From: Streptomyces sp. Root431
GTDB taxonomy: Bacteria; Actinomycetota; Actinomycetes; Streptomycetales; Streptomycetaceae
Reading direction: 5' to 3'
DNA length: 64,000 nucleotides
Assembly: GCF_001426585.1 (NCBI RefSeq)
Contig: NZ_LMEI01000013.1
Coordinates: 462,462-526,461, forward strand
The position numbers and the translations under genes are program-made. The notes beneath the pieces are model-generated. The model ran no database searches. It saw nothing but the letters and a program-made list of their open reading frames with translations, and was not told the DNA's origin. How positions within the stretch are numbered: position 1 is the stretch's first letter; each line of letters starts with the position of its first letter. Positions 1 to 64,000 of this stretch are shown piece by piece.

Positions 1-927
1 CACGAGCACGGCCTTCGCGATGAGGAGCAGCGGGTTGACCCGCAGGCCCGCCATGTCCTTGTCGGACTTCAGCTCCTCGACCAGCTTCATCGTCCGCGTG
101 ATGTCGAACGTCACGAACTCGGTGACGTGCGGCGCGGTGAACGCCGAACCCACCATCGCCGCGGCGGTCGCCTTCCGTACGCCCTTGATGGGGACACGGA
201 CCTCCCGGGCGTCCGAGGACACCACGCCCGCGGCGGCAGGAGCCGGAGCCTGGGCCTGGGCCGGAGCCGGGGCGGCCGCGGGGGCCGGGGCCAGGGCGGC
301 CGGCGCGGGGGCGGGAGCCGCCGCCGCGTGGACGTCCTCGCGGGTGATGATGCCGTCCGGGCCGGTCGGGGTGACCGTCGCCAGGTCGACGCCGAGGTCC
401 TTCGCGAGCTTGCGGACCGGCGGCTTGGCCAGCGGCCGTGCGCCGGCCGGCGCGTGCCCGTTGAGCTGCTCCGGTACGGAGGCGAGGACCGGAGCGGCGG
501 GCGCGGCCGCCGGGGCGGTGCCCGCCGGGGCCTTGCGCGCGCGGCGCTTGGTGGAGCTCGCGGCCACGCCGTAGCCGACGAGGACGGGCTGGCGGCCCTT
601 GGGCTCCTCGTCCTCGACCGCCGGGGCGGCGGGGGCCGCCGCGACCGGGGCGGCCTCGGCCACCGGGGCCTCGGGCGCGGCGCCGCCGCCGACGTTCACC
701 GAGATGATGACCTGGCCGACGTCGACCGTCGTCCCCTCGGGGAAGCGCAGCTCGTGCACGGTCCCGTCGAAGGGGATCGGCAGCTCGACGGCGGCCTTGG
801 CCGTCTCGACCTCGCACACGACCTGTCCGTCGGTGACCGTGTCACCGACCTGGACGTACCACTTGAGGATCTCGGCCTCGGTGAGGCCCTCGCCCACGTC
901 GGGCATCTTGAATTCGCGGATCGTCAC
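1..927 (-). CDS. bkdC1: Branched-chain alpha-keto acid dehydrogenase E2 (dihydrolipoamide acyltransferase), 3' part outside window
   Basis: E2 core of the branched-chain keto-acid dehydrogenase complex. It transfers the acyl group from E1 to CoA through a swinging lipoyl arm. About 309 residues are visible. The lipoyl domain is residues 1-77 with the lipoylated lysine in VETAKA (K44). Ala/Pro-rich linkers follow, then a peripheral-subunit-binding domain near residues 180-215 (PVRKLAKDLGVDL). The acyltransferase domain begins and runs off the window edge. The GTG start at 927 is chosen because a GAGGAG box precedes it and the product opens MTIREFKMPDVGEG; an ATG six codons later is the alternative. 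It is the third gene of the E1alpha-E1beta-E2 operon. The visible part is intact. Confidence 0.95.
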   Translation of the reverse strand, partial: MTIREFKMPDVGEGLTEAEILKWYVQVGDTVTDGQVVCEVETAKAAVELPIPFDGTVHELRFPEGTTVDVGQVIISVNVGGGAAPEAPVAEAAPVAAAPAAPAVEDEEPKGRQPVLVGYGVAASSTKRRARKAPAGTAPAAAPAAPVLASVPEQLNGHAPAGARPLAKPPVRKLAKDLGVDLATVTPTGPDGIITREDVHAAAAPAPAPAALAPAPAAAPAPAQAQAPAPAAAGVVSSDAREVRVPIKGVRKATAAAMVGSAFTAPHVTEFVTFDITRTMKLVEELKSDKDMAGLRVNPLLLIAKAVLV

Positions 928-937
928 GGTGCTCTCC

Positions 938-1918
938 TCAGTACGCCAGCGAGCGGTCGACGGCGTCGAGCACGCGATCGAGACCCGGCAGGTACTCCTC
1001 CTCCAGGCGCGCCGGCGGGTACGGCGCGTGGTAGCCGCCGACCCGCAGGACGGGGGCCTCCAGGTGGTAGAAGCAGCGCTCGGTGATCCGGGCGGCGATC
1101 TCCGCGCCGGAGCCGAAGAACACCGGCGCCTCGTGGACGACGACCAGGCGGCGGGTCTTCTCGACCGAGGCCTGAAGGGTGTCGAAGTCGATCGGGGAGA
1201 TCGAGCGGAGGTCCACGACCTCGATGGACTTGCCCTCCTCGGCGGCGGCCTCGGCCACCTCCAGGCAGGTCTTCACCATCGGGCCGTAGGCGACCAGAGT
1301 GAGGTCCGTGCCCTCGCGGGCGACCCTGGCCTTGTGCAGCTCGCCGGGGATGGCCTCGGTGTCGACCTCGCCCTTGTCCCAGTAGCGGCGCTTGGGCTCG
1401 AAGAAGATGACCGGGTCGTCGCTCTGGATCGCCTGCTGGAGCATCCAGTAGGCGTCGGAGGAGTTCGCCGGGGTGACGACCTTGAGGCCCGCGACGTGCG
1501 CGAAGAGCGACTCGGGGGACTCGGAGTGGTGCTCGACGGCGCCGATGCCACCGCCGTACGGGATGCGGATGACGACCGGCATCTTCACGGTGCCGAGCGA
1601 ACGCGCCCGGATCTTCGCCAGCTGGGTGACGATCTGGTCGTACGCCGGGAAGACGAAACCGTCGAACTGGATCTCCACGACCGGCCGGTAGCCGCGCAGC
1701 GCGAGGCCGATCGCGGTGCCGACGATGCCGGACTCGGCGAGCGGGGTGTCGATGACACGGTCCTCGCCGAAGTCCTTCTGCAGGCCTTCGGTGATCCGGA
1801 AGACACCGCCGAGCTTGCCGACGTCCAGGCCCATGATGAGGACCTTGGGGTCGGTCTCCAGGGCCTTGCGCAGCGACTCGTTGAGCGCCTTCGCGAGGGG
1901 AAGCTTCTGAACAGCCAT
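938..1918 (-). CDS. bkdB1: Branched-chain alpha-keto acid dehydrogenase E1 beta subunit
   Basis: Beta subunit of the thiamine-diphosphate-dependent E1 component, which decarboxylates the 2-keto acids of Val, Leu and Ile. The products prime branched fatty acids and feed polyketide precursors. At 326 aa it has the usual family length. Family signatures are visible: IMGLDVGKLGGVFRITEGL near the N-terminus, DTPLAESGIVGTAIGLAL, the PYGGGIGAVEHHSESPE region, and a transketolase C-terminal domain with VVVHEAPVFFGSGAEIAA. The ATG lies 2 nt from the E1alpha stop codon and the E2 start follows 10 nt after its own stop, so the three genes form one transcript. Confidence 0.95.
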   Translation of the reverse strand: MAVQKLPLAKALNESLRKALETDPKVLIMGLDVGKLGGVFRITEGLQKDFGEDRVIDTPLAESGIVGTAIGLALRGYRPVVEIQFDGFVFPAYDQIVTQLAKIRARSLGTVKMPVVIRIPYGGGIGAVEHHSESPESLFAHVAGLKVVTPANSSDAYWMLQQAIQSDDPVIFFEPKRRYWDKGEVDTEAIPGELHKARVAREGTDLTLVAYGPMVKTCLEVAEAAAEEGKSIEVVDLRSISPIDFDTLQASVEKTRRLVVVHEAPVFFGSGAEIAARITERCFYHLEAPVLRVGGYHAPYPPARLEEEYLPGLDRVLDAVDRSLAY

Positions 1919-1920
1919 GA

Positions 1921-3114
1921 TTACTCGGCCTCTCCGTTCGCGAAGGACGCCTGGTAGGCGGCGAACTCCGCGCGCTCCTCGTCGACGAGCGCGTGCCCGT
2001 CCGCGTACACGTTGTCGAAGATCGCCATGTGCTCCGGGACGGGCATGGCGCGCACGACCTCGCGGACCTGCTTGCCGAGGGCCTCGCTCTCCGCCTCCAG
2101 CTCCTCGAAGAAGGCCGCGTCGGCGTGGCCCTCGTTCTCCATGTACGTCTTGAGGCGCTGGATCGGGTCCTTCGCCTCCCAGGCCTCGCGCTCCTCGTCC
2201 CGGCGGTACTTCGTCGGGTCGTCGGAGGTGGTGTGGGCGGCCATGCGGTAGGTGAACGCCTCGATGAGCGTCGGTCCCTCGCCGCGGCGGGCGCGCTCCA
2301 GGGCGGAGCGGGTGACGGCCAGGCACGCCAGGACGTCGTTGCCGTCGACGCGGACGCCGGGGAAGCCGAAGCCGGCGGCACGCTGGTAGAGCGGGACGCG
2401 GGTCTGCTTCTCGGTGGGCTCGGAAATCGCCCACTGGTTGTTCTGGCAGAAGAACACGACGGGAGCGTTGTAGACCGCGGAGAACACGAACGACTCGTTC
2501 ACGTCGCCCTGGCTGGAGGCGCCGTCGCCGAAGTAGGCGAGCACGGCGGAATCCGCGCCGTCCTTGGCGATGCCCATGGCATAGCCCGTGGCGTGCAGGG
2601 TCTGCGAGCCGAGAACGATCGTGTACAGGTGGAAATTGTTGGTGCTGGGATCCCAGCCACCGTGGTTCACGCCACGGAACATTCCCAGCAGATTCGTCGG
2701 GTCGACCCCGCGCACCCAGGCGACGCCGTGCTCGCGGTAGGTGGGGAAGACGTAGTCGTCGTCCCGAAGGGCGCGGCCGGAGCCGATCTGCGCGGCCTCC
2801 TGGCCGAGCAGCGAGGCCCACAGGCCCAGTTCGCCCTGGCGCTGGAGGGACGTGGCCTCGGCATCGAAGCGACGGGTGAGGACCATGTCGCGGTAGAGAC
2901 CGCGCAGCTCCTCGGCGCTCAGGTCGATGTCGTAGTCGGGGTGCTGGACGCGCTCTCCCTCGGGCGTCAGCAGCTGGACGAGCTCGGGCTCCGTCGCTAC
3001 CGCCTCGGCGCGCGTGCTCGTCTTCTTGGTGGTGCTCGTGCTCGCGCTTGCGGTGCGCTTGGTGCCGCTGCTGCGTCGCGTCGTCTTGCGCGCTGCAGTG
3101 CTCTCCACGGTCAC
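1921..3114 (-). CDS. bkdA1: Branched-chain alpha-keto acid dehydrogenase E1 alpha subunit
   Basis: Alpha subunit of the E1 decarboxylase (397 aa). It binds thiamine diphosphate through the GDGASSQGDVNE...QNNQWA motif around residues 190-225. A Ser/Thr/Lys-rich N-terminal leader of about 40 residues precedes the conserved core (LLTPEGERV, DYDIDLSAEELRGLYRDM). The reading frame extends further upstream, but the GTG at 3114 is preceded by GGAGG at good spacing, and the upstream stretch (many Arg, unusual composition) does not look coding. First gene of the operon; transcribed divergently from the response-regulator gene. Confidence 0.93.
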   Translation of the reverse strand: MTVESTAARKTTRRSSGTKRTASASTSTTKKTSTRAEAVATEPELVQLLTPEGERVQHPDYDIDLSAEELRGLYRDMVLTRRFDAEATSLQRQGELGLWASLLGQEAAQIGSGRALRDDDYVFPTYREHGVAWVRGVDPTNLLGMFRGVNHGGWDPSTNNFHLYTIVLGSQTLHATGYAMGIAKDGADSAVLAYFGDGASSQGDVNESFVFSAVYNAPVVFFCQNNQWAISEPTEKQTRVPLYQRAAGFGFPGVRVDGNDVLACLAVTRSALERARRGEGPTLIEAFTYRMAAHTTSDDPTKYRRDEEREAWEAKDPIQRLKTYMENEGHADAAFFEELEAESEALGKQVREVVRAMPVPEHMAIFDNVYADGHALVDEERAEFAAYQASFANGEAE

Positions 3115-3455
3115 GTGCGTGCTCCTCCGTCGGTCCGGCCTCCGGGTTCGCCGGTAGGCCAGTGCGGCTCTCCGCCTTATCCGTACCCTTCGCACGGGGT
3201 GGGTGCGATGCGGTCGGGGTCGGGCGTGACAGGTGCCCCGGCGAGAGCCCTGTTCTAGGCACGTTACCCACAGCGCGGCATTCCCGCGAAACCCCACTTG
3301 ACCTGCGATTTTGCTTGGATTTCCAAGTAAATCGAGAAAAGTGGGAACAGTCGCTGGTCAGCGCGTCGGCAACGGCCAGACAGGCCGCCGGAACATCCGG
3401 CACGTTATCCCGCGCACCCCGGGCGCGGGAAGAGCCAATATGTGAGACTGACTGG
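3115..3455. promoter_or_regulatory. Divergent promoter region between bkdA1 and the response regulator, with AT-rich palindrome
   Basis: 341-nt intergenic region that must hold both divergent promoters. An AT-rich island at 3298-3340 stands out in very GC-rich DNA. Inside it lies an inverted repeat, CTTGG-ATTT-CCAAG (3314-3327), whose flanks also pair (TT/AA at 3311-3312 and 3329-3330). This is a plausible operator for one or both genes. No clear -35/-10 pair is assigned and no DevR-box-like 20-mer is seen. Confidence 0.45.
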
Positions 3456-4115
3456 GTGCGCGAAGAAGGAAAAATCCGGGTATTTCTGCTGGACGACCAT
3501 GAAGTGGTCCGGCGCGGCGTCCACGAGCTGCTCTCCGTGGAAAGCGATATCGAGGTGGTCGGCGAGGCCGGAACGGCGGCGGACGCGCTGGTCAGGATCC
3601 CCGCGACCCGTCCCGACGTCGCCGTGCTCGACGTCCGGCTGCCGGACGGCAGCGGGGTGGAGGTGTGCCGCGAGATCCGTTCGCAGGACGAGGGCATCAA
3701 ATGCCTGATGCTGACCTCGTACGCCGATGACGAGGCACTTTTCGACGCGATCATGGCCGGAGCCTCGGGATACGTCCTGAAGGCCATCCGCGGCAACGAG
3801 CTGCTGAGCGCCGTGCGGGACGTGGCGGCCGGCAAGTCGCTGCTCGACCCGGTCGCGACGGCCCGCGTCCTGGAGCGGCTGCGCGACGGCAACAATCCGA
3901 AGGGTGACGACAAGCTCGCCAACCTGACGGACCAGGAGCGCAAGATCCTGGATCTGATCGGCGAGGGCCTGACCAACCGGGTCATCGGCGAGCGGCTCCA
4001 CCTTGCGGAAAAAACCATCAAGAACTACGTCTCCAGCCTGCTGTCGAAGCTGGGCATGGAGCGACGTTCGCAGGCCGCGGCGTACGTGGCCCGGCTCCAG
4101 GCCGAGCGCCACTGA
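3456..4115 (+). CDS. NarL/DevR-family response regulator (orphan)
   Basis: 219-aa two-component response regulator. The receiver domain is residues 6-122: acidic pair DD at 13-14, phospho-acceptor Asp59 (AVLDVRLPDGSG), Thr87 (MLTSY) and Lys109 (YVLKAI). The LuxR/NarL helix-turn-helix is residues 152-210 (LTDQERKILDLIGEGLTNR...EKTIKNYVSSLLSKLGM). The longer upstream frame is rejected; GTG 3456 matches the usual start just before the first receiver strand. No kinase gene lies beside it. S. coelicolor has an orphan DevR-type regulator next to its bkd operon that is reported to be served by a distant kinase (SCO0203); the same role here is inference. Confidence 0.9.
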   Translation: MREEGKIRVFLLDDHEVVRRGVHELLSVESDIEVVGEAGTAADALVRIPATRPDVAVLDVRLPDGSGVEVCREIRSQDEGIKCLMLTSYADDEALFDAIMAGASGYVLKAIRGNELLSAVRDVAAGKSLLDPVATARVLERLRDGNNPKGDDKLANLTDQERKILDLIGEGLTNRVIGERLHLAEKTIKNYVSSLLSKLGMERRSQAAAYVARLQAERH

Positions 4116-4259
4116 GGCCCGCGCGGCCCCGGGCCCGTCCGTGCGTCACCCGTACGGAGCAGCCCGGGGCCGACGGCCCGGATTCGGGACCTACGTCCCC
4201 ATGAAGGCGGGGCAGGGGCCCCTTTTCCGACACGCTGCCGGTGGCGGAGAGTGGAAGCC

Positions 4260-4772
4260 ATGTCCACCGATGAGATCCGCGCCATCGAGTTGCTCGGCCG
4301 AGTGTCGTACGGCCGGGTGGCGACGAGCATGCGGGCGATGCCGTTCGTCGCGCCCGCCCGGCACATCGTGACCGACGGACGTGTCCTGCTCCGGATGCAC
4401 CGGGGGCTCGGCTACCACCGCGCCTGCAACGGCAGCGTCGTCGCGTACGGCGCGGACAACTTCAACTCCGGCGCCCGGAAGATCTGGTCCGTGCAGTTCA
4501 CGGGCACGGCGGAGATCGTGGAGCCGACCGAGGAGGAGCTCGCGGCCTTCGGGCCCGAGCCGCGGACCGTGGACGACGAGTCCTTCGAACCGGTCTTCAT
4601 GCGGATCGAACCGCAGTTCGTGACCGTGCACGAGCTCGACTACTCGGCCGGCCACCCCGCCGAGTCCGCCGGCCGCCCCGTCGAGCTGCACTCCACGGAT
4701 CACTCCGCGGAGCACCCCTTGGACCATCCCCTGGACCATTCCCTGGAGCGACACCTCCACCACGTAGCGTGA
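4260..4772 (+). CDS. Pyridoxamine 5'-phosphate oxidase-related FMN-binding (split-barrel) protein
   Basis: 170-aa protein of the PPOX/flavin-reductase split-barrel family. The core is residues 1-125: an N-terminal helix with the LGRVSYGRVATS motif, AMPFVAPARHIV, LLRMHRGLGY, SVVAYGADNF and the strand WSVQFTGTAEIVEP. Such small proteins often bind FMN, F420 or heme; the cofactor cannot be told from the sequence. The C-terminus is odd: a His/Asp/Glu-rich tail (residues 127-170) with HPLDHPLDHSLERHLHH, perhaps metal-binding or simply low complexity. ATG 4260 is preferred to GTG 4251 because of the GGAG box about 10 nt upstream. Confidence 0.8.
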   Translation: MSTDEIRAIELLGRVSYGRVATSMRAMPFVAPARHIVTDGRVLLRMHRGLGYHRACNGSVVAYGADNFNSGARKIWSVQFTGTAEIVEPTEEELAAFGPEPRTVDDESFEPVFMRIEPQFVTVHELDYSAGHPAESAGRPVELHSTDHSAEHPLDHPLDHSLERHLHHVA

Positions 4773-4787
4773 TCTAACATCTGCGGA

Positions 4788-5804
4788 GTGCCGCGCTCAT
4801 ATGCAACCCTCGCTCCGCCCGTCGGCGCCCTCCTGCGCCGCTACGCGGCCGCGGGCGAGCCCCTCTCCTGCGAACCCGTGGCCCAGGGCCTCCTGAACCG
4901 CGGCTACCGCCTCTCCACCACGCGCGGCGCCTACTTCCTCAAGCAGCACCTGGACGCCCCCACGGCCGACCGCGCCACCATCGTCCGGCAGCACCGCGCC
5001 ACCCAGCGCCTGCACGCCCTGGGCCTGCCGGTGGCACCGCCGCTCGCCGACAACCGGGGCCGTACGGTCGCGGTCATCGACGGCCTCTGCTACGCCCTGC
5101 ACCCGTGGATCGACGGCCGGCACCGCGACGGCGCCCAGCTCTCCACCGGGGGCTCCCGACGCCTCGGAGCCCTCCTCGGGCACGTCCACACCTGTCTGGA
5201 GCGGGTCATGGAGTCCCCGCCGCCGGGGGACGACCACGAGAGCGCCCGCCCCGAGGACACCTTCGACGCGATCGAGGAGCTGATCCGCCTCGCCCGCGCG
5301 CACCGGCCCCACGACAGCTTCGACGCGCTCGCCGAGCACCGGCTGCGGGAGCGCCGCCGGCTGCTCGCCCAGCACGCCCACCACCGGCCGCCGCCGGCCG
5401 CCGCGTCCGGCTGGGTGCACGGCGACTTCCACCCGCTGAACCTGCTCTACCGGGGCGCGGAGCCCGCCGCGATCGTCGACTGGGACCGCCTCGGGGTCCG
5501 CCCGCGGGCGGAGGAGGCGGTCAGGGCGGCCGCGATCTTCTTCGTACGGCCGGGGGGCGAGCTGGCCCTGGAGAAGGTGCGGGCGTACGCGCGGGCGTAC
5601 CGGCGGGCGACGGGCGCGGACGGCGCCGAGCTGGCCGCGGCGGCGCACCGGGTGTGGTGGGAGCGGCTGAACGACTTCTGGACCCTGCGCTGGCGCTACC
5701 AGCTGCACGACCGAAGGGCCGACCCGCAGTTTCCCGCGGTGTCGGCCCTGGCGGTCTGGTGGACCCGCGAGTACGACGCCGTCCGTGACGCCTTCGCCGG
5801 ATAG
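4788..5804 (+). CDS. Aminoglycoside phosphotransferase/choline-kinase-fold protein
   Basis: 338-aa small-molecule kinase-like protein of the APH/homoserine kinase II superfamily. The catalytic loop is WVHGDFHPLNLLY (Brenner-type HGDxHxxN, about residues 208-220) and the metal-binding strand is AAIVDWDRLG. The N-lobe carries GLLNRGYRLST and the ATP-binding lysine in YFLKQHL. The substrate is unknown; similarity to antibiotic kinases is not evidence of resistance. Starts at GTG 15 nt after the preceding stop. The last 18 nt, including the stop codon, are duplicated immediately downstream. Confidence 0.8.
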   Translation: MPRSYATLAPPVGALLRRYAAAGEPLSCEPVAQGLLNRGYRLSTTRGAYFLKQHLDAPTADRATIVRQHRATQRLHALGLPVAPPLADNRGRTVAVIDGLCYALHPWIDGRHRDGAQLSTGGSRRLGALLGHVHTCLERVMESPPPGDDHESARPEDTFDAIEELIRLARAHRPHDSFDALAEHRLRERRRLLAQHAHHRPPPAAASGWVHGDFHPLNLLYRGAEPAAIVDWDRLGVRPRAEEAVRAAAIFFVRPGGELALEKVRAYARAYRRATGADGAELAAAAHRVWWERLNDFWTLRWRYQLHDRRADPQFPAVSALAVWWTREYDAVRDAFAG

Positions 5805-5892
5805 GACGCCTTCGCCGGATGAGGCGCATCCGGCGGATGAGGCGCATCCGGCGGCGTAAGGCCTGGCCGGCGGCGTAAGGCCTGGCCGGCGG
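5787..5892 (+). repeat. Three successive tandem duplications starting at a stop codon
   Basis: Three pairs of short direct repeats follow one another. An 18-bp unit (5787-5804 and 5805-5822) ends in TAG in copy 1, the real stop, and in TGA in copy 2. A second 18-bp unit is at 5823-5840, with its copy at 5841-5854. A 19-bp unit is at 5860-5878, with its copy at 5879-5892. The first unit is the 3' end of the phosphotransferase gene. Likely replication-slippage products. Confidence 0.85.
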
Positions 5893-5909
5893 GCGCCCTG
5901 GGGCGCCCG
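5890..5909. terminator. Convergent hairpin terminator
   Basis: Inverted repeat CGGGCGCC-CTGG-GGCGCCCG (8-bp stem, 4-nt loop) between the converging phosphotransferase and kinase genes. No T-tract on either side, as is common in Streptomyces. Confidence 0.5.
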
Positions 5910-5917
5910 GCGGCGGG

Positions 5918-7567
<1,650 letters not shown>

Positions 7568-7845
7568 CAGTCCTCGCCGTCGTCTGTCGTGCCGTGTCCA
7601 GTCGCCACGCTACAGGCTCCGCACGACATCACGGTCCGCGGTTGACCGGCCATCCAACCTCGTCCACGTACACCTGTGCAAATTCGACGGGTTTCCCCGG
7701 ACACTTCGGGAACGCTTCGCGGGCCCGCCCTGTGCGGAGGGTCACGGAACGGGCACGCGGCTTGACGTGTCGGTGCCCTGGGGCAGACTTGCGCCAGGAA
7801 ATTCCGGAATTCGACGCCGCCTCGCGCGCGTAGGGGGAAGCACAG
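7568..7845. promoter_or_regulatory. Divergent promoter region of the two kinase genes
   Basis: 278-nt region between head-to-head kinase genes. A candidate promoter for the plus-strand kinase is TTGACG (7762-7767), 17-nt spacer, AGACTT (7785-7790), close to the vegetative sigma-factor pattern. A GGGGGAAG ribosome site precedes ATG 7846. No clear counterpart was assigned for the minus-strand gene. Confidence 0.5.
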
Positions 7846-9510
7846 ATGAGCCAGGACGGCGCACAGGGCCGCTATGCGGGCGGTTCGGTAGCGGGCGGCC
7901 GGTACCAGCTGCGCGACCTCCTCGGTGAGGGCGGCATGGCGTCGGTGTACCTGGCCTACGACAGCGCACTCGACCGCCAGGTGGCGATCAAGACGCTGCA
8001 CACCGAGCTCGGCCGGGAACAGTCGTTCCGCGAGCGCTTCCGCCGCGAGGCGCAGGCCGTCGCGAAGCTGTCCCACACGAACATCGTCTCGGTCTTCGAC
8101 ACCGGCGAGGACACCCTCGACGGCGCCGTCATGCCGTACATCGTCATGGAGTACGTGGAGGGGCAGCCGCTCGGCTCGGTCCTCGCCTCGGACGTGCAGC
8201 AGTACGGCGCGATGCCCGCCGACAAGGCGCTCAAGGTCACGGCCGACGTGCTGGCCGCCCTGGAGGTCAGCCACGAGATGGGCCTGGTCCACCGGGACAT
8301 CAAGCCGGGCAACGTGATGACGACCAAGCGCGGCGTCGTCAAGGTCATGGACTTCGGCATCGCGCGCGCCATGCAGTCCGGCGTCACGTCGATGACGCAG
8401 ACCGGCATGGTCGTCGGCACCCCCCAGTACCTCTCCCCCGAGCAGGCCCTCGGCCGCGCGGTGGACGCCCGTTCCGACCTCTATTCGGTCGGCATCATGC
8501 TCTTCCAGCTGCTGACGGGCCGTCTCCCCTTCGACGCCGACTCGCCGCTCGCCATCGCGTACGCGCACGTGCAGGAGGAGCCGGTCGCCCCGTCCACCGT
8601 CAACCGCGCGGTGACGCCGGCGATGGACGCGCTCGTCGCCCGGGCTCTGCGGAAGAACCCGAACGAGCGGTTCCCGAGCGCCGCGGCCATGCGCGACGAG
8701 TGCCTGCGAGTGCTCGCGGCCGGCCAGACCGGTGCCCCGATGATCGTCCAGGGTGGTCCGGTCAGCAGCGGCGCGGGCGTCGGCTCTGCGGTCTTCCCGC
8801 CGGTCGGCCAGACCCCGCCGCCGGCCCCGCACCCCGGCCCGCACGGCGTACAGCAGCCGTACCTGCCGCCGACGCCGCAGCCCGGTCCGTACGGCCCCGC
8901 GACGCCCGCGCCCGGCCCGTCGTACGGCTACCCGCAGCAGGCCCCGACGCCGGCGCCGATGTACCAGACCCCGGCCCCCGGCCCGTCGCCGTACGCCCCG
9001 GGCCCGATGCACACGCCGGCCCCCGCGCACGCTCCCGTGGCGACGGGCGGCGGCTCCCGGCGGAACACCCCGGTGCTGGTGGGCGCCGTCGTCGCCGCCC
9101 TCCTCGCGATCGGCGGCCTGATCTTCGTGCTCCAGAAGGAGGACCCGGACCCGAACGCCGGCGGCACGGGCGGCACCACCGGCGGCACGGAGCAGGCCGA
9201 GACGGCGAAGCCCGGCCACAAGGGACCCGACCTGACCAAGGTCATCGACGTGAAGAAGTGCACGCAGCCTTCGGAGTCGAGCGACGACCCCACCAAGTTC
9301 GAGGTCCCCAACTTCACGTACAAGAACATCGTGTCGGTGAAGGCCTGCCTCCAGGCGGCGGGCTGGAAGACCATGACCCAGACCCCCGTGGACGAGTCGA
9401 CCTACGGCGAGGGCACGGTCCTGGAGCAGTACCCGCCGGCCGGTGAGGACATCACCGACGAGGACGCCGAGTTCACCTTCAAGATCTCGACGGGCAACCC
9501 GCCGCAGTAG
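7846..9510 (+). CDS. Transmembrane Ser/Thr protein kinase with a single PASTA-like domain
   Basis: 554-aa Hanks-type kinase. Residues 20-285 are the kinase domain: GEGGMASVY, Lys49, HRDIKPGNV, DFGIAR, TSMTQTGMVVGTPQYLSPEQ. A long Pro/Gly/Ala/Tyr-rich linker follows (about 310-405), then a membrane helix (about 407-429). An extracellular part carries one PASTA-like domain (about 485-554: VPNFTYKNIVSVKACLQAAGWKT...EQYPPAG). PASTA domains bind peptidoglycan fragments or lipid II in other kinases. The catalytic domain resembles the divergent neighbour closely, which suggests an old inverted duplication whose outer domains then diverged. Confidence 0.92.
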   Translation: MSQDGAQGRYAGGSVAGGRYQLRDLLGEGGMASVYLAYDSALDRQVAIKTLHTELGREQSFRERFRREAQAVAKLSHTNIVSVFDTGEDTLDGAVMPYIVMEYVEGQPLGSVLASDVQQYGAMPADKALKVTADVLAALEVSHEMGLVHRDIKPGNVMTTKRGVVKVMDFGIARAMQSGVTSMTQTGMVVGTPQYLSPEQALGRAVDARSDLYSVGIMLFQLLTGRLPFDADSPLAIAYAHVQEEPVAPSTVNRAVTPAMDALVARALRKNPNERFPSAAAMRDECLRVLAAGQTGAPMIVQGGPVSSGAGVGSAVFPPVGQTPPPAPHPGPHGVQQPYLPPTPQPGPYGPATPAPGPSYGYPQQAPTPAPMYQTPAPGPSPYAPGPMHTPAPAHAPVATGGGSRRNTPVLVGAVVAALLAIGGLIFVLQKEDPDPNAGGTGGTTGGTEQAETAKPGHKGPDLTKVIDVKKCTQPSESSDDPTKFEVPNFTYKNIVSVKACLQAAGWKTMTQTPVDESTYGEGTVLEQYPPAGEDITDEDAEFTFKISTGNPPQ

Positions 9511-9515
9511 GCGGT

Positions 9516-9543
9516 GGCGGGCCAGTAGTACGGACGGCCCGCC
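9516..9543 (+). terminator. Hairpin downstream of the PASTA kinase
   Basis: GGCGGGCC and GGCCCGCC form an 8-bp stem around a 12-nt loop just after the kinase stop codon. No T-tract follows. Confidence 0.45.
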
Positions 9544-9630
9544 GGCCGCCCCCTCCCGGATGCCGGAAGTGTCCCGGCATGTGACGCTGAGTCGACACCT
9601 CGGCGGCTCGGTACGGGAGGGGGTCACCCG

Positions 9631-10401
9631 GTGACTCCAGCACTCCGCAGGGCACGGGCGCGGGCCCTCGGCCCCGCGCTCGCCTGCACGTTCGTCTGCG
9701 CGGCCGCCCTGTGTGCCGCGCCCCTCGCGTACGGGGCGGAGGCCCCCGGCGGTACGCGGACGGTCGCGCCGTCCACGCCCCCCGCACCGACCACCCCGTC
9801 CGGGCCCTCCGTGCCGTCCGGACCGACCGCCACGGTGGCGACACCCTCCTCCGCGACACCACTCGGCACCACGCTCCCCTCCACCCCCGCCTCCGGAACC
9901 GCCTCGCCCGGGCGAACGGTCAGCCCCGGCACGCCCGTCCCGCCGGCGCCCGCGCCGACCGGCACCGCGGCGCCCTCCCCCTCCGCGCCGAGCTCCCCGC
10001 CCACCGGCGCCCCCGCCTCCGACGCCCCCGCCCCCAGCGGCTCCGCCTCCCTCGCGGGCCGTCCGGCCGGCGAGGGCCACCCGCGGCCCGGCCGCTCCGA
10101 GACGACGCCGGCCGCCACGCCGAGCACCGCTCCTCCGTCGCCCGGCCCCTCTCGTACCAGGACTGCAACAGACTCCGCCGAGGACGAAGCCGTCGAGGAA
10201 GAGGTCGGAGAGGTACGCGAGGAGGACCCCGTTGCGAACGAGGTGCCGCCCGCGACCCGGCCCGCCGCCGCGCCCCGGATGGCCTCCGAGGCCGCGCCCA
10301 CCCTCGTCGACCAGCGGATTCCCGTCCTCACCCTGGGCGTGGGGCTGGCCCTGATGGGGCTCGGGATCGGGTTCCTGGGGCTCCGCATGCGCCGCCGTTG
10401 A
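9631..10401 (+). CDS. Secreted Pro/Ser/Thr-rich protein with C-terminal membrane anchor
   Basis: 256-aa low-complexity surface protein. It opens with a signal peptide (RRARARA followed by a hydrophobic stretch ending in AYGA, cleavage near residue 35). A long disordered Pro/Ser/Thr/Ala region follows, then an acidic patch (EDEAVEEEVGEVREEDP), a hydrophobic helix (VLTLGVGLALMGLGIGFLGL) and a basic end (RMRRR). This resembles a wall-stalk protein held by its own C-terminal helix; there is no LPxTG-type sortase motif. Function unknown. GTG start at 9631 after a GGGAGGG box. Confidence 0.7.
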   Translation: MTPALRRARARALGPALACTFVCAAALCAAPLAYGAEAPGGTRTVAPSTPPAPTTPSGPSVPSGPTATVATPSSATPLGTTLPSTPASGTASPGRTVSPGTPVPPAPAPTGTAAPSPSAPSSPPTGAPASDAPAPSGSASLAGRPAGEGHPRPGRSETTPAATPSTAPPSPGPSRTRTATDSAEDEAVEEEVGEVREEDPVANEVPPATRPAAAPRMASEAAPTLVDQRIPVLTLGVGLALMGLGIGFLGLRMRRR

Positions 10402-10474
10402 GCCGTACCGGCCGCTCGGGTCCCCCTTGAGTCGGACCCGGCCGTTCCCTCTCAGGACGGTTGTCCGGCAGCGC

Positions 10475-10500
10475 ATACCCGGTATACATACTGAGTATGT
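10475..10500 (+). promoter_or_regulatory. Two abutting palindromes over the padR start codon (probable autoregulatory operator)
   Basis: ATACC-C-GGTAT (10475-10485) is directly followed by ACATAC-TGA-GTATGT (10486-10500). The second palindrome includes the ATG start codon of the PadR gene at 10497. No ribosome-binding site is visible, so the mRNA may be leaderless with its -10 region inside these repeats. PadR proteins commonly bind ATAC/GTAT-type palindromes in their own promoters. Confidence 0.6.
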
Positions 10501-11198
10501 CGATCCGCCATGGGCTCCTCGCCCTCCTCGAACGCGGACCCCGCTACGGCTCCCAGCTCCGTACGGAGTTCGAGTCCCGCACGGGCTCCACCTGGCCGCT
10601 CAACGTCGGCCAGGTCTATACGACCCTGAACCGTCTGGAGCGCGACGGCATGGTCGCGCAGGGGGGACAGGACGAGGCGGGGCACGCGCTCTACGCGATC
10701 ACCGAGGCCGGCCTCGCCGAGCTCAGGACCTGGTTCGAGAAGCCCGTGGACCGCACCAGCCCCGCCCGTGACGAGCTGGCCATCAAGCTCGCCATGGCCG
10801 TGGGCGCGCCCTGCGTCGACATCCGCGACGTCATCCAGTCCCAGCGCCGGCACACCGTGAAGGCGATGCAGGACTACACCCGGCTCAAGGCCCAGGCGCT
10901 CGTCGCCGTCGAGAGCGGGGGCGCGCGAGAGCGGGACGACGTGGCCTGGCTGCTCGTCCTGGAGCAGCTGATCTTCCAGACCGAGGCCGAGGCGCGCTGG
11001 CTGGACCACTGCGAGGCCCGGCTGATCCGCCTGTCGACGACGATGCCGCCGGCTTCCCCGTCCGCGTCCGCGCCCGCTTCCGGATCCGCATCCCGATCCG
11101 CGTCGCCGTCGGCCGCTGATCCGGCCCCGGCCCCGGCTCCCGCCGCCCCGAACCCGATCACGACCACCCCGGCATCGACCTCGGGCGGGACGCGCTGA
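10497..11198 (+). CDS. PadR-family transcriptional regulator
   Basis: 233-aa winged-helix repressor. The N-terminal PadR domain is residues 1-80 (SIRHGLLALLERGPRYGSQLRTEFE...NVGQVYTTLNRLERDGMV). A C-terminal helical Vir_C/dimerisation part runs to about residue 180. An Ala/Ser/Pro-rich tail (about 182-233) is unlike most family members. It sits directly upstream of an ABC ATPase/permease pair, the usual target of such regulators, and probably represses both itself and the exporter. ATG 10497 is used rather than upstream codons because the PadR fold begins right there. Confidence 0.85.
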   Translation: MSIRHGLLALLERGPRYGSQLRTEFESRTGSTWPLNVGQVYTTLNRLERDGMVAQGGQDEAGHALYAITEAGLAELRTWFEKPVDRTSPARDELAIKLAMAVGAPCVDIRDVIQSQRRHTVKAMQDYTRLKAQALVAVESGGARERDDVAWLLVLEQLIFQTEAEARWLDHCEARLIRLSTTMPPASPSASAPASGSASRSASPSAADPAPAPAPAAPNPITTTPASTSGGTR

Positions 11199-11296
11199 CC
11201 GCACGGTCGCGCCCCACCCCGTACCGCTGCCGCACCACCTTCCACCGCTCGCTCCGTACCGGCCGACCGCCGCGTACGTCCAAGGGGGACCCCTCC

Positions 11297-12027
<731 letters not shown>

Positions 12028-12031
<4 letters not shown>

Positions 12032-14898
12032 AGACCTGGTTCCACTCCTGGCGGGCCGCGATCCGCATCGCCCGCCGTGACGCCTGGCGCTCCAAGGGCC
12101 GCAGCGCCCTCGTCCTCGCGATGATCGCCCTGCCGATCCTGGGTGTCAGCGCCCTCGATCTGACCTACCGCAGCTCCGAACTGTCCCCCGCCGAGCGGGC
12201 GGACAGATCGATGGGCACGGCCGACGGGATATTCCGGGACGCCGGGGCCGAGGGCGTGCCGATCCTCCAGGACCCGCTGGGCGAGATGCACACGCCGGCC
12301 AAGGACTACAAGGACCAGCCCTGGCCGAACGGCCCCACCGACGTCACCAAGGCGATCCCGGCGGGTTCCTCGGTCCTCACGGACCGCTCCGGGTCGGCGA
12401 AGCTGACCACGGCCCACGGTCTGCTCACGGGCGAGGTCCGTGAGCTGAAGGCGTCCGACCCGATCGCCCGCGGCATCACGACGCTCCTCTCGGGTCGTTT
12501 CCCGGAGAAGAGCGACGAGGTCATGGCGACCTCGCACTTCCTGGAGTCCAGCGGTCTGTCGATCGGCTCGACCCTTTCCGCCCGCAACTTCGACCGTACC
12601 TATCGGATCGTCGGCTCCTACGAACTTCCCGACGCGCTCGCCGTCGACCAGGTCAACGCGCTGCCGGGAGCCTTCCTCGCCCCGTACGCGAAGGCGGTCG
12701 AGAAGTCCGGTCTGCCCGCCCCCGACGCCTCCACCACGTATCTGGTGAAGAAGTCCGGTGGTTTCACGTGGAACACGGTCCAGCAGATCAACACCAAGGG
12801 TGTGGTCGTCACTTCGCGGGCTGTCCTCCTCGACCCACCGGCCGACTCCGAGGTGCCTCTGTACGCGAGGGAGGGCTGGGGAAATTACGACTCCAGCCCG
12901 GGGGCCGACGCCTCCGCGCTCGCCGCCGTCGCCACCGTCGTCGGCCTGGCGATGCTGGAGATCTGCCTCCTCGCCGGGCCCGCCTTCGCGGTCGGCGCCC
13001 GTCGCTCGCGCCGCCAGCTCGGTCTCGTCGGGGCCAACGGCGGTGCCCACAGCCACATCCGGGCCATCGTGCTGAGCGGCGGTCTCGTCATCGGCGTGGC
13101 CTCGGCCGTCGTCGGAACCGTCCTCGCCGTGATCCTCACGCTGGCGCTGCAGCCGGTCCTTGAGGACGTGATGAACCAGCGGTTCGGTGCCTTCGACATC
13201 CGGCCGCTCGAACTCCTCGGCATCGCGCTGATCGCCGTCCTGACCGGTCTGCTCGCCGCCATCGTCCCGGCGATCACGGCCTCCCGGCAGACCGTCCTCG
13301 CCTCGCTCACGGGCCGCCGCGGGGTCCGGCGCAGCAGCCGCGTCCTGCCCCTGGTCGGCCTCGCGGCCATCCTCTTGGGCGCCGCCACCGCGCTCTTCGG
13401 TTCGCTCGTCACCGAGGACTTCTTCATCGTGGCGGGCGGCTCGGCCATCGCCGAGCTGGGCGTCGTCGCCATGACCCCGGCCCTGGTGGGTCTCTTCGGC
13501 CGCACCGGGCGCTGGCTTCCGCTCTCGCCGCGGCTCGCGCTGCGGGACGCCGTCCGGAACCGGGGGCGTACGGCACCCGCCGTCGCCGCCGTCCTCGCCG
13601 CCGTCGCGGGCACGGTCGCCGTCTCCACCTTCATGGCCAGCAGCGAGGCCCAGCAGAGGGCCGAATACGAGGCACGGCTGCCGTACGGAGCGGTCTCCAC
13701 CTTCATCACGGAGGAGGGCGGCCGGGACGTCCCCGCGGTACGCGAGGCGGTCCAGCGCTACCTCCCCGTCGACGTCCGCGCCGACGTCGAGCGGGTCTCG
13801 GTCGGCAAGCCCGGCTGCGACCCCTGGGGCCGTGCCTCGGGTTGTGGACGCTACGAGGTCGTGCTTCCCAAGGCGAACGAGTGCCCCCTGTACGCCACCT
13901 CCCTGCCCGGTGAAGGCGACCCCAGCGAGAAGTACACCCCCGAACAGCGGCGGAAGATGATCACCGAGGACTGGCGGTGCGACCAGTCCTCCGGCGGCGG
14001 CTGGATGTCCGTCGACGGCGGTCTGCTCGTCGGTGACGCGAAGGTCCTCCAGGTGCTCGGCGTCGACGACCCGGGCGCCGTGAAGGCCCTCGCCGAAGGA
14101 AAGATCGTCAGCTTCTCCCGGCCCCAGATCGACAAGAACGGCACCGTCGGGATCAAGCAGATCACCGATCTCGCCGCCGCCGACAAGGCCTCCGAGAAGG
14201 GTCTGCCCGCACCCGGGAAGGTCAGCTCCGTCCCCGCCTACCTGGTGCCCAAGGACCAGGAGTCCTACGGCGTCCAGTTCCTGATGACCCCGGCCACCGC
14301 GAAGGCCGCCGGACTCACGACCCTGCCGGCCGGCGCGTACTTCAGCACCGAGCGGATGCCGGACACCGAGCAGCGCCAGAAGCTCGACGGCGAGCTCGCC
14401 AAGCTCGGCAGCAACGCCGAGCTGCACGTCGAGGAGGGCTTCGTCAACGAGGACGGCCTCTTCCTCATCGCGCTGGCCGTCTTCGCGGGCCTCGTCACCA
14501 TCGGTGCCGCGGGTATCGCCACCGGCCTCGCCCAGGCCGACGCCGAGGCCGACCTGAAGACGCTCGCCGCGGTCGGAGCCCCGCCCCGGGTCCGCCGTAC
14601 GCTCAGCGGCTTCCAGTGCGGAGTCGTCGCGGCGATGGGCGTGATCCTCGGCTCTGCGGCCGGCGTACTGCCCGCGATCGGGCTCCGGCTCACCGAGGAA
14701 CGCGAGGCGCTCAACTTCTACGAGCAGGCCATCGCGCGGGGCTGGGACAACGGCATGTCGGGCCCGCCGTACGTGCCGATCGTCATCCCCTGGGAGACGC
14801 TGGCCGGCCTCCTCGTCGCCGTACCGCTCGGCGCCGCGCTCCTCGCCGCTCTGGTGACCCGCTCGCGCGGTGCGCTGGCCCGGCGCGAGGCGACCTGA
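12028..14898 (+). CDS. FtsX-like ABC transporter permease
   Basis: 956-aa permease of the MacB/FtsX superfamily. An N-terminal helix (about 25-45) leads into a large extracytoplasmic domain (about 50-290). Three helices near 300-420 form the first FtsX core (MLEICLLAGPAF..., VLSGGLVIGVASAVVGTVLAVILTL, LELLGIALIAVLTGLLAAI). A central helix pair follows, then a second outside domain with paired cysteines (about 595-620) and a C-terminal FtsX core of three helices. Partner of the preceding ATPase, with translational coupling. The substrate is unknown. The PadR gene upstream suggests induction by a toxic compound. Confidence 0.9.
12761..12774. other. parS-like 14-mer with one mismatch, inside the permease gene
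   Basis: GTTTCACGTGGAAC differs from the Streptomyces parS consensus GTTTCACGTGAAAC at a single position (A to G at base 11). It lies within coding sequence about 5 kb from the perfect site at 17841. Whether ParB binds it is unknown. Confidence 0.45.
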
Positions 14899-14929
14899 CA
14901 GACCCGGCCACGGCCGTTCGTTGCCTTCC

Positions 14930-14972
14930 TGTGCCCCTGTACGAGGGTGGATCACTCTCGTACAGGGGCACA
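14930..14972. terminator. Strong hairpin terminator after the permease gene
   Basis: A perfect 16-bp stem (TGTGCCCCTGTACGAG and its complement) around an 11-nt loop lies 32 nt after the permease stop and 36 nt before bpa. It probably ends the padR-ABC transcript. Confidence 0.7.
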
Positions 14973-15008
14973 CCGTGTGGTGAGGCATGTGTGCGAGAGA
15001 ATGGCGGC

Positions 15009-15557
15009 ATGGAGATGCCGAGGAATGACAGGTCGCAGGAGAGCCCCCAAGTCCTCATCGTGGGACAGGACGGAACGGCGCTCGGCGGCACTCAGGGTGA
15101 CGACGAATCCCGCGAGGTCCCGGTGACGGAAATGGTCGAGCAGCCCGCGAAGGTCATGCGGATCGGCAGCATGATCAAGCAGCTCCTGGAGGAAGTACGG
15201 GCGGCCCCTCTCGACGAGGCCAGCCGCGTCAGGCTCAAGAACATCCACGCCAGCTCCGTCAAGGAGCTGGAGGACGGGCTCGCACCCGAGCTCGTCGAGG
15301 AACTGGAGCGGCTCTCCCTGCCGTTCACGGACGAGGCGGTCCCCTCCGAGGCGGAACTGCGGATCGCGCAGGCCCAGTTGGTGGGGTGGCTGGAGGGCCT
15401 CTTCCACGGCATCCAGACCGCGCTGTTCGCCCAGCAGATGGCGGCCCGCGCCCAGTTGGAGCAGATGCGCCGGGCGCTGCCGCCGGGCGCTTCGCACGAT
15501 GATGACGACGACGACCGCGGCCACGGCCACGCCGTCCGCTCGGGCCCGTACCTGTAG
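15009..15557 (+). CDS. bpa: Bacterial proteasome activator Bpa/PafE
   Basis: 182-aa homologue of mycobacterial Bpa/PafE (Rv3780; DUF2587). This is an ATP-independent ring that docks on the 20S proteasome and feeds it unfolded proteins. Visible features: the conserved helical core PAKVMRIGSMIKQLLEEVRAAPLDEASRVRL, KELEDGLAPELVEELERLSLPF, the helix QLVGWLEGLFHGIQTALFAQQMAARAQLEQMR, a disordered Asp/His-rich linker, and the C-terminal GPYL. GPYL corresponds to the GQYL motif that opens the proteasome gate. ATG 15009 is used; GTG 14991 is in frame and possible. Proteasome core genes are not in this window. Confidence 0.88.
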   Translation: MEMPRNDRSQESPQVLIVGQDGTALGGTQGDDESREVPVTEMVEQPAKVMRIGSMIKQLLEEVRAAPLDEASRVRLKNIHASSVKELEDGLAPELVEELERLSLPFTDEAVPSEAELRIAQAQLVGWLEGLFHGIQTALFAQQMAARAQLEQMRRALPPGASHDDDDDDRGHGHAVRSGPYL

Positions 15558-15576
15558 GCCTGAGGACGTACGCGAG

Positions 15577-15614
15577 GAGGGGCCCGGCACATCTCGTGTG
15601 CCGGGCCCCTCTTT
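15577..15614 (+). terminator. Rho-independent-type terminator after bpa
   Basis: Perfect 15-bp GC-rich stem (GAGGGGCCCGGCACA and complement), 5-nt loop TCTCG, followed by TTT. Located 19 nt after the bpa stop. Confidence 0.85.
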
Positions 15615-15620
15615 CACGTT

Positions 15621-15745
15621 CTACGGATCAGCCCTGTGGCCATGTCCTACGGATCAGCCTTGCGGCCATGTCCTGCGGATCAGCCTTGTAGCCATGTCCT
15701 GCGGATCAGCCCTGTGGCCATGTCCTACGCATCAGCCTTGCGGCG
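15621..15745 (-). repeat. 26-bp tandem repeat, 4.8 copies, grown from the 3' end of the oxidoreductase gene
   Basis: Four full 26-bp units (15621-15724; consensus begins CTACGGATCAGCC) plus a partial unit that overlaps the last codons and stop of the quinone oxidoreductase gene. Read on the minus strand, each unit contains the terminal GGCTGA(T/C) of the gene, so the stop codon itself has been copied. Units differ at 1-3 positions. Confidence 0.9.
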
Positions 15746-16718
15746 CCAGCAGCAGCACCTTGCCGACGTGGTCGCCGGACTCCAGCACCCGGTGCGCCTC
15801 GGCGGCCTCCGGCATCGGCACCGTACGGTCGACGACCGGCCGGACCGTACCCGCGCCGATCAGCGGCCAGACGTGCTCGCGGACCGCGGCGACGATCGCC
15901 GCCTTCTCCTGCGGCGGACGGGAGCGCAGCGTGGTCGCCATGACCGCCGCGCGCTTGGCGAGCAGCGCCCCCAGGTTCAGCTCGCCCTTCACGCCGCCCT
16001 GCAGCCCGATGATCACCAGCCGGCCGTTGACGGCCAGTGCCTTCACGTTCCGTTCCAGGTACTTGGCGCCCATGATGTCCAGGATGACGTCCGCGCCGGC
16101 CCCGTCCGTCGCCTTGTGCAGCTCCTCGACGAAGTCCTGCTCGCGGTAGTCGATGAGGACGTCCGCGCCCAGTTCGGCGCAGCGGGCCAGCTTCCCCGGG
16201 CTGCCGGCCGTGACCGCGACCCGCGCGCCGACCGCCTTCGCGAGCTGGATCGCCATCGTGCCGATCCCGCTCGCCCCGCCGTGCACGAGCAGCGTCTCGC
16301 CGGGACGCAGATGGGCGATCATGAAGATGTTCGACCAGACCGTGCAGGCGACCTCGGGGAGCGCCGCGGCCGTGGCCAGGTCGATGCCCTCCGGCACCGG
16401 CAGGAGCTGGCCGACCGGGACGACGACCTTCTCGGCGTAACCGCCGCCGACGAGCAGCGCGCAGACCTCGTCGCCGACGGACCAGCCGGACACCCTCGGC
16501 CCGAGCGCCGTGATCCGCCCCGAGCACTCCAGACCGGGGTACGGAGAGCTGCCCGGCGGCGGGTCGTAGAAGCCCTGGCGCTGGAGCAGATCGGCGCGGT
16601 TGACGGCGCCGGCCACCACCTCGACGAGGACTTCGCCCTCGCCGGGCACGGGATCGGGCACCTCGGCCCAGACGAGCGCCTCGGGACCACCGGGTTCCGG
16701 AATCGTGATCGCATGCAT
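15732..16718 (-). CDS. NAD(P)H:quinone oxidoreductase, zinc-independent MDR (zeta-crystallin/PIG3 type)
   Basis: 328-aa medium-chain reductase. The GroES-like domain (residues 1-130) has NRADLLQRQGFYDPPPG and PYPGLECSG. The Rossmann domain has GGASGIGTMAIQLAKAVGARVAVTAGS (NADPH site), LGADVLIDYREQDF and DVILDIMGAKYLERN. There are no zinc ligands. It closely resembles the PIG3/QOR2 subgroup, which makes one-electron or two-electron quinone reductions. ATG 16718. Its own 3' end is tandemly duplicated downstream. Confidence 0.92.
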   Translation of the reverse strand: MHAITIPEPGGPEALVWAEVPDPVPGEGEVLVEVVAGAVNRADLLQRQGFYDPPPGSSPYPGLECSGRITALGPRVSGWSVGDEVCALLVGGGYAEKVVVPVGQLLPVPEGIDLATAAALPEVACTVWSNIFMIAHLRPGETLLVHGGASGIGTMAIQLAKAVGARVAVTAGSPGKLARCAELGADVLIDYREQDFVEELHKATDGAGADVILDIMGAKYLERNVKALAVNGRLVIIGLQGGVKGELNLGALLAKRAAVMATTLRSRPPQEKAAIVAAVREHVWPLIGAGTVRPVVDRTVPMPEAAEAHRVLESGDHVGKVLLLAPQG

Positions 16719-16761
16719 GGCGGCGAGGCTACTCCGGCGGTCGGTGCTCAGTCCCGCACGA

Positions 16762-17847
16762 TCAGTCCTGCGGCGGCGTCGTGAGCGGGGTCACCGGCGC
16801 GGCGCGCACGATGGTGATCACCCGGTCGGTGGGCAGAAGCGGGCTGGCGGCCTTGTCGTCATAACCCAGCAGCCGGTGGCCGCGGAGCACGCTGACCACC
16901 AGGTCCTCGGTCTCCCGCACGCTCTTGCCGACCTCGGCCTTGGTCACCGGACGCTCGACGAGGTCCAGGCCGGAGCCCTGCTGGATGAGGTCCTCCATCA
17001 CCGTGCCGGCGCTGGGGCTCAGCACGGAGAGGCCGAGCAGCCGGCCCGCGGCGGAGGCGCTGGTGATGACCGCGTCCGCGCCGGACTGGCGCAGCAGCGG
17101 CGCGTTCTCCTCCTCGCGGACCGCGGCGACGATCTTCGCGCCCCGGTTGAGCTGGCGGGCGGTGAGGGTGACCAGGACGGCCGTGTCGTCGCGCTGGGTG
17201 GCGATGACGATCTGCCGGGCCCGCTGCACCTCGGCCCTGAGCAGCACGTCGCTGCGCGTGGCGTCGCCGACGACACCGACGAAGCCGTCCGCGTTCGCCG
17301 TCTCGATCACCTTGTTGGACGGGTCGACGATGACGATCTGTTCCTTGCGGAGACCGGTCGCGCAGAGGGTCTGGATCGCGGACCGCCCCTTCGTGCCGAA
17401 GCCGACGATGACGGTGTGGTCGCGCAAGGTGGACCTCCAGCGATTCAGCCGGAACTCCTCCCGGGTCCTCTCCGTGAGGACCTCCAGGGTGGTGCCGACC
17501 AGGATGATCAGAAACAGCACGCGCAGGGGCGTGACCAGCAGGATGTTGGCGAGCCGCGCCGTGTCGCTGTACGGGACGATGTCGCCGTACCCGGTGGTGG
17601 AGAGCGTCACGGTCGCGTAGTAGACGCAGTCGAGGAAGTCGAGCGTCTCGTTGGCGTTGTCGTGGTACCCATCGCGGTCGACGTAGACGATGAGCACCGT
17701 CAGGAGCAGCACGCCGAACGCCATGAGCAGCCGCTTGCCGACCTGGCGCAGCGGCTTCTCGACGACCCGGCGGGGCAGCCGGATCTGAGGACCCGAGATC
17801 CGCTCGTCCGCCTGGCGGGCCATCACGTCACGGCTGGGAAGTTTCAC
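16762..17847 (-). CDS. Two-pore-helix K+ channel subunit with cytosolic RCK (TrkA-N) domain
   Basis: 361-aa MthK/Kch-like ion channel. TM1 (about 29-50), the selectivity filter TTGYGD and TM2 (LFLIILVGTTLEVL) form the pore. The RCK domain follows (HTVIVGFGTKGRSAI, VVGDATRSDVLLRA), then a TrkA-C-like end. RCK domains bind NAD(H), Ca2+ or nucleotides such as c-di-AMP. The start is set at GTG 17847, which overlaps the moeA stop (GTGA) and has AAGGAG 10 nt upstream. An in-frame GTG at 17856 lies too close to that box. The start region lies inside the parS palindrome. Confidence 0.88.
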   Translation of the reverse strand: MKLPSRDVMARQADERISGPQIRLPRRVVEKPLRQVGKRLLMAFGVLLLTVLIVYVDRDGYHDNANETLDFLDCVYYATVTLSTTGYGDIVPYSDTARLANILLVTPLRVLFLIILVGTTLEVLTERTREEFRLNRWRSTLRDHTVIVGFGTKGRSAIQTLCATGLRKEQIVIVDPSNKVIETANADGFVGVVGDATRSDVLLRAEVQRARQIVIATQRDDTAVLVTLTARQLNRGAKIVAAVREEENAPLLRQSGADAVITSASAAGRLLGLSVLSPSAGTVMEDLIQQGSGLDLVERPVTKAEVGKSVRETEDLVVSVLRGHRLLGYDDKAASPLLPTDRVITIVRAAPVTPLTTPPQD

Positions 17848-17854
17848 GTGAAAC
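17841..17854. other. parS: parS centromere site (ParB-binding), perfect consensus
   Basis: GTTTCACGTGAAAC is a perfect 14-bp palindrome identical to the parS consensus known from Streptomyces, where about twenty sites cluster within a few hundred kb of oriC. This copy covers the moeA stop codon (TGA 17844-17846, minus strand) and the channel gene's start codon. The coding sequence of both gene ends is therefore constrained by the site. Confidence 0.92.
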
Positions 17855-19421
17855 ACGCTCCTTGGGCCGGGGCGTCCCCCGCCACCGTCGGCCAGGGCAG
17901 GCCGAGGATCTCCAGTGCCTGGCCCGGTCGGGCACCGCCGGGCGGGACGACGGCCAGGCCGTCGGCGGCGGCGATGCCACGGAGCATGGCCGGTCCGTTG
18001 TAGTGCAGCGGGACGGCCCGGTCGGCGCGGCGGACGACCGGGACGAGCCGTGTGTCGTGGGGGTGCCCCTGGATCTCGTCCTGGACCGGCACTCCGGGGG
18101 TGTGGTGCGGCTCCCGGGGAGCTCCCGCGAGGGCGGCGAGCAGCGGCTCGGCGAGGGTGAGGAGACCGGAGACCGCCGCGAGCGGGTTACCGGGGAGCCC
18201 GACGAGGTGGCGGGGTTCCGTGCCGCCCGCGAGCCGGGCGAGGAGCATGGGGTGGCCGGGGCGGACCTTCACCCCGTCGACGAGGAGGGTGGCGCCAGCC
18301 GCGTCGAGCACACGGTGCAGATGGTCGACCGGCCCGGCGGCGGTCCCGCCGGTGGTGATCAGCAGGTCGGCGGTGGACCCGGTGACGGCCGCGTACAGCT
18401 CCTCGGCGTCGTCGCCGATCCGTCGGGTTGCGAGGACCTCGGCCCCGAGTGCCTCCAGCCAGGGGCCGAGCATCGGTCCGAGGGCATCACGGATGAGTCC
18501 CGCGTGGGGGAGGCCCGTCGTGAGCAGCTCGTCGCCGAGGACCAGGATCTCCACGCGGGGGCGGGCGAGGACGGGAAGCGCGTCGTAGCCGGCGGCCGCG
18601 GCGAGACCGAGGACGGCGGGGGTCACGACGGAGCCCGCGGGGAGCAACTCGTCTCCGGAGCGGCACTCCTGGCCCCGGGGGCGGATGTCCTGCCCGGGGC
18701 GCACCTCGCGCAGGGCGTGCAGGAACGGGCCGGCCGCCGCGGGGGCATGCTCGGGCTGCTCGGGGCTCTCGGGCCGCGCTGAGTGCTCTGCGCGCTCCGA
18801 GTGCTCGGACTGCTCTGCGTGCTCGGATCGGACGACCGCGGTGGTCCCGGTCGGGACGCGGGCGCCGGTGGCGATGCGTACGGCCTCGCCGTCGGCCAGT
18901 ACGGCCGCGGGGGCGTGGCCCGCGAGGACGGCGCCCTCTTCGCGGACCGTCCAGGGGCCCGTCCCCGCGACGGCCCAGCCGTCCATGGCGGAGGTGTCGA
19001 AGGAGGGCAGGTCGGTGAGGGCCAGGAGCGGCCCCGCGAGCACCCGGCCGAGCGCCGCGTTGAGCGGCACGGCCAGCGGCCCGCGCGCGGCCTGCCCGGC
19101 GCGACCGGCCTGGCCGGCGGGCCCGTCGTGCCCGGCGTGCCCGTCGTGACTCGCCTGCCCGTCGCGACTCGCCTGCCCGGCGGGCCCGTCGTGCCCGGCG
19201 TGCCCGTCGTGACTCGCCTGCCCGTCGTGACTCGCCTGCCCGTCGTGACTCGCCTGCCCGTCGTGACTCGCCTGCCCGGCCTGGCCGGCGCGGGCTGCGG
19301 CACCGGCTTCGGCGGCGGTGCTCCGCGCCGCGGGCCAGGCGGTGGCACGGTGCGGCTGCTCGGCCGCCTGCGGGCGGGTCGCGGTGTCGGGGGCCACGAG
19401 AGCGGACTGCTTGAGGGTCAT
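17844..19421 (-). CDS. moeA: Molybdopterin molybdenumtransferase MoeA with repeat-expanded N-terminus
   Basis: Inserts molybdate into adenylated molybdopterin, the last step of Moco synthesis. At 525 aa it is about 100 residues longer than usual. The core is intact: TDLPSFDTSAMDGWAV, VRIATGARVPTGTTAVV, LVLGDELLTTGLPHAGLIRDA, LITTGGTAAGPVD, GLPGNPLAAV. The N-terminal region (residues 49-114) is a hexapeptide repeat, GQASHD/GHAGHD. A Ser/Glu/His insert (SEHAEQSEHSERAEHS) interrupts domain II. The ATG overlaps the mobA stop (ATGA), so the Moco genes are coupled. Confidence 0.92.
   Translation of the reverse strand: MTLKQSALVAPDTATRPQAAEQPHRATAWPAARSTAAEAGAAARAGQAGQASHDGQASHDGQASHDGQASHDGHAGHDGPAGQASRDGQASHDGHAGHDGPAGQAGRAGQAARGPLAVPLNAALGRVLAGPLLALTDLPSFDTSAMDGWAVAGTGPWTVREEGAVLAGHAPAAVLADGEAVRIATGARVPTGTTAVVRSEHAEQSEHSERAEHSARPESPEQPEHAPAAAGPFLHALREVRPGQDIRPRGQECRSGDELLPAGSVVTPAVLGLAAAAGYDALPVLARPRVEILVLGDELLTTGLPHAGLIRDALGPMLGPWLEALGAEVLATRRIGDDAEELYAAVTGSTADLLITTGGTAAGPVDHLHRVLDAAGATLLVDGVKVRPGHPMLLARLAGGTEPRHLVGLPGNPLAAVSGLLTLAEPLLAALAGAPREPHHTPGVPVQDEIQGHPHDTRLVPVVRRADRAVPLHYNGPAMLRGIAAADGLAVVPPGGARPGQALEILGLPWPTVAGDAPAQGACFT
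19080..19277 (-). repeat. 18-bp in-frame tandem repeats within moeA
   Basis: About ten 18-bp units, read on the minus strand as GQASHD and its variants GHAGHD, GPAGQASRD and GPAGQAGRA. The four GQASHD copies at the start are identical or nearly so at DNA level, so expansion is recent. All length changes keep the frame. Confidence 0.9.
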
Positions 19422-20272
19422 CCGGCCTCGTTTTGTTCGGCTGCCCAGCGCTTGGCGAGCTCCGCCGCCTTGCGGGCCGCCTCGGCGACCGCCTCGGGGC
19501 CGCCCTCGGTGCCCGCGCGCGCCGCCGCGTAACCGACCAGGAAGGTGGTCAGGGGCGCGGCGGGGCGGGCCACTCCGTGGGCGGCGTCACGGGCCAGGTC
19601 GAGCAGCACGCCGGTGTCGACGTCCAGCTCGATGCCCAGTTCGTCCTTGACTGCGGTGATCCATTCGTCCAGCACGGTCCCATGCTCCCTGATGCGGGCC
19701 CGGGCCGCGGCAATGTCCTCCCAGGTGTCGCAGTCGAAGGAGGCGAGGGACCCGGCGGCGACCCGGGTGAGGCTCAGCCCCTCCGTGAGGCGCCGCAACG
19801 GCAGGTGGGCCAGACCGCCATGATCGTGCGTGAGCCGGGTCAGCTCGCGTACCAGCGGTGCGGTCCGGTACGCGGCGACGAGCGGCTGGTCCCGGCCGTC
19901 GCCGTCGGTGAGGAAGGCCGCCTCCGCCTCGGGTGCCTCGGCGAGCGCCGCCAGGAGCCGCCGGACGGTGTCCCGGTCGAGGAAGGGCAGGTCGGCGGAG
20001 AGGACGAGGAGAATCCCGGCGTCCGTCTCGCGCACCCCGGCGTCGACGGCGGGGAGCGGGCCCCCGCCGGGCGGTTCCTCCCTGGTCCAGCGGACGGGGC
20101 GGACGGTCGGGCGCGGGTCCCCGACGACCACGGTCCGGCCGGCGTCGGGGCAGGCCGCGAGCACCCTGTCGAGGAGCGTCCGGCCCCCGACCCGTACCCC
20201 GGGCTTGTCGGAGCCGCCGAGGCGCCTGGCGGCGCCCCCGGCGAGCACGACGGCGTCGTATGCGGTGGTCAC
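19418..20272 (-). CDS. mobA: MobA-type nucleotidyltransferase fused to DUF6457
   Basis: 284-aa protein. Residues 1-190 form a molybdenum cofactor guanylyltransferase-like domain: signature VVLAGGAARRLGGSDKPGV, LLDRVLAACP, metal-binding Asp in LLVLSADLPFL, and DQPLVAAYRT. Residues 200-284 are a small helical domain of the DUF6457 type (LDEWITAVKDELGIELDVD...). This domain is common in actinobacteria near Moco genes and is fused here. The GTG start at 20272 is placed just before the first beta-strand; the upstream frame lacks support. Coupled to moeA by a 4-nt overlap. Confidence 0.85.
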   Translation of the reverse strand: MTTAYDAVVLAGGAARRLGGSDKPGVRVGGRTLLDRVLAACPDAGRTVVVGDPRPTVRPVRWTREEPPGGGPLPAVDAGVRETDAGILLVLSADLPFLDRDTVRRLLAALAEAPEAEAAFLTDGDGRDQPLVAAYRTAPLVRELTRLTHDHGGLAHLPLRRLTEGLSLTRVAAGSLASFDCDTWEDIAAARARIREHGTVLDEWITAVKDELGIELDVDTGVLLDLARDAAHGVARPAAPLTTFLVGYAAARAGTEGGPEAVAEAARKAAELAKRWAAEQNEAG

Positions 20273-20354
20273 CCCAGCAGTATGGGCCGCCGGGCACCGC
20301 GGCCGTCCGGCCCGTCCCACCAAGAGAGACGGGCCGGGCCGGAGCGCCCGGTCG

Positions 20355-21740
20355 TCAGACCGTGCGGAGCAGGACCGCGGGCTGCTCGACGCAGTCCGCC
20401 ACGTACCGCAGGAAGCCGCCCGCCGTGCCGCCGTCGCAGACGCGGTGGTCGAAGGTGAGCGAGAGCTGCACCACCTGACGGACGGCCAGTTCGCCCTGGT
20501 GGACCCAGGGCTTGGGGATGATCCGGCCGACGCCGAGCATCGCGGCCTCGGGGTGGTTGATGATCGGCGTCGAGCCGTCGACCCCGAACACCCCGTAGTT
20601 GTTCAGGGTGAACGTGCCGCCCGTCAGATCGGCCGGTGTGAGCGTGCCCTGTCGGGCCGACTCCGTGAGCCGGGCGAACTCCGCCGTGAGCGACTCGGCC
20701 GTCCGCGTCCCCGCGTCCCTGACCACCGGGACGACCAGGCCGCGCGGGGTCTGGGCGGCGAAGCCGAGGTGTACGGCCGGCAGCCGCACGATCTCCCGGG
20801 CGGCCGTGTCCACCGTGGAGTTGAGCTCGGGGAACCGGTCCAGGGCGTGGGCGCAGATCCGGGCGAGGAGCGCGAGCAGCGAGATCTTCGGCCCGCCCGC
20901 CGTGTTCATGGCCCGCCGGGCCGCCATCAGCTCGGTCGCGTCGGCGTCGACCCAGCAGGTCGCGTCCGGGATCTCCGTACGGCTGCGCGAGAGCTTGTCC
21001 GCCACCGCGCCACGGAGCCCGCGCAGCGGAATCCGCTCCCCGGCCGCCGCGACAGAGGTCGCCGCGGGGCTCGCGGCGGGCGTGGAGCCGGGCGCAGGGG
21101 CGGCGACCGGCCGCTCCAGGGCCGCGAGGGCGAGCTCCACGTCGGCCCGCAGGATCAGCCCCTCGGGCCCCGATCCGCGCACCTCCCGCAGGTCGAGCCC
21201 TCGGTCCCGGGCCAGCTTCCGCACGAGCGGCGAGATGACGGGCACCGGCCCGGCGGACGCCGGAACCGCTGCTGCCACGGCCACGGGCGCCGGAGCGGCG
21301 GCCGGGGCCTTGGGGGCCGTCGGAGCCGGGGCGGCCGTCGGGCTCGTGTGCTTCACCCGTCGGCGGCGGGCGGCGGGCCCCGCCGTGCCGTAGCCGACGA
21401 GCACGTTGCCCGAGTACTCAGAGGAGACGGCGGACTCGGCCGCCGTGGGGGCGGCTTCCGGAGCCGCCTCGGCGAGCTCCTCCGGCGCACCCGTGCCCCC
21501 GACCGCGACCGTCAGGAGCGGCGCGCCGACGGGCAGTTCGGTGCCCTCCTCGCCGTACCGGGCGGTGACGACGCCGCCGTACGGGCAGGGCACCTCGACC
21601 ATGGCCTTGGCCGTCTCGACCTCGACGACCGGCTGGTCGATCGCGACGACGTCGCCGACGGCGACGAGCCAGCGGACGATCTCGGCCTCGGTGAGTCCCT
21701 CGCCGAGGTCGGGCAGCTTGAATTCGAGCACCTGGGCCAT
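20355..21740 (-). CDS. bkdC2: Branched-chain alpha-keto acid dehydrogenase E2 (second complex)
   Basis: 461-aa dihydrolipoamide acyltransferase. The lipoyl domain is residues 1-78 with lysine in VETAKAM. The peripheral-binding domain is near 170-205 (PVISPLVRKLARDRGLDLREV). The catalytic domain is residues 230-461 with the active-site histidine in LTFDHRVCDGG. Its start overlaps the E1beta stop (TGATG). The layout parallels the first complex at the window start but the sequence is clearly different, so these are paralogous complexes rather than a recent duplication. Confidence 0.95.
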   Translation of the reverse strand: MAQVLEFKLPDLGEGLTEAEIVRWLVAVGDVVAIDQPVVEVETAKAMVEVPCPYGGVVTARYGEEGTELPVGAPLLTVAVGGTGAPEELAEAAPEAAPTAAESAVSSEYSGNVLVGYGTAGPAARRRRVKHTSPTAAPAPTAPKAPAAAPAPVAVAAAVPASAGPVPVISPLVRKLARDRGLDLREVRGSGPEGLILRADVELALAALERPVAAPAPGSTPAASPAATSVAAAGERIPLRGLRGAVADKLSRSRTEIPDATCWVDADATELMAARRAMNTAGGPKISLLALLARICAHALDRFPELNSTVDTAAREIVRLPAVHLGFAAQTPRGLVVPVVRDAGTRTAESLTAEFARLTESARQGTLTPADLTGGTFTLNNYGVFGVDGSTPIINHPEAAMLGVGRIIPKPWVHQGELAVRQVVQLSLTFDHRVCDGGTAGGFLRYVADCVEQPAVLLRTV

Positions 21741-22795
21741 CAGCTCTGCGCCTCCCACTGCAGCCGCGCCACCGCGTCCAGGATCCGGTCCACGCCGGGC
21801 AGATGGTGCCGCTCCAGCATGGGCGGCGGGTACGGGATGTCGAAGCCCGCGACCCGCAGCACCGGCGCCTCCAGATGGTGGAAGCAGCGCTCGGTCACCC
21901 GCGCGGCGATCTCCGCGCCGGGGCCGGCGAAACCGTTCGACTCGTGGACCACGACCGCGCGGCCGGTGCGCCGCACCGACTCGCAGACCGTCTCGTCGTC
22001 GAAGGGCACGAGCGAGCGCAGGTCGACGACCTCCAGGTCCCAGCCCTCGGCCTGGGCGGCCTCCGCCGCCTCCAGACAGACCGGCACCGACGGGCCGTAG
22101 GTGATCAGGGTGGCGCCGGTGCCCCGACGCCGTACGACCGCCTTGCCGATCGGCTCGACGGGCGCGGGCGCCTCGGGCGACCAGTCGGACTTCGACCAGT
22201 ACAGCCGCTTGGGCTCCAGGAAGACCACCGGGTCGTCGGAGGCGATGGCCGCGCGCAGCAGCCCGTAGGCGTCCTCGACGGTCGCCGGGGTGACGACGTG
22301 CAGGCCCGGGGTGGCCATGTAGTAGGCCTCGGAGGAGTCGCTGTGGTGCTCGACCCCGCCGATCCCGCCGCCGTACGGGACGCGGATGACGAGCGGCATC
22401 GGCATCGCGCCGCGCGTGCGGTTCCGCATCTTCGCCACATGCGAGATCAGCTGCTCGAACGCCGGGTACGCGAAGGCGTCGAACTGCATCTCGACGACCG
22501 GCCGCAGGCCGTACATGGCCATGCCGACGGCCGCGCCGAGGATGCCCGCCTCGGCCAGCGGGGTGTCGGTGCAGCGGTCCTCGCCGAACTCCTTGGCGAG
22601 CCCGTCGGTGACCCGGAAGACGCCGCCGAGCGTGCCGACGTCCTCGCCCATCACGTGGACGGTCGGGTCCTCGGCCATCGCGTCGCGCATGGCGCGCTGG
22701 AGCGCCTGCGCCATCGTCGCGGGCTTGGGCTTCCCGGCGGCCTTGGCTCCCTTGGCCGTCTTGGCCGCCTCGGAGCCGGTCGTCGCGGTCGTCAT
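21740..22795 (-). CDS. bkdB2: Branched-chain alpha-keto acid dehydrogenase E1 beta (second complex)
   Basis: 351-aa beta subunit. Motifs: VHVMGEDVGTLGGVFRVTDGL, DTPLAEAGILGAAVGMAM, PYGGGIGGVEHHSDSSEAYY, and transketolase C-domain VVVHESNGFAGPGAEIAA. An Ala/Lys-rich N-terminal extension of about 30 residues precedes the core. ATG 22795 is preferred over GTG 22798 because the GGTGAGG box sits 4 nt before the ATG. The ATG shares a base with the E1alpha stop codon. Confidence 0.95.
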   Translation of the reverse strand: MTTATTGSEAAKTAKGAKAAGKPKPATMAQALQRAMRDAMAEDPTVHVMGEDVGTLGGVFRVTDGLAKEFGEDRCTDTPLAEAGILGAAVGMAMYGLRPVVEMQFDAFAYPAFEQLISHVAKMRNRTRGAMPMPLVIRVPYGGGIGGVEHHSDSSEAYYMATPGLHVVTPATVEDAYGLLRAAIASDDPVVFLEPKRLYWSKSDWSPEAPAPVEPIGKAVVRRRGTGATLITYGPSVPVCLEAAEAAQAEGWDLEVVDLRSLVPFDDETVCESVRRTGRAVVVHESNGFAGPGAEIAARVTERCFHHLEAPVLRVAGFDIPYPPPMLERHHLPGVDRILDAVARLQWEAQS

Positions 22796-23946
22796 CACGC
22801 CTCACCCTCGGCGTCGAGCTCGGCACGCAGCAGCGCCGCCTGCTCGCGCAGCTGTGCGGTCTGCTCCGCGTACACGTGGGAGAACAGGTCCATCGGATCG
22901 AGCACCGGCTCGGCGTTCATCCGCTCGCGCAGGTCCGCCGCCATCGTCTCGGCGGCCTCGGCTGCGGCGCGCTTGCCGTCCTCGTCGAGCAGGCCGCGCT
23001 CCGTCAGTTCCCGCTCGAGGATCAGGATCGGGTCGTGCGCCCGCCAGGTCTCGACCTCGCCGGACGCGCGGTAGCGGGTGGCGTCGTCGGCGTTGGTGTG
23101 GGCGTCGATCCGGTACGTGATGGCCTCGACGAGGGTGGGGCCGCCGCCGCGCCGCGCGCGGGCCACGGCCTCGGTGAGCACCTGGTGGACGGCGACCGCG
23201 TCGTTGCCGTCGACGAGCCGGCCCGGCATCCCGTACCCGACGGCCTTGTGGGCGAGGGAGGGGGCCGCGGTCTGCTTGGCCAGCGGCACGGAAATCGCGA
23301 AGCCGTTGTTCTGCACGAGGAAGACCACGGGGGCCTTCCAGACGGCCGCGAAGTTCAGCGCCTCGTGGAAGTCGCCCTCGCTGGTGCCGCCGTCGCCGAC
23401 CATGGCGAGCGCGACCACGTCGTCGCCCTTGAGGCGGGCGGCGTGGGCCAGGCCCACCGCGTGCGGGAGCTGGGTGGCCAGCGGGGTGGAGAGCGGCGCG
23501 ATGCGGTGCTCGCGCGGGTCGTACCCGGTGTGCCAGTCGCCGCGGAGCAGCGTCAGGGCCTGGACGGGGTCGAGGCCGCGGGCGACCGCCGCGAGGGTGT
23601 CGCGGTACGAGGGGAAGAGCCAGTCCCGCTCCTCCAGGGCGAGGGCGGCGGCGATCTCGCACGCCTCCTGGCCGGTGGTGGACGGGTAGACGGCGAGCCG
23701 GCCCTGCTTGGTGAGCGCGGTGGCCTGCGTGTTGTACCGGCGGCCGCGGATCAGCTCCGCGTACAGCCGGAGCAGCAGCGCGGGGTCGGCGTCGGCCACG
23801 GCGTCCGTGCCGAGCACGCGCAGCGGCTCGGCGTCGGGCAGCAGCGGGGCGGGGTCGGTACGCGGCTGCCACGCCGGCGGCGGGGTGGGCCGGTAGGCGG
23901 GAACGGCACCGGGCGGCTCTTGGACTGTCGAACTGCGCTGTTGCAA
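22795..23946 (-). CDS. bkdA2: Branched-chain alpha-keto acid dehydrogenase E1 alpha (second complex)
   Basis: About 383-aa alpha subunit with thiamine-diphosphate motif GDGGTSEGDFHEALNF...QNNGFAIS (about residues 180-215). Other conserved blocks are YNTQATALTKQGRLAVYPST and the AHTNADDATRYR phosphorylation-loop-like segment. The start is uncertain: GAGGAGG stands 8 nt before TTG 23946, while GTG 23955 abuts the box and earlier codons lack one. First gene of the operon and divergent from bkdR, whose product is its expected regulator. Confidence 0.9.
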   Translation of the reverse strand: MQQRSSTVQEPPGAVPAYRPTPPPAWQPRTDPAPLLPDAEPLRVLGTDAVADADPALLLRLYAELIRGRRYNTQATALTKQGRLAVYPSTTGQEACEIAAALALEERDWLFPSYRDTLAAVARGLDPVQALTLLRGDWHTGYDPREHRIAPLSTPLATQLPHAVGLAHAARLKGDDVVALAMVGDGGTSEGDFHEALNFAAVWKAPVVFLVQNNGFAISVPLAKQTAAPSLAHKAVGYGMPGRLVDGNDAVAVHQVLTEAVARARRGGGPTLVEAITYRIDAHTNADDATRYRASGEVETWRAHDPILILERELTERGLLDEDGKRAAAEAAETMAADLRERMNAEPVLDPMDLFSHVYAEQTAQLREQAALLRAELDAEGEA

Positions 23947-24017
23947 CGAGTCCACCTCCTCGTGGGAGCGGGCATAAGACCCGAAGGCGGGTGGCGCGAG
24001 TGTGGCGCGCCTCACCT

Positions 24018-24031
24018 ACCGATTGTTCGGT
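24018..24031. promoter_or_regulatory. ACCGA(N4)TCGGT palindrome in the bkdA2-bkdR divergent promoter
   Basis: ACCGA-TTGT-TCGGT, a perfect 5-bp inverted repeat with a 4-nt spacer. The same motif with other spacers occurs at 27036 and 31713 in the paa promoters, so one TetR-type regulator may control all three. A perfect DnaA box (TGTGGACAA) lies nearby at 24066-24074. Confidence 0.65.
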
Positions 24032-24132
24032 CGTGGAGGCATTTTGGCTACAGGCACCTCCAGCCTGTGGACAAACGGTTCTCCACAGCCTGGGATAGGA
24101 GCAGGTCGTCCACCGGAGAGAGGCGGGGGGAC

Positions 24133-24759
24133 ATGGCGGATGAACAAATGGCCGTCGATCGGAGCGGGGCTCCGGCCGATGCCACGGGCGAAACGCCGGG
24201 AGAGGCACTCGGCGGGGCACACGGCGGGCCGCTCGGCGGCACCGAGGCCGAGGTGCCCGGCGAGGCCCTGAGCGCCCCCATCGGCGTGCCGACGGGCGTC
24301 CTGCCGGCACGCCCGCTGGACGCGATCGACCGCGACATCCTGAGGTTGCTGCAAACGGACGGCCGCGCCTCGGTACGGTCCGTGGCCGAGCGGGTGCACG
24401 TCTCCCGGGCCAACGCCTACGCGCGGATCAACCGGCTCATCGACGACGGGGTGATCCGCGGCTTCAGCGCCCGGGTCAACCACGAGCGGGCGGGGCACGG
24501 CGCCTCCGCCTACATCACGCTCAAGATCGTCCAGAACTCCTGGCGGACGGTCCGAGAGCAGCTGAAAACCCTCCCGGGCGCCACGCACATCGCGCTGGTC
24601 AGCGGGGATTTCGACGTCCTGCTGCTCGTGCACACCCCCGACAACCGGACGCTGCGCGAGCTGGTCCTCACCCGGCTCCAGTCGATCCCCGAGGTGCTGT
24701 CCACCCGCACCCTGCTGGTCTTCGAGGAGACGGACCTCAACACCGACCACCGCCTCTGA
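24133..24759 (+). CDS. bkdR: Lrp/AsnC-family regulator of branched-chain keto-acid dehydrogenase
   Basis: 208-aa feast/famine regulator. A Gly/Glu/Pro-rich N-terminal extension of about 60 residues precedes the AsnC helix-turn-helix (about 64-115: LDAIDRDILRLLQTDGRASVRSVAERVHVSRANAYARINRLI). The RAM effector-binding domain follows (about 125-200). BkdR proteins in Streptomyces bind the divergent promoter and control the adjacent bkd operon in response to branched-chain amino acids. ATG 24133 is preceded by GGCGGGGGG. The final 13 nt including the stop are tandemly repeated downstream. Confidence 0.9.
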   Translation: MADEQMAVDRSGAPADATGETPGEALGGAHGGPLGGTEAEVPGEALSAPIGVPTGVLPARPLDAIDRDILRLLQTDGRASVRSVAERVHVSRANAYARINRLIDDGVIRGFSARVNHERAGHGASAYITLKIVQNSWRTVREQLKTLPGATHIALVSGDFDVLLLVHTPDNRTLRELVLTRLQSIPEVLSTRTLLVFEETDLNTDHRL

Positions 24760-24778
24760 CCACCGCCTCTGACCACCG
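24745..24778 (+). repeat. 13-bp tandem duplication across the bkdR stop codon
   Basis: GACCACCGCCTCT occurs at 24745-24757 and again at 24758-24770, followed by a third partial copy. The stop TGA is formed at the junction of copies 1 and 2 and again after copy 2. Confidence 0.85.
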
Positions 24779-24786
24779 GAAACGCA

Positions 24787-24810
24787 GGACGGCCCCCGAA
24801 GGGGCCGTCC
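24787..24810. terminator. Bidirectional terminator between converging bkdR and tetR
   Basis: GGACGGCCCC-CGAA-GGGGCCGTCC: a perfect 10-bp stem with a GNRA-like tetraloop, placed between two converging genes. Confidence 0.8.
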
Positions 24811-24827
24811 GTGGGTCCTCAAGGCGC

Positions 24828-25421
24828 TCAGCGAGCCGTCCGCAGCCCGTCGAAGGCCAGGTGGGCGACGGTCTCGGCGAGCTGCTCCCGCTCGCCCACC
24901 GCGTCCGGATGCGGCCGGTACCACTCCACCAGCGAGTTGATCATGCCGAAGAGGAGCCGGGTCGCCAGCCGTATGTCCACGTCCGCCCGAAGGTCGCCCT
25001 CCGCCGCCGCGGCCTTCAGCAGATCGGCCACCCGGTGGTCGAACTCGCGCCGCCGCTCCATCGCCCACCGCTCGGTCGCGGTGTTGCCCCGCACCCGCAG
25101 CAGCAGCGTCACGTACGGCAGCTCCGCGATCAGCACCTCCACGGTCCGCCGCGTGACGTACTCGACCCGCTCGACGGCCCGGCCGCGCACCGCCCCCGGC
25201 TCGTCGAGCACCGCGAAGAGCCCGTCGAGCGCCCGGCTGACCGCGCGCCGCAGCAGCTCCTCCTTGCCGGACACGTGGTGGTAGATCGACGACTTGGAGA
25301 TCCCCGCCGCCTTGGACAGGTGCTCCATCGAGGTGCCGTCGTAGCCGCGCTCGTTGAAGACCCGCACGGCGACCGAGAGCAGCGTCTCGGGCGTGTACGT
25401 GTCGCGCTTCGCCGTGGTCAT
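24828..25421 (-). CDS. paaR: TetR-family regulator, PaaR-like
   Basis: 197-aa TetR repressor. The helix-turn-helix is residues 10-55 (PETLLSVAVRVFNERGYDGTSMEHLSKAAGISKSSIYHHVSGKEEL). The rest is an all-helical ligand domain with LLRVRGNTATERWAMERRREFDHRV and IRLATRLLFGMINSLVEWY. It is translationally coupled to paaH (TGATG) and lies among phenylacetate genes. PaaR regulators of this family sense phenylacetyl-CoA or related acyl-CoAs. The three ACCGA(N4)TCGGT palindromes nearby are its likely operators; regulator-site pairing is inferred. Confidence 0.8.
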   Translation of the reverse strand: MTTAKRDTYTPETLLSVAVRVFNERGYDGTSMEHLSKAAGISKSSIYHHVSGKEELLRRAVSRALDGLFAVLDEPGAVRGRAVERVEYVTRRTVEVLIAELPYVTLLLRVRGNTATERWAMERRREFDHRVADLLKAAAAEGDLRADVDIRLATRLLFGMINSLVEWYRPHPDAVGEREQLAETVAHLAFDGLRTAR

Positions 25422-26980
25422 CAGGAGTCCTGCCCTTCCTGGGCGTAGCCCCGACGGGCGATGGCCAGGCTCGGCGCGTACCGCCCCGTCGGGTAGCGCT
25501 CGTGCAGCGACGAGAGCAGGTCCCGTACGCGCTCGTGCCCCACCTTTCCGGCCCACTCCAGCGGGCCGACGGGGTAGTTGACCCCGAGCCGCATCGCCGT
25601 GTCCACGTCCTCCGCGGTGGCGACACCCCGGTCGACGGCGTCCGCGGCGACGTCGGCGAGCATCGCGACCGTACGGGCGACGATCATGCCGGGCACGTCA
25701 CCGATCACGGACACCTCCTTGCCGAGCGCCTGGAAGAGGCCCACGGCCTCCGCGAGGCTCTCGGCGGAGGTGTGCTCGCCGGTCGACAGCACGATCCGGC
25801 TCGCGCGCGCGTAGTCCAGCGCGAGATCGAAGTAGATGATCTCGTCCGTGGAGTACTCGAAGGCGCTCTCGCCGTCCGCGAGGCAGAGCCGAGCTCCGCC
25901 GGGCAGCAGGACGTACCCGTTGCCGCCCTTGCGCCGGACCTCGATCCCGGCCTCCTCGAAGAGCCCGATCAGCGGCTCCGCGGGCCCCAGCTCACCCCGG
26001 ACCGCGATCCGCGCGGGCGCCTCGGCCGGCGGCGCGTTGTGCGGCTCGGGCCGCTCGGCGCCCTCCGCGTACGAGAACCAGCCCTGCCCCGACTTGCGGC
26101 CGAGTCGTCCCGACTCGACGAGCCGCCGCTGCGCGAGCGACGGCGTGAACTTCGGGTCCTGGTAGAAGGACTCCCAGACGGAGCGGGTGACGGCCTCGTT
26201 CACGTCCTGGCCGATGAGGTCCGTGAGCTCGAAGGGCCCCATGCGGAAGCCGCCGCACTCGCGCAGGGCCGCGTCGATGGTGGCGGGGTCGGCCGCGCCC
26301 TCCTCGTAGACCCGCAGCGCCTCCGCGTAGAAGGGGCGCGCGACCCGGTTCACGATGAAGCCGGGGGTGTCCGCGCAGCGCACCGGCGTCTTGCCCCAGC
26401 CCTTCATCGTCTCGTACGCGCGCGTGGCGACGTCCTCGTCGGTGGCGAAGCCGCTGACGACCTCGACGAGCGGGAGCAGCGGCGCCGGGTTGAAGAAGTG
26501 GAGTCCGACGAACCGGCCGGGCAGGCGCAGCCCTCCCGCGATCGCGGTGACGGAGAGGGACGAGGTGTTGGTGGCGAGGACGGCGTCGTCGCCGACGACC
26601 TTCTCCAGGTCGGCGAAGAGCTGCTGCTTGACGGGGAGGCGCTCGACGATCGCCTCGACGACGAGCGCCGCGTCCGCGAGCTCCCCGAGCTCCTCCGCGG
26701 CGTGCAGCCGTCCGACGGCCGCCTCGCGCGCGGCGGCGTCCATGCGGCCCTTCTCCACGAGCCGGTCCAGGCGGGCGGTGAGGGCGGCCACGGCCTCCCC
26801 GGCCCGGCCGGGGGCGCTGTCGTAGAGCCGTACGGGATGGCCGGCGACCAGCGCGACCTGGGCGATCCCCTGGCCCATGGTGCCGGTGCCGACGACGGCG
26901 ACGGTGCGGTCCTGTGCGAGGGCGGTGATCTCACTGGCGGTCACGTCGTCGCTCCCCCTGACGGTCACGTTGGCGCTCAT
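25421..26980 (-). CDS. paaH: 3-hydroxyacyl-CoA dehydrogenase (3-hydroxyadipyl-CoA dehydrogenase type)
   Basis: 519-aa enzyme with two successive C-terminal 3HCDH domains. The NAD-binding Rossmann motif is VAVVGTGTMGQGIAQ (about residues 27-41). Others are EAIVERLPVKQQLF, LATNTSSLSVTAIA, GLHFFNPAPLLPLVEVV with the catalytic His, and DTPGFIVNRVARPFYAEALR. The second half repeats the C-domain fold (GDVPGMIVARTVAMLADVAADAV). In phenylacetate degradation PaaH oxidises 3-hydroxyadipyl-CoA. ATG 26980 has GGGAGG 9 nt upstream. First gene of the paaH-paaR operon. Confidence 0.9.
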   Translation of the reverse strand: MSANVTVRGSDDVTASEITALAQDRTVAVVGTGTMGQGIAQVALVAGHPVRLYDSAPGRAGEAVAALTARLDRLVEKGRMDAAAREAAVGRLHAAEELGELADAALVVEAIVERLPVKQQLFADLEKVVGDDAVLATNTSSLSVTAIAGGLRLPGRFVGLHFFNPAPLLPLVEVVSGFATDEDVATRAYETMKGWGKTPVRCADTPGFIVNRVARPFYAEALRVYEEGAADPATIDAALRECGGFRMGPFELTDLIGQDVNEAVTRSVWESFYQDPKFTPSLAQRRLVESGRLGRKSGQGWFSYAEGAERPEPHNAPPAEAPARIAVRGELGPAEPLIGLFEEAGIEVRRKGGNGYVLLPGGARLCLADGESAFEYSTDEIIYFDLALDYARASRIVLSTGEHTSAESLAEAVGLFQALGKEVSVIGDVPGMIVARTVAMLADVAADAVDRGVATAEDVDTAMRLGVNYPVGPLEWAGKVGHERVRDLLSSLHERYPTGRYAPSLAIARRGYAQEGQDS

Positions 26981-27035
26981 AGGAGTGATCCTCCCCGATG
27001 GGTTTTCCACAGGATCGACGGACCCCCTTGTCCCG

Positions 27036-27049
27036 ACCGATCGTTCGGT
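27036..27049. promoter_or_regulatory. ACCGA(N4)TCGGT palindrome in the paaH-paaN divergent promoter
   Basis: ACCGA-TCGT-TCGGT, midway in the 124-nt gap between divergent paaH-paaR and paaN. Identical arms to the sites at 24018 and 31713. A near-perfect DnaA-like 9-mer (TTTTCCACA) lies at 27003. Confidence 0.75.
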
Positions 27050-27104
27050 TACTCTAACTCCGTACGCGTCTCCCTGCCCAGCTCGACGAGGAGTTGGTCC
27101 ATCC

Positions 27105-28802
27105 ATGGCCACCGCTCTGCCGACCACCGACCGTCTGGCCGAGAAGCACCGGTCCACGCTCGATCAGGCACTCGCCACGATCCGCACCCGCGCCTACTGG
27201 TCGCCGCATCCCGAGCACCCGAAGGCGTACGGGGAGGACGGCTCGCTCGACGCGGCGGCCGGTCTCGCCGCCCACAAGGCCCTGCTGAACACCCGCTTCG
27301 AGCTCGACCAGCCCGGCACCGACGGCTGGACCGGCGGCGAGGTCTCGCCGTACGGGCCCGAGCTCGGCATCGAGTACCCGCACGCCGACATCGACGTCCT
27401 GCTGCCCGCGATGCGCGCCGGCATGGCCGCCTGGCGCGACGCCGGCGCCGAGGCCCGCGCGTTCGTCTGCCTGGAGATCCTGTCCCGGATCTCGGCCCGC
27501 ACCCACGAGTTCGCCCACGCCGTCATGCACACCAGCGGCCAGGCGTTCATGATGGCGTTCCAGGCCGGCGGCCCGCACGCCCAGGACCGCGGCCTGGAGG
27601 CCGTGGCCTACGCGTACGAGGAGCAGACCCGCACCCCCGCCGGGCGGGCCGGCTGGTCCAAGCCCCAGGGCAAGCGGGACCCGCTGGAGCTGTCCAAGGA
27701 GTTCACTCCGGTCGGCCGCGGCATCGCCCTGATGATCGGCTGCAACACCTTCCCCACGTGGAACGGCTACCCGGGCCTGTTCGCCTCGCTGGCCACCGGC
27801 AACCCGGTCCTGGTCAAGCCGCACCCGCGCGCCGTCCTGCCGCTCGCGCTCACCGTCTCCGTGGCTCGCGAGGTGCTCGCCGAGTCCGGCTTCGACCCGA
27901 ACCTGGTCGCGCTGGCCGTCGAGCGCCCGGGCGAGGGCATCGCCAAGACCCTGGCCGTGCGCCCCGAGATCAAGATCATCGACTACACCGGGTCGACCGC
28001 CTTCGGCGACTGGCTGGAGGACAACGCCCGCCAGGCGCAGGTCTACACGGAGAAGGCCGGGGTCAACACGGTCGTGGTCGACTCGACCGACGACTACAAG
28101 GGCATGCTGTCCAACCTGGCCTTCTCGCTGTCCCTGTACAGCGGCCAGATGTGCACGACCCCGCAGAACCTGCTGATCCCCCGCGACGGCATCACCACCG
28201 ACCAGGGCCCCAAGTCGTACGACGAGGTCGTCGCCGACCTCGCAGCGGCGGTCGGCGGTCTGCTCGGCGACGACGCCCGGGCGAACGGCCTGCTCGGCGC
28301 GCTGGTCAACCCGGACGTGAAGGCGCGTCTGGAGGCCGCCGCCGGCCTGGGCGAGGTGGCGCTCGCCTCCCGCGAGGTCGTCAACCCCGACTTCCCGGAC
28401 GCCGTGGTCCGTACCCCGGTCATCGTGAAGCTGGACGGCTCCAAGCCCGACGCGCAGGCCGCGTACTTCTCCGAGTGCTTCGGCCCGGTCTCCTTCGCCG
28501 TCTCGGTGGACTCCACCGCCGACGCCCTGGAGCTGCTGCGGCGCACGGTCCGCGAGAAGGGCGCGATGACGGTCGGCGCGTACACGACGTCGGCGGAGAC
28601 CGAGCGCGCGGTCGAGGAGGTCTGTCTGGAGGAGTCGGCGCAGCTGTCGCTGAACCTCACGGGCGGGGTGTTCGTCAACCAGACGGCGGCGTTCTCCGAC
28701 TTCCACGGCTCCGGCGGCAACCCCGCGGCGAACGCGGCGCTGTGCGACGGCGCCTTCGTCTCGAACCGCTTCCGGGTGGTGGAGGTCCGCCGCCAGGCCT
28801 GA
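27105..28802 (+). CDS. paaN: Phenylacetic acid degradation protein PaaN (aldehyde dehydrogenase family)
   Basis: 565-aa member of the aldehyde dehydrogenase superfamily most like the actinobacterial PaaN (stand-alone ring-opening/aldehyde step of the phenylacetate pathway). NAD-fold pieces are visible: LMIGCNTFPTWNGYPGLFASLATGNPVLVKPHPRAVLPLA, IIDYTGSTAFGDWLE, and the nucleophile region SLSLYSGQMCTTPQNLLIPRDG with Cys in QMCTTPQN. There is no MaoC hydratase domain, unlike PaaZ of proteobacteria. Divergent from paaH. Ribosome site GAGGAG is 11 nt upstream. Confidence 0.9.
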   Translation: MATALPTTDRLAEKHRSTLDQALATIRTRAYWSPHPEHPKAYGEDGSLDAAAGLAAHKALLNTRFELDQPGTDGWTGGEVSPYGPELGIEYPHADIDVLLPAMRAGMAAWRDAGAEARAFVCLEILSRISARTHEFAHAVMHTSGQAFMMAFQAGGPHAQDRGLEAVAYAYEEQTRTPAGRAGWSKPQGKRDPLELSKEFTPVGRGIALMIGCNTFPTWNGYPGLFASLATGNPVLVKPHPRAVLPLALTVSVAREVLAESGFDPNLVALAVERPGEGIAKTLAVRPEIKIIDYTGSTAFGDWLEDNARQAQVYTEKAGVNTVVVDSTDDYKGMLSNLAFSLSLYSGQMCTTPQNLLIPRDGITTDQGPKSYDEVVADLAAAVGGLLGDDARANGLLGALVNPDVKARLEAAAGLGEVALASREVVNPDFPDAVVRTPVIVKLDGSKPDAQAAYFSECFGPVSFAVSVDSTADALELLRRTVREKGAMTVGAYTTSAETERAVEEVCLEESAQLSLNLTGGVFVNQTAAFSDFHGSGGNPAANAALCDGAFVSNRFRVVEVRRQA

Positions 28803-28811
28803 CCCACCGGT

Positions 28812-28841
28812 ACCGCGGGGGCCCTGAGGAGCCTCCGCGGT
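28812..28841. terminator. Bidirectional terminator between paaN and the SpoU methyltransferase
   Basis: ACCGCGG...CCGCGGT 7-bp outer stem, extended inward by further GGC/GCC pairing, in the gap between converging genes. Confidence 0.6.
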
Positions 28842-28844
28842 CCG

Positions 28845-29552
28845 TCAGGCGGGGAAGTCGATCTCGGCGTACCGCTGCACCCACGCGTGCATGGCGATCG
28901 CGGCGGCCGCCCCGGCGTTGATCGACCGGGTCGAGCCGAACTGGGCGATCGAGCAGACCATCTCCACGTGGGCGCGGGCCTCGTCCGTGAGCCCCGGGCC
29001 CTCCTGCCCGAAGAGCAGCACGCAGCGGCGGGGCAGCACGGTCCGCTCCAGCGGCACGGCGCCCGGCAGGTTGTCGATGCCGATGACGGGAATGCCCTCG
29101 GCCGCCGCCCACGCCGTCAGCGACTCGGTGTCCGGGTGGTGGCGGACGTGCTGGTAGCGGTCGGTGACCATGGCGCCGCGCCGGTTCCAGCGCCGCCGGC
29201 CCACGATGTGGACCTCCTTCGCGAGGAAGGCGTTGGCCGTCCGTACGACCGAGCCGATGTTGAAGTCGTGGCCCCAGTTCTCGACCGCCACGTGGAAGTC
29301 GTGGCGCCGGGTGTCGAGGTCGGCGACGATCGCCTCCCGCGTCCAGTACCGGTACTCGTCCACGACGTTGCGGCGGTCGCCCTCGGCGAGCAGCTCGGGG
29401 TCGTACCGCTCGTCCTCCGGCCACGGCTCCGGGTGCGGCCCGACGCCGATCTCGGGGCCGAAGCCCTCGTCGTACTGAGCCGGCTCGGCCGCCTCGGGCG
29501 TCTCGGGCGTCTCGGGCGTCTCGGCTCCGGGCTTCTCTTCGGTGGTGCTCAC
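28845..29552 (-). CDS. SPOUT (SpoU/TrmH) family RNA 2'-O-methyltransferase
   Basis: 235-aa trefoil-knot RNA methyltransferase. The three SpoU motifs are present: NIGSVVRTANAF (motif 1), LLFGQEGPGLTDEA (motif 2) and FGSTRSINAGAAAAIAMHAW (motif 3, AdoMet-binding knot). An acidic, Pro-rich N-terminal extension contains a TPE tripeptide repeat (ETPETPETPEA). The target RNA is not predictable. GTG 29552 overlaps the stop of the HTTM gene (GTGA), so it is the last gene of a DUF5819-HTTM-SpoU operon. Confidence 0.88.
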   Translation of the reverse strand: MSTTEEKPGAETPETPETPEAAEPAQYDEGFGPEIGVGPHPEPWPEDERYDPELLAEGDRRNVVDEYRYWTREAIVADLDTRRHDFHVAVENWGHDFNIGSVVRTANAFLAKEVHIVGRRRWNRRGAMVTDRYQHVRHHPDTESLTAWAAAEGIPVIGIDNLPGAVPLERTVLPRRCVLLFGQEGPGLTDEARAHVEMVCSIAQFGSTRSINAGAAAAIAMHAWVQRYAEIDFPA

Positions 29553-30799
29553 CCGACGAGGGTACGGGGGCCGTGCTCCTCACCCGCACGGCGCTGCTCG
29601 GGCAGCGTTCCGGCGGACCGCCGCCCCAGCACCCGGTCCCTGCCCCGTGCCACCCGTGCGCCGAGGGCCACCAGGAAGGCCGTCGGCAGGAACACCGCGT
29701 CGGCGGAGATCATCGCGAGGGAGAAGACCGGCAGGCCGAGGAGCACGGCGATCCCGGCGTGCTCCAACATCATCGCGACGAGCAGGACGTTCTTGGCCTT
29801 GCGGTGGAAGAGCGTGAAGGGGAACGCGATCTGCACGATCACCGTGCCGTAGGTCAGCAGCAGCACCATGATCCCGCTGGCACCGAGGAGCTCGGAGAGC
29901 GCGGGCCAGGGCGAGAAGTAGTCGAGGTGGAGCGGGTAGTACAGGGCCGTGCCGTCCTGCCAGCGCGAGCCCTGGATCTTGTACCAGCCGGCCGTGGCGT
30001 AGATCAGACAGACCTCGGCCATGATCACGACGAGGGCGGCGTTGTGCGTGAGGTTCGCGAGGACGTCGAGCAGGGTGCGCGGCTCCCCGGGCGCGAGCCG
30101 GCACACCAGCCACCACAGCCCGTGCCCGAGCCACAGCACCCACAGCAGCACCGGCAGCCACCACTCCCCGGTGATGTCGCTGAACCAGGTGGTGGCGAGC
30201 AGGAAGCCGCCGAGCACGGTCCAGAGGAGCGGGCCGGCGATGTCCTCGCGGGGACCGCGGTCGGCCTTCCCGGCGGCTCGGCTCGCGGATCTCCTCGCGG
30301 CTCGCCTCGCGTCGAGGGACCACACCTGGCCGCAGCGGGTCAGCACCAGGTAGATCGCGGCGAGGTGGAGGACGTTGTCGCCGCCGTCGCCCAGGAAGAC
30401 GGATCGGTTCTGCAGCGAGAGGACCCCGACCATGAAGACCACGGACACGGCGCGGGTGTGCCAGCCGACGAGGAGGAGGGCGGCGGAGAGCACCGCGAGC
30501 CCGTAGACGACCTCGAACCACACCCGCCCGTCCGACCACATCAGCACGGTGAAGGCCCGGTTGTCGGCGGTCAGCCGGCGCGCCAGCTCCCAGGACCAGG
30601 GGCCGTCGGGCCCGTACATCTCGTGGCGGTGCGGCAGCTCGCGCAGCAGGAAGACGAGCCAGGTCAGCGAGAAGCCGATCCGCACGATCGCGGTCTGGTG
30701 CGGGCCGAGCGCGCGGCCCGTGACGGCCTGGACGGCGCGGGCGATCCGCCGGTCGAAGGGCTCGCGCGGACGCGTGCTCGGGGCGCTGGGACCGCTCAT
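29549..30799 (-). CDS. HTTM-domain membrane protein (vitamin K-dependent carboxylase-like)
   Basis: 416-aa polytopic protein with about eight membrane helices, of the HTTM family (horizontally transferred transmembrane domain, related to gamma-glutamyl carboxylase). Visible: FSLTWLVFLLRELPHRHEMYGPDGPWSW, LSLQNRSVFLGDGGDNVLHLAAIYLVLTR, GWYKIQGSRWQDGTALYYPLHLDYF, and PFTLFHRKAKN. Arg-rich cytosolic ends follow. Bacterial members are mostly uncharacterised and not proven carboxylases. ATG 30799 overlaps the DUF5819 stop (ATGA). The pair is divergent from paaA and shares its operator region. Confidence 0.85.
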   Translation of the reverse strand: MSGPSAPSTRPREPFDRRIARAVQAVTGRALGPHQTAIVRIGFSLTWLVFLLRELPHRHEMYGPDGPWSWELARRLTADNRAFTVLMWSDGRVWFEVVYGLAVLSAALLLVGWHTRAVSVVFMVGVLSLQNRSVFLGDGGDNVLHLAAIYLVLTRCGQVWSLDARRAARRSASRAAGKADRGPREDIAGPLLWTVLGGFLLATTWFSDITGEWWLPVLLWVLWLGHGLWWLVCRLAPGEPRTLLDVLANLTHNAALVVIMAEVCLIYATAGWYKIQGSRWQDGTALYYPLHLDYFSPWPALSELLGASGIMVLLLTYGTVIVQIAFPFTLFHRKAKNVLLVAMMLEHAGIAVLLGLPVFSLAMISADAVFLPTAFLVALGARVARGRDRVLGRRSAGTLPEQRRAGEEHGPRTLVG

Positions 30800-31629
30800 C
30801 GGCTCGCCTCCGTACGGCTCGGGGCGGCGGCTTCCGCACGGCTCCGGGCGGCGCCGTCCGGCAGGTCGGCGTCGGTCACCCGCCACCAGGGGAAGTCTCG
30901 GTAGGAAGCGGTGTGGTCGTTCTTCTCGGTGCTCCACCGGGGCGCGGGTACGGGCCGGGTGACCGCGCGGAGCTGGACGCGCCGCACGTCGGCCCCTTCG
31001 AGGGAGGCGAGGCCGTCGAGCCGGAGCATCGCGATCCGGCGCATGTAGTCCTCCGAGAGCTGGCCGCGCGTCCCGTTGGGGGTGCCGTCGTCGGAGTGCG
31101 AGTTCAGGTAGAAGTCCACGGCCCTGCGGAGCTCGTTCTGCTGGGTGTGGCTGGGCAGCGGGTTGTGGCGGATCGCCTCGGCGTCCTGGGCCGTGAGGTC
31201 GATCCAGTCGGTGGTGCGGCGGCCGTCGCCTGCGGTGACGACCTCGGCGCGCACCTCGACGGAGACGTTCTGCTGGAGCGGGTTGGGCGCGAAGAGCTTC
31301 CAGTTCTGTTCGAACTCGGGATAGATCCAGTCGTCGACGGCCTGGCCGTGCCGCTTGGTGAGCGTGTTGGACGGCGCGACGTGCAGGAACACCATCGCCA
31401 GGTGGACACAGACGAAGACCCCGGCCACGGCGAGCGCCACGGCGGCGACGACCTGGTAGGGCAGCGACAGAGCCATGATCCCGCCGCCGGACCCCGCCGG
31501 CACCGACTCGACACCCGGCTCGACGCCCGCGTCCACACCCGTTTCGGCCGCGTCCGTACCCGTTTCGGCGCCCGTCTCGACGCCTCTGTCGACGTCCGCG
31601 TCGATGTCCCTTCCGACGTCCGCGTCCAT
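30796..31629 (-). CDS. DUF5819-family membrane-anchored protein
   Basis: 277-aa protein with an acidic, disordered N-terminus (Asp/Glu/Gly/Thr repeats, DADVGRDIDADVDRG) and one membrane helix (about 55-80: YQVVAAVALAVAGVFVCVHLAMVFLHVAP). The extracytoplasmic domain has WIYPEFEQNWKLFAPNPLQQNVSVEVRAE, typical of DUF5819. Members regularly precede HTTM genes in actinobacteria, which suggests a two-subunit membrane machine. ATG 31629 is chosen because the frame further upstream uses rare codons (TCA, ATA). Function unknown. Confidence 0.75.
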   Translation of the reverse strand: MDADVGRDIDADVDRGVETGAETGTDAAETGVDAGVEPGVESVPAGSGGGIMALSLPYQVVAAVALAVAGVFVCVHLAMVFLHVAPSNTLTKRHGQAVDDWIYPEFEQNWKLFAPNPLQQNVSVEVRAEVVTAGDGRRTTDWIDLTAQDAEAIRHNPLPSHTQQNELRRAVDFYLNSHSDDGTPNGTRGQLSEDYMRRIAMLRLDGLASLEGADVRRVQLRAVTRPVPAPRWSTEKNDHTASYRDFPWWRVTDADLPDGAARSRAEAAAPSRTEASR

Positions 31630-31658
31630 CCCGCCCCGATCCCGATCGGCCCACTCGG

Positions 31659-31726
31659 TTATCCACAGGGTTGACACCATACGGGCCGCCGACTCACCAT
31701 TGAAGTCATTCAACCGAACGATCGGT
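31659..31726. promoter_or_regulatory. paaA divergent promoter: ACCGA(N4)TCGGT operator (31713-31726) and a DnaA box (31659-31667)
   Basis: ACCGA-ACGA-TCGGT ends 14 nt before the paaA ATG, overlapping the likely transcription start or leader. A partial extra half-site (CGGT) follows. A perfect TTATCCACA DnaA box lies 46 nt further upstream. The arrangement fits repression of paaABCDE, and possibly of the divergent DUF5819 operon. Confidence 0.75.
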
Positions 31727-31740
31727 CGGTAGGGGGTTCG

Positions 31741-32757
31741 ATGACCGCAGTGACGGCAGGGACGACAGGAACCACGGGCACGCCCGGCGTGTCGGACGCG
31801 GCCGTAGCGGCGACACAGGCCGCCTACGAAGCCGTGTTCGACGCCGCCGTGGCCGCCGACGAGCGGATCGAGCCACGCGACTGGATGCCCGAGGCCTACC
31901 GCGCCTCGCTCGTCCGGCAGATCGCGCAGCACGCCCACTCCGAAATCATCGGCATGCAGCCCGAGGCGAACTGGATCACCCGCGCGCCCTCGCTGCGCCG
32001 CAAGGCGATCCTCATCGCCAAGGTCCAGGACGAGGCCGGCCACGGCCTGTACCTGTACAGCGCCGCGGAGACCCTCGGCACCAGCCGCGACGAGCTGCTC
32101 GACAAGCTCCACGCCGGCCGCCAGAAGTACTCCTCGATCTTCAACTACCCCACGCTGACCTGGGCCGACGTCGGCGCGATCGGCTGGCTCGTGGACGGGG
32201 CCGCGATCACCAACCAGGTCCCCCTCTGCCGCTGCTCCTACGGGCCGTACGCCCGGGCGATGGTCCGGGTCTGCAAGGAGGAGTCCTTCCACCAGCGCCA
32301 GGGATACGAGGCCCTCCTCGCCCTGTCGAACGGCACCGAGGCCCAGCACGCCATGGCGCAGGACGCGGTGGACCGCTGGTGGTGGCCCTCGCTGATGATG
32401 TTCGGCCCGCCGGACGACGAGTCGACCCACACCGCCCAGGCCATGGCCTGGAAGATCAAGCGCCACACCAACGACGAACTGCGCCAGCGTTTCGTCGACA
32501 TCGCCGTGCCGCAGGCCGAGGCGCTCGGCCTCACCCTCCCCGACCCCGACCTCCGGTGGAACGAGGAGCGCGGGCACTACGACTTCGGGCCCATCGACTG
32601 GACCGAGTTCTGGGACGTCCTCAAGGGGAACGGCCCCTGCAACGACCAGCGGCTGAGCCAGCGGCGCCAGGCCCACGAGGACGGCGCCTGGGTCAGAGAA
32701 GCAGCCGCGGCCTACGCGGAGAAGCACACCGGCAAGCACGGGGAGGCACAGGCATGA
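31741..32757 (+). CDS. paaA: 1,2-phenylacetyl-CoA epoxidase subunit PaaA
   Basis: 338-aa catalytic oxygenase subunit of the multicomponent monooxygenase that epoxidises phenylacetyl-CoA. Ferritin-like fold. The di-iron ligands lie in [24 protein letters not shown] and [13 protein letters not shown]. The rest is highly typical ([36 protein letters not shown]). An extra Thr/Ala-rich N-terminus of about 20 residues is present. AGGGGG ribosome site just upstream. First of five overlapping genes. Confidence 0.97.
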
Positions 32758-33041
32758 CGAGCGACGGTTGGCCGCTGTGGGAGGTGTTCGTGCGCTCCCG
32801 CCGCGGACTGTCCCACACCCACGCGGGCAGTCTCCACGCACCCGACGCGGAGATGGCCCTGCGGAACGCCCGCGACCTGTACACCCGCAGGAGCGAAGGC
32901 GTCTCGATCTGGGTCGTGCCCTCCACGGAGATCACCGCCTCCTCGCCCGACGAGAAGGACCCCTTCTTCGAGCCGTCCGCGGACAAGCCCTACCGCCACC
33001 CGACGTTCTACGAGATCCCGGAGGGGGTGAAGCACCTGTGA
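32754..33041 (+). CDS. paaB: 1,2-phenylacetyl-CoA epoxidase subunit PaaB
   Basis: 95-aa small subunit that bridges the epoxidase assembly. Conserved blocks: [48 protein letters not shown]. Usual family length. ATGA overlap with paaA and GTGA overlap with paaC. Confidence 0.96.
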
Positions 33042-33775
33042 GCACCCCCGGCACCCGCGAGGCCACCGTGCCCACCGCCGCCGCCCTCGCCCTCGGCGAC
33101 GACGCGCTCATCCTCTCCCACCGGCTGGGGGAGTGGGCCGGCTCCGCCCCCGTCCTGGAGGAGGAGGTCGCCCTGGCGAACATCGCACTCGACCTGCTCG
33201 GCCAGGCCCGCGTCCTGCTCTCCCTCGCCGGAGACGAGGACGAACTGGCCTACCTCCGCGAGGAGCGCTCCTTCCGGAACGCACAACTGGTCGAACAGCC
33301 GAACGGCGACTTCGCCCACACCATCGCCCGGCAGCTGTACTTCTCCACCTACCAGCGGCTCCTGTACGGACAGCTGGCCACCGGCGACGGCCCCTTCGCC
33401 GGCCTCGCGGCCAAGGCCGTCAAGGAGATCGCCTACCACCAGGACCACGCCGAGCACTGGACCCTGCGCCTCGGCGACGGCACCCCCGAGAGTCACGAGC
33501 GGATGCAGCGGGCCTGCGACGCCCTCTGGCGCTACACCGGCGAGCTGTTCCAGCCCGTCGACGGCCTCGACCTGGACCACGCCGCCATGGAGAGCGCCTG
33601 GCTCGACTCCGTCACGGCCGTCCTCGACAAGGCCACGCTCACCGTGCCCACCGGCCCCCGCACCGGCGCCTGGGCCGCGGGCGCCGGCCGACAGGGCCTC
33701 CACACCGAGTCCTTCGGCCGGATGCTCGCCGAGATGCAGCACCTGCACCGCAGCCACCCGGGGGCGACATGGTGA
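33038..33775 (+). CDS. paaC: 1,2-phenylacetyl-CoA epoxidase structural subunit PaaC
   Basis: 245-aa ferritin-fold subunit that forms the AC heterodimer with PaaA. Visible: LGDDALILSHRLGEWAGSAPVLEEEVALANIALDLLGQARVLL, DFAHTIARQLYFSTYQ, VKEIAYHQDHAEHWTLRLGDGT, and the C-terminal LHTESFGRMLAEMQHLHRSHPGATW. GTG 33038 overlaps the paaB stop. Confidence 0.96.
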   Translation: MSTPGTREATVPTAAALALGDDALILSHRLGEWAGSAPVLEEEVALANIALDLLGQARVLLSLAGDEDELAYLREERSFRNAQLVEQPNGDFAHTIARQLYFSTYQRLLYGQLATGDGPFAGLAAKAVKEIAYHQDHAEHWTLRLGDGTPESHERMQRACDALWRYTGELFQPVDGLDLDHAAMESAWLDSVTAVLDKATLTVPTGPRTGAWAAGAGRQGLHTESFGRMLAEMQHLHRSHPGATW

Positions 33776-34266
33776 CCATGACCGCCCTGGAGGAAGAGCT
33801 CAGCCGGATCGCCGGCGCCGTCCTCGACCCCGAGATGCCCGTCCTCACCCTCGAGGAGCTCGGCGTCATGCGAGGCGTCCACGTCACCGGCCCCGGCCGG
33901 GTCGAGGTCTCCCTCACCCCGACGTACACGGGCTGCCCCGCGATCGAGGCGATGTCCTCGGACATCGAGCGCGCCCTCCACGAGCACGGCGTGCCCGACG
34001 TCTCCGTCGTCACGGTCCTCGCCCCCGCCTGGTCCACCGACGACATCAGCGAGGAAGGACGGCGCAAGCTCGCCGAGTTCGGCATCGCCCCACCGCGCCC
34101 CCAAGGCCCGGCCGGCGGCCCCGTGCCCCTGACCCTGGCGATCCGCTGCCCCCACTGCGGCTCCACCGACACCGAGCTCCTCAGCCGCTTCTCCTCCACC
34201 GCGTGCAAGGCCCTGCGCCGCTGCACCGCCTGCCGCGAACCGTTCGACCACTTCAAGGAGCTGTAG
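33772..34266 (+). CDS. paaD: Phenylacetate pathway Fe-S assembly factor PaaD (MIP18/DUF59)
   Basis: 164-aa MIP18-family protein thought to help load the Fe-S or di-iron centres of the epoxidase. N-terminal DUF59 domain (VLDPEMPVLTLEELGVMRGV...TPTYTGCPAIEAM). The C-terminus carries a four-cysteine knuckle (CPHCGSTDTELLSRF...CKALRRCTACREPF) that probably binds zinc. The start could be ATG 33769, GTG 33772 or ATG 33778; GTG 33772 gives the 4-nt overlap used throughout the operon. Confidence 0.93.
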   Translation: MTMTALEEELSRIAGAVLDPEMPVLTLEELGVMRGVHVTGPGRVEVSLTPTYTGCPAIEAMSSDIERALHEHGVPDVSVVTVLAPAWSTDDISEEGRRKLAEFGIAPPRPQGPAGGPVPLTLAIRCPHCGSTDTELLSRFSSTACKALRRCTACREPFDHFKEL

Positions 34267-35355
34267 ATGCCGCCCTCAGCCGCCGCCCGGGCCGGGTTCC
34301 ATCCGCTCCGCGTCAGCGAGGTCGAGCGGCTCACGGACGACTCCGTGGCCGTCACCTTCGCGGTACCGCCCGAGCTCCACGAGACGTACCGGCACCTCCC
34401 CGGCCAGCACCTCGCCCTGCGCCGCACGGGCGAGCAGGGGGAGGAGATCCGGCGCACCTACTCGATCTGCGCCCCCGCCGCCCCCGCCGGCGAGACCCCC
34501 GTCCTGCGCGTCGGCATCCGGCTCGTCGACGGCGGCGCGTTCTCGACGTACGCGCTCAAGGAGCTGACCGCCGGCGACCTCGTCGAGGTCATGGAACCCA
34601 TGGGCCGCTTCACGCTCACCCCGCGCCCCGGCCACTTCGCCGCCGTCGTCGGCGGCAGCGGCATCACCCCGGTGCTTTCCATGGCGGCCACCCTGCTCGC
34701 CCGGGAGCCCGAGGCCAGGTTCTGCCTGATCCGGAGCGACCGCACCGCCTCCTCCACGATGTTCCTCGACGAGGTGGCCGACCTCAAGGACCGCTACCCG
34801 GACCGCTTCCAGCTCGTCACCGTGCTCTCCCGCGAGGAACAGCAGGCGGGACTGCCCTCCGGCCGCCTCGACCGCGAGCGGCTCGACACCCTGCTGCCCG
34901 CGCTGCTGCCGGTCGGCGAGATCGACGGCTGGTTCCTCTGCGGCCCCTTCGGGCTCGTCCAGGGCGCCGAGCAGACACTGCGCGCCCTCGGGGTGGACCG
35001 GGGAAGAATCCACCAGGAGATCTTCCACGTCGACGACGGCTCGGCACCCGCACCCGTCGCCGCGGCCGACACCCCCGCGCACGCGACCCTGACCGCGACC
35101 CTCCACGGCCGCTCCGGCACCTGGCCCGTGGACCGCGGCGAGACGCTCCTCGACACGGTGCTGCGCGCCCGCGCCGACGCCCCGTACGCCTGCAAGGGCG
35201 GAGTGTGCGGCACCTGCCGCGCCTTCCTCGTCGGCGGAGAGGTCCGGATGGACCGCAACTTCGCGCTGGAGCCCGACGAGACCGAGGCCGGATACGTACT
35301 GGCCTGCCAGTCCCATCCCGTCACCCCGGACGTGGAGTTGGACTTCGACCGCTGA
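34267..35355 (+). CDS. paaE: Phenylacetyl-CoA epoxidase reductase subunit PaaE
   Basis: 362-aa reductase that passes electrons from NADPH to PaaA. The FAD domain has RRTYSICAPA (R-x-Y-S motif). The NAD domain has VVGGSGITPVLSM and WFLCGPFGLV. The C-terminal plant-type 2Fe-2S ferredoxin has ligands CKGGVCGTC and a fourth Cys in VLACQSHP. The ATG directly follows the paaD stop. Confidence 0.96.
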   Translation: MPPSAAARAGFHPLRVSEVERLTDDSVAVTFAVPPELHETYRHLPGQHLALRRTGEQGEEIRRTYSICAPAAPAGETPVLRVGIRLVDGGAFSTYALKELTAGDLVEVMEPMGRFTLTPRPGHFAAVVGGSGITPVLSMAATLLAREPEARFCLIRSDRTASSTMFLDEVADLKDRYPDRFQLVTVLSREEQQAGLPSGRLDRERLDTLLPALLPVGEIDGWFLCGPFGLVQGAEQTLRALGVDRGRIHQEIFHVDDGSAPAPVAAADTPAHATLTATLHGRSGTWPVDRGETLLDTVLRARADAPYACKGGVCGTCRAFLVGGEVRMDRNFALEPDETEAGYVLACQSHPVTPDVELDFDR

Positions 35356-35384
35356 CGAACCCCGGCACCGCCATTCCCTTCCGC

Positions 35385-35398
35385 TAGAACCTGTTCTA
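35385..35398 (+). promoter_or_regulatory. KstR/TetR-type operator TAGAAC-CT-GTTCTA
   Basis: Perfect 6-bp inverted repeat with a 2-nt spacer, 55 nt upstream of the acyl-CoA dehydrogenase start. It fits the TNNAACNNGTTNNA motif of mycobacterial KstR (sterol catabolism). A second palindrome, TGACG-GCT-CGTCA, follows at 35402-35414. Confidence 0.6.
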
Positions 35399-35453
35399 TC
35401 TTGACGGCTCGTCAGGGCAGAGAGAGCAGGCGCGGCAACGGGAGGGCAGGACC

Positions 35454-36587
35454 GTGGACTTCACCTTCACCGAAGAACAACAGGCGGCCGTCGAGGCGGC
35501 CAAGGCGGTCTTCGCGGACATCGCACCCGACGCGGTACCGAGCCCGGCCCTCACGCCGGGCGCCGTCTCCGAGGACCTCGACCGAGCACTCTGGTCCCGC
35601 CTCGCCGCCGCCGACCTCCTCGGCCTCACCCTGTCCCCCGAGCACGGCGGCGCCGGACTCGACCCCGTCGCCCTCTGCCTCGTGCTGCGCGAATCCGCCC
35701 GCGTCCTCGCCCGCGTACCCCTCCTGGAGACGGGCGCCGTAGCGATGACCATCGACCGGTACGCGGACCGGGCGACGGCCGCCACGCTCCTCCCCCGTGT
35801 CTGCCGCGGCGAACTCGTCCTCACCGCCGCCTCCCACGGCCGCACCGGCCACGACCCGGCCGACCGCGCCGTCACCGCCCGCCGCGACGGCACCACCTGG
35901 GTCCTCGACGGACTCCAGAGCGCCGTCCCCTGGGCGCACGGCGCCGACCTCATCGCCGTCCCCGCGCACACCCCCGAGGACCGCACCGTCCTCGCCTTGG
36001 TCCCCCGCACCCACGAAGGCGTCACCCTCGTCGAGCAGTACTCCACCAGCGGCGAACTCCTCGCCGAACTCCACCTCGACGCCGTACGCCTCGACAGCAC
36101 CGACGTCATCGACACCGAAGGCGCCGGCGAGCGGCTGCGCGAGCTCCTCACCACCGGCACCTGCGCACTCGCCCTCGGACTCGGCGAAGCCGTCCTCGCC
36201 ATGACGAGCCAATACACCGGCAAGCGCGAACAGTTCGGCCACCCCGTGGCCACCTTCCAGGCCGTCGCCGTCCAGACCGCCGACCGCTACATCGACCTGC
36301 GCGCCATGGAGGCCACCCTCTGGCAGGCCGCCTGGCGCGTCTCCACCGGGGCCGACGGGGCGCTCCCCGCCGCCGGGGACATCGCCGTCGCGAAGATCTG
36401 GGCCTCCGAGGGCGTACGGCGCGTGGTGCAGACCGCCCAGCACCTGCACGGCGGGTTCGGCGCCGACACCGACTACCCCCTGCACCGCTACCACGCCTGG
36501 GCCAAACAGCTCGAACTGTCCCTCGGCCCCGCGGCCGCCCACGAGGAGGCACTGGGCGACCTCCTGGCCGCCCACCCCCTCGGCTGA
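35454..36587 (+). CDS. Acyl-CoA dehydrogenase, FadE-like with atypical active-site region
   Basis: 377-aa flavin dehydrogenase. N-terminal helical domain (FTFTEEQQAAVEAAKAVFADIAPD, LGLTLSPEHGGAGLDPVALCLVLRESARVLA), beta domain, and C-terminal helices (EQFGHPVATFQAVAVQTADRYIDLRAMEATLWQAAWR, HLHGGFGADTDYPLHRYHAW). The usual C-terminal YEGT segment that carries the catalytic glutamate is missing; the chain reads KQLELSLGPAAAHEE instead. Such variants are typical of heterotetrameric, sterol-type FadE pairs where only one subunit holds the base. No partner FadE lies beside it. GTG 35454 follows GGGAGGG. Confidence 0.82.
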   Translation: MDFTFTEEQQAAVEAAKAVFADIAPDAVPSPALTPGAVSEDLDRALWSRLAAADLLGLTLSPEHGGAGLDPVALCLVLRESARVLARVPLLETGAVAMTIDRYADRATAATLLPRVCRGELVLTAASHGRTGHDPADRAVTARRDGTTWVLDGLQSAVPWAHGADLIAVPAHTPEDRTVLALVPRTHEGVTLVEQYSTSGELLAELHLDAVRLDSTDVIDTEGAGERLRELLTTGTCALALGLGEAVLAMTSQYTGKREQFGHPVATFQAVAVQTADRYIDLRAMEATLWQAAWRVSTGADGALPAAGDIAVAKIWASEGVRRVVQTAQHLHGGFGADTDYPLHRYHAWAKQLELSLGPAAAHEEALGDLLAAHPLG

Positions 36588-36642
36588 CACCTCAGGCCAG
36601 ACGCCTCAGGTCAGTCACCTCAGGCCAGACGCCTCAGGTCAG
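36588..36642. repeat. 28-bp tandem duplication between converging genes
   Basis: CACCTCAGGCCAGACGCCTC... (27 bp) at 36588-36614 is repeated identically at 36616-36642, with one spacer base. It starts directly after the acyl-CoA dehydrogenase stop. On the minus strand the second copy contains the rhodanese stop codon. Confidence 0.9.
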
Positions 36643-36983
36643 AGGACGAAGGCCGGGCTCCCGTTCCCCGTCACCATCGGACGCCCGGCACCGTCCCAGG
36701 CGAGCATCCCGCCGTCGATGTTCACCGCGTCGAAGCCCTGCTGCACCAGATACTGCGTGACCTGCGCCGACCGGCCACCCACCCGGCACATCACATAGGC
36801 GGTACCGCGCTCGGCCACCGCCTCCGTCACCTCACCGAAGCGCGCCACGAAGTCGCTCATCGGCACGTGCAGCGCACCCTCGACATGCCCGGCCTCCCAT
36901 TCGTTGTCCTCCCGGACGTCCAGCACCAGGGCATCGGCCGGCACGGAAGCCGCGTCCACCGAGGGCAGCGGGGAGAAATTCAT
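36639..36983 (-). CDS. Single-domain rhodanese-like sulfurtransferase
   Basis: 114-aa rhodanese fold. VLDVREDNEWEAGHVEGALHVPM is the conserved front motif, and the active-site loop is CRVGGRS with the persulfide-forming cysteine (about residue 70). Complete by family length. Probably moves sulfane sulfur or handles thiols; the partner is unknown. It ends inside the 28-bp duplication. Confidence 0.9.
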   Translation of the reverse strand: MNFSPLPSVDAASVPADALVLDVREDNEWEAGHVEGALHVPMSDFVARFGEVTEAVAERGTAYVMCRVGGRSAQVTQYLVQQGFDAVNIDGGMLAWDGAGRPMVTGNGSPAFVL

Positions 36984-37040
36984 GGGACTGGCCTTCTCTC
37001 GTCAGAACCGCCCGACGTAGTTCGAGCGCATGGAAAAAAC

Positions 37041-38015
37041 CTACTCCACCAGCCCGGCGAGCTCGGTCTCACGCTCGGAGACCTGCGCCAGCAGCTGCTC
37101 GGCGATCTCTTCCAGGAGCCGGTCCGGGTCGTCCGGAGCCATCCGGAGCATCGCGCCGATCGCGGACTCCTCCAGCTCGCGCGCCATCACGGACAGCATG
37201 TCCTTGCGCTCCGCCAGCCACTCCAGGCGCGCGTACAGCTCCTCGCTCTCGCTGAGCCGCTCCTCGGCCGGCACCGGACCGGCCTCCCACTCGGCGGCGA
37301 GCTCGCGCAGCTGCGCCTCGTCGCCCCGGGCGTAGGCGGCGTTCACCCGCGTGATGAACTCCTCGCGCCGCTGCCGCTCGTCCTCCTCCCGAGCCAGGTC
37401 GGGGTGGGCCTTGCGGGCCAGCTCGCGGTAGAGCCTGCGCGCCTCCTCACCGGGCCGGACCCGCTTCGGCGCCTGCACCGGCCGCTCGTTGAGCATGGCC
37501 GCCGCCTCGGGGGAGAGGCCGTCGGAGTCGATCCAGTCGTTGAACAGCTCTTCCACCCCGGGCATGGGCATGACCGCGGCCCGCGCCTCCTGGGCCCGCC
37601 GCAGATCCTCCGGGTCCCCGGTGCGCGCCGCCCGCGCCTCGGCGATCCGCGCGTCGAGCTCGTCGAGCCGCGCGTACATGGGGCCGAGCTTCTGGTGGTG
37701 CAGCCGGGAGAAGTTCTCCACCTCGACCCGGAAGGTCTCGACGGCGATCTCGAACTCGATCAACGCCTGCTCGGCGGCCCGCACGGCCCGCTCCAACCGA
37801 GCCTCGGGCCGCTCGTCCGCAGCAGACGCCTCCGCCCCCCGCTCGCCGCCCACGGACGCCTCGCTCACAGACCACTCGTCCACGCGCTGCTCGCCCACAG
37901 ACCGCTCACCCACGGGCTGCTCGCCCGAAGGCTGCTCGTCCGCGGACCGCTCGGCCTCGGCATCAGCCGAGGGCTTGGGCTCGTCATTCGCACCCTGGTC
38001 CACGCTCACGTTCAC
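37041..38015 (-). CDS. J-domain-like (DnaJ-type) coiled-coil protein
   Basis: 324-aa protein. The N-terminal 75 residues are acidic and repeat-rich (EQPVGERSVGEQRVDEWSVSEASV). A long helical, probably coiled-coil section follows (RLERAVRAAEQALIEFEIAVETFRVEVENF...). Around residues 190-235 is a J-domain-like stretch, LYRELARKAHPDLAREEDER, with the HPD signature that stimulates Hsp70 ATPase. Another helical region ends the protein. The start is uncertain among closely spaced GTG codons (38015, 38009, 38003). Partner chaperone and function unknown. Confidence 0.75.
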   Translation of the reverse strand: MNVSVDQGANDEPKPSADAEAERSADEQPSGEQPVGERSVGEQRVDEWSVSEASVGGERGAEASAADERPEARLERAVRAAEQALIEFEIAVETFRVEVENFSRLHHQKLGPMYARLDELDARIAEARAARTGDPEDLRRAQEARAAVMPMPGVEELFNDWIDSDGLSPEAAAMLNERPVQAPKRVRPGEEARRLYRELARKAHPDLAREEDERQRREEFITRVNAAYARGDEAQLRELAAEWEAGPVPAEERLSESEELYARLEWLAERKDMLSVMARELEESAIGAMLRMAPDDPDRLLEEIAEQLLAQVSERETELAGLVE

Positions 38016-38071
38016 GCCCGCCCACGTCCTCGTTCCGGCTCGTCCCGCCCAGCCTACGGTCCTTCGGGGGG

Positions 38072-38105
38072 CCTCCCCCTCCCTCCCCCTCCCCTCCCTC
38101 CCCCC
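38072..38105 (-). other. 34-nt pure purine (G-rich) tract in the leader of the J-domain gene
   Basis: The plus strand is an uninterrupted C/T run; the minus strand (sense for both neighbours) reads G-runs of 3-6 separated by single A residues. At least four G-tracts could form an intramolecular quadruplex in RNA or DNA. It lies between the DUF2252 stop and the J-domain gene start. Confidence 0.7.
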
Positions 38106-38119
38106 GATGCGGGCGTCGG

Positions 38120-39583
38120 TCAGACGCCCAGTTCTGCCGCTATGCGCCCCGCCCGGACGGCGGCGAGCAGGTCGGCGTGGTCCGCGGTGGTGCGGTCCGC
38201 GTACGTGACGGCGAAAGACGCGACGGCCTCGTCGAGCTCCTCGTTCTTGCCGCAGTAGCCGGCTATCAGCCGCGGATCGGCGCTGTGGGCGTGCGCCCGG
38301 GCCAGCAGCGCCCCGGTCATCCGGCCGTAGTCGTCGACCTGGTCGACGGTGAGGGCGGCGGGGTCGACGCTGCCCTTGCGGTTGCGGAACTGGCGCACCT
38401 GGAACGGGCGCCCTTCGACCGTGGCCCAACCGAGCAGATGGTCGCTGACCACCTGCATCCGCTTCTGCCCGAGCACCACGCGCCGCCCCTCGTGGCCGGG
38501 GTCCGGCACGGTGAAGCCCACGGCCGGCAGGTACGGCAGCAGGACCGAAGGCCTCGCCTCCTTCACCTGGAGCACGAGCGGCTCGCCCCGGTGGTCGAGC
38601 AGCAGCACGACATAGGAGCGGGTGCCGACGCTGCCGGTGCCGACGACCCGGAAGGCGACGTCGTGGACGGCGTACCGCGCGAGGAGCGGCCGCCGGTCCT
38701 CGGACACGGTCTCCAGGTAGGCGCCGAGGGAGGCGGCGACGGCCGCCGCCTCACCGTCGGGGACCCTGCGCAGCACCGGGGGAGCGTCCACGAACCTGCG
38801 GCCGCCGCCCTCGGTGTCGGTGACCGCCTCGGTCGACCGGGCGGCGAAGCGGGCGCTGGTGTTGTTCCGGGCCTTCGCCGAGACCTTCTCCAGGGTCCCG
38901 AGGAGATCGCGGGCGTCGGTGTGGGAGACGAGTTCCTCGTCGGCTATCGCGTTCCAGGCGTCGAGGGCGGGGAGCCGGGCCAGGAGGCGCATGGTGCGCC
39001 GGTAGGCGCCGACGGTGTCGAAGGCGGCCGCCCTGCACACCTCCTCGCTCGCGCCCACCTCGCGCCCGGCGAGGACGAGCGAGGTGACGAGCCGCTTGAG
39101 GTCCCATTCCCAGGGGCCGACGATCGTCTCGTCGAAGTCGTTGAGGTCCATGACGAGCCGGCCGCGGGCATCGCCGTAGAGGCCGAAGTTGGCGGCGTGG
39201 GCGTCGCCGCACAGCTGGGCGGATATCCCGGTGACGGGGGTCGTGACGAGGTCCTGGGCCATGAGGCCGGCGGATCCGCGCAGGAAGGCGAAGGGGCTGG
39301 CCGCCATCCTCCCGACCCGTATCGGCGCGAGCTCGGGCACCCGGCCGCGGCTGGACTCCTCGACGGCGCGGACGGCGTCCGGCCGGTCGGCCGCGAGGGC
39401 CGGCCGGTCGTGTGCGGAGCGCGGCACCCGGCCGCGCAGTTCCTTGCCCGCGTCCTTGGGGGAGACCCCCGTGCCGCCGGCGGCGGCGCGCCGCGCGAAG
39501 CCCGGTACGTGCGGGACGCGCTCTCCGTCCGCCGTCCCTTCGGTACCGCGCTGTCCCGGCACTGCGGCCCGGATCTCGTCCAT
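38120..39583 (-). CDS. DUF2252 family protein
   Basis: 487-aa protein of the DUF2252 family, distantly related to the protein-kinase/aminoglycoside-kinase fold. Motifs: RMAASPFAFLRGSAGLMAQDL, QLCGDAHAANFGLYG (catalytic-loop-like), LVMDLNDFDETIVGPWEWDLKRL (metal-site-like), LQVKEARPSVL, and QRMQVVSDHLLGW-like segments. Full length. The substrate is unknown. ATG 39583 follows GGGGGAGG at 7 nt, so the longer upstream frame is rejected. Confidence 0.85.
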   Translation of the reverse strand: MDEIRAAVPGQRGTEGTADGERVPHVPGFARRAAAGGTGVSPKDAGKELRGRVPRSAHDRPALAADRPDAVRAVEESSRGRVPELAPIRVGRMAASPFAFLRGSAGLMAQDLVTTPVTGISAQLCGDAHAANFGLYGDARGRLVMDLNDFDETIVGPWEWDLKRLVTSLVLAGREVGASEEVCRAAAFDTVGAYRRTMRLLARLPALDAWNAIADEELVSHTDARDLLGTLEKVSAKARNNTSARFAARSTEAVTDTEGGGRRFVDAPPVLRRVPDGEAAAVAASLGAYLETVSEDRRPLLARYAVHDVAFRVVGTGSVGTRSYVVLLLDHRGEPLVLQVKEARPSVLLPYLPAVGFTVPDPGHEGRRVVLGQKRMQVVSDHLLGWATVEGRPFQVRQFRNRKGSVDPAALTVDQVDDYGRMTGALLARAHAHSADPRLIAGYCGKNEELDEAVASFAVTYADRTTADHADLLAAVRAGRIAAELGV

Positions 39584-39661
39584 GGGACGTCCTCCCCCGA
39601 TGCGATGTCCAACATCATCCGGCCCTGAAGGTACCTCCGCACCTGAGCGACCGTCTCCCCC

Positions 39662-39684
39662 TGTGGACAACGCCCTGTGGACAA
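39662..39684. other. Two perfect DnaA boxes in tandem
   Basis: TGTGGACAA (the reverse of TTGTCCACA, the preferred Streptomyces DnaA box) occurs at 39662-39670 and 39676-39684, 14 bp apart and in the same orientation. They lie in the short gap between two minus-strand genes. Confidence 0.7.
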
Positions 39685-39685
39685 C

Positions 39686-40768
39686 TCAGACGGCGACCGC
39701 CTCGGCCATCTCCTCCTCGGACTCCTCCGCTGCCCCGACCTTCTCGCCGGCCTGCTCCTTGCCCTTGTCCTCGGCCTTCTCCGCGCCGCTGCGCCTGGCC
39801 TCCACGGCTCCGGCGGTCACCACGAGCGCGGCTCCGGCGAGGAACCACAGGGCGAGGACGAGGACGTGTCCGCCGAGCGCGTGGCCGCCGAAGTACACGT
39901 GGCTGCGGACGCCCTCGACGAAGCCGGCGCCGTTCCAGAAGGCGTGCAGCGCGCCGAAGAAGCCGGGCTGGAGCTCGGGCCGGTAGATGCCGCCGGAGCT
40001 CGTGAAGTTGAGCATCACGAAGAGCACCATCACGCCGAGCGTGGTCCAGCGGCGCAGGAAGGTGTGGAGGCCGACGCCGACGAGCAGGATGCCGGCCGCG
40101 TACAGCCAGGACATCGCCCAGACTCCGCCGAGGCCCTGGTCGACGAGGTGGAAGACCGGTCCGGCGAACAGGGTGCCGATCAGGCTGACGACCAGCGACA
40201 TCGCGGCGGCGAGGAGGGCCCTGATCCGCATGGGCAGGACGGCGCCGGCTCCGCCGATGACGGCGACCGAGGCGTAGGAGCCGATGCTGAGGGCGACGAG
40301 CAGGAAGAAGATCCCCTGACCGGTGGGGTCGCCGGAGGCGACGGGGGCGACGTCGGTGACCTTGAGCGGGGCGTCCTGCGCGGCGGCGACCTTGGTGAAG
40401 AGCTTCTCGACGGCCATGGCGCTGGTGTCGGAGGAGCCCGAGGCGACGAGGAGCTCGGGCTGCTGGCCGGGGATGTAGGCCCCGAAGCTGCCCTGCTCGC
40501 GGAGGGAGGCGACGGCCGTCTCCCGGTCGGCGACGGTACGGACGTCGAGGGCGCCCGCGCCCTTGTCCTGGAGCGTCTGCGCGAGGACCTGGGCGCTCGG
40601 GCCGGAGCCGACGACGTCGACGCGCAGGTCGTGGGGCGCGGGGGCGTGGAAGGCGCCGAGGTAGGCGAGGCCCATGCCGACGCACATCAGCAGGGGAGTG
40701 AGCAGATGTCCGAGGACATGCCGCAATGCGCCGTTGGTGCTCGGTCCTGCGGACACCGGAACCTCCAT
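39686..40768 (-). CDS. ABC-2/YhgE-like integral membrane protein under MarR control
   Basis: 360-aa membrane protein. An N-terminal helix (about 20-42) leads to an extracytoplasmic domain (about 45-160). Five or six helices follow (IFFLLVALSIGSYASVAVIGG, LLAAAMSLVVSLIGTLFAG, WLYAAGILLVGVGLHTFL, LGVMVLFVMLNFTSSGGIY, VLVLALWFLAGAALVVTAG) and a charged Glu/Lys tail. The topology is that of YhgE/Pip or ABC-2-type exporters without their own ATPase. Divergent from a MarR gene with a shared operator, which suggests a drug- or stress-induced transporter. Confidence 0.78.
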   Translation of the reverse strand: MEVPVSAGPSTNGALRHVLGHLLTPLLMCVGMGLAYLGAFHAPAPHDLRVDVVGSGPSAQVLAQTLQDKGAGALDVRTVADRETAVASLREQGSFGAYIPGQQPELLVASGSSDTSAMAVEKLFTKVAAAQDAPLKVTDVAPVASGDPTGQGIFFLLVALSIGSYASVAVIGGAGAVLPMRIRALLAAAMSLVVSLIGTLFAGPVFHLVDQGLGGVWAMSWLYAAGILLVGVGLHTFLRRWTTLGVMVLFVMLNFTSSGGIYRPELQPGFFGALHAFWNGAGFVEGVRSHVYFGGHALGGHVLVLALWFLAGAALVVTAGAVEARRSGAEKAEDKGKEQAGEKVGAAEESEEEMAEAVAV

Positions 40769-40793
40769 GGTTGGCTTTTACAACTAAAGAACC

Positions 40794-40808
40794 GTTGTAC
40801 TATACAAC
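40794..40808. promoter_or_regulatory. MarR-type operator GTTGTA-CTA-TACAAC
   Basis: Perfect 6-bp inverted repeat in the 82-nt divergent region. A further TACAACT half-site at 40779-40785 gives three half-sites in all. The AT-rich block overlaps both promoters, so the divergent MarR protein probably represses itself and the membrane protein gene. Confidence 0.65.
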
Positions 40809-40850
40809 TGAAACCGCAGCCGACGACAACCGACGACAGGGGAGCGCACC

Positions 40851-41321
40851 ATGACCGGTGGCGCAGAGGTACCGCGCGAGGCGTCCGTGGACGTCATCCA
40901 GCGCGAGCTGACGGCCTTCGCGCGCCGCGCCCGCGCCGCGGCGGCCCGGGTCCACCCCGAGCTCCCGCTCGTCTCCTACACGCTCCTCGCCCACATCGAC
41001 GAGCAGCGCGGCTGCCGCGCCACGGACCTCGCGGCCCACTACCTGCTGGACAAGTCGACGGTCAGCCGCCAGGTCGCCACCCTGGAGCGGCTCGGCCTGG
41101 TCGAGCGACGGCCCGCGCCGGACGACCACCGCGTCCAGGTCCTGCACCCCACGGAGGCGGGCGCCCAGGTCCTCGCCACGGCGCAGACGAACCGCCACGC
41201 CGCCTATCAGGAACGTCTCAGGGACTGGTCGGCCGATGACCTCGCCCGGTTCGCCGCCTACCTCCTCCGCTACAACACCGCAGGCACGGGCGGCAGCCTC
41301 CCGACCGGCAACCCGCGCTGA
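40851..41321 (+). CDS. MarR-family transcriptional regulator
   Basis: 156-aa winged-helix repressor. The MarR core is LVSYTLLAHIDEQRGCRATDLAAHYLLDKSTVSRQVATLERLGLVERRPAPDDHRVQVLHPTEAGAQVL, with the wing D-x-R motif (PDDHRVQ). Usual length. ATG 40851 with an AGGGGAG box. Divergent from the membrane protein gene. The 3' end including the stop is expanded into about ten degenerate repeats. Confidence 0.9.
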   Translation: MTGGAEVPREASVDVIQRELTAFARRARAAAARVHPELPLVSYTLLAHIDEQRGCRATDLAAHYLLDKSTVSRQVATLERLGLVERRPAPDDHRVQVLHPTEAGAQVLATAQTNRHAAYQERLRDWSADDLARFAAYLLRYNTAGTGGSLPTGNPR

Positions 41322-41505
41322 GGCCGGCGCCCCGCGCTAAGACCGGGCGACCCGCGCTAAGACCGGCATCCCACGCCAAGACCGGGCGCCCCACGCCAAG
41401 ACCGGCGCCCCACGCCCAGGCCGTGCCCCCACGCTCAGGCCGAGACCCCGTGCTCAGGCCGACACCCCGCGCTGAGGCCTTCGCCCCACACTCATACCGG
41501 CGCCG
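41312..41505 (+). repeat. About ten degenerate 19-20-bp tandem repeats starting at the marR stop codon
   Basis: Unit consensus CCC(A/G)CGCTAAGACCGGCGC. The first unit contains the marR stop (CGCTGAGGCC). Successive units drift (GCTAAGACC, GCCAAGACC, GCTCAGGCC), with the most similar copies adjacent. Fills the gap to the converging response-regulator gene. Confidence 0.85.
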
Positions 41506-41532
41506 CCCCGGCCGCCCACCCCAGCAGGGGGC

Positions 41533-42192
41533 TTAGAGCCCCGCGTCCCGGGCCAGCAGCGCCGCCTGCACCCGGTTCTCGCAGTCCAGCTTGGCCAGGA
41601 TGCGGCTCACGTACGTCTTCACCGTGGCCTCGCTCATGTGCAGCCGTCTGCCCGCGTCCGCGTTGGACAGCCCTTCCCCGAGCACCGCCAGCACCTCGCG
41701 CTCCTTCTCGCTCAGCGCCGCCACCCGCCCCCGCGCCTGCTCGGACCTCGCGGCCTCCCGGCCCGTGGCCAGCCGCTCCACGACGTGCCGGGTCGCCGCC
41801 GGCGACAGGTACGCGTCCCCCGCGGCGGCCGCCCGCACCGCCCGGATGAGCTCCGCCGGCGCCGTGTCCTTGAGCAGGAACCCGGCGCACCCGTGCTCCA
41901 GCGCTCGCAGGACGTTCTCGCGCTCCCCGAAGGTCGTCAGGACGATCACCCGGGACGCCGGTGCGGCCCGGCGCAGCTCCGGCAGCGCGGAGAGGCCGTC
42001 GAGCACCGGCATCTGGATGTCGAGCAGCACCACGTCGGCGGCGTGCGCCCGCGCCGCCTCGACGGCCGCCCGGCCGTCGGCCGCCTCGCCGACCACCTCG
42101 ATGTCCGGGTCCGAGATGAGGATCATCCGGATCCCGGCCCGGATCAGGGGCTCGTCATCGGCGATCACGACCCTGATGGGCTGCCCTGCCAC
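41533..42192 (-). CDS. NarL-family response regulator
   Basis: 219-aa regulator. Receiver: ADDEPL, phospho-Asp in VVLLDIQMPVLDG, T in VLTTFGE, K in LLKDTAP. C-terminal LuxR helix-turn-helix (LSEKEREVLAVLGEGLSNADAGRRLHMSEATVKTYVSRILAKLDC). GTG start. It lies 40 nt downstream of the histidine kinase gene on the same strand, so the two form a two-component system. The regulon is unknown. Confidence 0.93.
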   Translation of the reverse strand: MAGQPIRVVIADDEPLIRAGIRMILISDPDIEVVGEAADGRAAVEAARAHAADVVLLDIQMPVLDGLSALPELRRAAPASRVIVLTTFGERENVLRALEHGCAGFLLKDTAPAELIRAVRAAAAGDAYLSPAATRHVVERLATGREAARSEQARGRVAALSEKEREVLAVLGEGLSNADAGRRLHMSEATVKTYVSRILAKLDCENRVQAALLARDAGL

Positions 42193-42232
42193 AGCTACTC
42201 CCCCACGACTCCCGCTAGGACCGAGGACAGCG

Positions 42233-44074
42233 TCACCGCTGCTCGACCACGTACGACTTCTTCTCGATCAGCTTGCCGTCCTTGAAACAGAACCGGAAAA
42301 CGGGCTCCTTGTCGAAGTCGTCGCCCGTGTCCGAGGACAGCAGCACCAGGCAGTCCGCTCCGTCCGGCTGGGCGGGCCCCTTGCCGGTCAGGCCGACGGT
42401 GGCGATCGTGTCGCCCGAAGGAAGTTGCTCACGAACCTCACGCTCGGCCGTGCCGACCTTCACCGCGTCGTACTGCGCGGGCTCGATCATCCCCTCCTCC
42501 ATCGAATTGATCATGAAGAAGAGTCCGAAGCCCGCGGCCACCACGAGCAGGACGACCGCCGCGACCGCGATCCCGCAGCCCAGGGCGACCCCACCGCCCG
42601 CGCTCATGCCCTTGCCTCTGCCCCCGCGCACCGCCATCGCCAGCTCCCGCTCCGTGAACGTCCAGTCGGCCGGTCCGACCACGACCGGACGACCATCGCC
42701 CACGAGCGGTCTCGTCGACTGCTGCCGGAAGTCGTCGGCGGCATCGACCAAAGGCGCTGCCTCGGCGACGGGCGCCGCCCCGTACGGCAGCATCCCGGCC
42801 ACGCGGAAACCGCCTCCGTCGGCCGGACCCGCGTGGCACATGCCGCCCACCAGCCGGGCCCGCTCGGCCAGTCCGGTCAGCCCCTGCCCGCCGCTCACCA
42901 CGTCCTTGGCCGGACCGTCCGCCGAGGCCTCGTTGAGGACCTCCACGACGAAGGTGTCCGGCTCGTACCGCAGCTCGACGCCGATCGGCGCCCCCGGCGC
43001 GTACTTGTAGGCGTTGGTCAGCGCCTCCTGCACGATCCGGTACGCGGCGTGGTCCGCGGCCGGTGCCAGTGGCCGCTCCTCCCCGAGCCGGCTCAGTCCG
43101 ACCGTGGTTCCGGCCGCCCTGGCCGCCACCACGAGCCCCTCGATGCCGGCGGTCCCCCGGGCCGCCCGCCCCGTCTCGTCCCCGGCCAGCGCGGGAGCCG
43201 AGGCCGTTCCCTCCGTCGCCTCGATCCCGTCGCGCAATATGCCGACGACCTCCCGCAGCTCCTGCATCGCCGTCACCGACGCGTTCCGCAGGACTCCGAC
43301 GACCTCGCGCTGCCGATCGCTCAGCTCCCGGTCCACCTCCAAGGCGCCCGTGTGCACGGCGATCAGCGCCAGCTGGTGCCCGAGGCTGTCGTGCATGTCC
43401 TGGGCGATCCGCTGCCGCTCCCGCAGCCGCGCCTGCCAGGCCACCATCGTCCGCTCCCGCAGCAACTGGGCGTTGCGCTCCTGGAGGGCGTGCAGCAGGG
43501 TCCGCCGCTGGGTCCAGTAGCGGTGGGCGAGCCCGGGCGCCAGCGTGGTGGCCAGGTAGTAGAGGGTCGCGAGGAAGGCCACCGTGAGGAGCCGCTTGTG
43601 GTCCCCGGTCTCCAGGAGCGTCCCCCCGACGTCCAGGACGAAGGCGGCCATGAACGCGGCCAGCGCCCGCCCGGCACTGGCGACGTACCGGCCGGCCGAC
43701 CAGCTGACCACGATGAGCAGCGGCCCGAAGCCAGGCAGGAAGGGGGCGAGCCCCGCGGCGACGACGAGCACGCTCGCGGGCAGCCTGCGCCGCAGCAACG
43801 ACAGCACGGCGGCGCCGGCGGCGACCCCGGCCAGACGCCAGCCCTCACCGCCCAGGAGCTCCTCGCTCCCGGCGGCAAGCAGCGCGACGACCACCGCGAG
43901 CGATATCTCACCGGCGGTCCTGCGCCGCGACCACTGCCCGGGTACGGCGAACCATCCCCACCAGGCAGCGGCTCTCGCCCCGGCCCTGGCCCCGATTCCT
44001 GCCTCGTTCCCGGTCGCGGTCCCGGTGTCGATCCCGCCCGCGCCCCGGTCCCCCGACTTCGACATAACGTCCAC
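42233..44074 (-). CDS. NarL-type sensor histidine kinase with C-terminal membrane/extracytoplasmic module
   Basis: 613-aa kinase. N-terminal membrane region of four to five helices (about 55-190), HisKA_3 dimerisation helix with phospho-His228 (RIAQDMHDSLGHQLALI) and HATPase_c (about 325-425; AYRIVQEALTNAYKYA, GGQGLTGLAERARLVGG). The chain then continues unusually: a linker, a further membrane helix (about 497-518) and a 95-residue outside domain (IEPAQYDAVKVGTAEREVREQLPSGD...). That tail looks like a small stand-alone membrane protein fused in frame. GTG 44074 is chosen for its AGGG box. Confidence 0.85.
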   Translation of the reverse strand: MDVMSKSGDRGAGGIDTGTATGNEAGIGARAGARAAAWWGWFAVPGQWSRRRTAGEISLAVVVALLAAGSEELLGGEGWRLAGVAAGAAVLSLLRRRLPASVLVVAAGLAPFLPGFGPLLIVVSWSAGRYVASAGRALAAFMAAFVLDVGGTLLETGDHKRLLTVAFLATLYYLATTLAPGLAHRYWTQRRTLLHALQERNAQLLRERTMVAWQARLRERQRIAQDMHDSLGHQLALIAVHTGALEVDRELSDRQREVVGVLRNASVTAMQELREVVGILRDGIEATEGTASAPALAGDETGRAARGTAGIEGLVVAARAAGTTVGLSRLGEERPLAPAADHAAYRIVQEALTNAYKYAPGAPIGVELRYEPDTFVVEVLNEASADGPAKDVVSGGQGLTGLAERARLVGGMCHAGPADGGGFRVAGMLPYGAAPVAEAAPLVDAADDFRQQSTRPLVGDGRPVVVGPADWTFTERELAMAVRGGRGKGMSAGGGVALGCGIAVAAVVLLVVAAGFGLFFMINSMEEGMIEPAQYDAVKVGTAEREVREQLPSGDTIATVGLTGKGPAQPDGADCLVLLSSDTGDDFDKEPVFRFCFKDGKLIEKKSYVVEQR

Positions 44075-44297
44075 GCTCGCACCCTAGGCAGCGCCCCCGC
44101 CCGCGGACGTCCGTCTTTCGTCTCGCCCCACGACGACAAAAGTCGCGACCTCGCCCCGCGTCCCCGCACCCCGGCCCGAGACCCGACGCCGACCCGAGCC
44201 CCGCCCCCGAGCCCCGCACTCCGACCCGAGAGCCGTCCAGCGCGAGACCCGACGGCCCAGACCGACGTGGGAAGGCTCACATTCCACGACACAAATG

Positions 44298-44334
44298 CGG
44301 AAGCCCCGTAGGTCGATGACCTACGGGGCTTCCG
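44298..44334. terminator. Terminator of the tRNA-Leu gene
   Basis: Near-perfect 17-bp stem (CGGAAGCCCCGTAGGTC and complement) with 3-nt loop GAT, directly downstream of the tRNA on the minus strand and followed by an AT-rich stretch. Confidence 0.85.
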
Positions 44335-44336
44335 TC

Positions 44337-44423
44337 TGGTGCGCGAGGGGGGAGTTGAACCCCCACGCCCTTTCGGGCACTGGAACCTGAATCCAGCGCG
44401 TCTGCCTATTCCGCCACCCGCGC
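44337..44423 (-). tRNA. tRNA-Leu (anticodon CAG)
   Basis: 87-nt class II tRNA on the minus strand, with the 3' CCA encoded. The acceptor stem GCGCGGG pairs with CTCGCGC (one G-U pair). The anticodon stem CTGGA/TCCAG encloses loop TTCAGGT, giving anticodon CAG, which reads CUG, the commonest leucine codon here. The long variable arm (GTGCCCGAAAGGGCGT) and the T arm with GGTTCAACTCC are typical of tRNA-Leu. It is not bldA (UAA anticodon). Confidence 0.97.
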
Positions 44424-44869
44424 ATTGATGACCTCCACGCCCTCTCACCTTTCGGTGCGAGCGCCTGGCGACATCTGAAGATTAGCACGTCGGAGACCGT
44501 GGATTCACATCCGTTGTTTCGCCCCCACTCCCTGAGAACAAGGAGAGAGGGAGGGCCGAGGAAGGCCTGCCCGAGACCCCCGGGGGAAGGAGTGAGGGCA
44601 GCAGCGAGGGAACGGATGGGCACAGAGAGGAAGGGGAGGGAGGAAGGTGACGGACCGCACGTCCGCTCGCGGGACCGGACCCCGGTCCCATCGCGGGTCC
44701 CACAGTCGGGTGCGGGACACTGTCCACAGGCCGCCTCTACGATCCGGGGGAAAGGTCTGTGAGAGGTGACACTCGTCCACAGGGCAGAGAAGGGGAACCA
44801 GCCGATTTCCCGACGCGTGGATACGATCAGTAAGCAGTACCAGGACGACAACGACGGAGGAGGTGCCCC
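44424..44869. other. Intergenic region upstream of fhaA
   Basis: 446 nt without a convincing gene; short frames on both strands have poor codon bias. A purine-rich stretch lies at 44536-44650. Two near-consensus DnaA boxes (CTGTCCACA at 44720, TCGTCCACA at 44773) and a possible -10 element TACGAT (44822-44827) precede the GGAGGAGG ribosome site of fhaA. Confidence 0.5.
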
Positions 44870-45751
44870 ATGGGAGTCCTGAAGCGATTCGAGCAGCGCC
44901 TCGAAGGTCTGGTCAACGGCACCTTCGCCAAGGTCTTCAAGTCCGAGGTCCAGCCCGTCGAGATCGCCGGCGCACTCCAGCGCGAGTGCGACAACAACGC
45001 GACGATCTGGAACCGCGAGCGGACCGTCGTCCCCAACGACTTCATCGTGGAGCTGAGCGCGCCGGACTACGAGCGCCTCAGCCCCTACTCGGGCCAGCTC
45101 GGCGACGAGCTCGCCGGCCTGGTCAGGGAATACGCGAAGCAGCAGCGGTACACCTTCATGGGCCCGATCAAGGTCCATCTGGAGAAGGCCGACGACCTCG
45201 ACACCGGTCTGTACCGGGTGCGCAGCCGCACACTCGCGTCGAGTACGTCACAGCCGCAGCCGCCCGCTGCCGGACCCCAGCAGCACCAGCAGCAGCCTGG
45301 CCAGGCACAGGGCCGCGGCGGTTACGGGTACCCCCCGGCCGGCGCTCCGCCCATGCCCGCCTCGCCGCCTCCCGGCGCCCCCGGCCACCGTCCCGCGGCA
45401 CCCGCGGGACGCCCGGCCGGCGGCCCCGTGGCCATGCCCGGCACGGGCACCGGGGCCGGAGCTAGCTCTCAGGTCCGCCGCTGGATCGAGATCAACGGCA
45501 ACCGCCATCAGATCTCACGCCCGACCCTGGTCCTCGGCCGCAGCACCGACGCGGACGTGAGGATCGACGATCCCGGCGTCTCCCGCCGGCACTGCGAGAT
45601 CCGGACCGGAACGCCCTCGACGATCCAGGATCTGGGATCCACCAACGGCATCGTGGTGGACGGGCAGCACACCACCCGCGCTACGCTCCGCGACGGCTCG
45701 CGGATCGTCGTGGGCAGCACCACCATCGTTTACCGGCAAGCCGAAGGGTGA
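44870..45751 (+). CDS. fhaA: FhaA: DUF3662 and FHA-domain protein
   Basis: 293-aa cytosolic phosphothreonine-binding adaptor. The N-terminal DUF3662 domain (residues 1-125; MGVLKRFEQRLEGLVNGTFAKVFKSEVQPVEIAGAL...) is followed by a Pro/Gln/Gly-rich linker and a C-terminal FHA domain (about 205-290: LGRSTDADVRIDDPGVSRRHCEI, DLGSTNG). In mycobacteria FhaA binds phosphorylated MviN/MurJ and PknB substrates in cell-wall synthesis. First gene of the fhaA-fhaB-pstP-rodA-pbpA operon, with a strong GGAGGAGG box. Confidence 0.95.
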   Translation: MGVLKRFEQRLEGLVNGTFAKVFKSEVQPVEIAGALQRECDNNATIWNRERTVVPNDFIVELSAPDYERLSPYSGQLGDELAGLVREYAKQQRYTFMGPIKVHLEKADDLDTGLYRVRSRTLASSTSQPQPPAAGPQQHQQQPGQAQGRGGYGYPPAGAPPMPASPPPGAPGHRPAAPAGRPAGGPVAMPGTGTGAGASSQVRRWIEINGNRHQISRPTLVLGRSTDADVRIDDPGVSRRHCEIRTGTPSTIQDLGSTNGIVVDGQHTTRATLRDGSRIVVGSTTIVYRQAEG

Positions 45752-45761
45752 AGCGGGGGCA

Positions 45762-46286
45762 ATGTCAGAGCTGACCCTGACGGTCATGCGGTTGGGTTTC
45801 CTGGCCGTTCTGTGGCTGTTCGTCATCGTGGCCGTCCAGGTCATCCGCAGCGATCTGTTCGGAACGCGGGTGACTCAGCGCGGTTCACGGCGCCAGGACG
45901 CCCGGCCGCAGCAGAACACGCGCCAGCAGGCCACCGCGCCTCCGCAGCAGCGCGGCCAGCAGCCCGCCGCGGGCGGCCGGCAGCGCCGTGGCGCCCCGAC
46001 CAAGCTGGTCGTCTCCGAGGGCACCCTCACCGGCACCACCGTCGCGCTCCAAGGCCAGACGATCACGCTGGGCCGGGCGCACGATTCGACGATCGTGCTG
46101 GACGACGACTACGCGTCCAGCCGGCACGCCAGGATCTACCCGGACCGGGACGGCCAGTGGATCGTCGAGGATCTCGGGTCCACGAACGGCACCTATCTCG
46201 ACCGGACCCGCCTCACCACCGCCACACCGATTCCGCTGGGCGCGCCGATTCGCATCGGCAAGACCGTCATCGAGCTGCGGAAGTAG
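45762..46286 (+). CDS. fhaB: FhaB: membrane-anchored FHA-domain protein
   Basis: 174-aa protein with one N-terminal membrane helix (LTVMRLGFLAVLWLFVIVAVQVI), a basic Gln/Arg-rich linker and an FHA domain (about 78-172: ITLGRAHDSTIVLDDDYASSRHARI, DLGSTNGTYLD). Known as FipA/FhaB in mycobacteria, where it links PknB signalling to division. Starts 10 nt after fhaA. Confidence 0.95.
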   Translation: MSELTLTVMRLGFLAVLWLFVIVAVQVIRSDLFGTRVTQRGSRRQDARPQQNTRQQATAPPQQRGQQPAAGGRQRRGAPTKLVVSEGTLTGTTVALQGQTITLGRAHDSTIVLDDDYASSRHARIYPDRDGQWIVEDLGSTNGTYLDRTRLTTATPIPLGAPIRIGKTVIELRK

Positions 46287-46322
46287 TACGACAATGAGCG
46301 GAGCGACCGGAGGGTGGGCAGT

Positions 46323-47867
46323 GTGGGTCGAGACCGGCTGTACCCCGATGCAGCGTCGACAGGGCAGGTGCGCATGACTCTGTCCCTGCGTTTCGCCGCG
46401 GGCTCCCACAAGGGCATGATCCGCGAGGGCAACGAGGACTCCGGCTATGCCGGTCCCCGGCTGCTCGCCATCGCCGACGGCATGGGCGGCCAGGCCGCCG
46501 GTGAGGTCGCCTCCTCCGAGGTGATCTCCACGCTCGTCACGCTCGACGACGACGTCCCCGGTTCCGACATCCTCACCTCGCTCGGTACGGCGGTGCAGCG
46601 CGCCAACGACCAGCTGCGGATGATGGTCGAGGAGGACCCGCAGCTGGAGGGCATGGGCACGACGCTCACGGCCCTGCTGTGGACCGGTCAGCGCCTCGGC
46701 CTCGTGCACGTCGGCGACTCCCGCGCGTACCTGCTCCGTGACGGTGTCCTCACCCAGATCACGCAGGACCACACGTGGGTCCAGCGCCTCGTCGACGAGG
46801 GCCGGATCACCGAGGAAGAGGCCACCACCCACCCGCAGCGCTCGCTCCTCATGCGCGCGCTCGGCAGCGGCGACCACGTCGAACCCGACCTCTCCATCCG
46901 TGAGGTCCGGGCCGGCGACCGCTATCTGATCTGCTCCGACGGCCTGTCCGGTGTGGTGTCCCACCAGACCCTCGAGGACACGCTCGCCAGCTACCAGGGC
47001 CCGCAGGAGACCGTGCAGGAGCTGATCCAGCTCGCGCTGCGCGGCGGCGGCCCCGACAACATCACGGTGATCGTCGCCGACGTCCTCGACGTCGACGGCG
47101 GCGACACCCTCGCCGGTCACCTCAGCGACACCCCGGTCATCGTGGGCGCGGTCGCCGAGAACCAGGCGGCCCAGCTGAACGACGGCGGGGCGATGCAGAC
47201 CCCCGCCGGCCGCGCCTCCGGCCTCGGCCGCCCGGCCCCGCAGCAGCAGCCGCCGGCCGGTGGCTTCGGTCCGCCCGGCAGCGGCGACGACCACGGCTAC
47301 GGCGGCATGCCGCCGCAGGGCTCCTTCGAGTCGTACACGGACGACGACTTCGTCAAGCCGCGCACCGGCCGCAAGTGGCTGAAGCGGTCCTTCTTCCTCG
47401 TCCTGGTCCTCGGCATCGTCGGCGGCGGGCTCTACGGCGGCTGGCGGTGGACGCAGACGCAGTACTTCGTCGGCTCCAAGGACCAGCACGTGGCGCTCTA
47501 CCAGGGCATCAGCCAGGACCTGGCCTGGGTCTCGCTGTCGAAGGTCGAGAAGGACCACCCCGAGATCGAACTCAAGTACCTCCCCGCCTACCAGCGGAAG
47601 CAGGTCGAGGACACGATCACGGGCGGCAGCCTCGGCAAGGCGGAGACGAAGATCTCCGAGCTGGCCGCGCAGGCCTCGGCCTGCAAGAAGACCGAGCAGC
47701 GCCGCGCCGCCGCCGAGAAGGCCGCGGACCAGGCGAGCAAGCCGCCGGCCGAGACGCCGGACGGCCCCGCCACCCCTGACTCCAAGCCCACCACAGCCGC
47801 TCCGTCGCCGGGTCCCACCCTCACCGCGGAGGAGCAGAAGCTGGCCTCGAACTGCGGCAAGCAGTAA
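46323..47867 (+). CDS. pstP: PP2C-type Ser/Thr phosphatase PstP
   Basis: About 514-aa membrane phosphatase that reverses Ser/Thr kinase action. The PP2C domain (about 20-255) has metal-binding motifs REGNEDSGY, IADGMGGQAAGE, LGLVHVGDSRAYL, ICSDGLSGVV and GGPDNITVIV. A Gly/Pro-rich linker leads to one membrane helix (FFLVLVLGIVGGGLYGGW) and an outside domain with a paired cysteine region and a Pro/Thr tail. GTG 46323 is chosen for GGAGG at 9 nt. GTG 46314 (no spacing) and ATG 46374 are alternatives. Confidence 0.93.
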   Translation: MGRDRLYPDAASTGQVRMTLSLRFAAGSHKGMIREGNEDSGYAGPRLLAIADGMGGQAAGEVASSEVISTLVTLDDDVPGSDILTSLGTAVQRANDQLRMMVEEDPQLEGMGTTLTALLWTGQRLGLVHVGDSRAYLLRDGVLTQITQDHTWVQRLVDEGRITEEEATTHPQRSLLMRALGSGDHVEPDLSIREVRAGDRYLICSDGLSGVVSHQTLEDTLASYQGPQETVQELIQLALRGGGPDNITVIVADVLDVDGGDTLAGHLSDTPVIVGAVAENQAAQLNDGGAMQTPAGRASGLGRPAPQQQPPAGGFGPPGSGDDHGYGGMPPQGSFESYTDDDFVKPRTGRKWLKRSFFLVLVLGIVGGGLYGGWRWTQTQYFVGSKDQHVALYQGISQDLAWVSLSKVEKDHPEIELKYLPAYQRKQVEDTITGGSLGKAETKISELAAQASACKKTEQRRAAAEKAADQASKPPAETPDGPATPDSKPTTAAPSPGPTLTAEEQKLASNCGKQ

Positions 47868-47893
47868 GCACCCGTAGGGGGCCTTTCACCACC

Positions 47894-49333
47894 ATGAGCG
47901 TTGTCACCAACACGACCACGATCGGCGCGATCGAGGCGCCGAGCCGCCGCAACACCGAGCTGGCGCTGCTCGCGTTCGCCGTCGCCATCCCGGTGTTCGC
48001 GTACCTCAACGTGGGCCTGGCCATGGACGGCAAGGTCCCGGCCGGCATGCTGGGGTACGGACTCGGCCTGGGGCTGCTCGCCGCCGTCGCCCACCTCGTG
48101 GTGCGCAAGTGGGCCCCGTACGCGGACCCTCTGCTGCTGCCCCTCGCGACCCTGCTCAACGGCATGGGTCTGGTGCTGATCTGGCGTCTTGACCAGTCGC
48201 CGCGGCTGATCGCCACATCGATGCGGCTGTACAAGAGCTTCAGCCCGGACGCCCCGAGCCAGATGATGTACTCGGCGGTCGGCATCGCCATGTTCGTGGG
48301 CGTACTGCTGCTCCTGAAGGACCACCGCGTCCTGCAGCGCTACACGTACATCTCCATGGTGGTCTCGCTCGTCCTGCTGCTGCTCCCGCTCGTCCCGGGC
48401 CTCGGCGCGGATGTCTTCGGCGCGAAGATCTGGATCCGTATCGGCGGTTTCTCGATCCAGCCCGGTGAGTTCGCCAAGCTGGTCCTGGCGGTGTTCTTCT
48501 CCGGCTACCTGATGGTGAAGCGGGACGCGCTGGCCCTGGCCAGCCGCCGCTTCATGGGGCTCTACCTGCCGCGCGGCCGCGACCTCGGCCCGATCCTCAC
48601 GATCTGGGCGGTCAGCCTCCTCATCCTGGTCTTCGAGAACGACCTCGGTACGTCGCTGCTGTTCTTCGGCATCTTCGTGATCATGCTGTACGTGGCGACG
48701 GAGCGGACCAGCTGGATCGTCATGGGTCTGCTGATGGCAGTCGCCGGTGCGGCAGTCGTCGGCTCCACGGCCAGCCATGTGAAGTCCCGTGTGGCGGCCT
48801 GGCTCGACCCCTTCGGCTGCCTGGAGACGGCCACCGACCAGAACATGCTGAACGCCTGCGACCAGATGACGCAGGTGCTCATGTCCTTCGGTTCCGGCGG
48901 CATCCTCGGCACCGGTCTCGGCCAGGGCAACTCCGACCTGATCCAGTTCGCCGCCAACTCCGACTTCATCTTCGCCACCGTCGGAGAAGAGCTCGGACTC
49001 GCCGGTGTGATGGTCTTCCTGCTCCTCTACGGGCTGATCGTCGAGCGCGGTGTCCGCACTGCCCTCGCCGCCCGCGACCCCTTCGGCAAGCTCCTCGCGA
49101 TGGGCCTCTCCGGCGCCTTCGCGCTGCAGATCTTCGTCGTCGCCGGCGGCGTGATGGGGCTCATTCCGCTCACCGGTATGACCATGCCGTTCCTCGCGTA
49201 CGGCGGTTCCTCCGTGATCGCCAACTGGGCACTGATCGGCATCCTGATCCGGATCAGCGACACGGCGCGCCGTCCGGCGCCCGCGCCCGCCCCGTCCCCC
49301 GACGCCGAGATGACCCAGGTGGTCCGTCCGTGA
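47894..49333 (+). CDS. rodA: RodA/FtsW SEDS-family peptidoglycan polymerase
   Basis: 479-aa SEDS glycosyltransferase with about 12 membrane helices. Signature parts: KIWIRIGGFSIQPGEFAKL, ENDLGTSLLFFGIFVIMLYVATER, FIFATVGEELGLAGVM, and LIPLTGMTMPFLAYGGSS. It polymerises lipid II together with the adjacent class B PBP. Overlaps pbpA by 4 nt (GTGA), as expected for a SEDS-PBP pair. The exact role (elongation versus division or sporulation) is not decided by sequence. Confidence 0.95.
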   Translation: MSVVTNTTTIGAIEAPSRRNTELALLAFAVAIPVFAYLNVGLAMDGKVPAGMLGYGLGLGLLAAVAHLVVRKWAPYADPLLLPLATLLNGMGLVLIWRLDQSPRLIATSMRLYKSFSPDAPSQMMYSAVGIAMFVGVLLLLKDHRVLQRYTYISMVVSLVLLLLPLVPGLGADVFGAKIWIRIGGFSIQPGEFAKLVLAVFFSGYLMVKRDALALASRRFMGLYLPRGRDLGPILTIWAVSLLILVFENDLGTSLLFFGIFVIMLYVATERTSWIVMGLLMAVAGAAVVGSTASHVKSRVAAWLDPFGCLETATDQNMLNACDQMTQVLMSFGSGGILGTGLGQGNSDLIQFAANSDFIFATVGEELGLAGVMVFLLLYGLIVERGVRTALAARDPFGKLLAMGLSGAFALQIFVVAGGVMGLIPLTGMTMPFLAYGGSSVIANWALIGILIRISDTARRPAPAPAPSPDAEMTQVVRP

Positions 49334-50796
49334 ACAAGCCGCTGCGCCGGGTCGCGATCTTCTGCGGCCTGCTCATTCTCGCCCTGCTCCTGAGGGACAA
49401 CTGGGTGCAGTTCGTCCGCGCCGACGAGCTGAACTCGCACCCCAAGAACACCCGTGTCCGGATCGAGCGGTACGCGAACGAGCGCGGAAACATCATCGTC
49501 GACGGCAAGCCGGTCACCGGCTCCGTCGACTCGAAGGACGAGTACTTCAAGTACAAGCGCACCTACACCGACGGCCCCATGTGGGCCCCGGTCACCGGCT
49601 ACGCCTCGCAGGCCTACGACGCCAACCAGATCGAGAAGATCGAGGACGGCATCCTCACCGGCAACGACGACCGGCTCTTCTTCGACCGCACGCTCGCCAT
49701 GTTCACCGGCGACAAGAAGAAGGGCGGCGACGTCGTCACCACCCTCGTCGGCGCCGCGCAGAAGGCCGCCTTCGAGGGCCTCGGGAACAACACCGGCGCC
49801 GTCGTCGCGATCGAGCCGTCGACCGGCAAGATCCTCGCGATGGCGTCCACGCCCTCGTACGACCCCTCCTCCTTCGCCGGTTACTCCGGCAAGGACGAGA
49901 AGGCCTGGGTCGCGCTGGAGAAGGACAAGAGCAAGCCGAAGCTGAACCGCGCGATCCGCGAGATCTACCCGCCCGGTTCCGTCTTCAAGGTCGTCACCGC
50001 CGCCGCGGCGCTCGAGAGCGGCAAGGTCACCGACATCAACGCGGCGACCGAGACCCCCGAGGGCTGGAAGATCCCGCTCTCCACCAAGGAGATGGTCAAC
50101 CACGCCAGTGGCTGCGCGAACGCGAGCCTCACCAGGGCGCTGGAGATCTCCTGCAACTCGGTCTTCGCGAAGCTCGGCGACGACGTCGGCCGCGACAAGA
50201 TGGTGGAGATGGCCGAGAAGTTCGGCTTCAACGCCGAGCAGTTCACCCCGGTCCGCTCCGCCGCCTCCGTCTACGACAAGAAGATGGACCGCGGCGGCAA
50301 CGCGCTCTCCTCGATCGGCCAGTTCAACACGGCGACGACCCCGCTGCAGATGGCGATGGTCACGGCGGCGATCGCCAACGACGGCAAGCTGATGAAGCCG
50401 TACATGATCGACCAGCTGCGCGCTCCGAACCTCGACGTCGTCAAGCAGAACGACCCGGAGGAGATGAGCCGGCCGGTCTCCCCGGAGAACGCCCAGAAGC
50501 TCCAGCAGATGATGGAGAACGTCGTCACCAAGGGCACCGGCGGCAACGCCGACCTGCACATGGACGGCGTCAAGGTCGGCGGCAAGACGGGTACCGCCCA
50601 GCACGGCGACAAGAACGCGAAGCGTCCGTACGCCTGGTTCATCTCGTACGCCAAGACCGACCAGGGTTCCCCCGTGGCCGTGGCCGTGATCGTCGAGGAC
50701 TCCGCGGGCACCGACCGCGAGGACATCAGCGGTGGCGGCCTGGCCGCCCCGATCGCGAAGGCCGTCATGAAGGCGGTCATCAAGAACCGGGGCTGA
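49330..50796 (+). CDS. pbpA: Class B penicillin-binding protein PbpA
   Basis: 488-aa membrane transpeptidase. N-terminal anchor (RRVAIFCGLLILALLL), dimerisation domain, then the transpeptidase domain: SxxK motif in YPPGSVFKVVTAA (nucleophile Ser), SxN motif SCNSVF and KTG motif GGKTGTAQHG. Lacks PASTA domains. Partner of the preceding SEDS protein. In mycobacteria PbpA is phosphorylated by PknB, whose gene follows. Confidence 0.95.
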   Translation: MNKPLRRVAIFCGLLILALLLRDNWVQFVRADELNSHPKNTRVRIERYANERGNIIVDGKPVTGSVDSKDEYFKYKRTYTDGPMWAPVTGYASQAYDANQIEKIEDGILTGNDDRLFFDRTLAMFTGDKKKGGDVVTTLVGAAQKAAFEGLGNNTGAVVAIEPSTGKILAMASTPSYDPSSFAGYSGKDEKAWVALEKDKSKPKLNRAIREIYPPGSVFKVVTAAAALESGKVTDINAATETPEGWKIPLSTKEMVNHASGCANASLTRALEISCNSVFAKLGDDVGRDKMVEMAEKFGFNAEQFTPVRSAASVYDKKMDRGGNALSSIGQFNTATTPLQMAMVTAAIANDGKLMKPYMIDQLRAPNLDVVKQNDPEEMSRPVSPENAQKLQQMMENVVTKGTGGNADLHMDGVKVGGKTGTAQHGDKNAKRPYAWFISYAKTDQGSPVAVAVIVEDSAGTDREDISGGGLAAPIAKAVMKAVIKNRG

Positions 50797-50850
50797 TCCC
50801 CCCGGACCCATACGAGCCGGGTACCAGCCAGGTACCGGTCAGGTATCAGC

Positions 50851-50887
50851 TACCGGCCCCGAGCGGAACGTCTTCCCGGGGCCGGTA
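50851..50887 (+). terminator. Hairpin between pbpA and pknB
   Basis: TACCGGCCCCG / CGGGGCCGGTA: 11-bp perfect stem around a 15-nt loop. It may end part of the pbpA transcript. Its right arm overlaps a possible -10 element (TAGCGT) for pknB, so it could also attenuate read-through. Confidence 0.6.
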
Positions 50888-50963
50888 GCGTATGCGCGAA
50901 CAGCACACACCGCCGGACCACCCATGGGTGCGGTCGGGACAGACGGAGAGGGCTGGATTAGCT

Positions 50964-53024
50964 ATGGAAGAGCCGCGTCGCCTCGGCGGCCGGTACGAGC
51001 TGGGCTCGGTGCTCGGCCGTGGTGGCATGGCCGAGGTGTACATCGCCCAGGACACCCGGCTCGGCCGCACCGTCGCCGTGAAGACGCTGCGAGCCGACCT
51101 GGCCCGCGATCCGTCCTTCCAGGCCCGGTTCCGCCGTGAGGCACAGTCCGCCGCCTCGCTGAACCACCCGGCGATCGTCGCGGTCTACGACACCGGCGAG
51201 GACTACGTCGACGGGGTCTCCATCCCGTACATCGTGATGGAGTACGTCGACGGGTCGACCCTGCGCGAGCTGCTGCACTCGGGGCGCAAGCTGCTGCCCG
51301 AGCGCACCCTCGAGATGACGGTCGGCATCCTCCAGGCGCTCGAGTACTCGCACCGCGCCGGCATCGTGCACCGCGACATCAAGCCCGCGAACGTCATGCT
51401 GACGCGCACCGGCCAGGTCAAGGTCATGGACTTCGGCATCGCGCGCGCCATGGGCGACGCGGGCATGACCATGACGCAGACCGCCGCGGTGATCGGCACC
51501 GCCCAGTACCTCTCCCCGGAGCAGGCCAAGGGCGAGCAGGTCGACGCCCGGTCCGACCTGTACTCCACGGGCTGCCTGCTGTACGAGCTGCTGACCGTCC
51601 GGCCGCCCTTCGTGGGCGACTCGCCGGTCGCGGTCGCGTACCAGCACGTCCGTGAGGAGCCGCAGCCTCCGAGCAACTTCGACCCCGAGATCACGCCGTC
51701 GATGGACGCCATCGTCCTCAAGGCCCTGGTCAAGGACCCCGACTACCGCTACCAGTCGGCGGACGAGATGCGCGCGGACATCGAGGCCTGCCTCGACGGT
51801 CAGCCGGTCGCGGCCGCCGCGGCGATGGGCATGGGGATGGGCATGGCGGGCGCGCCCGCGTACGGCGGGGGCTACGGCGGTTACCCGGAGGACCAGCCGA
51901 CCACCGCCCTGCGCCAGGCCGACCCGGCCGGTCAGACGTCGATGATGCCCCCGATCAACGGGGACGACGGCGGCTACGGCTATGACGACCGTCCGGACCG
52001 GCGCCGCGGTGGTGGCCAGAAGAAGTCGAACACCTCGACGATCCTGCTGGTTCTCGCGGGCATCCTGGTGCTCGTCGGCGCGATCTTCATCGGTGTCTCG
52101 CTGATGGACAAGAAGGAGGGGCCCCAGCAGGTCGAGGTGCCCCAGCTCGTCGGTCAGACGCTGAAGGCGGCGGAGGGCCTCGCGACGAACGCGCAGGTGA
52201 AGGCCGTCCAGGCCGGCACGGAGCGCTGCGACGAGCCCAAGGGGTCCGTCTGCCGCCAGACCCCGGCCGCGGACGCCGGCGCGACGATGGACACCGGCAG
52301 CACGATCCAGCTGTACATCTCGGAGGGCGCCCCCCTCCAGGAGGTCCCGGACGTCAACGAGCAGTCCCAGGAGCGGGCCGAGCAGACCCTGAAGGACAAG
52401 GGCTTCAAGGTCAAGGTCGAGCAGGAGGAGTCCGAGGAGGACCCGGGCACGGTCCTGCGCACGGACCCGGTCGCCGGCACCAAGGCGGAGAAGAACTCCG
52501 AGGTGACGATCACCGTCGCGAAGCAGCTGCTGACGACGGTTCCCCCGGTCGTCGGCAACCCGCTCGCTCAGGCCGAGCAGCAGCTGAAGGACCTGGGCTT
52601 CACCGTGGTCACGCAGTACGTGGACTCGGAGCAGCCCAAGGACCAGGTCGTGAAGCAGTCCCCGGACGGCAACGCCTCGGCCGCGAAGAACTCCCAGGTG
52701 ACCCTCCAGGTCTCCAAGGGCCCGCAGCAGGTCCAGGTCCAGGTCCCCGCGGACATCGGCGGCAAGCAGTACAAGGACGTCAAGGCGCAGCTTGAGGCCT
52801 TGGGTCTGGTCGTCGTCCAGTCGGGCTCCGACAAGGAGGACGCCACGGTGATCACCTCGACCCCGGGACCGGGTTCGATGGTCAACACGGGCGACACGGT
52901 CACCGTCATCACCGTGGGCGGCGGTGGCGACCCGAACGCCGGCCAGCCCGGCGGCAACAACGGCGGCAACCCCGGCGGAGACAACAGCGGCGGCGACAAC
53001 GGCGGCGGCGGCTTCTTCGACTGA
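50964..53024 (+). CDS. pknB: Ser/Thr protein kinase PknB with four PASTA domains
   Basis: 686-aa receptor kinase. The kinase domain (residues 8-275) has GRGGMAEVY, VAVKTL, HRDIKPANVM, DFGIAR and TMTQTAAVIGTAQYLSPEQ with the two activation-loop threonines. A Gly/Tyr/Met-rich juxtamembrane part leads to a helix (TILLVLAGILVLVGAIFIGV). Four PASTA repeats (about 390-660) bind muropeptides or lipid II, then a Gly/Asn/Asp-rich tail. ATG 50964 gives the canonical MEEPRRLGGRYEL start; ATG 50892 is in frame but its leader looks non-coding. Confidence 0.95.
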   Translation: MEEPRRLGGRYELGSVLGRGGMAEVYIAQDTRLGRTVAVKTLRADLARDPSFQARFRREAQSAASLNHPAIVAVYDTGEDYVDGVSIPYIVMEYVDGSTLRELLHSGRKLLPERTLEMTVGILQALEYSHRAGIVHRDIKPANVMLTRTGQVKVMDFGIARAMGDAGMTMTQTAAVIGTAQYLSPEQAKGEQVDARSDLYSTGCLLYELLTVRPPFVGDSPVAVAYQHVREEPQPPSNFDPEITPSMDAIVLKALVKDPDYRYQSADEMRADIEACLDGQPVAAAAAMGMGMGMAGAPAYGGGYGGYPEDQPTTALRQADPAGQTSMMPPINGDDGGYGYDDRPDRRRGGGQKKSNTSTILLVLAGILVLVGAIFIGVSLMDKKEGPQQVEVPQLVGQTLKAAEGLATNAQVKAVQAGTERCDEPKGSVCRQTPAADAGATMDTGSTIQLYISEGAPLQEVPDVNEQSQERAEQTLKDKGFKVKVEQEESEEDPGTVLRTDPVAGTKAEKNSEVTITVAKQLLTTVPPVVGNPLAQAEQQLKDLGFTVVTQYVDSEQPKDQVVKQSPDGNASAAKNSQVTLQVSKGPQQVQVQVPADIGGKQYKDVKAQLEALGLVVVQSGSDKEDATVITSTPGPGSMVNTGDTVTVITVGGGGDPNAGQPGGNNGGNPGGDNSGGDNGGGGFFD

Positions 53025-53044
53025 CGGCCGCACCCGCACGCAGC

Positions 53045-53087
53045 ACGACCGAGCCCCGGCATCCCATGGATGCCGGGGCTCGGTCGT
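53045..53087. terminator. Very strong bidirectional terminator
   Basis: A perfect 20-bp stem (ACGACCGAGCCCCGGCATCC and complement) with 3-nt loop CAT between the converging pknB and sortase genes. Confidence 0.9.
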
Positions 53088-53097
53088 GGGAGGGGTG

Positions 53098-53772
53098 TCA
53101 GCGCAGCTCCGCCGGCGGGGTGCGGTCGCGGTCGACCTTCTCCGTGCGGGCCAGTTCGCCCCAGACGATGTACCGGTAGTCCGAGGTGTACATCGGGGTG
53201 CAGGTCGTCAGCGTGATGTAGCGGCCCGGCTTGGTCTTGCCGGATTCCTCGGGGACGGGCTGGAGGACGTCCACGTTGTACTTCGTGGTCTCCGGCAGCG
53301 TCTTGTAGACCTTGTAGACGTACCAGGTGTCCTTGGACTCGAAGACGATCGCGTCGCCGGTCTTCAGCTTGTGGATGTTGTGGAACTTCGCGCCGTGGCC
53401 GTCGCGGTGCGCGGCGAGCGTGAAGTTGCCCTTCTTGTCCTGCGGGAGGGCGGACTTGATCGGGTCGGTGTAGTAGCCGGCGACGCCGTTGTTCAGGATG
53501 GTGCTGGTGGTGCCCTGCTTGACCAGTATCTCGTCGTCGCCCATGGCGGGGACGTGGAGGAAGCCGATGCCGTCCTTGGTGTCGAGGGCGCCGGGGCCGT
53601 CGGCCCAGCGGTCGCGGACCTGGGCGCCGTCCTGGTCGGCCGCGCGGTCGGCGAGGACGTTGGTCCACCACAGCGAGTAGACGACGAAGAGGCCGAGCAC
53701 CAGGCCCGCTGTGATGAGGAGTTCGCCGAAGACGCTGATGATCCCGGCGATCCGGTTACGCACGCGTGCCAC
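53098..53772 (-). CDS. srtE2: Class E sortase
   Basis: 224-aa membrane-bound transpeptidase that links LAxTG-type surface proteins to peptidoglycan. N-terminal anchor (IISVFGELLITAGLVLGLFVVYSLWW), catalytic His in LAAHRDGHGAKF, Cys in ITLTTCTPMYT, Arg in SDYRYIVWGE. In S. coelicolor two class E sortases next to pknB attach chaplins and are needed for aerial growth. GTG start. Lies 37 nt from the larger sortase gene upstream. Confidence 0.92.
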   Translation of the reverse strand: MARVRNRIAGIISVFGELLITAGLVLGLFVVYSLWWTNVLADRAADQDGAQVRDRWADGPGALDTKDGIGFLHVPAMGDDEILVKQGTTSTILNNGVAGYYTDPIKSALPQDKKGNFTLAAHRDGHGAKFHNIHKLKTGDAIVFESKDTWYVYKVYKTLPETTKYNVDVLQPVPEESGKTKPGRYITLTTCTPMYTSDYRYIVWGELARTEKVDRDRTPPAELR

Positions 53773-53809
53773 TAGGTCGTCCCGTCATCCCGTCCGGAGG
53801 TGTCGGGGC

Positions 53810-55048
53810 TCAGCCTACGAGGGCCTCCGGCTTTCCCTTGCTGCGCGGGCGCTCCTCGACGAGCTTGCCCCAGACGATCATGCGGTACGTGCTCGTGAAC
53901 TCGGGCGTGCACGTGGTCAGCGTGATGTACCGGCCGGGCTTGGTGAAGCCGGATCCCTTCGGGATCGGTTCGATCACCGAGACGTTCGACGGCGCGGTCT
54001 GGGGCAGGATGCTCGCCATCTCGTAGGTGTAGTACGCGTCCTGGGTCTCGACGACGATCGGGTCGCCGGGCTTGAGCTGGTTGACGTACCGGAACGGTTC
54101 GCCGTGCGTGTTGCGGTGTCCGGCGACCGCGAAGTTGCCCTGCTTGTCGGACGGCATGGCCGTCTTGAGCTTTCCCTCGGCGTAGTGGCCGACCATGCCC
54201 TTGTCGAGGACCTTGGTCTTGTTGATGCCCTCGGCGATGGGCACGACGACGTCGAGCTTGGGGATGTACATGATGGCGAAGCCCTGGCCGGGTTCGAAGG
54301 CCTCCGGCTTGTTGTCGTCGCCCTTGGCCCAGGTGTCCTCTATCTGCTCCTTGGCCCGGTCGGTCTCCTGGCCGGCGAGGACGTTCGTCCACCACAGCTG
54401 GTAGGTGACGAAGAGCAGCATGACGACGCCGAAGGTGATGAAGAGTTCCCCGATGATCCGGCTGGCGACGACACCGACGCTGTCCTTGGCCGCGCGGGCG
54501 GCTCGGCGCGCCTCGACGCGGGAGAGGGCACGGGGTTCGGTTCCGGGGCCCCCGGTGGCAGGGGAGGTGCCGCGGCCCTTGCCTCTGCCGCTGCCGCCCT
54601 TGGCCGCGCGGCGGCGCTCGGCCCGTCCGGGCCCCGGAGGCGTCTCCACGGCCCGCAGGGCCACGGTCTCGTCCCGGGGGGCCGGCGGGGCCTGTGTGGC
54701 CTGTGAGGGCTCCTCCGGGGCGTACGGCGCGTACGCGGGCCCGGCCGCTGGCTCGCGCGGGGCCTCGTAGCCCGGCGGAGCCTCATAGGCAGCGGGCGGA
54801 GGCTCGTAGGCAGCAGGCGGAGCCTCGTACGCGGGCTGCGGTTCGTACGGGGGCTGGTGCTCGTACGCGGGCTGCTGCTCGTACGCCGGCCGGGAGTCGT
54901 ACGGGGCGTCGTAACCGGGTTCGTACGGAGCCTCGTACGCGGGCGTCGGCTCGTACGGCTGCTGCTGCCCTTGCGCGTACGGGTCCACGGGTATCGGCTC
55001 CGGCGCCGGGCCTCCCCCGTCCCGGAACCACGGCGAACCCGTCGTCAC
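53810..55048 (-). CDS. srtE1: Class E sortase with long Tyr/Pro repeat cytoplasmic region
   Basis: 412-aa sortase. The first 150 residues are a disordered Pro/Tyr/Glu/Ala repeat (PAYEQQPAYEHQPPYEPQPAYE), followed by a basic stretch and the membrane anchor (IIGELFITFGVVMLLFVTYQLWW). The catalytic domain has H in VAGHRNTHGEPF, C in ITLTTCTPEFT and R in STYRMIVWGKL. With the anchor topology of class E sortases, the repeat region lies inside the cell, so it may localise the enzyme. GTG 55048 overlaps the pabA stop (GTGA). Confidence 0.92.
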   Translation of the reverse strand: MTTGSPWFRDGGGPAPEPIPVDPYAQGQQQPYEPTPAYEAPYEPGYDAPYDSRPAYEQQPAYEHQPPYEPQPAYEAPPAAYEPPPAAYEAPPGYEAPREPAAGPAYAPYAPEEPSQATQAPPAPRDETVALRAVETPPGPGRAERRRAAKGGSGRGKGRGTSPATGGPGTEPRALSRVEARRAARAAKDSVGVVASRIIGELFITFGVVMLLFVTYQLWWTNVLAGQETDRAKEQIEDTWAKGDDNKPEAFEPGQGFAIMYIPKLDVVVPIAEGINKTKVLDKGMVGHYAEGKLKTAMPSDKQGNFAVAGHRNTHGEPFRYVNQLKPGDPIVVETQDAYYTYEMASILPQTAPSNVSVIEPIPKGSGFTKPGRYITLTTCTPEFTSTYRMIVWGKLVEERPRSKGKPEALVG

Positions 55049-55683
55049 GCGACGGCCTTGCCCACCACCGGCGCGAGCCCCGCGGACCGTGCGACCGCCC
55101 CCTTGTCGCCGCAACGCTCCAGCCAGTTGGCGAGCATCAGGTGGCCGTGCTCGGTGAGGACCGACTCGGGGTGGAACTGCACGCCTTCGACAGCCAGTTC
55201 ACGGTGGCGCAGCCCCATGATGATGCCGTCCTCGGTCCGCGCGGTGACCTCGAGCTCCGCCGGCAGGGCGGCGGGCTCGGCGGCCAGCGAGTGGTAGCGG
55301 GTCGCGGTGAAGGGCGAGGGAAGACCGGCGAAGACGCCCTGTCCCTCGTGGGTGACGAGGGAGGTCTTGCCGTGCAGCAGCTCGGGCGCGCGGTCGACGA
55401 CGCCGCCGTACGCCACGGCCATCGACTGCATGCCGAGGCAGACACCGAAGACGGGCACGCCGGTGTCGGCGCAGTGCCGGACCATGTCGATGCAGACGCC
55501 GGCCTGCTCGGGCGCGCCGGGTCCGGGCGAGAGCAGGACGCCGTCGAAGCCGTCCTGGGCGTGACTCAGCTCGACCTCGTCGTTGCGGAGCACTTCGCAC
55601 TCGGCACCGAGCTGGTAGAGGTACTGAACGAGGTTGAAGACGAAGCTGTCGTAGTTGTCGACGACGAGAATTCGCGCGCTCAC
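55045..55683 (-). CDS. pabA: Aminodeoxychorismate/anthranilate synthase glutamine amidotransferase subunit
   Basis: 212-aa class I glutamine amidotransferase: NYDSFVFNLVQYL, LSPGPGAPEQAG, catalytic Cys in VFGVCLGMQSMAV, and His-Pro-Glu triad VEGVQFHPESVLTEHG. Supplies ammonia to PabB/TrpE-type chorismate enzymes for folate or tryptophan. No chorismate-binding partner is in the window. It is coupled between a small membrane-protein gene and a sortase, an arrangement kept in streptomycetes but not explained by function. Confidence 0.93.
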   Translation of the reverse strand: MSARILVVDNYDSFVFNLVQYLYQLGAECEVLRNDEVELSHAQDGFDGVLLSPGPGAPEQAGVCIDMVRHCADTGVPVFGVCLGMQSMAVAYGGVVDRAPELLHGKTSLVTHEGQGVFAGLPSPFTATRYHSLAAEPAALPAELEVTARTEDGIIMGLRHRELAVEGVQFHPESVLTEHGHLMLANWLERCGDKGAVARSAGLAPVVGKAVA

Positions 55684-55841
55684 TGGCCGTCCACCGTCAC
55701 ATCGTTGAACGGAAGCAGGGGCTCCGCCCAGGGGAACACGTACTGGAAGAGGGCGTAGACGACCGCGAGCACCAGCACGATCGAGATCAGTGCCCGCACC
55801 CACGCGTTGCCCGGCAGATGCCTCCAGATCCAGCCGTACAT
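55680..55841 (-). CDS. 53-residue membrane protein upstream of pabA
   Basis: Small gene: ATG 55841, stop overlapping the pabA start by 4 nt. Product MYGWIWRHLPGNAWVRALIS..., with one membrane helix (ALISIVLVLAVVYALFQYVF) and a short polar C-terminus (NDVTVDGQ). High-GC3 codon use and the GTGA overlap support it as real. Function unknown. Its place in an operon with sortases suggests an envelope role. Confidence 0.8.
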   Translation of the reverse strand: MYGWIWRHLPGNAWVRALISIVLVLAVVYALFQYVFPWAEPLLPFNDVTVDGQ

Positions 55842-55905
55842 GACGTCGACCGCCCCTTCCGTTCGTTACGGGGACCAGAGTACGGGGCGAGGGGGCCGTG
55901 GGGGG

Positions 55906-56616
55906 TCAGCTGTCCAAAGCCTGTGGACGACCGTCGGTCACCGGCTGTGTGCCGTCGAGGTGCGCCCAGACGATCAGTCGGTGGCTGCTGCCCCACTCGG
56001 GCTCGCAGGTGGTGAGGGTGAGGTAGCGGCCGGGCCCGTCGAAGCCCGACTTCTTCGGTACGGGGGCGACGACTCCGACGTCGGTGGGCACGGTCCGGTA
56101 GGGGCCGCGGTCGATCCGGTACGTGAACCAGGTCGTCCCGTCGGTGAGGACGACCGCGTCGCCGGCGCGCAGCCGGGGGAAGTCCTTGAACGGGTCGCCG
56201 TACGTGCGGCGGTGGCCGGCGACGGAGAAGTTGCCGGTCGCGCCGAGCCGGGCGGTGGCCGCGTAGTGCCCGAGGCCCTTCTTCAGGACGCCGGGGCCGG
56301 TGCCTTCGAGAACGGGCCACTTCCAGTCCTTGCCGAGCCGGGGGACGTACATGACGGCGATTCCCTTGCCGGGGGTGTAGGCCGGTGCCTTGGGGGCGGG
56401 TGAGGACGCGGGCGGCCCCGAAGAGGGCCTCGGCGGTGGCGGTGCGACCGGGGCCGCCGCCCACTCCCGCTGGAGGGTGTCGATCTGGCCGGCGCTCGCG
56501 CTCTCGGCCTGGACCCCGGTCCAGTACAGGACGTACACGACGAAGAGGACGATCAGGGTGCCGACGGTCAGGCACAGCTCGCTGAAGGTCCGCACGACGA
56601 GCCGCACGCCGCCCAC
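55906..56616 (-). CDS. Third class E sortase
   Basis: 236-aa sortase with N-terminal helix (TFSELCLTVGTLIVLFVVYVLYW), a Pro-rich linker (PVAPPPPRPSSGPPASS), and catalytic H in VAGHRRTYGDPF, C in LTLTTCEPEWG, R in SHRLIVWAHL. The front of the domain is shorter than in the two neighbouring sortases. Third copy in 3.5 kb. GTG start with GAGGGG. 37 nt downstream of the DUF881 gene. Confidence 0.9.
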   Translation of the reverse strand: MGGVRLVVRTFSELCLTVGTLIVLFVVYVLYWTGVQAESASAGQIDTLQREWAAAPVAPPPPRPSSGPPASSPAPKAPAYTPGKGIAVMYVPRLGKDWKWPVLEGTGPGVLKKGLGHYAATARLGATGNFSVAGHRRTYGDPFKDFPRLRAGDAVVLTDGTTWFTYRIDRGPYRTVPTDVGVVAPVPKKSGFDGPGRYLTLTTCEPEWGSSHRLIVWAHLDGTQPVTDGRPQALDS

Positions 56617-56653
56617 GCGCCCCTCCCCGCAGTCCCTCCGGTCAGCTGACCGG

Positions 56654-57421
56654 TCAGCTCACCGGCTTCGCGTAGTGGAGGTCCACTGTGCCCGAGTAGC
56701 CCGGCAGAGTCACCGCCTTGTGGTCGTCGACTTTCCAGCCGAGCCCGTACGCCTTGACGTACAGCTGGTAGTTCTGGAGGGCCGGGGAGTCGGCGAGCGC
56801 CTTGCTCAGCTTCCCTCGGTCGCCGACGGCGGTGATCTTGTACGGGGGCGAGTAGACGCGGCCCTGGAGGATCAGGGTGTTGCCGACGCAGCGCACGGCG
56901 CTGGTGGAGATGAGCCGCTGGTCCATGACGCGGATGCCCTCGGCGCCGCCCTGCCACAGGGCGTTGACGACGGCCTGGAGGTCCTGCTGGTGGATGACGA
57001 GGTCGTTGGCCTGCGGTTCGGGGTATCCGGGGGCGGCCTGGGCGTTCGGCGGGGCGTCGTCGAGGGTGACGGTGAGGCCGGAGCCGGCGACCTCTTTGGT
57101 GCCCGCTGTGGCTTCGAGGGCGTCGAGCTTCGCGTCCTCCGCACGGGTGGAACCGTCGTCGCGTGCGGCGAGGCCGTCGACCTGGGAGCGGAGGGCAGCG
57201 GTGGACTCGTCGAGCCCGGCGTTCTTGTGGCTGCGTTCCTCGATCAGGTCGGAGAGCCTGAGCAGCGAGGCGTCCGTGCGGATATTGGTGCCCTTGGCGG
57301 TGTTGAAACTCGTGACGAAGATCAGTCCGGCGAGGGCGAAGACGGCAAGGGTGAGCACCCGGACGGGGCGCCACCTCGTGGTGCGGCCCGGCCCTGCGGG
57401 AGTGTCGGCGGAATTGCTCAA
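56654..57421 (-). CDS. DUF881 family membrane-anchored protein
   Basis: 255-aa protein: N-terminal membrane helix ([23 protein letters not shown]), a coiled-coil segment ([32 protein letters not shown]) and the DUF881 domain ([51 protein letters not shown]). DUF881 proteins are often beside crgA and division genes in actinobacteria and somewhat resemble DivIC/FtsL-type stalks. The start codon is TTG 57421. Divergent from crgA. Confidence 0.88.
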
Positions 57422-57561
57422 CGTACCCTGATCCCCTTCGGTGCCGCGGAACCACTACGCTAACGGACGCCCGGGGGACGCAGTCTTCCTCCTACGTCAC
57501 ATCCCGGCGCCAGCCACAGTTCCCTGCGCGGTCACGCAGCGCATCGACAGGAGAGTCCCTC

Positions 57562-57816
57562 GTGCCGAAGTCACGTATCCGCAAGAAGGCCGACTTCACG
57601 CCTACGCCCACCAAGCAGGCCACCAACATCAAGCTGACGAACCGCAGCTGGGTGGCGCCTGTGATGCTGGCGCTTTTCGCCATCGGGCTGGTGTGGATCG
57701 TGGTCTTCTACGTCACCGACGGTTCGATGCCGATCGAGGCGATCCGCAACTGGAACATCGTGGTGGGCTTCGGCTTCATCGCCGCGGGTTTCGGCGTCTC
57801 CACACAGTGGAAGTAG
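57562..57816 (+). CDS. crgA: Cell division inhibitor/coordinator CrgA
   Basis: 84-aa protein with two membrane helices ([21 protein letters not shown] and [16 protein letters not shown]) and a basic N-terminus ([13 protein letters not shown]). Typical CrgA length and sequence. In Streptomyces it times sporulation septation and counteracts FtsZ-ring formation; in mycobacteria it recruits septum proteins. GTG start after an AGGAGAG box. A possible -10 element TACGCT lies at 57456. Confidence 0.96.
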
Positions 57817-57865
57817 CCGGCGATTTATCGGCTGGACCGGCGGCTCGTCAAGCTCTCCCCTGAAC

Positions 57866-58110
57866 TTATCCACAGCGTTGTACACAGCACTGGATAACTT
57901 ACGAAGATCTGTGGATAACTTGCACGAGATTGACGCCGGTATGACCGCTCCCTGACCGCGATCACTCGCGGAAGGACGGGAAACACCCCTCGCCTCCCTG
58001 GAGAAACACCAGGTCAGAGGCGAGGGGTGCAGTCTTTCCCTCAGACGCGGAAACGATCCGCCCCACACTGTGGATAACTCTGGGGAAAGCTCGCGAAAGT
58101 GCTCATCCAC
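57866..58110. other. DnaA-box cluster between crgA and the rhomboid gene
   Basis: The 306-nt gap 57817-58122 holds six DnaA-type 9-mers. TTATCCACA at 57866, and TGTGGATAA at 57910 and 58068, are perfect. TTGTACACA at 57878 and TCATCCACA at 58102 have one mismatch. TTATCCAGT (reverse, 57889) has two. The first four lie within 53 bp in both orientations. There is no dnaA/dnaN or AT-rich unwinding region, so this is not oriC itself. A DnaA-box cluster near oriC that titrates DnaA has been described in S. coelicolor. Confidence 0.8.
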
Positions 58111-58122
58111 AGCCCCCTGAGC

Positions 58123-59028
58123 TCAGGTGAGCGCGGCGGATCGGGCGAGCACCAGCCCCAGGTCGATCAGGAGCAGCAGTCCACAGGCCCCGTACTGCAC
58201 GAGGTCCCTGCGCGCCCTCGGCGCGTGCACGAGTGCGTACGTCACCAGGGCGCCGCCGACGAGACCGCCGACGTGGGCCTCCCAGGAGATCCCCGGACGG
58301 GTGAACGTCATGAGCAGCGACAGCGCCACGAAGAGCACCACCGGCCGCATGTCGTGCCGCTTGCGGCGGGCCAGCACGACCCAGGCGCCGATCAGGCCGT
58401 AGACGACGCCGGAGGCGCCCAGCGAGGGCTGGTTCTGCGCGGCGACGAGATAGGCGAGCACGGAGCCGGACAGCCCGGAGAGCAGGCAGAGGGCCGCGAA
58501 CCGGATCCGGCCGAGCTCGGGCTCGACGATCCCGCCGATCACCCACAGGCCCAGCACGTTGAAGAGGATGTGCCAGACCTCCTGGTGGAGGACGGTCGAG
58601 GTCAGCAGCCGGTACCACTCGCCGTCCGCGACCCCGACGACCTCGCCAAGCGACGGCATGTAGGCGTAGCCGATGAGCACGAGCTCGTCGACGAACCGCT
58701 GCCCGAACAGCAGCACCATGAGGTAGACCGCGAGGTTGATCCCGATCAGGATCTTGGTGACGAGCCGGTCGTCGGCCGCCACCCTGCCGCCCGCGAGCGT
58801 CCGGGGCTGGTTGGCGTCGGCGGCGTGGCCGGTCCCCGAACCGTTGCGCACGCAGTCCGGGCACTGGAAGCCGACGGAGGCGGAGATCATGCACTGCGGA
58901 CAGATGGGCTTGTCGCAGCGGGCACAGCGGATGCCGGTCTCGGCCTCCGGGTGGCGGTAGCAGCGGGGCAGGCCGGACTGCGGATCCACGGGGTTTTTCG
59001 CCCCTTCCATGCCTTCTATCCCTTCCAT
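58123..59028 (-). CDS. Rhomboid-family intramembrane serine protease with N-terminal zinc-ribbon
   Basis: 301-aa protease. A B-box-like cysteine-rich N-terminus (CYRHPEAETGIRCARCDKPICPQCM...CPDC, about residues 23-60) probably binds zinc. Six membrane helices follow, with WHILFNVLGLW, the catalytic serine in LGASGVVYGLIGA and the catalytic histidine in WEAHVGGLVGG. Substrate unknown. The second codon block MEGIEGMEG allows an alternative ATG six codons downstream. 10 nt after the cyclophilin stop, in the same direction. Confidence 0.93.
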   Translation of the reverse strand: MEGIEGMEGAKNPVDPQSGLPRCYRHPEAETGIRCARCDKPICPQCMISASVGFQCPDCVRNGSGTGHAADANQPRTLAGGRVAADDRLVTKILIGINLAVYLMVLLFGQRFVDELVLIGYAYMPSLGEVVGVADGEWYRLLTSTVLHQEVWHILFNVLGLWVIGGIVEPELGRIRFAALCLLSGLSGSVLAYLVAAQNQPSLGASGVVYGLIGAWVVLARRKRHDMRPVVLFVALSLLMTFTRPGISWEAHVGGLVGGALVTYALVHAPRARRDLVQYGACGLLLLIDLGLVLARSAALT

Positions 59029-59038
59029 CGCTTCCGCC

Positions 59039-59566
59039 TCAGCGCTTCTCGATCACCACGGAGTCGATCACCACGTCCTGGAGCGGGCGCTCGGTGTGCG
59101 GGTCGGTGGCGACCGCCGCGATCGCGTCCACGACCTTCCGGCTCTCCAGGCCGGAGACCTCGCCGAAGATCGTGTGCTTGCGGTTCAGCCAGGTCGCGGC
59201 ACCGACCGTGACGAAGAACTGCGAGCCGTTGGTGCCCGGGCCGGCGTTGGCCATGGCCAGCAGGTACGGACGGTCGAAGAAGAGCTCCGGGTGGAACTCG
59301 TCGGCGAACTCGTAGCCGGGCCCGCCCGTACCGTTCCCCAGCGGGTCACCGCCCTGGATCATGAAGCCCTTGATGACCCGGTGGAAGACCGTGCCGTCGT
59401 AGAGCCGGTCCGAGGAGACCTTGCCCGTGGCGGGGTGCGTCCACTCGCGCTCGCCGCCGGCGAGTTCGACGAAGTTGCGCACCGTCTTCGGGGCGTGGAA
59501 CGGCATCAGCCGGACCTCGATGTCACCCAGGCTGGTCTTGAGGATCGCGTACAGCTGCTCGGCCAC
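59039..59566 (-). CDS. ppiA: Cyclophilin-type peptidyl-prolyl cis-trans isomerase
   Basis: 175-aa cytosolic cyclophilin. Core motifs: YDGTVFHRVIKGFMIQGGDPLGNGTGGPGYEFADEF (catalytic Arg in FHRV), LLAMANAGPGTNGSQFFVTVG, WLNRKHTIFGEV. No signal peptide. GTG start. Upstream of the rhomboid gene and probably co-transcribed. Confidence 0.95.
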   Translation of the reverse strand: MAEQLYAILKTSLGDIEVRLMPFHAPKTVRNFVELAGGEREWTHPATGKVSSDRLYDGTVFHRVIKGFMIQGGDPLGNGTGGPGYEFADEFHPELFFDRPYLLAMANAGPGTNGSQFFVTVGAATWLNRKHTIFGEVSGLESRKVVDAIAAVATDPHTERPLQDVVIDSVVIEKR

Positions 59567-59746
59567 GGTCGCCTTCCGTCCACGTCGAATCGTGTCGCGT
59601 CATGTCACGTCTGTCTCTGGCGTGACCGATCCTCGCATGCCCCGGATGCCCGCCCCACATGCCGGACTTCGGTCCGAGGGGCATGATTCCGAAAAGGATG
59701 GAAAGGTGAAAAACCGACATCGTCGCCACCGAGGAGGAGGAATCCC

Positions 59747-60490
59747 GTGACCCGCATGGACAGCGTGCGCGCCGCGTCAGATTCGGCGAAGGAGAGCGTC
59801 CTGCACGCCGCGGAAGTGGTGGCGCCGTACGCCGAAACGGCCAAGGACCAGGCCACGTACTACGCGCACGAGGCGCGGGTGCGGATCGCGCCGACGGTCT
59901 CGAAGGCCGCACGACAGGCCCGAGTACAAGCGCGTGCGCAGTACGCGTCGCACGTCGCACCGCACGTACCGCCGCGGGTCGACGCGGCCGCGCAGCGCGC
60001 GGCGGTCATGACCCGCTCAGCCGCCCGTCAGGCGGCCGACTACACCGTTCCGCGTGTCGAGCACGCGGTCGCCGCGACCGGTCCCGTCCTTGAGGAGGCC
60101 GGGTCGCGCTCCACCGCCGCCTGGGCCGCGCTGCGCGGACAGGTGACGCCGAAGGAAATTCAGAAGATCTTGAGGAAGCACGAGCGGCGGGCCAGGGCCG
60201 GTCGCCTCGCCAAGGGACTCGTGATCCTCGGCTTGGTGGCCGGCGGCGTTTACGCCGCCTGGAAGTGGTGGGACAAGCAGGCCAATCCCGACTGGCTGGT
60301 CGAGCCGCCCGCTCCCACCGAGGTGGGCGAGGGTTCCGCGTTGTCGTCCGGTGACGGCAATGGGGGGTTCCTCGACCCGGAGGTCGAGTTCAAGGAGTCC
60401 GAAGCCGAGGCCGAGATCCAGGCGGATGCCGAGATCGAGGCTGAGGCGGCGGCCGATGCGGCGGAAGCCGATCGCGACGAGCGTCGCTGA
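59747..60490 (+). CDS. DUF5324 family membrane protein
   Basis: 247-aa protein of the streptomycete DUF5324 family. The N-terminal half is an amphipathic helical, apolipoprotein-like region rich in Ala/Arg/Val (AKESVLHAAEVVAPYAETAKDQATYYAHEARVR). A basic segment leads to one membrane helix (GLVILGLVAGGVYAAWKWW) and an acidic tail (SEAEAEIQADAEIEAEAAADAAEADRDE). Function unknown; perhaps a membrane-surface binding or scaffold protein. GTG start with GGAGGAGG. Divergent from ppiA. Confidence 0.85.
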   Translation: MTRMDSVRAASDSAKESVLHAAEVVAPYAETAKDQATYYAHEARVRIAPTVSKAARQARVQARAQYASHVAPHVPPRVDAAAQRAAVMTRSAARQAADYTVPRVEHAVAATGPVLEEAGSRSTAAWAALRGQVTPKEIQKILRKHERRARAGRLAKGLVILGLVAGGVYAAWKWWDKQANPDWLVEPPAPTEVGEGSALSSGDGNGGFLDPEVEFKESEAEAEIQADAEIEAEAAADAAEADRDERR

Positions 60491-60528
60491 CCGCTGCGGT
60501 CCGGACGGGTACGAGGGTGGTGCTCTGA

Positions 60529-60750
60529 GGGGCTAGGGGGTCCTACGGGGCTTGCGGGTCCTGCAGTTCTTGCGGGGCTTGCGGGTCCTGCAGTTCTTGC
60601 GGGGCTTGCGGGTCCTGCAGTTCTTGCGGGGCTTGCGGGTCCTGCGGGTCTCACCAGTCCTGCGGGTCTTACGGGTCCTGTGGTTTCTGCGGGTCCTGCG
60701 AGTCTTACCGGTCCTGCGGTTCTTGCAGTTGCTGCGGTTGCTGCAGTTCT
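60529..60750. repeat. 9-bp/27-bp minisatellite between DUF5324 and the small secreted protein
   Basis: A 27-bp unit (CTTGCGGGTCCTGCAGTTCT...) repeats three to four times nearly perfectly from 60548. It then decays into 9-bp variants of (C/T)TGCGGGTC up to about 60750. The basic unit is 9 bp, so frames stay open on both strands (plus: LRVLQFLRG; minus: PARTAGPAS). Neither looks like a real protein. This fills the 303-nt gap 60491-60793. Confidence 0.85.
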
Positions 60751-60793
60751 CACGGGCGCGGGGAGTGCGCGTACGCCGTCTACTCCCCGCGTC

Positions 60794-61183
60794 CTACGCA
60801 CCCGTCGCCGGCGCGGTCGCGGCGAGCGCCAGCTCCGTCAGCGCGACCGGGTCGCTCTCGGCCGCGCCGCCCGCGTGGCGGTGGCGTACCGAGGGGGAGG
60901 AGCCGTGGGCCTCGGCGCCGATGCGCTGCTTGATGGTGGGCGGCAGGGAGCGGTCGCCGACGAGGGGCCACCGGTGCGTCCGCTGTGCCGGTACGGAGGC
61001 GACGGCGCGCTCCCCGGTGGCGGGGACGGCGGCGGGGGCGGCGGAACCGGCCGGCTCCTCGGGCTGCTGCACGGCGGGCTGCTGGGCCGCGGCGGCGGTG
61101 CTCGCCAGGCCGACGGAGGCGAGCAGGGCGAAGAGGACGGAGATGAAGGCGGTCCAGAACTGCTTGACCTTGGCGGTGGCCAT
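60794..61183 (-). CDS. Small secreted or membrane-tethered protein (DUF6344-like)
   Basis: 129-aa protein with a strong signal peptide (KVKQFWTAFISVLFALLASVGLASTAAAAQ, cleavage after AAA near residue 33). A Pro/Gln/Ala linker and a short conserved-looking part (HRWPLVGDRSLPPTIKQRIGAEAHGSSPSVRHRH) follow. It resembles an uncharacterised streptomycete family, probably DUF6344. ATG 61183 with GAGGGATC. Function unknown. Confidence 0.75.
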   Translation of the reverse strand: MATAKVKQFWTAFISVLFALLASVGLASTAAAAQQPAVQQPEEPAGSAAPAAVPATGERAVASVPAQRTHRWPLVGDRSLPPTIKQRIGAEAHGSSPSVRHRHAGGAAESDPVALTELALAATAPATGA

Positions 61184-61244
61184 GATCCCTCACTTTCGTG
61201 ACGTTCTCGGATGGTTCATTTCGGGTTGCGCGCTTTACGTACTT

Positions 61245-61259
61245 TCCACATGATGTGGA
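61245..61259. promoter_or_regulatory. Palindrome TCCACAT-G-ATGTGGA upstream of the small secreted protein
   Basis: Perfect 7-bp inverted repeat around one base, 62 nt upstream of ATG 61183 in an AT-richer stretch (TTTACGTACTT). Candidate operator. It also resembles two overlapping half DnaA boxes (TCCACA) in opposite orientation. Confidence 0.45.
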
Positions 61260-61383
61260 TGCGGCCCGAGATTCCGGGGAGCGACGCCACCCCCGCGCAG
61301 TTCTTCCGATGAACACCACCCGTACGGATCAATGGCCACCTCCTGGCCTGTGCGGCCGTGGCTCCGGCCCTGGCCCCGCGGCC

Positions 61384-61875
61384 TCAGCTCACCGCCCTCT
61401 TCACCAGCTCGGCGATCCGCGCCTCGTCCGCGGCGGTCAGCTCCTTCAGGGCGTAGGCGGCCGGCCACATCGTGCCGTCGTCGAGGTTCGCCACGTCGTT
61501 GAAGCCGAAGGTCGCGTACCGCGCGTTGAACTTCTGCGCGCTCTGGAAGAAGCAGACGACCTTGCCGTCCTTGGCGTACGCGGGCATCCCGTACCAGAGC
61601 TTCGGTGCGAGCTCCGGGGCGCTCTCCTTGACCACGGCGTGGATGCGCTCGGCCATGTCCCGGTCCGAGTCCTGCATCTCGGCGATCTTCGCGACCACGG
61701 CCGCCTCCTCCTCCGCCGCCTTCTCGGCGCGCGATCCGCGGCGCGCGGACGCCTTCACCTCCTTGGCGCGCTCCTTCATCGCGCTCCGCTCCTCGGCGGT
61801 GAATCCCTCGGCCTTGGTCTTGTCCGCGGCGGTGGTCGCGGTGGCCTTCTCGGCGGGCTTCCGGGTGTTCGTCAT
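61384..61875 (-). CDS. DUF1801 (YdhG-like) domain protein
   Basis: 163-aa protein. The Lys/Ala/Glu-rich, probably helical N-terminus (residues 1-60) precedes a DUF1801 domain: [50 protein letters not shown]...[20 protein letters not shown]. Members resemble frataxin-like folds and small iron-binding proteins; the biochemical role is unproven. ATG 61875. Confidence 0.88.
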
Positions 61876-61918
61876 GGCGGGCTTCCTTCTCTCGTGTGTA
61901 CGTCGGTAGGGGCGGGCG

Positions 61919-62386
61919 TCAGCCGCGCGAACCGGCGATCTGCCGGGTCGTCGCGTTGAGCCGGTTGAACAGGTTGGTCACGCCGACCATGAGGATGATC
62001 GCGGCGAGCCGCTTCTCGTCGTAGTACGTGGCGGCCGTGTCCCAGACCTCGTCGCTCACCGCGTCGGGCTGGTCGGCCATCCGTGTCGCGGCCTCGGCGA
62101 GCCCGAGGGCCGCGCGCTCCGCCGCGGTGAAGTACGGGGCCTCGCGCCAGGCGGCGACCGCGGCGAGCCGCTCGTCGTTCACACCGGCCGCACGGGCCGT
62201 CCTGGTGCCGCCGTCGACGCAGGCGGAGCAGCCGTTGATCTGGCTGACCCGCAGGTGGACGAGCTCCAGCGTCTGCCCGTCCACGCCGCCGGAGCGCACG
62301 GCGCCGAGGAGCTCCTGGACGGGGCGCATCGCGGCGGGCAGCACGGCGACGGGGTTCTGCATGCGGGACCGCGGTTCGCTCGGCAC
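61919..62386 (-). CDS. Carboxymuconolactone decarboxylase/AhpD-like protein lacking the catalytic histidine
   Basis: 155-aa alkylhydroperoxidase-like protein (AhpD/CMD fold). It carries the CxxC redox pair in [24 protein letters not shown], but the histidine that normally follows (CxxC-x-D-x-H) is glycine here. GTG 62386 is chosen because GAGG stands 7 nt before it; ATG 62362 lacks a ribosome site. It may be a redox protein with altered chemistry. 43 nt upstream of the DUF1801 gene on the same strand, so possibly co-transcribed. Confidence 0.85.
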
Positions 62387-62562
62387 CTCTTCACCTCTTC
62401 CGGGTCGGTGCCCCGTTCCCTCGGGGCGTGGCTCCATGACAGCCCGTTCCGCCCGCCCCGGCCATCGCGATGGGACACCGTGGGACAGCTCAATCATCCT
62501 TGACCTGCGACGAGTTGGCTCGGAAGACTTCGCCCCGCGCGGGACACGACGACGGGGGAACC

Positions 62563-64000
62563 ATGGACGACGTACGACCGGCCGACTCACACGGCAGAGC
62601 CTCGGGGGCCGACCCGCAGGAGGAACTGGCCGCCCGGCTGCGCCTGCTCCACGAGCTGTCCGGGCTCGGCGTCCGGGCGCTCGCGCGCGACACCGGCCTC
62701 AGCTCCTCCTCGCTCTCCCGCTACCTCAACGGCCTGACCGTGCCGCCCTGGCCCGCGGTGGTCGCCCTCTGCCGCCTGGTGAAGCGGGACCCGCGCCCGC
62801 TGCGGCCCCTGTGGGAGCGGGCCTCGAACCCCCTGCCCGCGCCGCCGAAGAGCAGTCGGCAGATCCGGCCGCTGCCCCGCAACGACCTGCCCCGCGACGT
62901 GCCCGACTTCACGGGGCGCGAGGAGCGGCTCGCCGCCGTGTTCGCCGCTGTCGAGAGCCACCGCGCGGTCTCCGTCGACGGCATGGCGGGCGTCGGCAAG
63001 ACCTGCCTCGCGGTGCACGCCGCGCACCGCCTCGCCGCCGACTTCCCGGACGCCCAGCTGTACGTGGACCTGCACGGCTTCACCGAGGGCCGGCCGCCGC
63101 TCGACCCCGACTCGGCGCTGCGGATGCTGCTCGCCGCGCTCGACGTGCCCTCCGAGAAGGTCCCGCGCGAAGGCGTCGAGGAGCTGTCCGCCTGCTGGCG
63201 GTCGGAGCTGGCGCGCCGCCGGGTCGTCGTCGTCCTCGACAACGCCGCCGACGCCGAGCAGGTCCGCCCGCTGCTGCCCGGCGCCGGGCCGTCCGTCGCC
63301 CTGATCACGAGCCGCAACCGTCTCCTCGGCCTGGACGAGGTGCCCCCGGTCTCGCTCGACGTGCTGAGCCCGGAGGAGAGCGCGGAGCTGCTCTCCCGCG
63401 CCAGCGGCGACCCGGGCGGCCCCGACGGCAGGCTCGGCCGCGATCCGGAGTCCGCCGCCGAGGTGCTGCGGCTGTGCGGCCGGCTGCCGCTGGCGCTGCG
63501 GCTGGCCGCGGCGCGGCTGCGGCACCGGCCGGGCTGGACCGTGGGCATCCTCGTCGAGCGGATGTCGGAGGGCGCGGACGAGGGCGCGAGCGAGGTCGAC
63601 GCCGAGTTCGGCGCGGCGTTCGCCATGTCGGTACGGCAGCTCGACCGCGCCCTGGCCCGGCTGTTCCGGAAGCTCGGCCTGCTGCCGGGGGAGTCGTTCG
63701 ACGCGTACGTGGTGGCGGCGCTCGCGGACCTGCCGCTGCGCGAGGCGCGGGCGGCCCTGGAGGACCTCCTGGACGCGCACCTCGTCCAGGAGCCGACGCC
63801 GGGCCGCTACCGGCTGCACGACCTGGTGCACCAGCACGCGCGCCGGGCGGTGGCGGAGCAGGACACGGCGTCCGAGCGGGAGCGGGCCCTCCACCGCGTA
63901 CTCGACTACTACGTCCACGCGACGGCGGCGGCCGATGCCGCGATGCCGTACCTGGCGCCCGGCCGCCCCGCCTCCGCGGGCCTGCCGCCGGCCGCGCTGC
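62563..64000 (+). CDS. Xre-type HTH, NB-ARC (STAND) regulator, C-terminus outside window
   Basis: At least 479 residues. The N-terminal Xre/Cro-type helix-turn-helix is about 20-75 (LLHELSGLGVRALARDTGLSSSSLSRYLNGLTVPPW). An NB-ARC P-loop domain follows with Walker A GMAGVGKT (about 142-149), Walker B RRVVVVLDNAADAEQV, sensor LITSRNRLL, GLPL-like CGRLPLALRLAAARL and winged-helix LHDLVHQHARR. A tetratricopeptide region probably follows beyond the edge. It resembles AfsR without the SARP domain. ATG 62563 with GGGGGAA. Signal-responsive ATPase regulator; target unknown. Confidence 0.88.
   Translation, partial: MDDVRPADSHGRASGADPQEELAARLRLLHELSGLGVRALARDTGLSSSSLSRYLNGLTVPPWPAVVALCRLVKRDPRPLRPLWERASNPLPAPPKSSRQIRPLPRNDLPRDVPDFTGREERLAAVFAAVESHRAVSVDGMAGVGKTCLAVHAAHRLAADFPDAQLYVDLHGFTEGRPPLDPDSALRMLLAALDVPSEKVPREGVEELSACWRSELARRRVVVVLDNAADAEQVRPLLPGAGPSVALITSRNRLLGLDEVPPVSLDVLSPEESAELLSRASGDPGGPDGRLGRDPESAAEVLRLCGRLPLALRLAAARLRHRPGWTVGILVERMSEGADEGASEVDAEFGAAFAMSVRQLDRALARLFRKLGLLPGESFDAYVVAALADLPLREARAALEDLLDAHLVQEPTPGRYRLHDLVHQHARRAVAEQDTASERERALHRVLDYYVHATAAADAAMPYLAPGRPASAGLPPAAL

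Follow-up and report, generated by a model that had tools for sequence, protein, structure and literature searches.

Why should a short gap between two convergent genes of a Streptomyces chromosome carry a dense cluster of DnaA boxes outside the replication origin? We approached this question in a window of 64,000 nt from Streptomyces sp. Root431 (the whole stretch of DNA that was analyzed; coordinates are those of the window unless a contig is named), with DnaA boxes scored against TTRTCCACA. The crgA–rhomboid gap (57817–58122, 306 nt) holds three perfect predicted DnaA boxes, two with one mismatch and one with two mismatches (Table 1). An initial sequence-only reading had counted six DnaA-type boxes, three of them perfect, in this gap, and the count stands; the last box ends at 58111, one base beyond the limit of 58110 given there.

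Table 1. Predicted features of the crgA–rhomboid gap and the genes at its borders (window coordinates).
Feature	Coordinates	Strand	Sequence	Remarks
crgA, cell-division protein CrgA, left border	57562..57816	+		Pfam CrgA PF06781, E 1e-28; 3' end towards the element
DnaA box 1	57866..57874	+	TTATCCACA	Perfect; kept in the genus
DnaA box 2	57878..57886	+	TTGTACACA	One mismatch; 3 nt past box 1
Degenerate box 3	57889..57897	-	TTATCCAGT	Two mismatches; in the place of the inverted third box of the class-wide core
DnaA box 4	57910..57918	-	TTATCCACA	Perfect; kept in the genus
Palindrome P	57931..57944		TGACGCCGGTATGA	8/10 against the class consensus TNACACnnGTGTNA; 12 nt from box 4
Long hairpin	57985..58028			Part of the fold of the gap
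Distal DnaA box 5	58069..58077	-	TTATCCACA	Perfect; usually TTGTCCACA in the genus
Weak box 6	58103..58111	+	TCATCCACA	One mismatch; few relatives have it
Rhomboid-family membrane protease gene, right border	58123..59028	-		Pfam Rhomboid PF01694, E 9e-37; 3' end towards the element

The density of boxes is far above that expected from composition. No more than one perfect box appeared in any of 2000 dinucleotide shuffles of the gap (mean 0.003) against the three observed; with up to one mismatch allowed, 2000 such shuffles gave at most two boxes (mean 0.071), and with up to two mismatches the maximum among 500 shuffles was four against the six observed. The motif TTRTCCACA occurs 50 times in the 6.5-Mb assembly, and three lie within 220 nt only at the crgA–rhomboid gap, although the assembly is 79% complete and a second such place could be missing from it. 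The form TTATCCACA occurs 14 times in the assembly, three of them in this gap. In the 178 kb that run from the start of the window to beyond the called oriC, no other group with perfect boxes has more than two. Within the window, two perfect TTGTCCACA boxes stand in tandem on the minus strand (39662–39684), 5 nt apart and adjoining the start of a 360-aa ORF (39686–40768, minus strand), while TTGTCCACA (minus) and TTCTCCACA (plus) lie 4 nt apart at 24066–24087, inside ORFs on both strands. Outside the window, on the far side of the called oriC, two perfect boxes each are found at 577127–577215, 615734–615787 and 630004–630340 of contig C13 of this assembly (G000); these three groups are possibly the counterparts of other clusters of S. 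coelicolor.

The element is not placed as an oriC would be, that is, beside dnaA and between dnaA and dnaN: more than 20 kb separate it from dnaA. The one full DnaA match lies outside the window on the same contig (C13:542975–543460), and there is none in the window, as the sequence-only reading had maintained for the site of the cluster. We take the ORF bordering the gap before dnaA to be a probable dnaN, judged by its sequence, and call the gap between dnaA and this dnaN-like ORF, about 21 kb from the element, oriC. The called oriC has 11 one-mismatch boxes and no perfect box. In genomes chosen for few contigs, with some spans measured across contig ends as if circular, the distance between crgA and dnaA was 18.7–44.8 kb in 25 of the 26 from the genus, 15.9–38.8 kb in all five others of the family and 10–132 kb in 20 genomes of the class. 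In one member of the genus (G012, locus L105), crgA and dnaA are 6.3 Mb apart in its record, possibly through rearrangement or assembly error, and two perfect boxes are kept.

The cluster is widely shared in the genus. Among 121 genomes, 120 had crgA, and the 120 loci read include the window's own copy. A convergent rhomboid gene follows crgA in 118 of these, and the 118 gaps have four perfect boxes in 20 cases, three in 85, two in 12 and one in 1; at least two are present in 117 of the 120 loci and at least three in 105 of the 118 gaps. The exceptions are L068, with one perfect box, and L050 and L073, with no box in 800 nt. In all, 360 perfect matches fall in 34,947 nt of genus gaps, compared with a mean of 0.3 and a maximum of 10 for 60 permuted motifs. 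The position of box 2 often reads TTGTCCACA, TTTTCCACA or TCATCCACA in relatives, 12–13 nt after box 1, and that of box 3 reads TGGGGAWAA in many of them. Beyond the genus, at least two perfect boxes lie in the gap at 51 of 51 loci from 16 other genera of the family. Further, in a set of named loci (the top 80 of at least 566, ranked by likeness to an approximate CrgA query sequence; one Kitasatospora, the rest Streptomyces, with S. coelicolor not among them), the 640 nt beside crgA contain three or more perfect boxes in 79 cases and two in the remaining one. The cluster is thus inherited, since at least two perfect boxes recur in 117 of 120 genus loci and in all 51 loci of the other genera. 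The sequence-only reading had staked its interpretation on conservation of the boxes among streptomycetes, and they are conserved. Judged by its sequence, the gap is a conserved cluster of predicted DnaA boxes outside oriC that exceeds chance.

Next, we considered the class. Of 108 sampled genomes, 103 had CrgA, and removal of seven from the genus left 96 with one crgA locus each, from 36 families; left out of the counts were L205, L213 and L214 (same genus), L288 (the second match of one genome) and the second matches in four further genomes. Within 300 nt 3' of crgA, box-like sites with up to one mismatch number at least two in 79 of the 96 loci and at least one in 89, with none in the remaining seven. 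The first 100 nt have 18.3 such sites per kb and the next two bins of 100 nt have 4.8 and 1.4, against 0–0.97 in the other 27 bins. The first 200 nt hold 221 matches, against a mean of 3.9 and a maximum of 37 for 200 permuted motifs, in genomes that are related and so not independent, yet cover 36 families. Many of the class boxes are one-mismatch variants, and in some families all are in one orientation (+ + + in L192; - - in L196 and L189). The convergent neighbor of crgA is a rhomboid and/or cyclophilin gene in 60 of the 96 loci, with neither found in 36. A box-only pattern, searched in 296 class genomes, matched in 11: five from the window's genus and six from a genus of another family (g50). 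The g50 matches were taken as oriC and left uncounted, as the ORFs flanking L187 look by eye like dnaN and dnaA; three of the six were examined (L186–L188), L186 and L188 for boxes only.

Beside the boxes lies a palindrome, P, with the class consensus given in Table 1 and a 2-nt spacer. We scored it out of 10, with a threshold of at least 8/10. As P was defined from the same class loci in which it was later counted, its further support comes from control windows, from a pattern with 0 matches when read backwards (in genomes that overlap those loci) and from the places of exact P. It reaches the threshold in 75 of the 96 class loci against 14 of 551 control windows. Counted away from P, the class boxes are mainly at 0/1 (+), 13/14 (+) and 23–25 (-), and a variant phase has minus boxes at about 12 and 24. 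Of the 75 loci with P, 60 have P first after crgA, 10 are flipped and five are tied or without a box within 30 nt. In the genus, P follows box 4 by 12–13 nt in the form TGACGCCGGTGTGA, reaching 8/10 within 30 nt in 97 of 118 loci (controls 2 of 336) and falling below it in 21. Among the family's other genera it reaches the threshold in only nine of 50 loci, with 41 lower. A strict composite pattern gave 57 matches, some of which share one palindrome, in 49 of 394 class genomes and 0 when read backwards; none fell in the 40 genus genomes among the 394. We considered two known regulators as readers of P and rejected both. The half-sites of BldD have a 1-nt spacer, as against 2 nt in P. NrdR boxes, according to passages of PMC12051234, are 16-bp palindromes in pairs with spacers mostly of 15–16 bp; at nrdRJ, P sits by eye between two NrdR-like boxes and is not one of them.

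The same combination of sites recurs away from crgA. We examined 20 stretches with a strict composite match from the search of 394 genomes. Three lie at crgA and a rhomboid gene (L294, L296, L307), and two (L289, L305) at a rhomboid–cyclophilin pair, in stretches where crgA was not found. Eight precede a class II ribonucleotide reductase gene (L292, L293, L295, L297, L299, L300, L302, L303), and three, by eye only, are at nrdR-like promoters (L290, L291, L301). The remaining four are elsewhere (L298, L304, L306, L308), including one inside an ORF (L304) that may be a chance match. At L308 (1519–2024), an extended intergenic region close to a superoxide dismutase gene in a 2.0-Mb genome has several box groups, one with the palindrome. 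At L306 (1991–2022), a full composite (+ + - boxes and palindrome) stands between genes for a LysR-type regulator and a flavin reductase, in a stretch where neither crgA nor a rhomboid gene was found.

In L289 (genome G215), the palindrome overlaps the rhomboid stop codon and is followed by one one-mismatch and two two-mismatch boxes, the box adjoining the palindrome having two mismatches, and then by another convergent gene. The site is about 10 kb from dnaA. The crgA of this genome (L253) is without a box and lies 31 kb away from dnaA on the opposite flank, assuming a circular contig. In this one genome, then, the palindrome and weaker boxes are retained at the rhomboid gene without crgA. 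A pattern match to the composite lies at the same distance from dnaA in a second genome (G299).

Within 260 nt upstream of nrdR in 30 genomes, the palindrome scores at least 8/10 in 17, a count that includes a few matches away from the usual place (e.g., L413, L417), and at least one box is present in 18. Where present, the palindrome usually follows an NrdR-like box; L399, L400, L402 and other nrdR loci have P and DnaA-like boxes in the promoter with NrdR-like boxes around P. Exact TTACACNNGTGTAA has seven occurrences in four of the 30 genomes, and every one is at crgA or nrdR: three genomes of one genus (f19/g53) each have one copy in the crgA element and another upstream of nrdR, and G203 has its copy in the crgA element. 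The reversed control has four places in four of the 30 genomes, so the number alone proves little. In the three Streptomyces-genus nrdR promoters examined there is no P (best 6/10) and no box, and the nrdR link therefore fails for the window's genus in that sample.

What, then, might the element do? The sequence-only reading had proposed that it also couples replication to expression of crgA or the rhomboid gene. That part does not hold up: control of either gene is not supported because crgA is read rightwards and the rhomboid gene leftwards, with the gap at both 3' ends. A scan of 57300–59300 found no sigma-70-like promoter, though promoters of actinobacteria can be missed by this kind of scan; relative to crgA, the element is present in either orientation; and L289 has the palindrome and weaker boxes at the rhomboid 3' end free of crgA. 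These observations leave only a small chance that DnaA regulates transcription here, whether of crgA, of the rhomboid gene or of an unannotated transcript, even if the same composite upstream of nrdR–nrdJ in other families could affect transcription. The convergent setting also suits a DnaA-based barrier or anchor—a transcription roadblock, or a segregation or nucleoid site—as convergent borders recur with rhomboid and/or cyclophilin facing crgA in the class, and L289 has another convergent neighbor; with nothing specific in its favor, its chance is slim. The long hairpin probably serves as a bidirectional terminator for the convergent genes. The scan of 57300–59300 called no T-tract terminator, and an Rfam search of 57300–58700 was negative up to E 1. 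In 105 genus loci, the perfect stems found between box 4 and the distal one were mostly of 5–7 bp, so conservation of the long hairpin is not supported. It is very improbable that the inverted boxes themselves form an RNA hairpin (terminator) rather than DnaA sites. They can pair, and the whole gap folds well (z -5.2), but some families have boxes in one orientation only, the element itself takes both orientations, and the 9-mer is conserved as such, whereas a hairpin needs pairing only. Further, the second and third boxes of the class core are only 1 nt apart, which leaves no room for a loop, and the window has a separate hairpin.

The readings in which the 9-mer is a protein-binding site differ in what the boxes would do. 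A reader other than DnaA is barely credible: the palindromic arrangement of the second and third boxes would allow for one, DnaA binding being itself a prediction, but the 9-mer is identical to high-affinity DnaA boxes of E. coli and S. coelicolor tabulated in PMC4285127. Passive titration, with the boxes a mere sink for free DnaA and the palindrome unrelated, is an unlikely reading that nevertheless draws on several observations: the gap has perfect boxes and the called oriC none, conservation of the palindrome is poor in most of the family's other genera, and the S. coelicolor cluster D78 is said to bind DnaA about eightfold better than oriC. A cluster of that species is also described, in a review, as repressing untimely initiation. 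However, boxes and palindrome have a spacing and an orientation that recur from family to family, which a pure sink would not need, and many class boxes are one-mismatch variants.

We favor, with a probability of about 60%, the reading of the gap as a non-coding DNA element that is bound by DnaA and would act on DnaA itself, not on the neighboring genes. Action on DnaA is favored because the geometry is conserved, the element takes both orientations, it lies between gene ends and near oriC, and its boxes are stronger than those of the called oriC. Located about 21 kb from oriC, it would be copied soon after initiation; its strong boxes and a putative palindrome-binding protein would gather DnaA in a complex distant from oriC, and this complex would sequester DnaA or change its nucleotide state and so set the initiation frequency. 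We infer here the binding of DnaA, a partner protein and an effect in one of two directions: repression as at datA, which stimulates DnaA-ATP hydrolysis and whose loss leads to untimely initiation, or reactivation as at DARS, which frees DnaA of its ADP. A datA-like role, as suggested by the sequence-only reading, is plausible, and the element probably helps decide the timing of chromosome copying. Several points weigh against action on DnaA. The nearness of oriC may be no more than a consequence of conserved gene order, and G012 keeps its boxes 6.3 Mb away; two of 120 genus and seven of 96 class loci are box-free; P is weak in the window's copy; the strict composite is absent from 40 genus genomes; exact TTACACNNGTGTAA barely outnumbers its reversed control, even if all its places are at crgA or nrdR; and the partner protein is hypothetical.

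A wider proposal is that of a class-wide actinomycete DnaA-control element, an evolutionarily independent counterpart of datA and DARS, with a three-box core phased to the site of a putative dimeric partner and with the same sites at nrdR–nrdJ promoters coordinating initiation with DNA-precursor supply. We regard this only as tentative and, on balance, doubtful; it is weakened by the reversed TTACACNNGTGTAA control, by the lack of strict composite matches in the genus and by the weak boxes of L289. If it is true, P and boxes at nrdR–nrdJ would let DnaA and its partner link initiation to the supply of DNA precursors. To our knowledge, no Hda-type system has been described for actinobacteria, and we know of little on DnaA restraint outside E. 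coli and B. subtilis. A recurrent DnaA-box architecture in dozens of actinobacterial families offers a defined target for replication timing, the palindrome points to a putative DnaA partner possibly shared with ribonucleotide-reductase control, and the Streptomyces locus can be deleted with coding sequence untouched.

The closest relatives of the element are the DnaA-box clusters near oriC in S. coelicolor, reportedly named H69, H24 and D78 by Smulczyk-Krawczyszyn et al. (2006, J Bacteriol 188:6184), a study whose in vivo work was reportedly on D78. Cosmid H69 presumably covers crgA, and cluster H69 may hence be the crgA–rhomboid locus. Like the element, these clusters lie outside but near oriC, in the same genus. 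The initiation-repressing role that the sequence-only reading had mentioned for such a cluster is indeed stated in passages of PMC5742627 and PMC4585315, which describe the S. coelicolor clusters as repressing untimely initiation. The same passages credit B. subtilis clusters (Okumura et al. 2012, cited in both) with this function; these too are Gram-positive DnaA-box clusters, likened here by description. Titles and abstract openings among the matches listed, which cover few subscription journals, contain no description of an element beside crgA, which may still be published, and the two papers with both crgA and a DnaA box draw, in their accessible parts, no connection between the two.

Outside replication control, the nearest likeness is the NrdR-controlled nrdRJ promoter of many class genomes, where P is followed by DnaA-like boxes as in the element; it differs in having NrdR boxes, of which the crgA element has none by eye, and three genus nrdR promoters are without P. 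E. coli datA is described in a passage of PMC5742627 as a non-coding box cluster with an IHF site at a required spacing and essential boxes in one direction. The element resembles it in combining a box cluster with a candidate site for a second protein, here a 14-bp palindrome at a recurrent phase, but its three perfect boxes run +, -, - whereas the essential boxes of datA share one direction. E. coli DARS1 and DARS2 have, according to the same source, a three-box core with one box opposing two at constant spacing, and DARS2 has partner sites. By our assignment on one strand, the DARS2 boxes run + + - at 0, 12 and 26, compared with + + - at 0, 13 and 23 in the class core; the facing boxes are 5 nt apart in DARS2 and 1 nt apart in the class core, and the third box is degenerate in the window. 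A DARS-type three-box topology alone arises by chance one time in four and is weak evidence. What the present analysis adds to the clusters of S. coelicolor is conservation across the class, a palindrome and a recurrent geometry.
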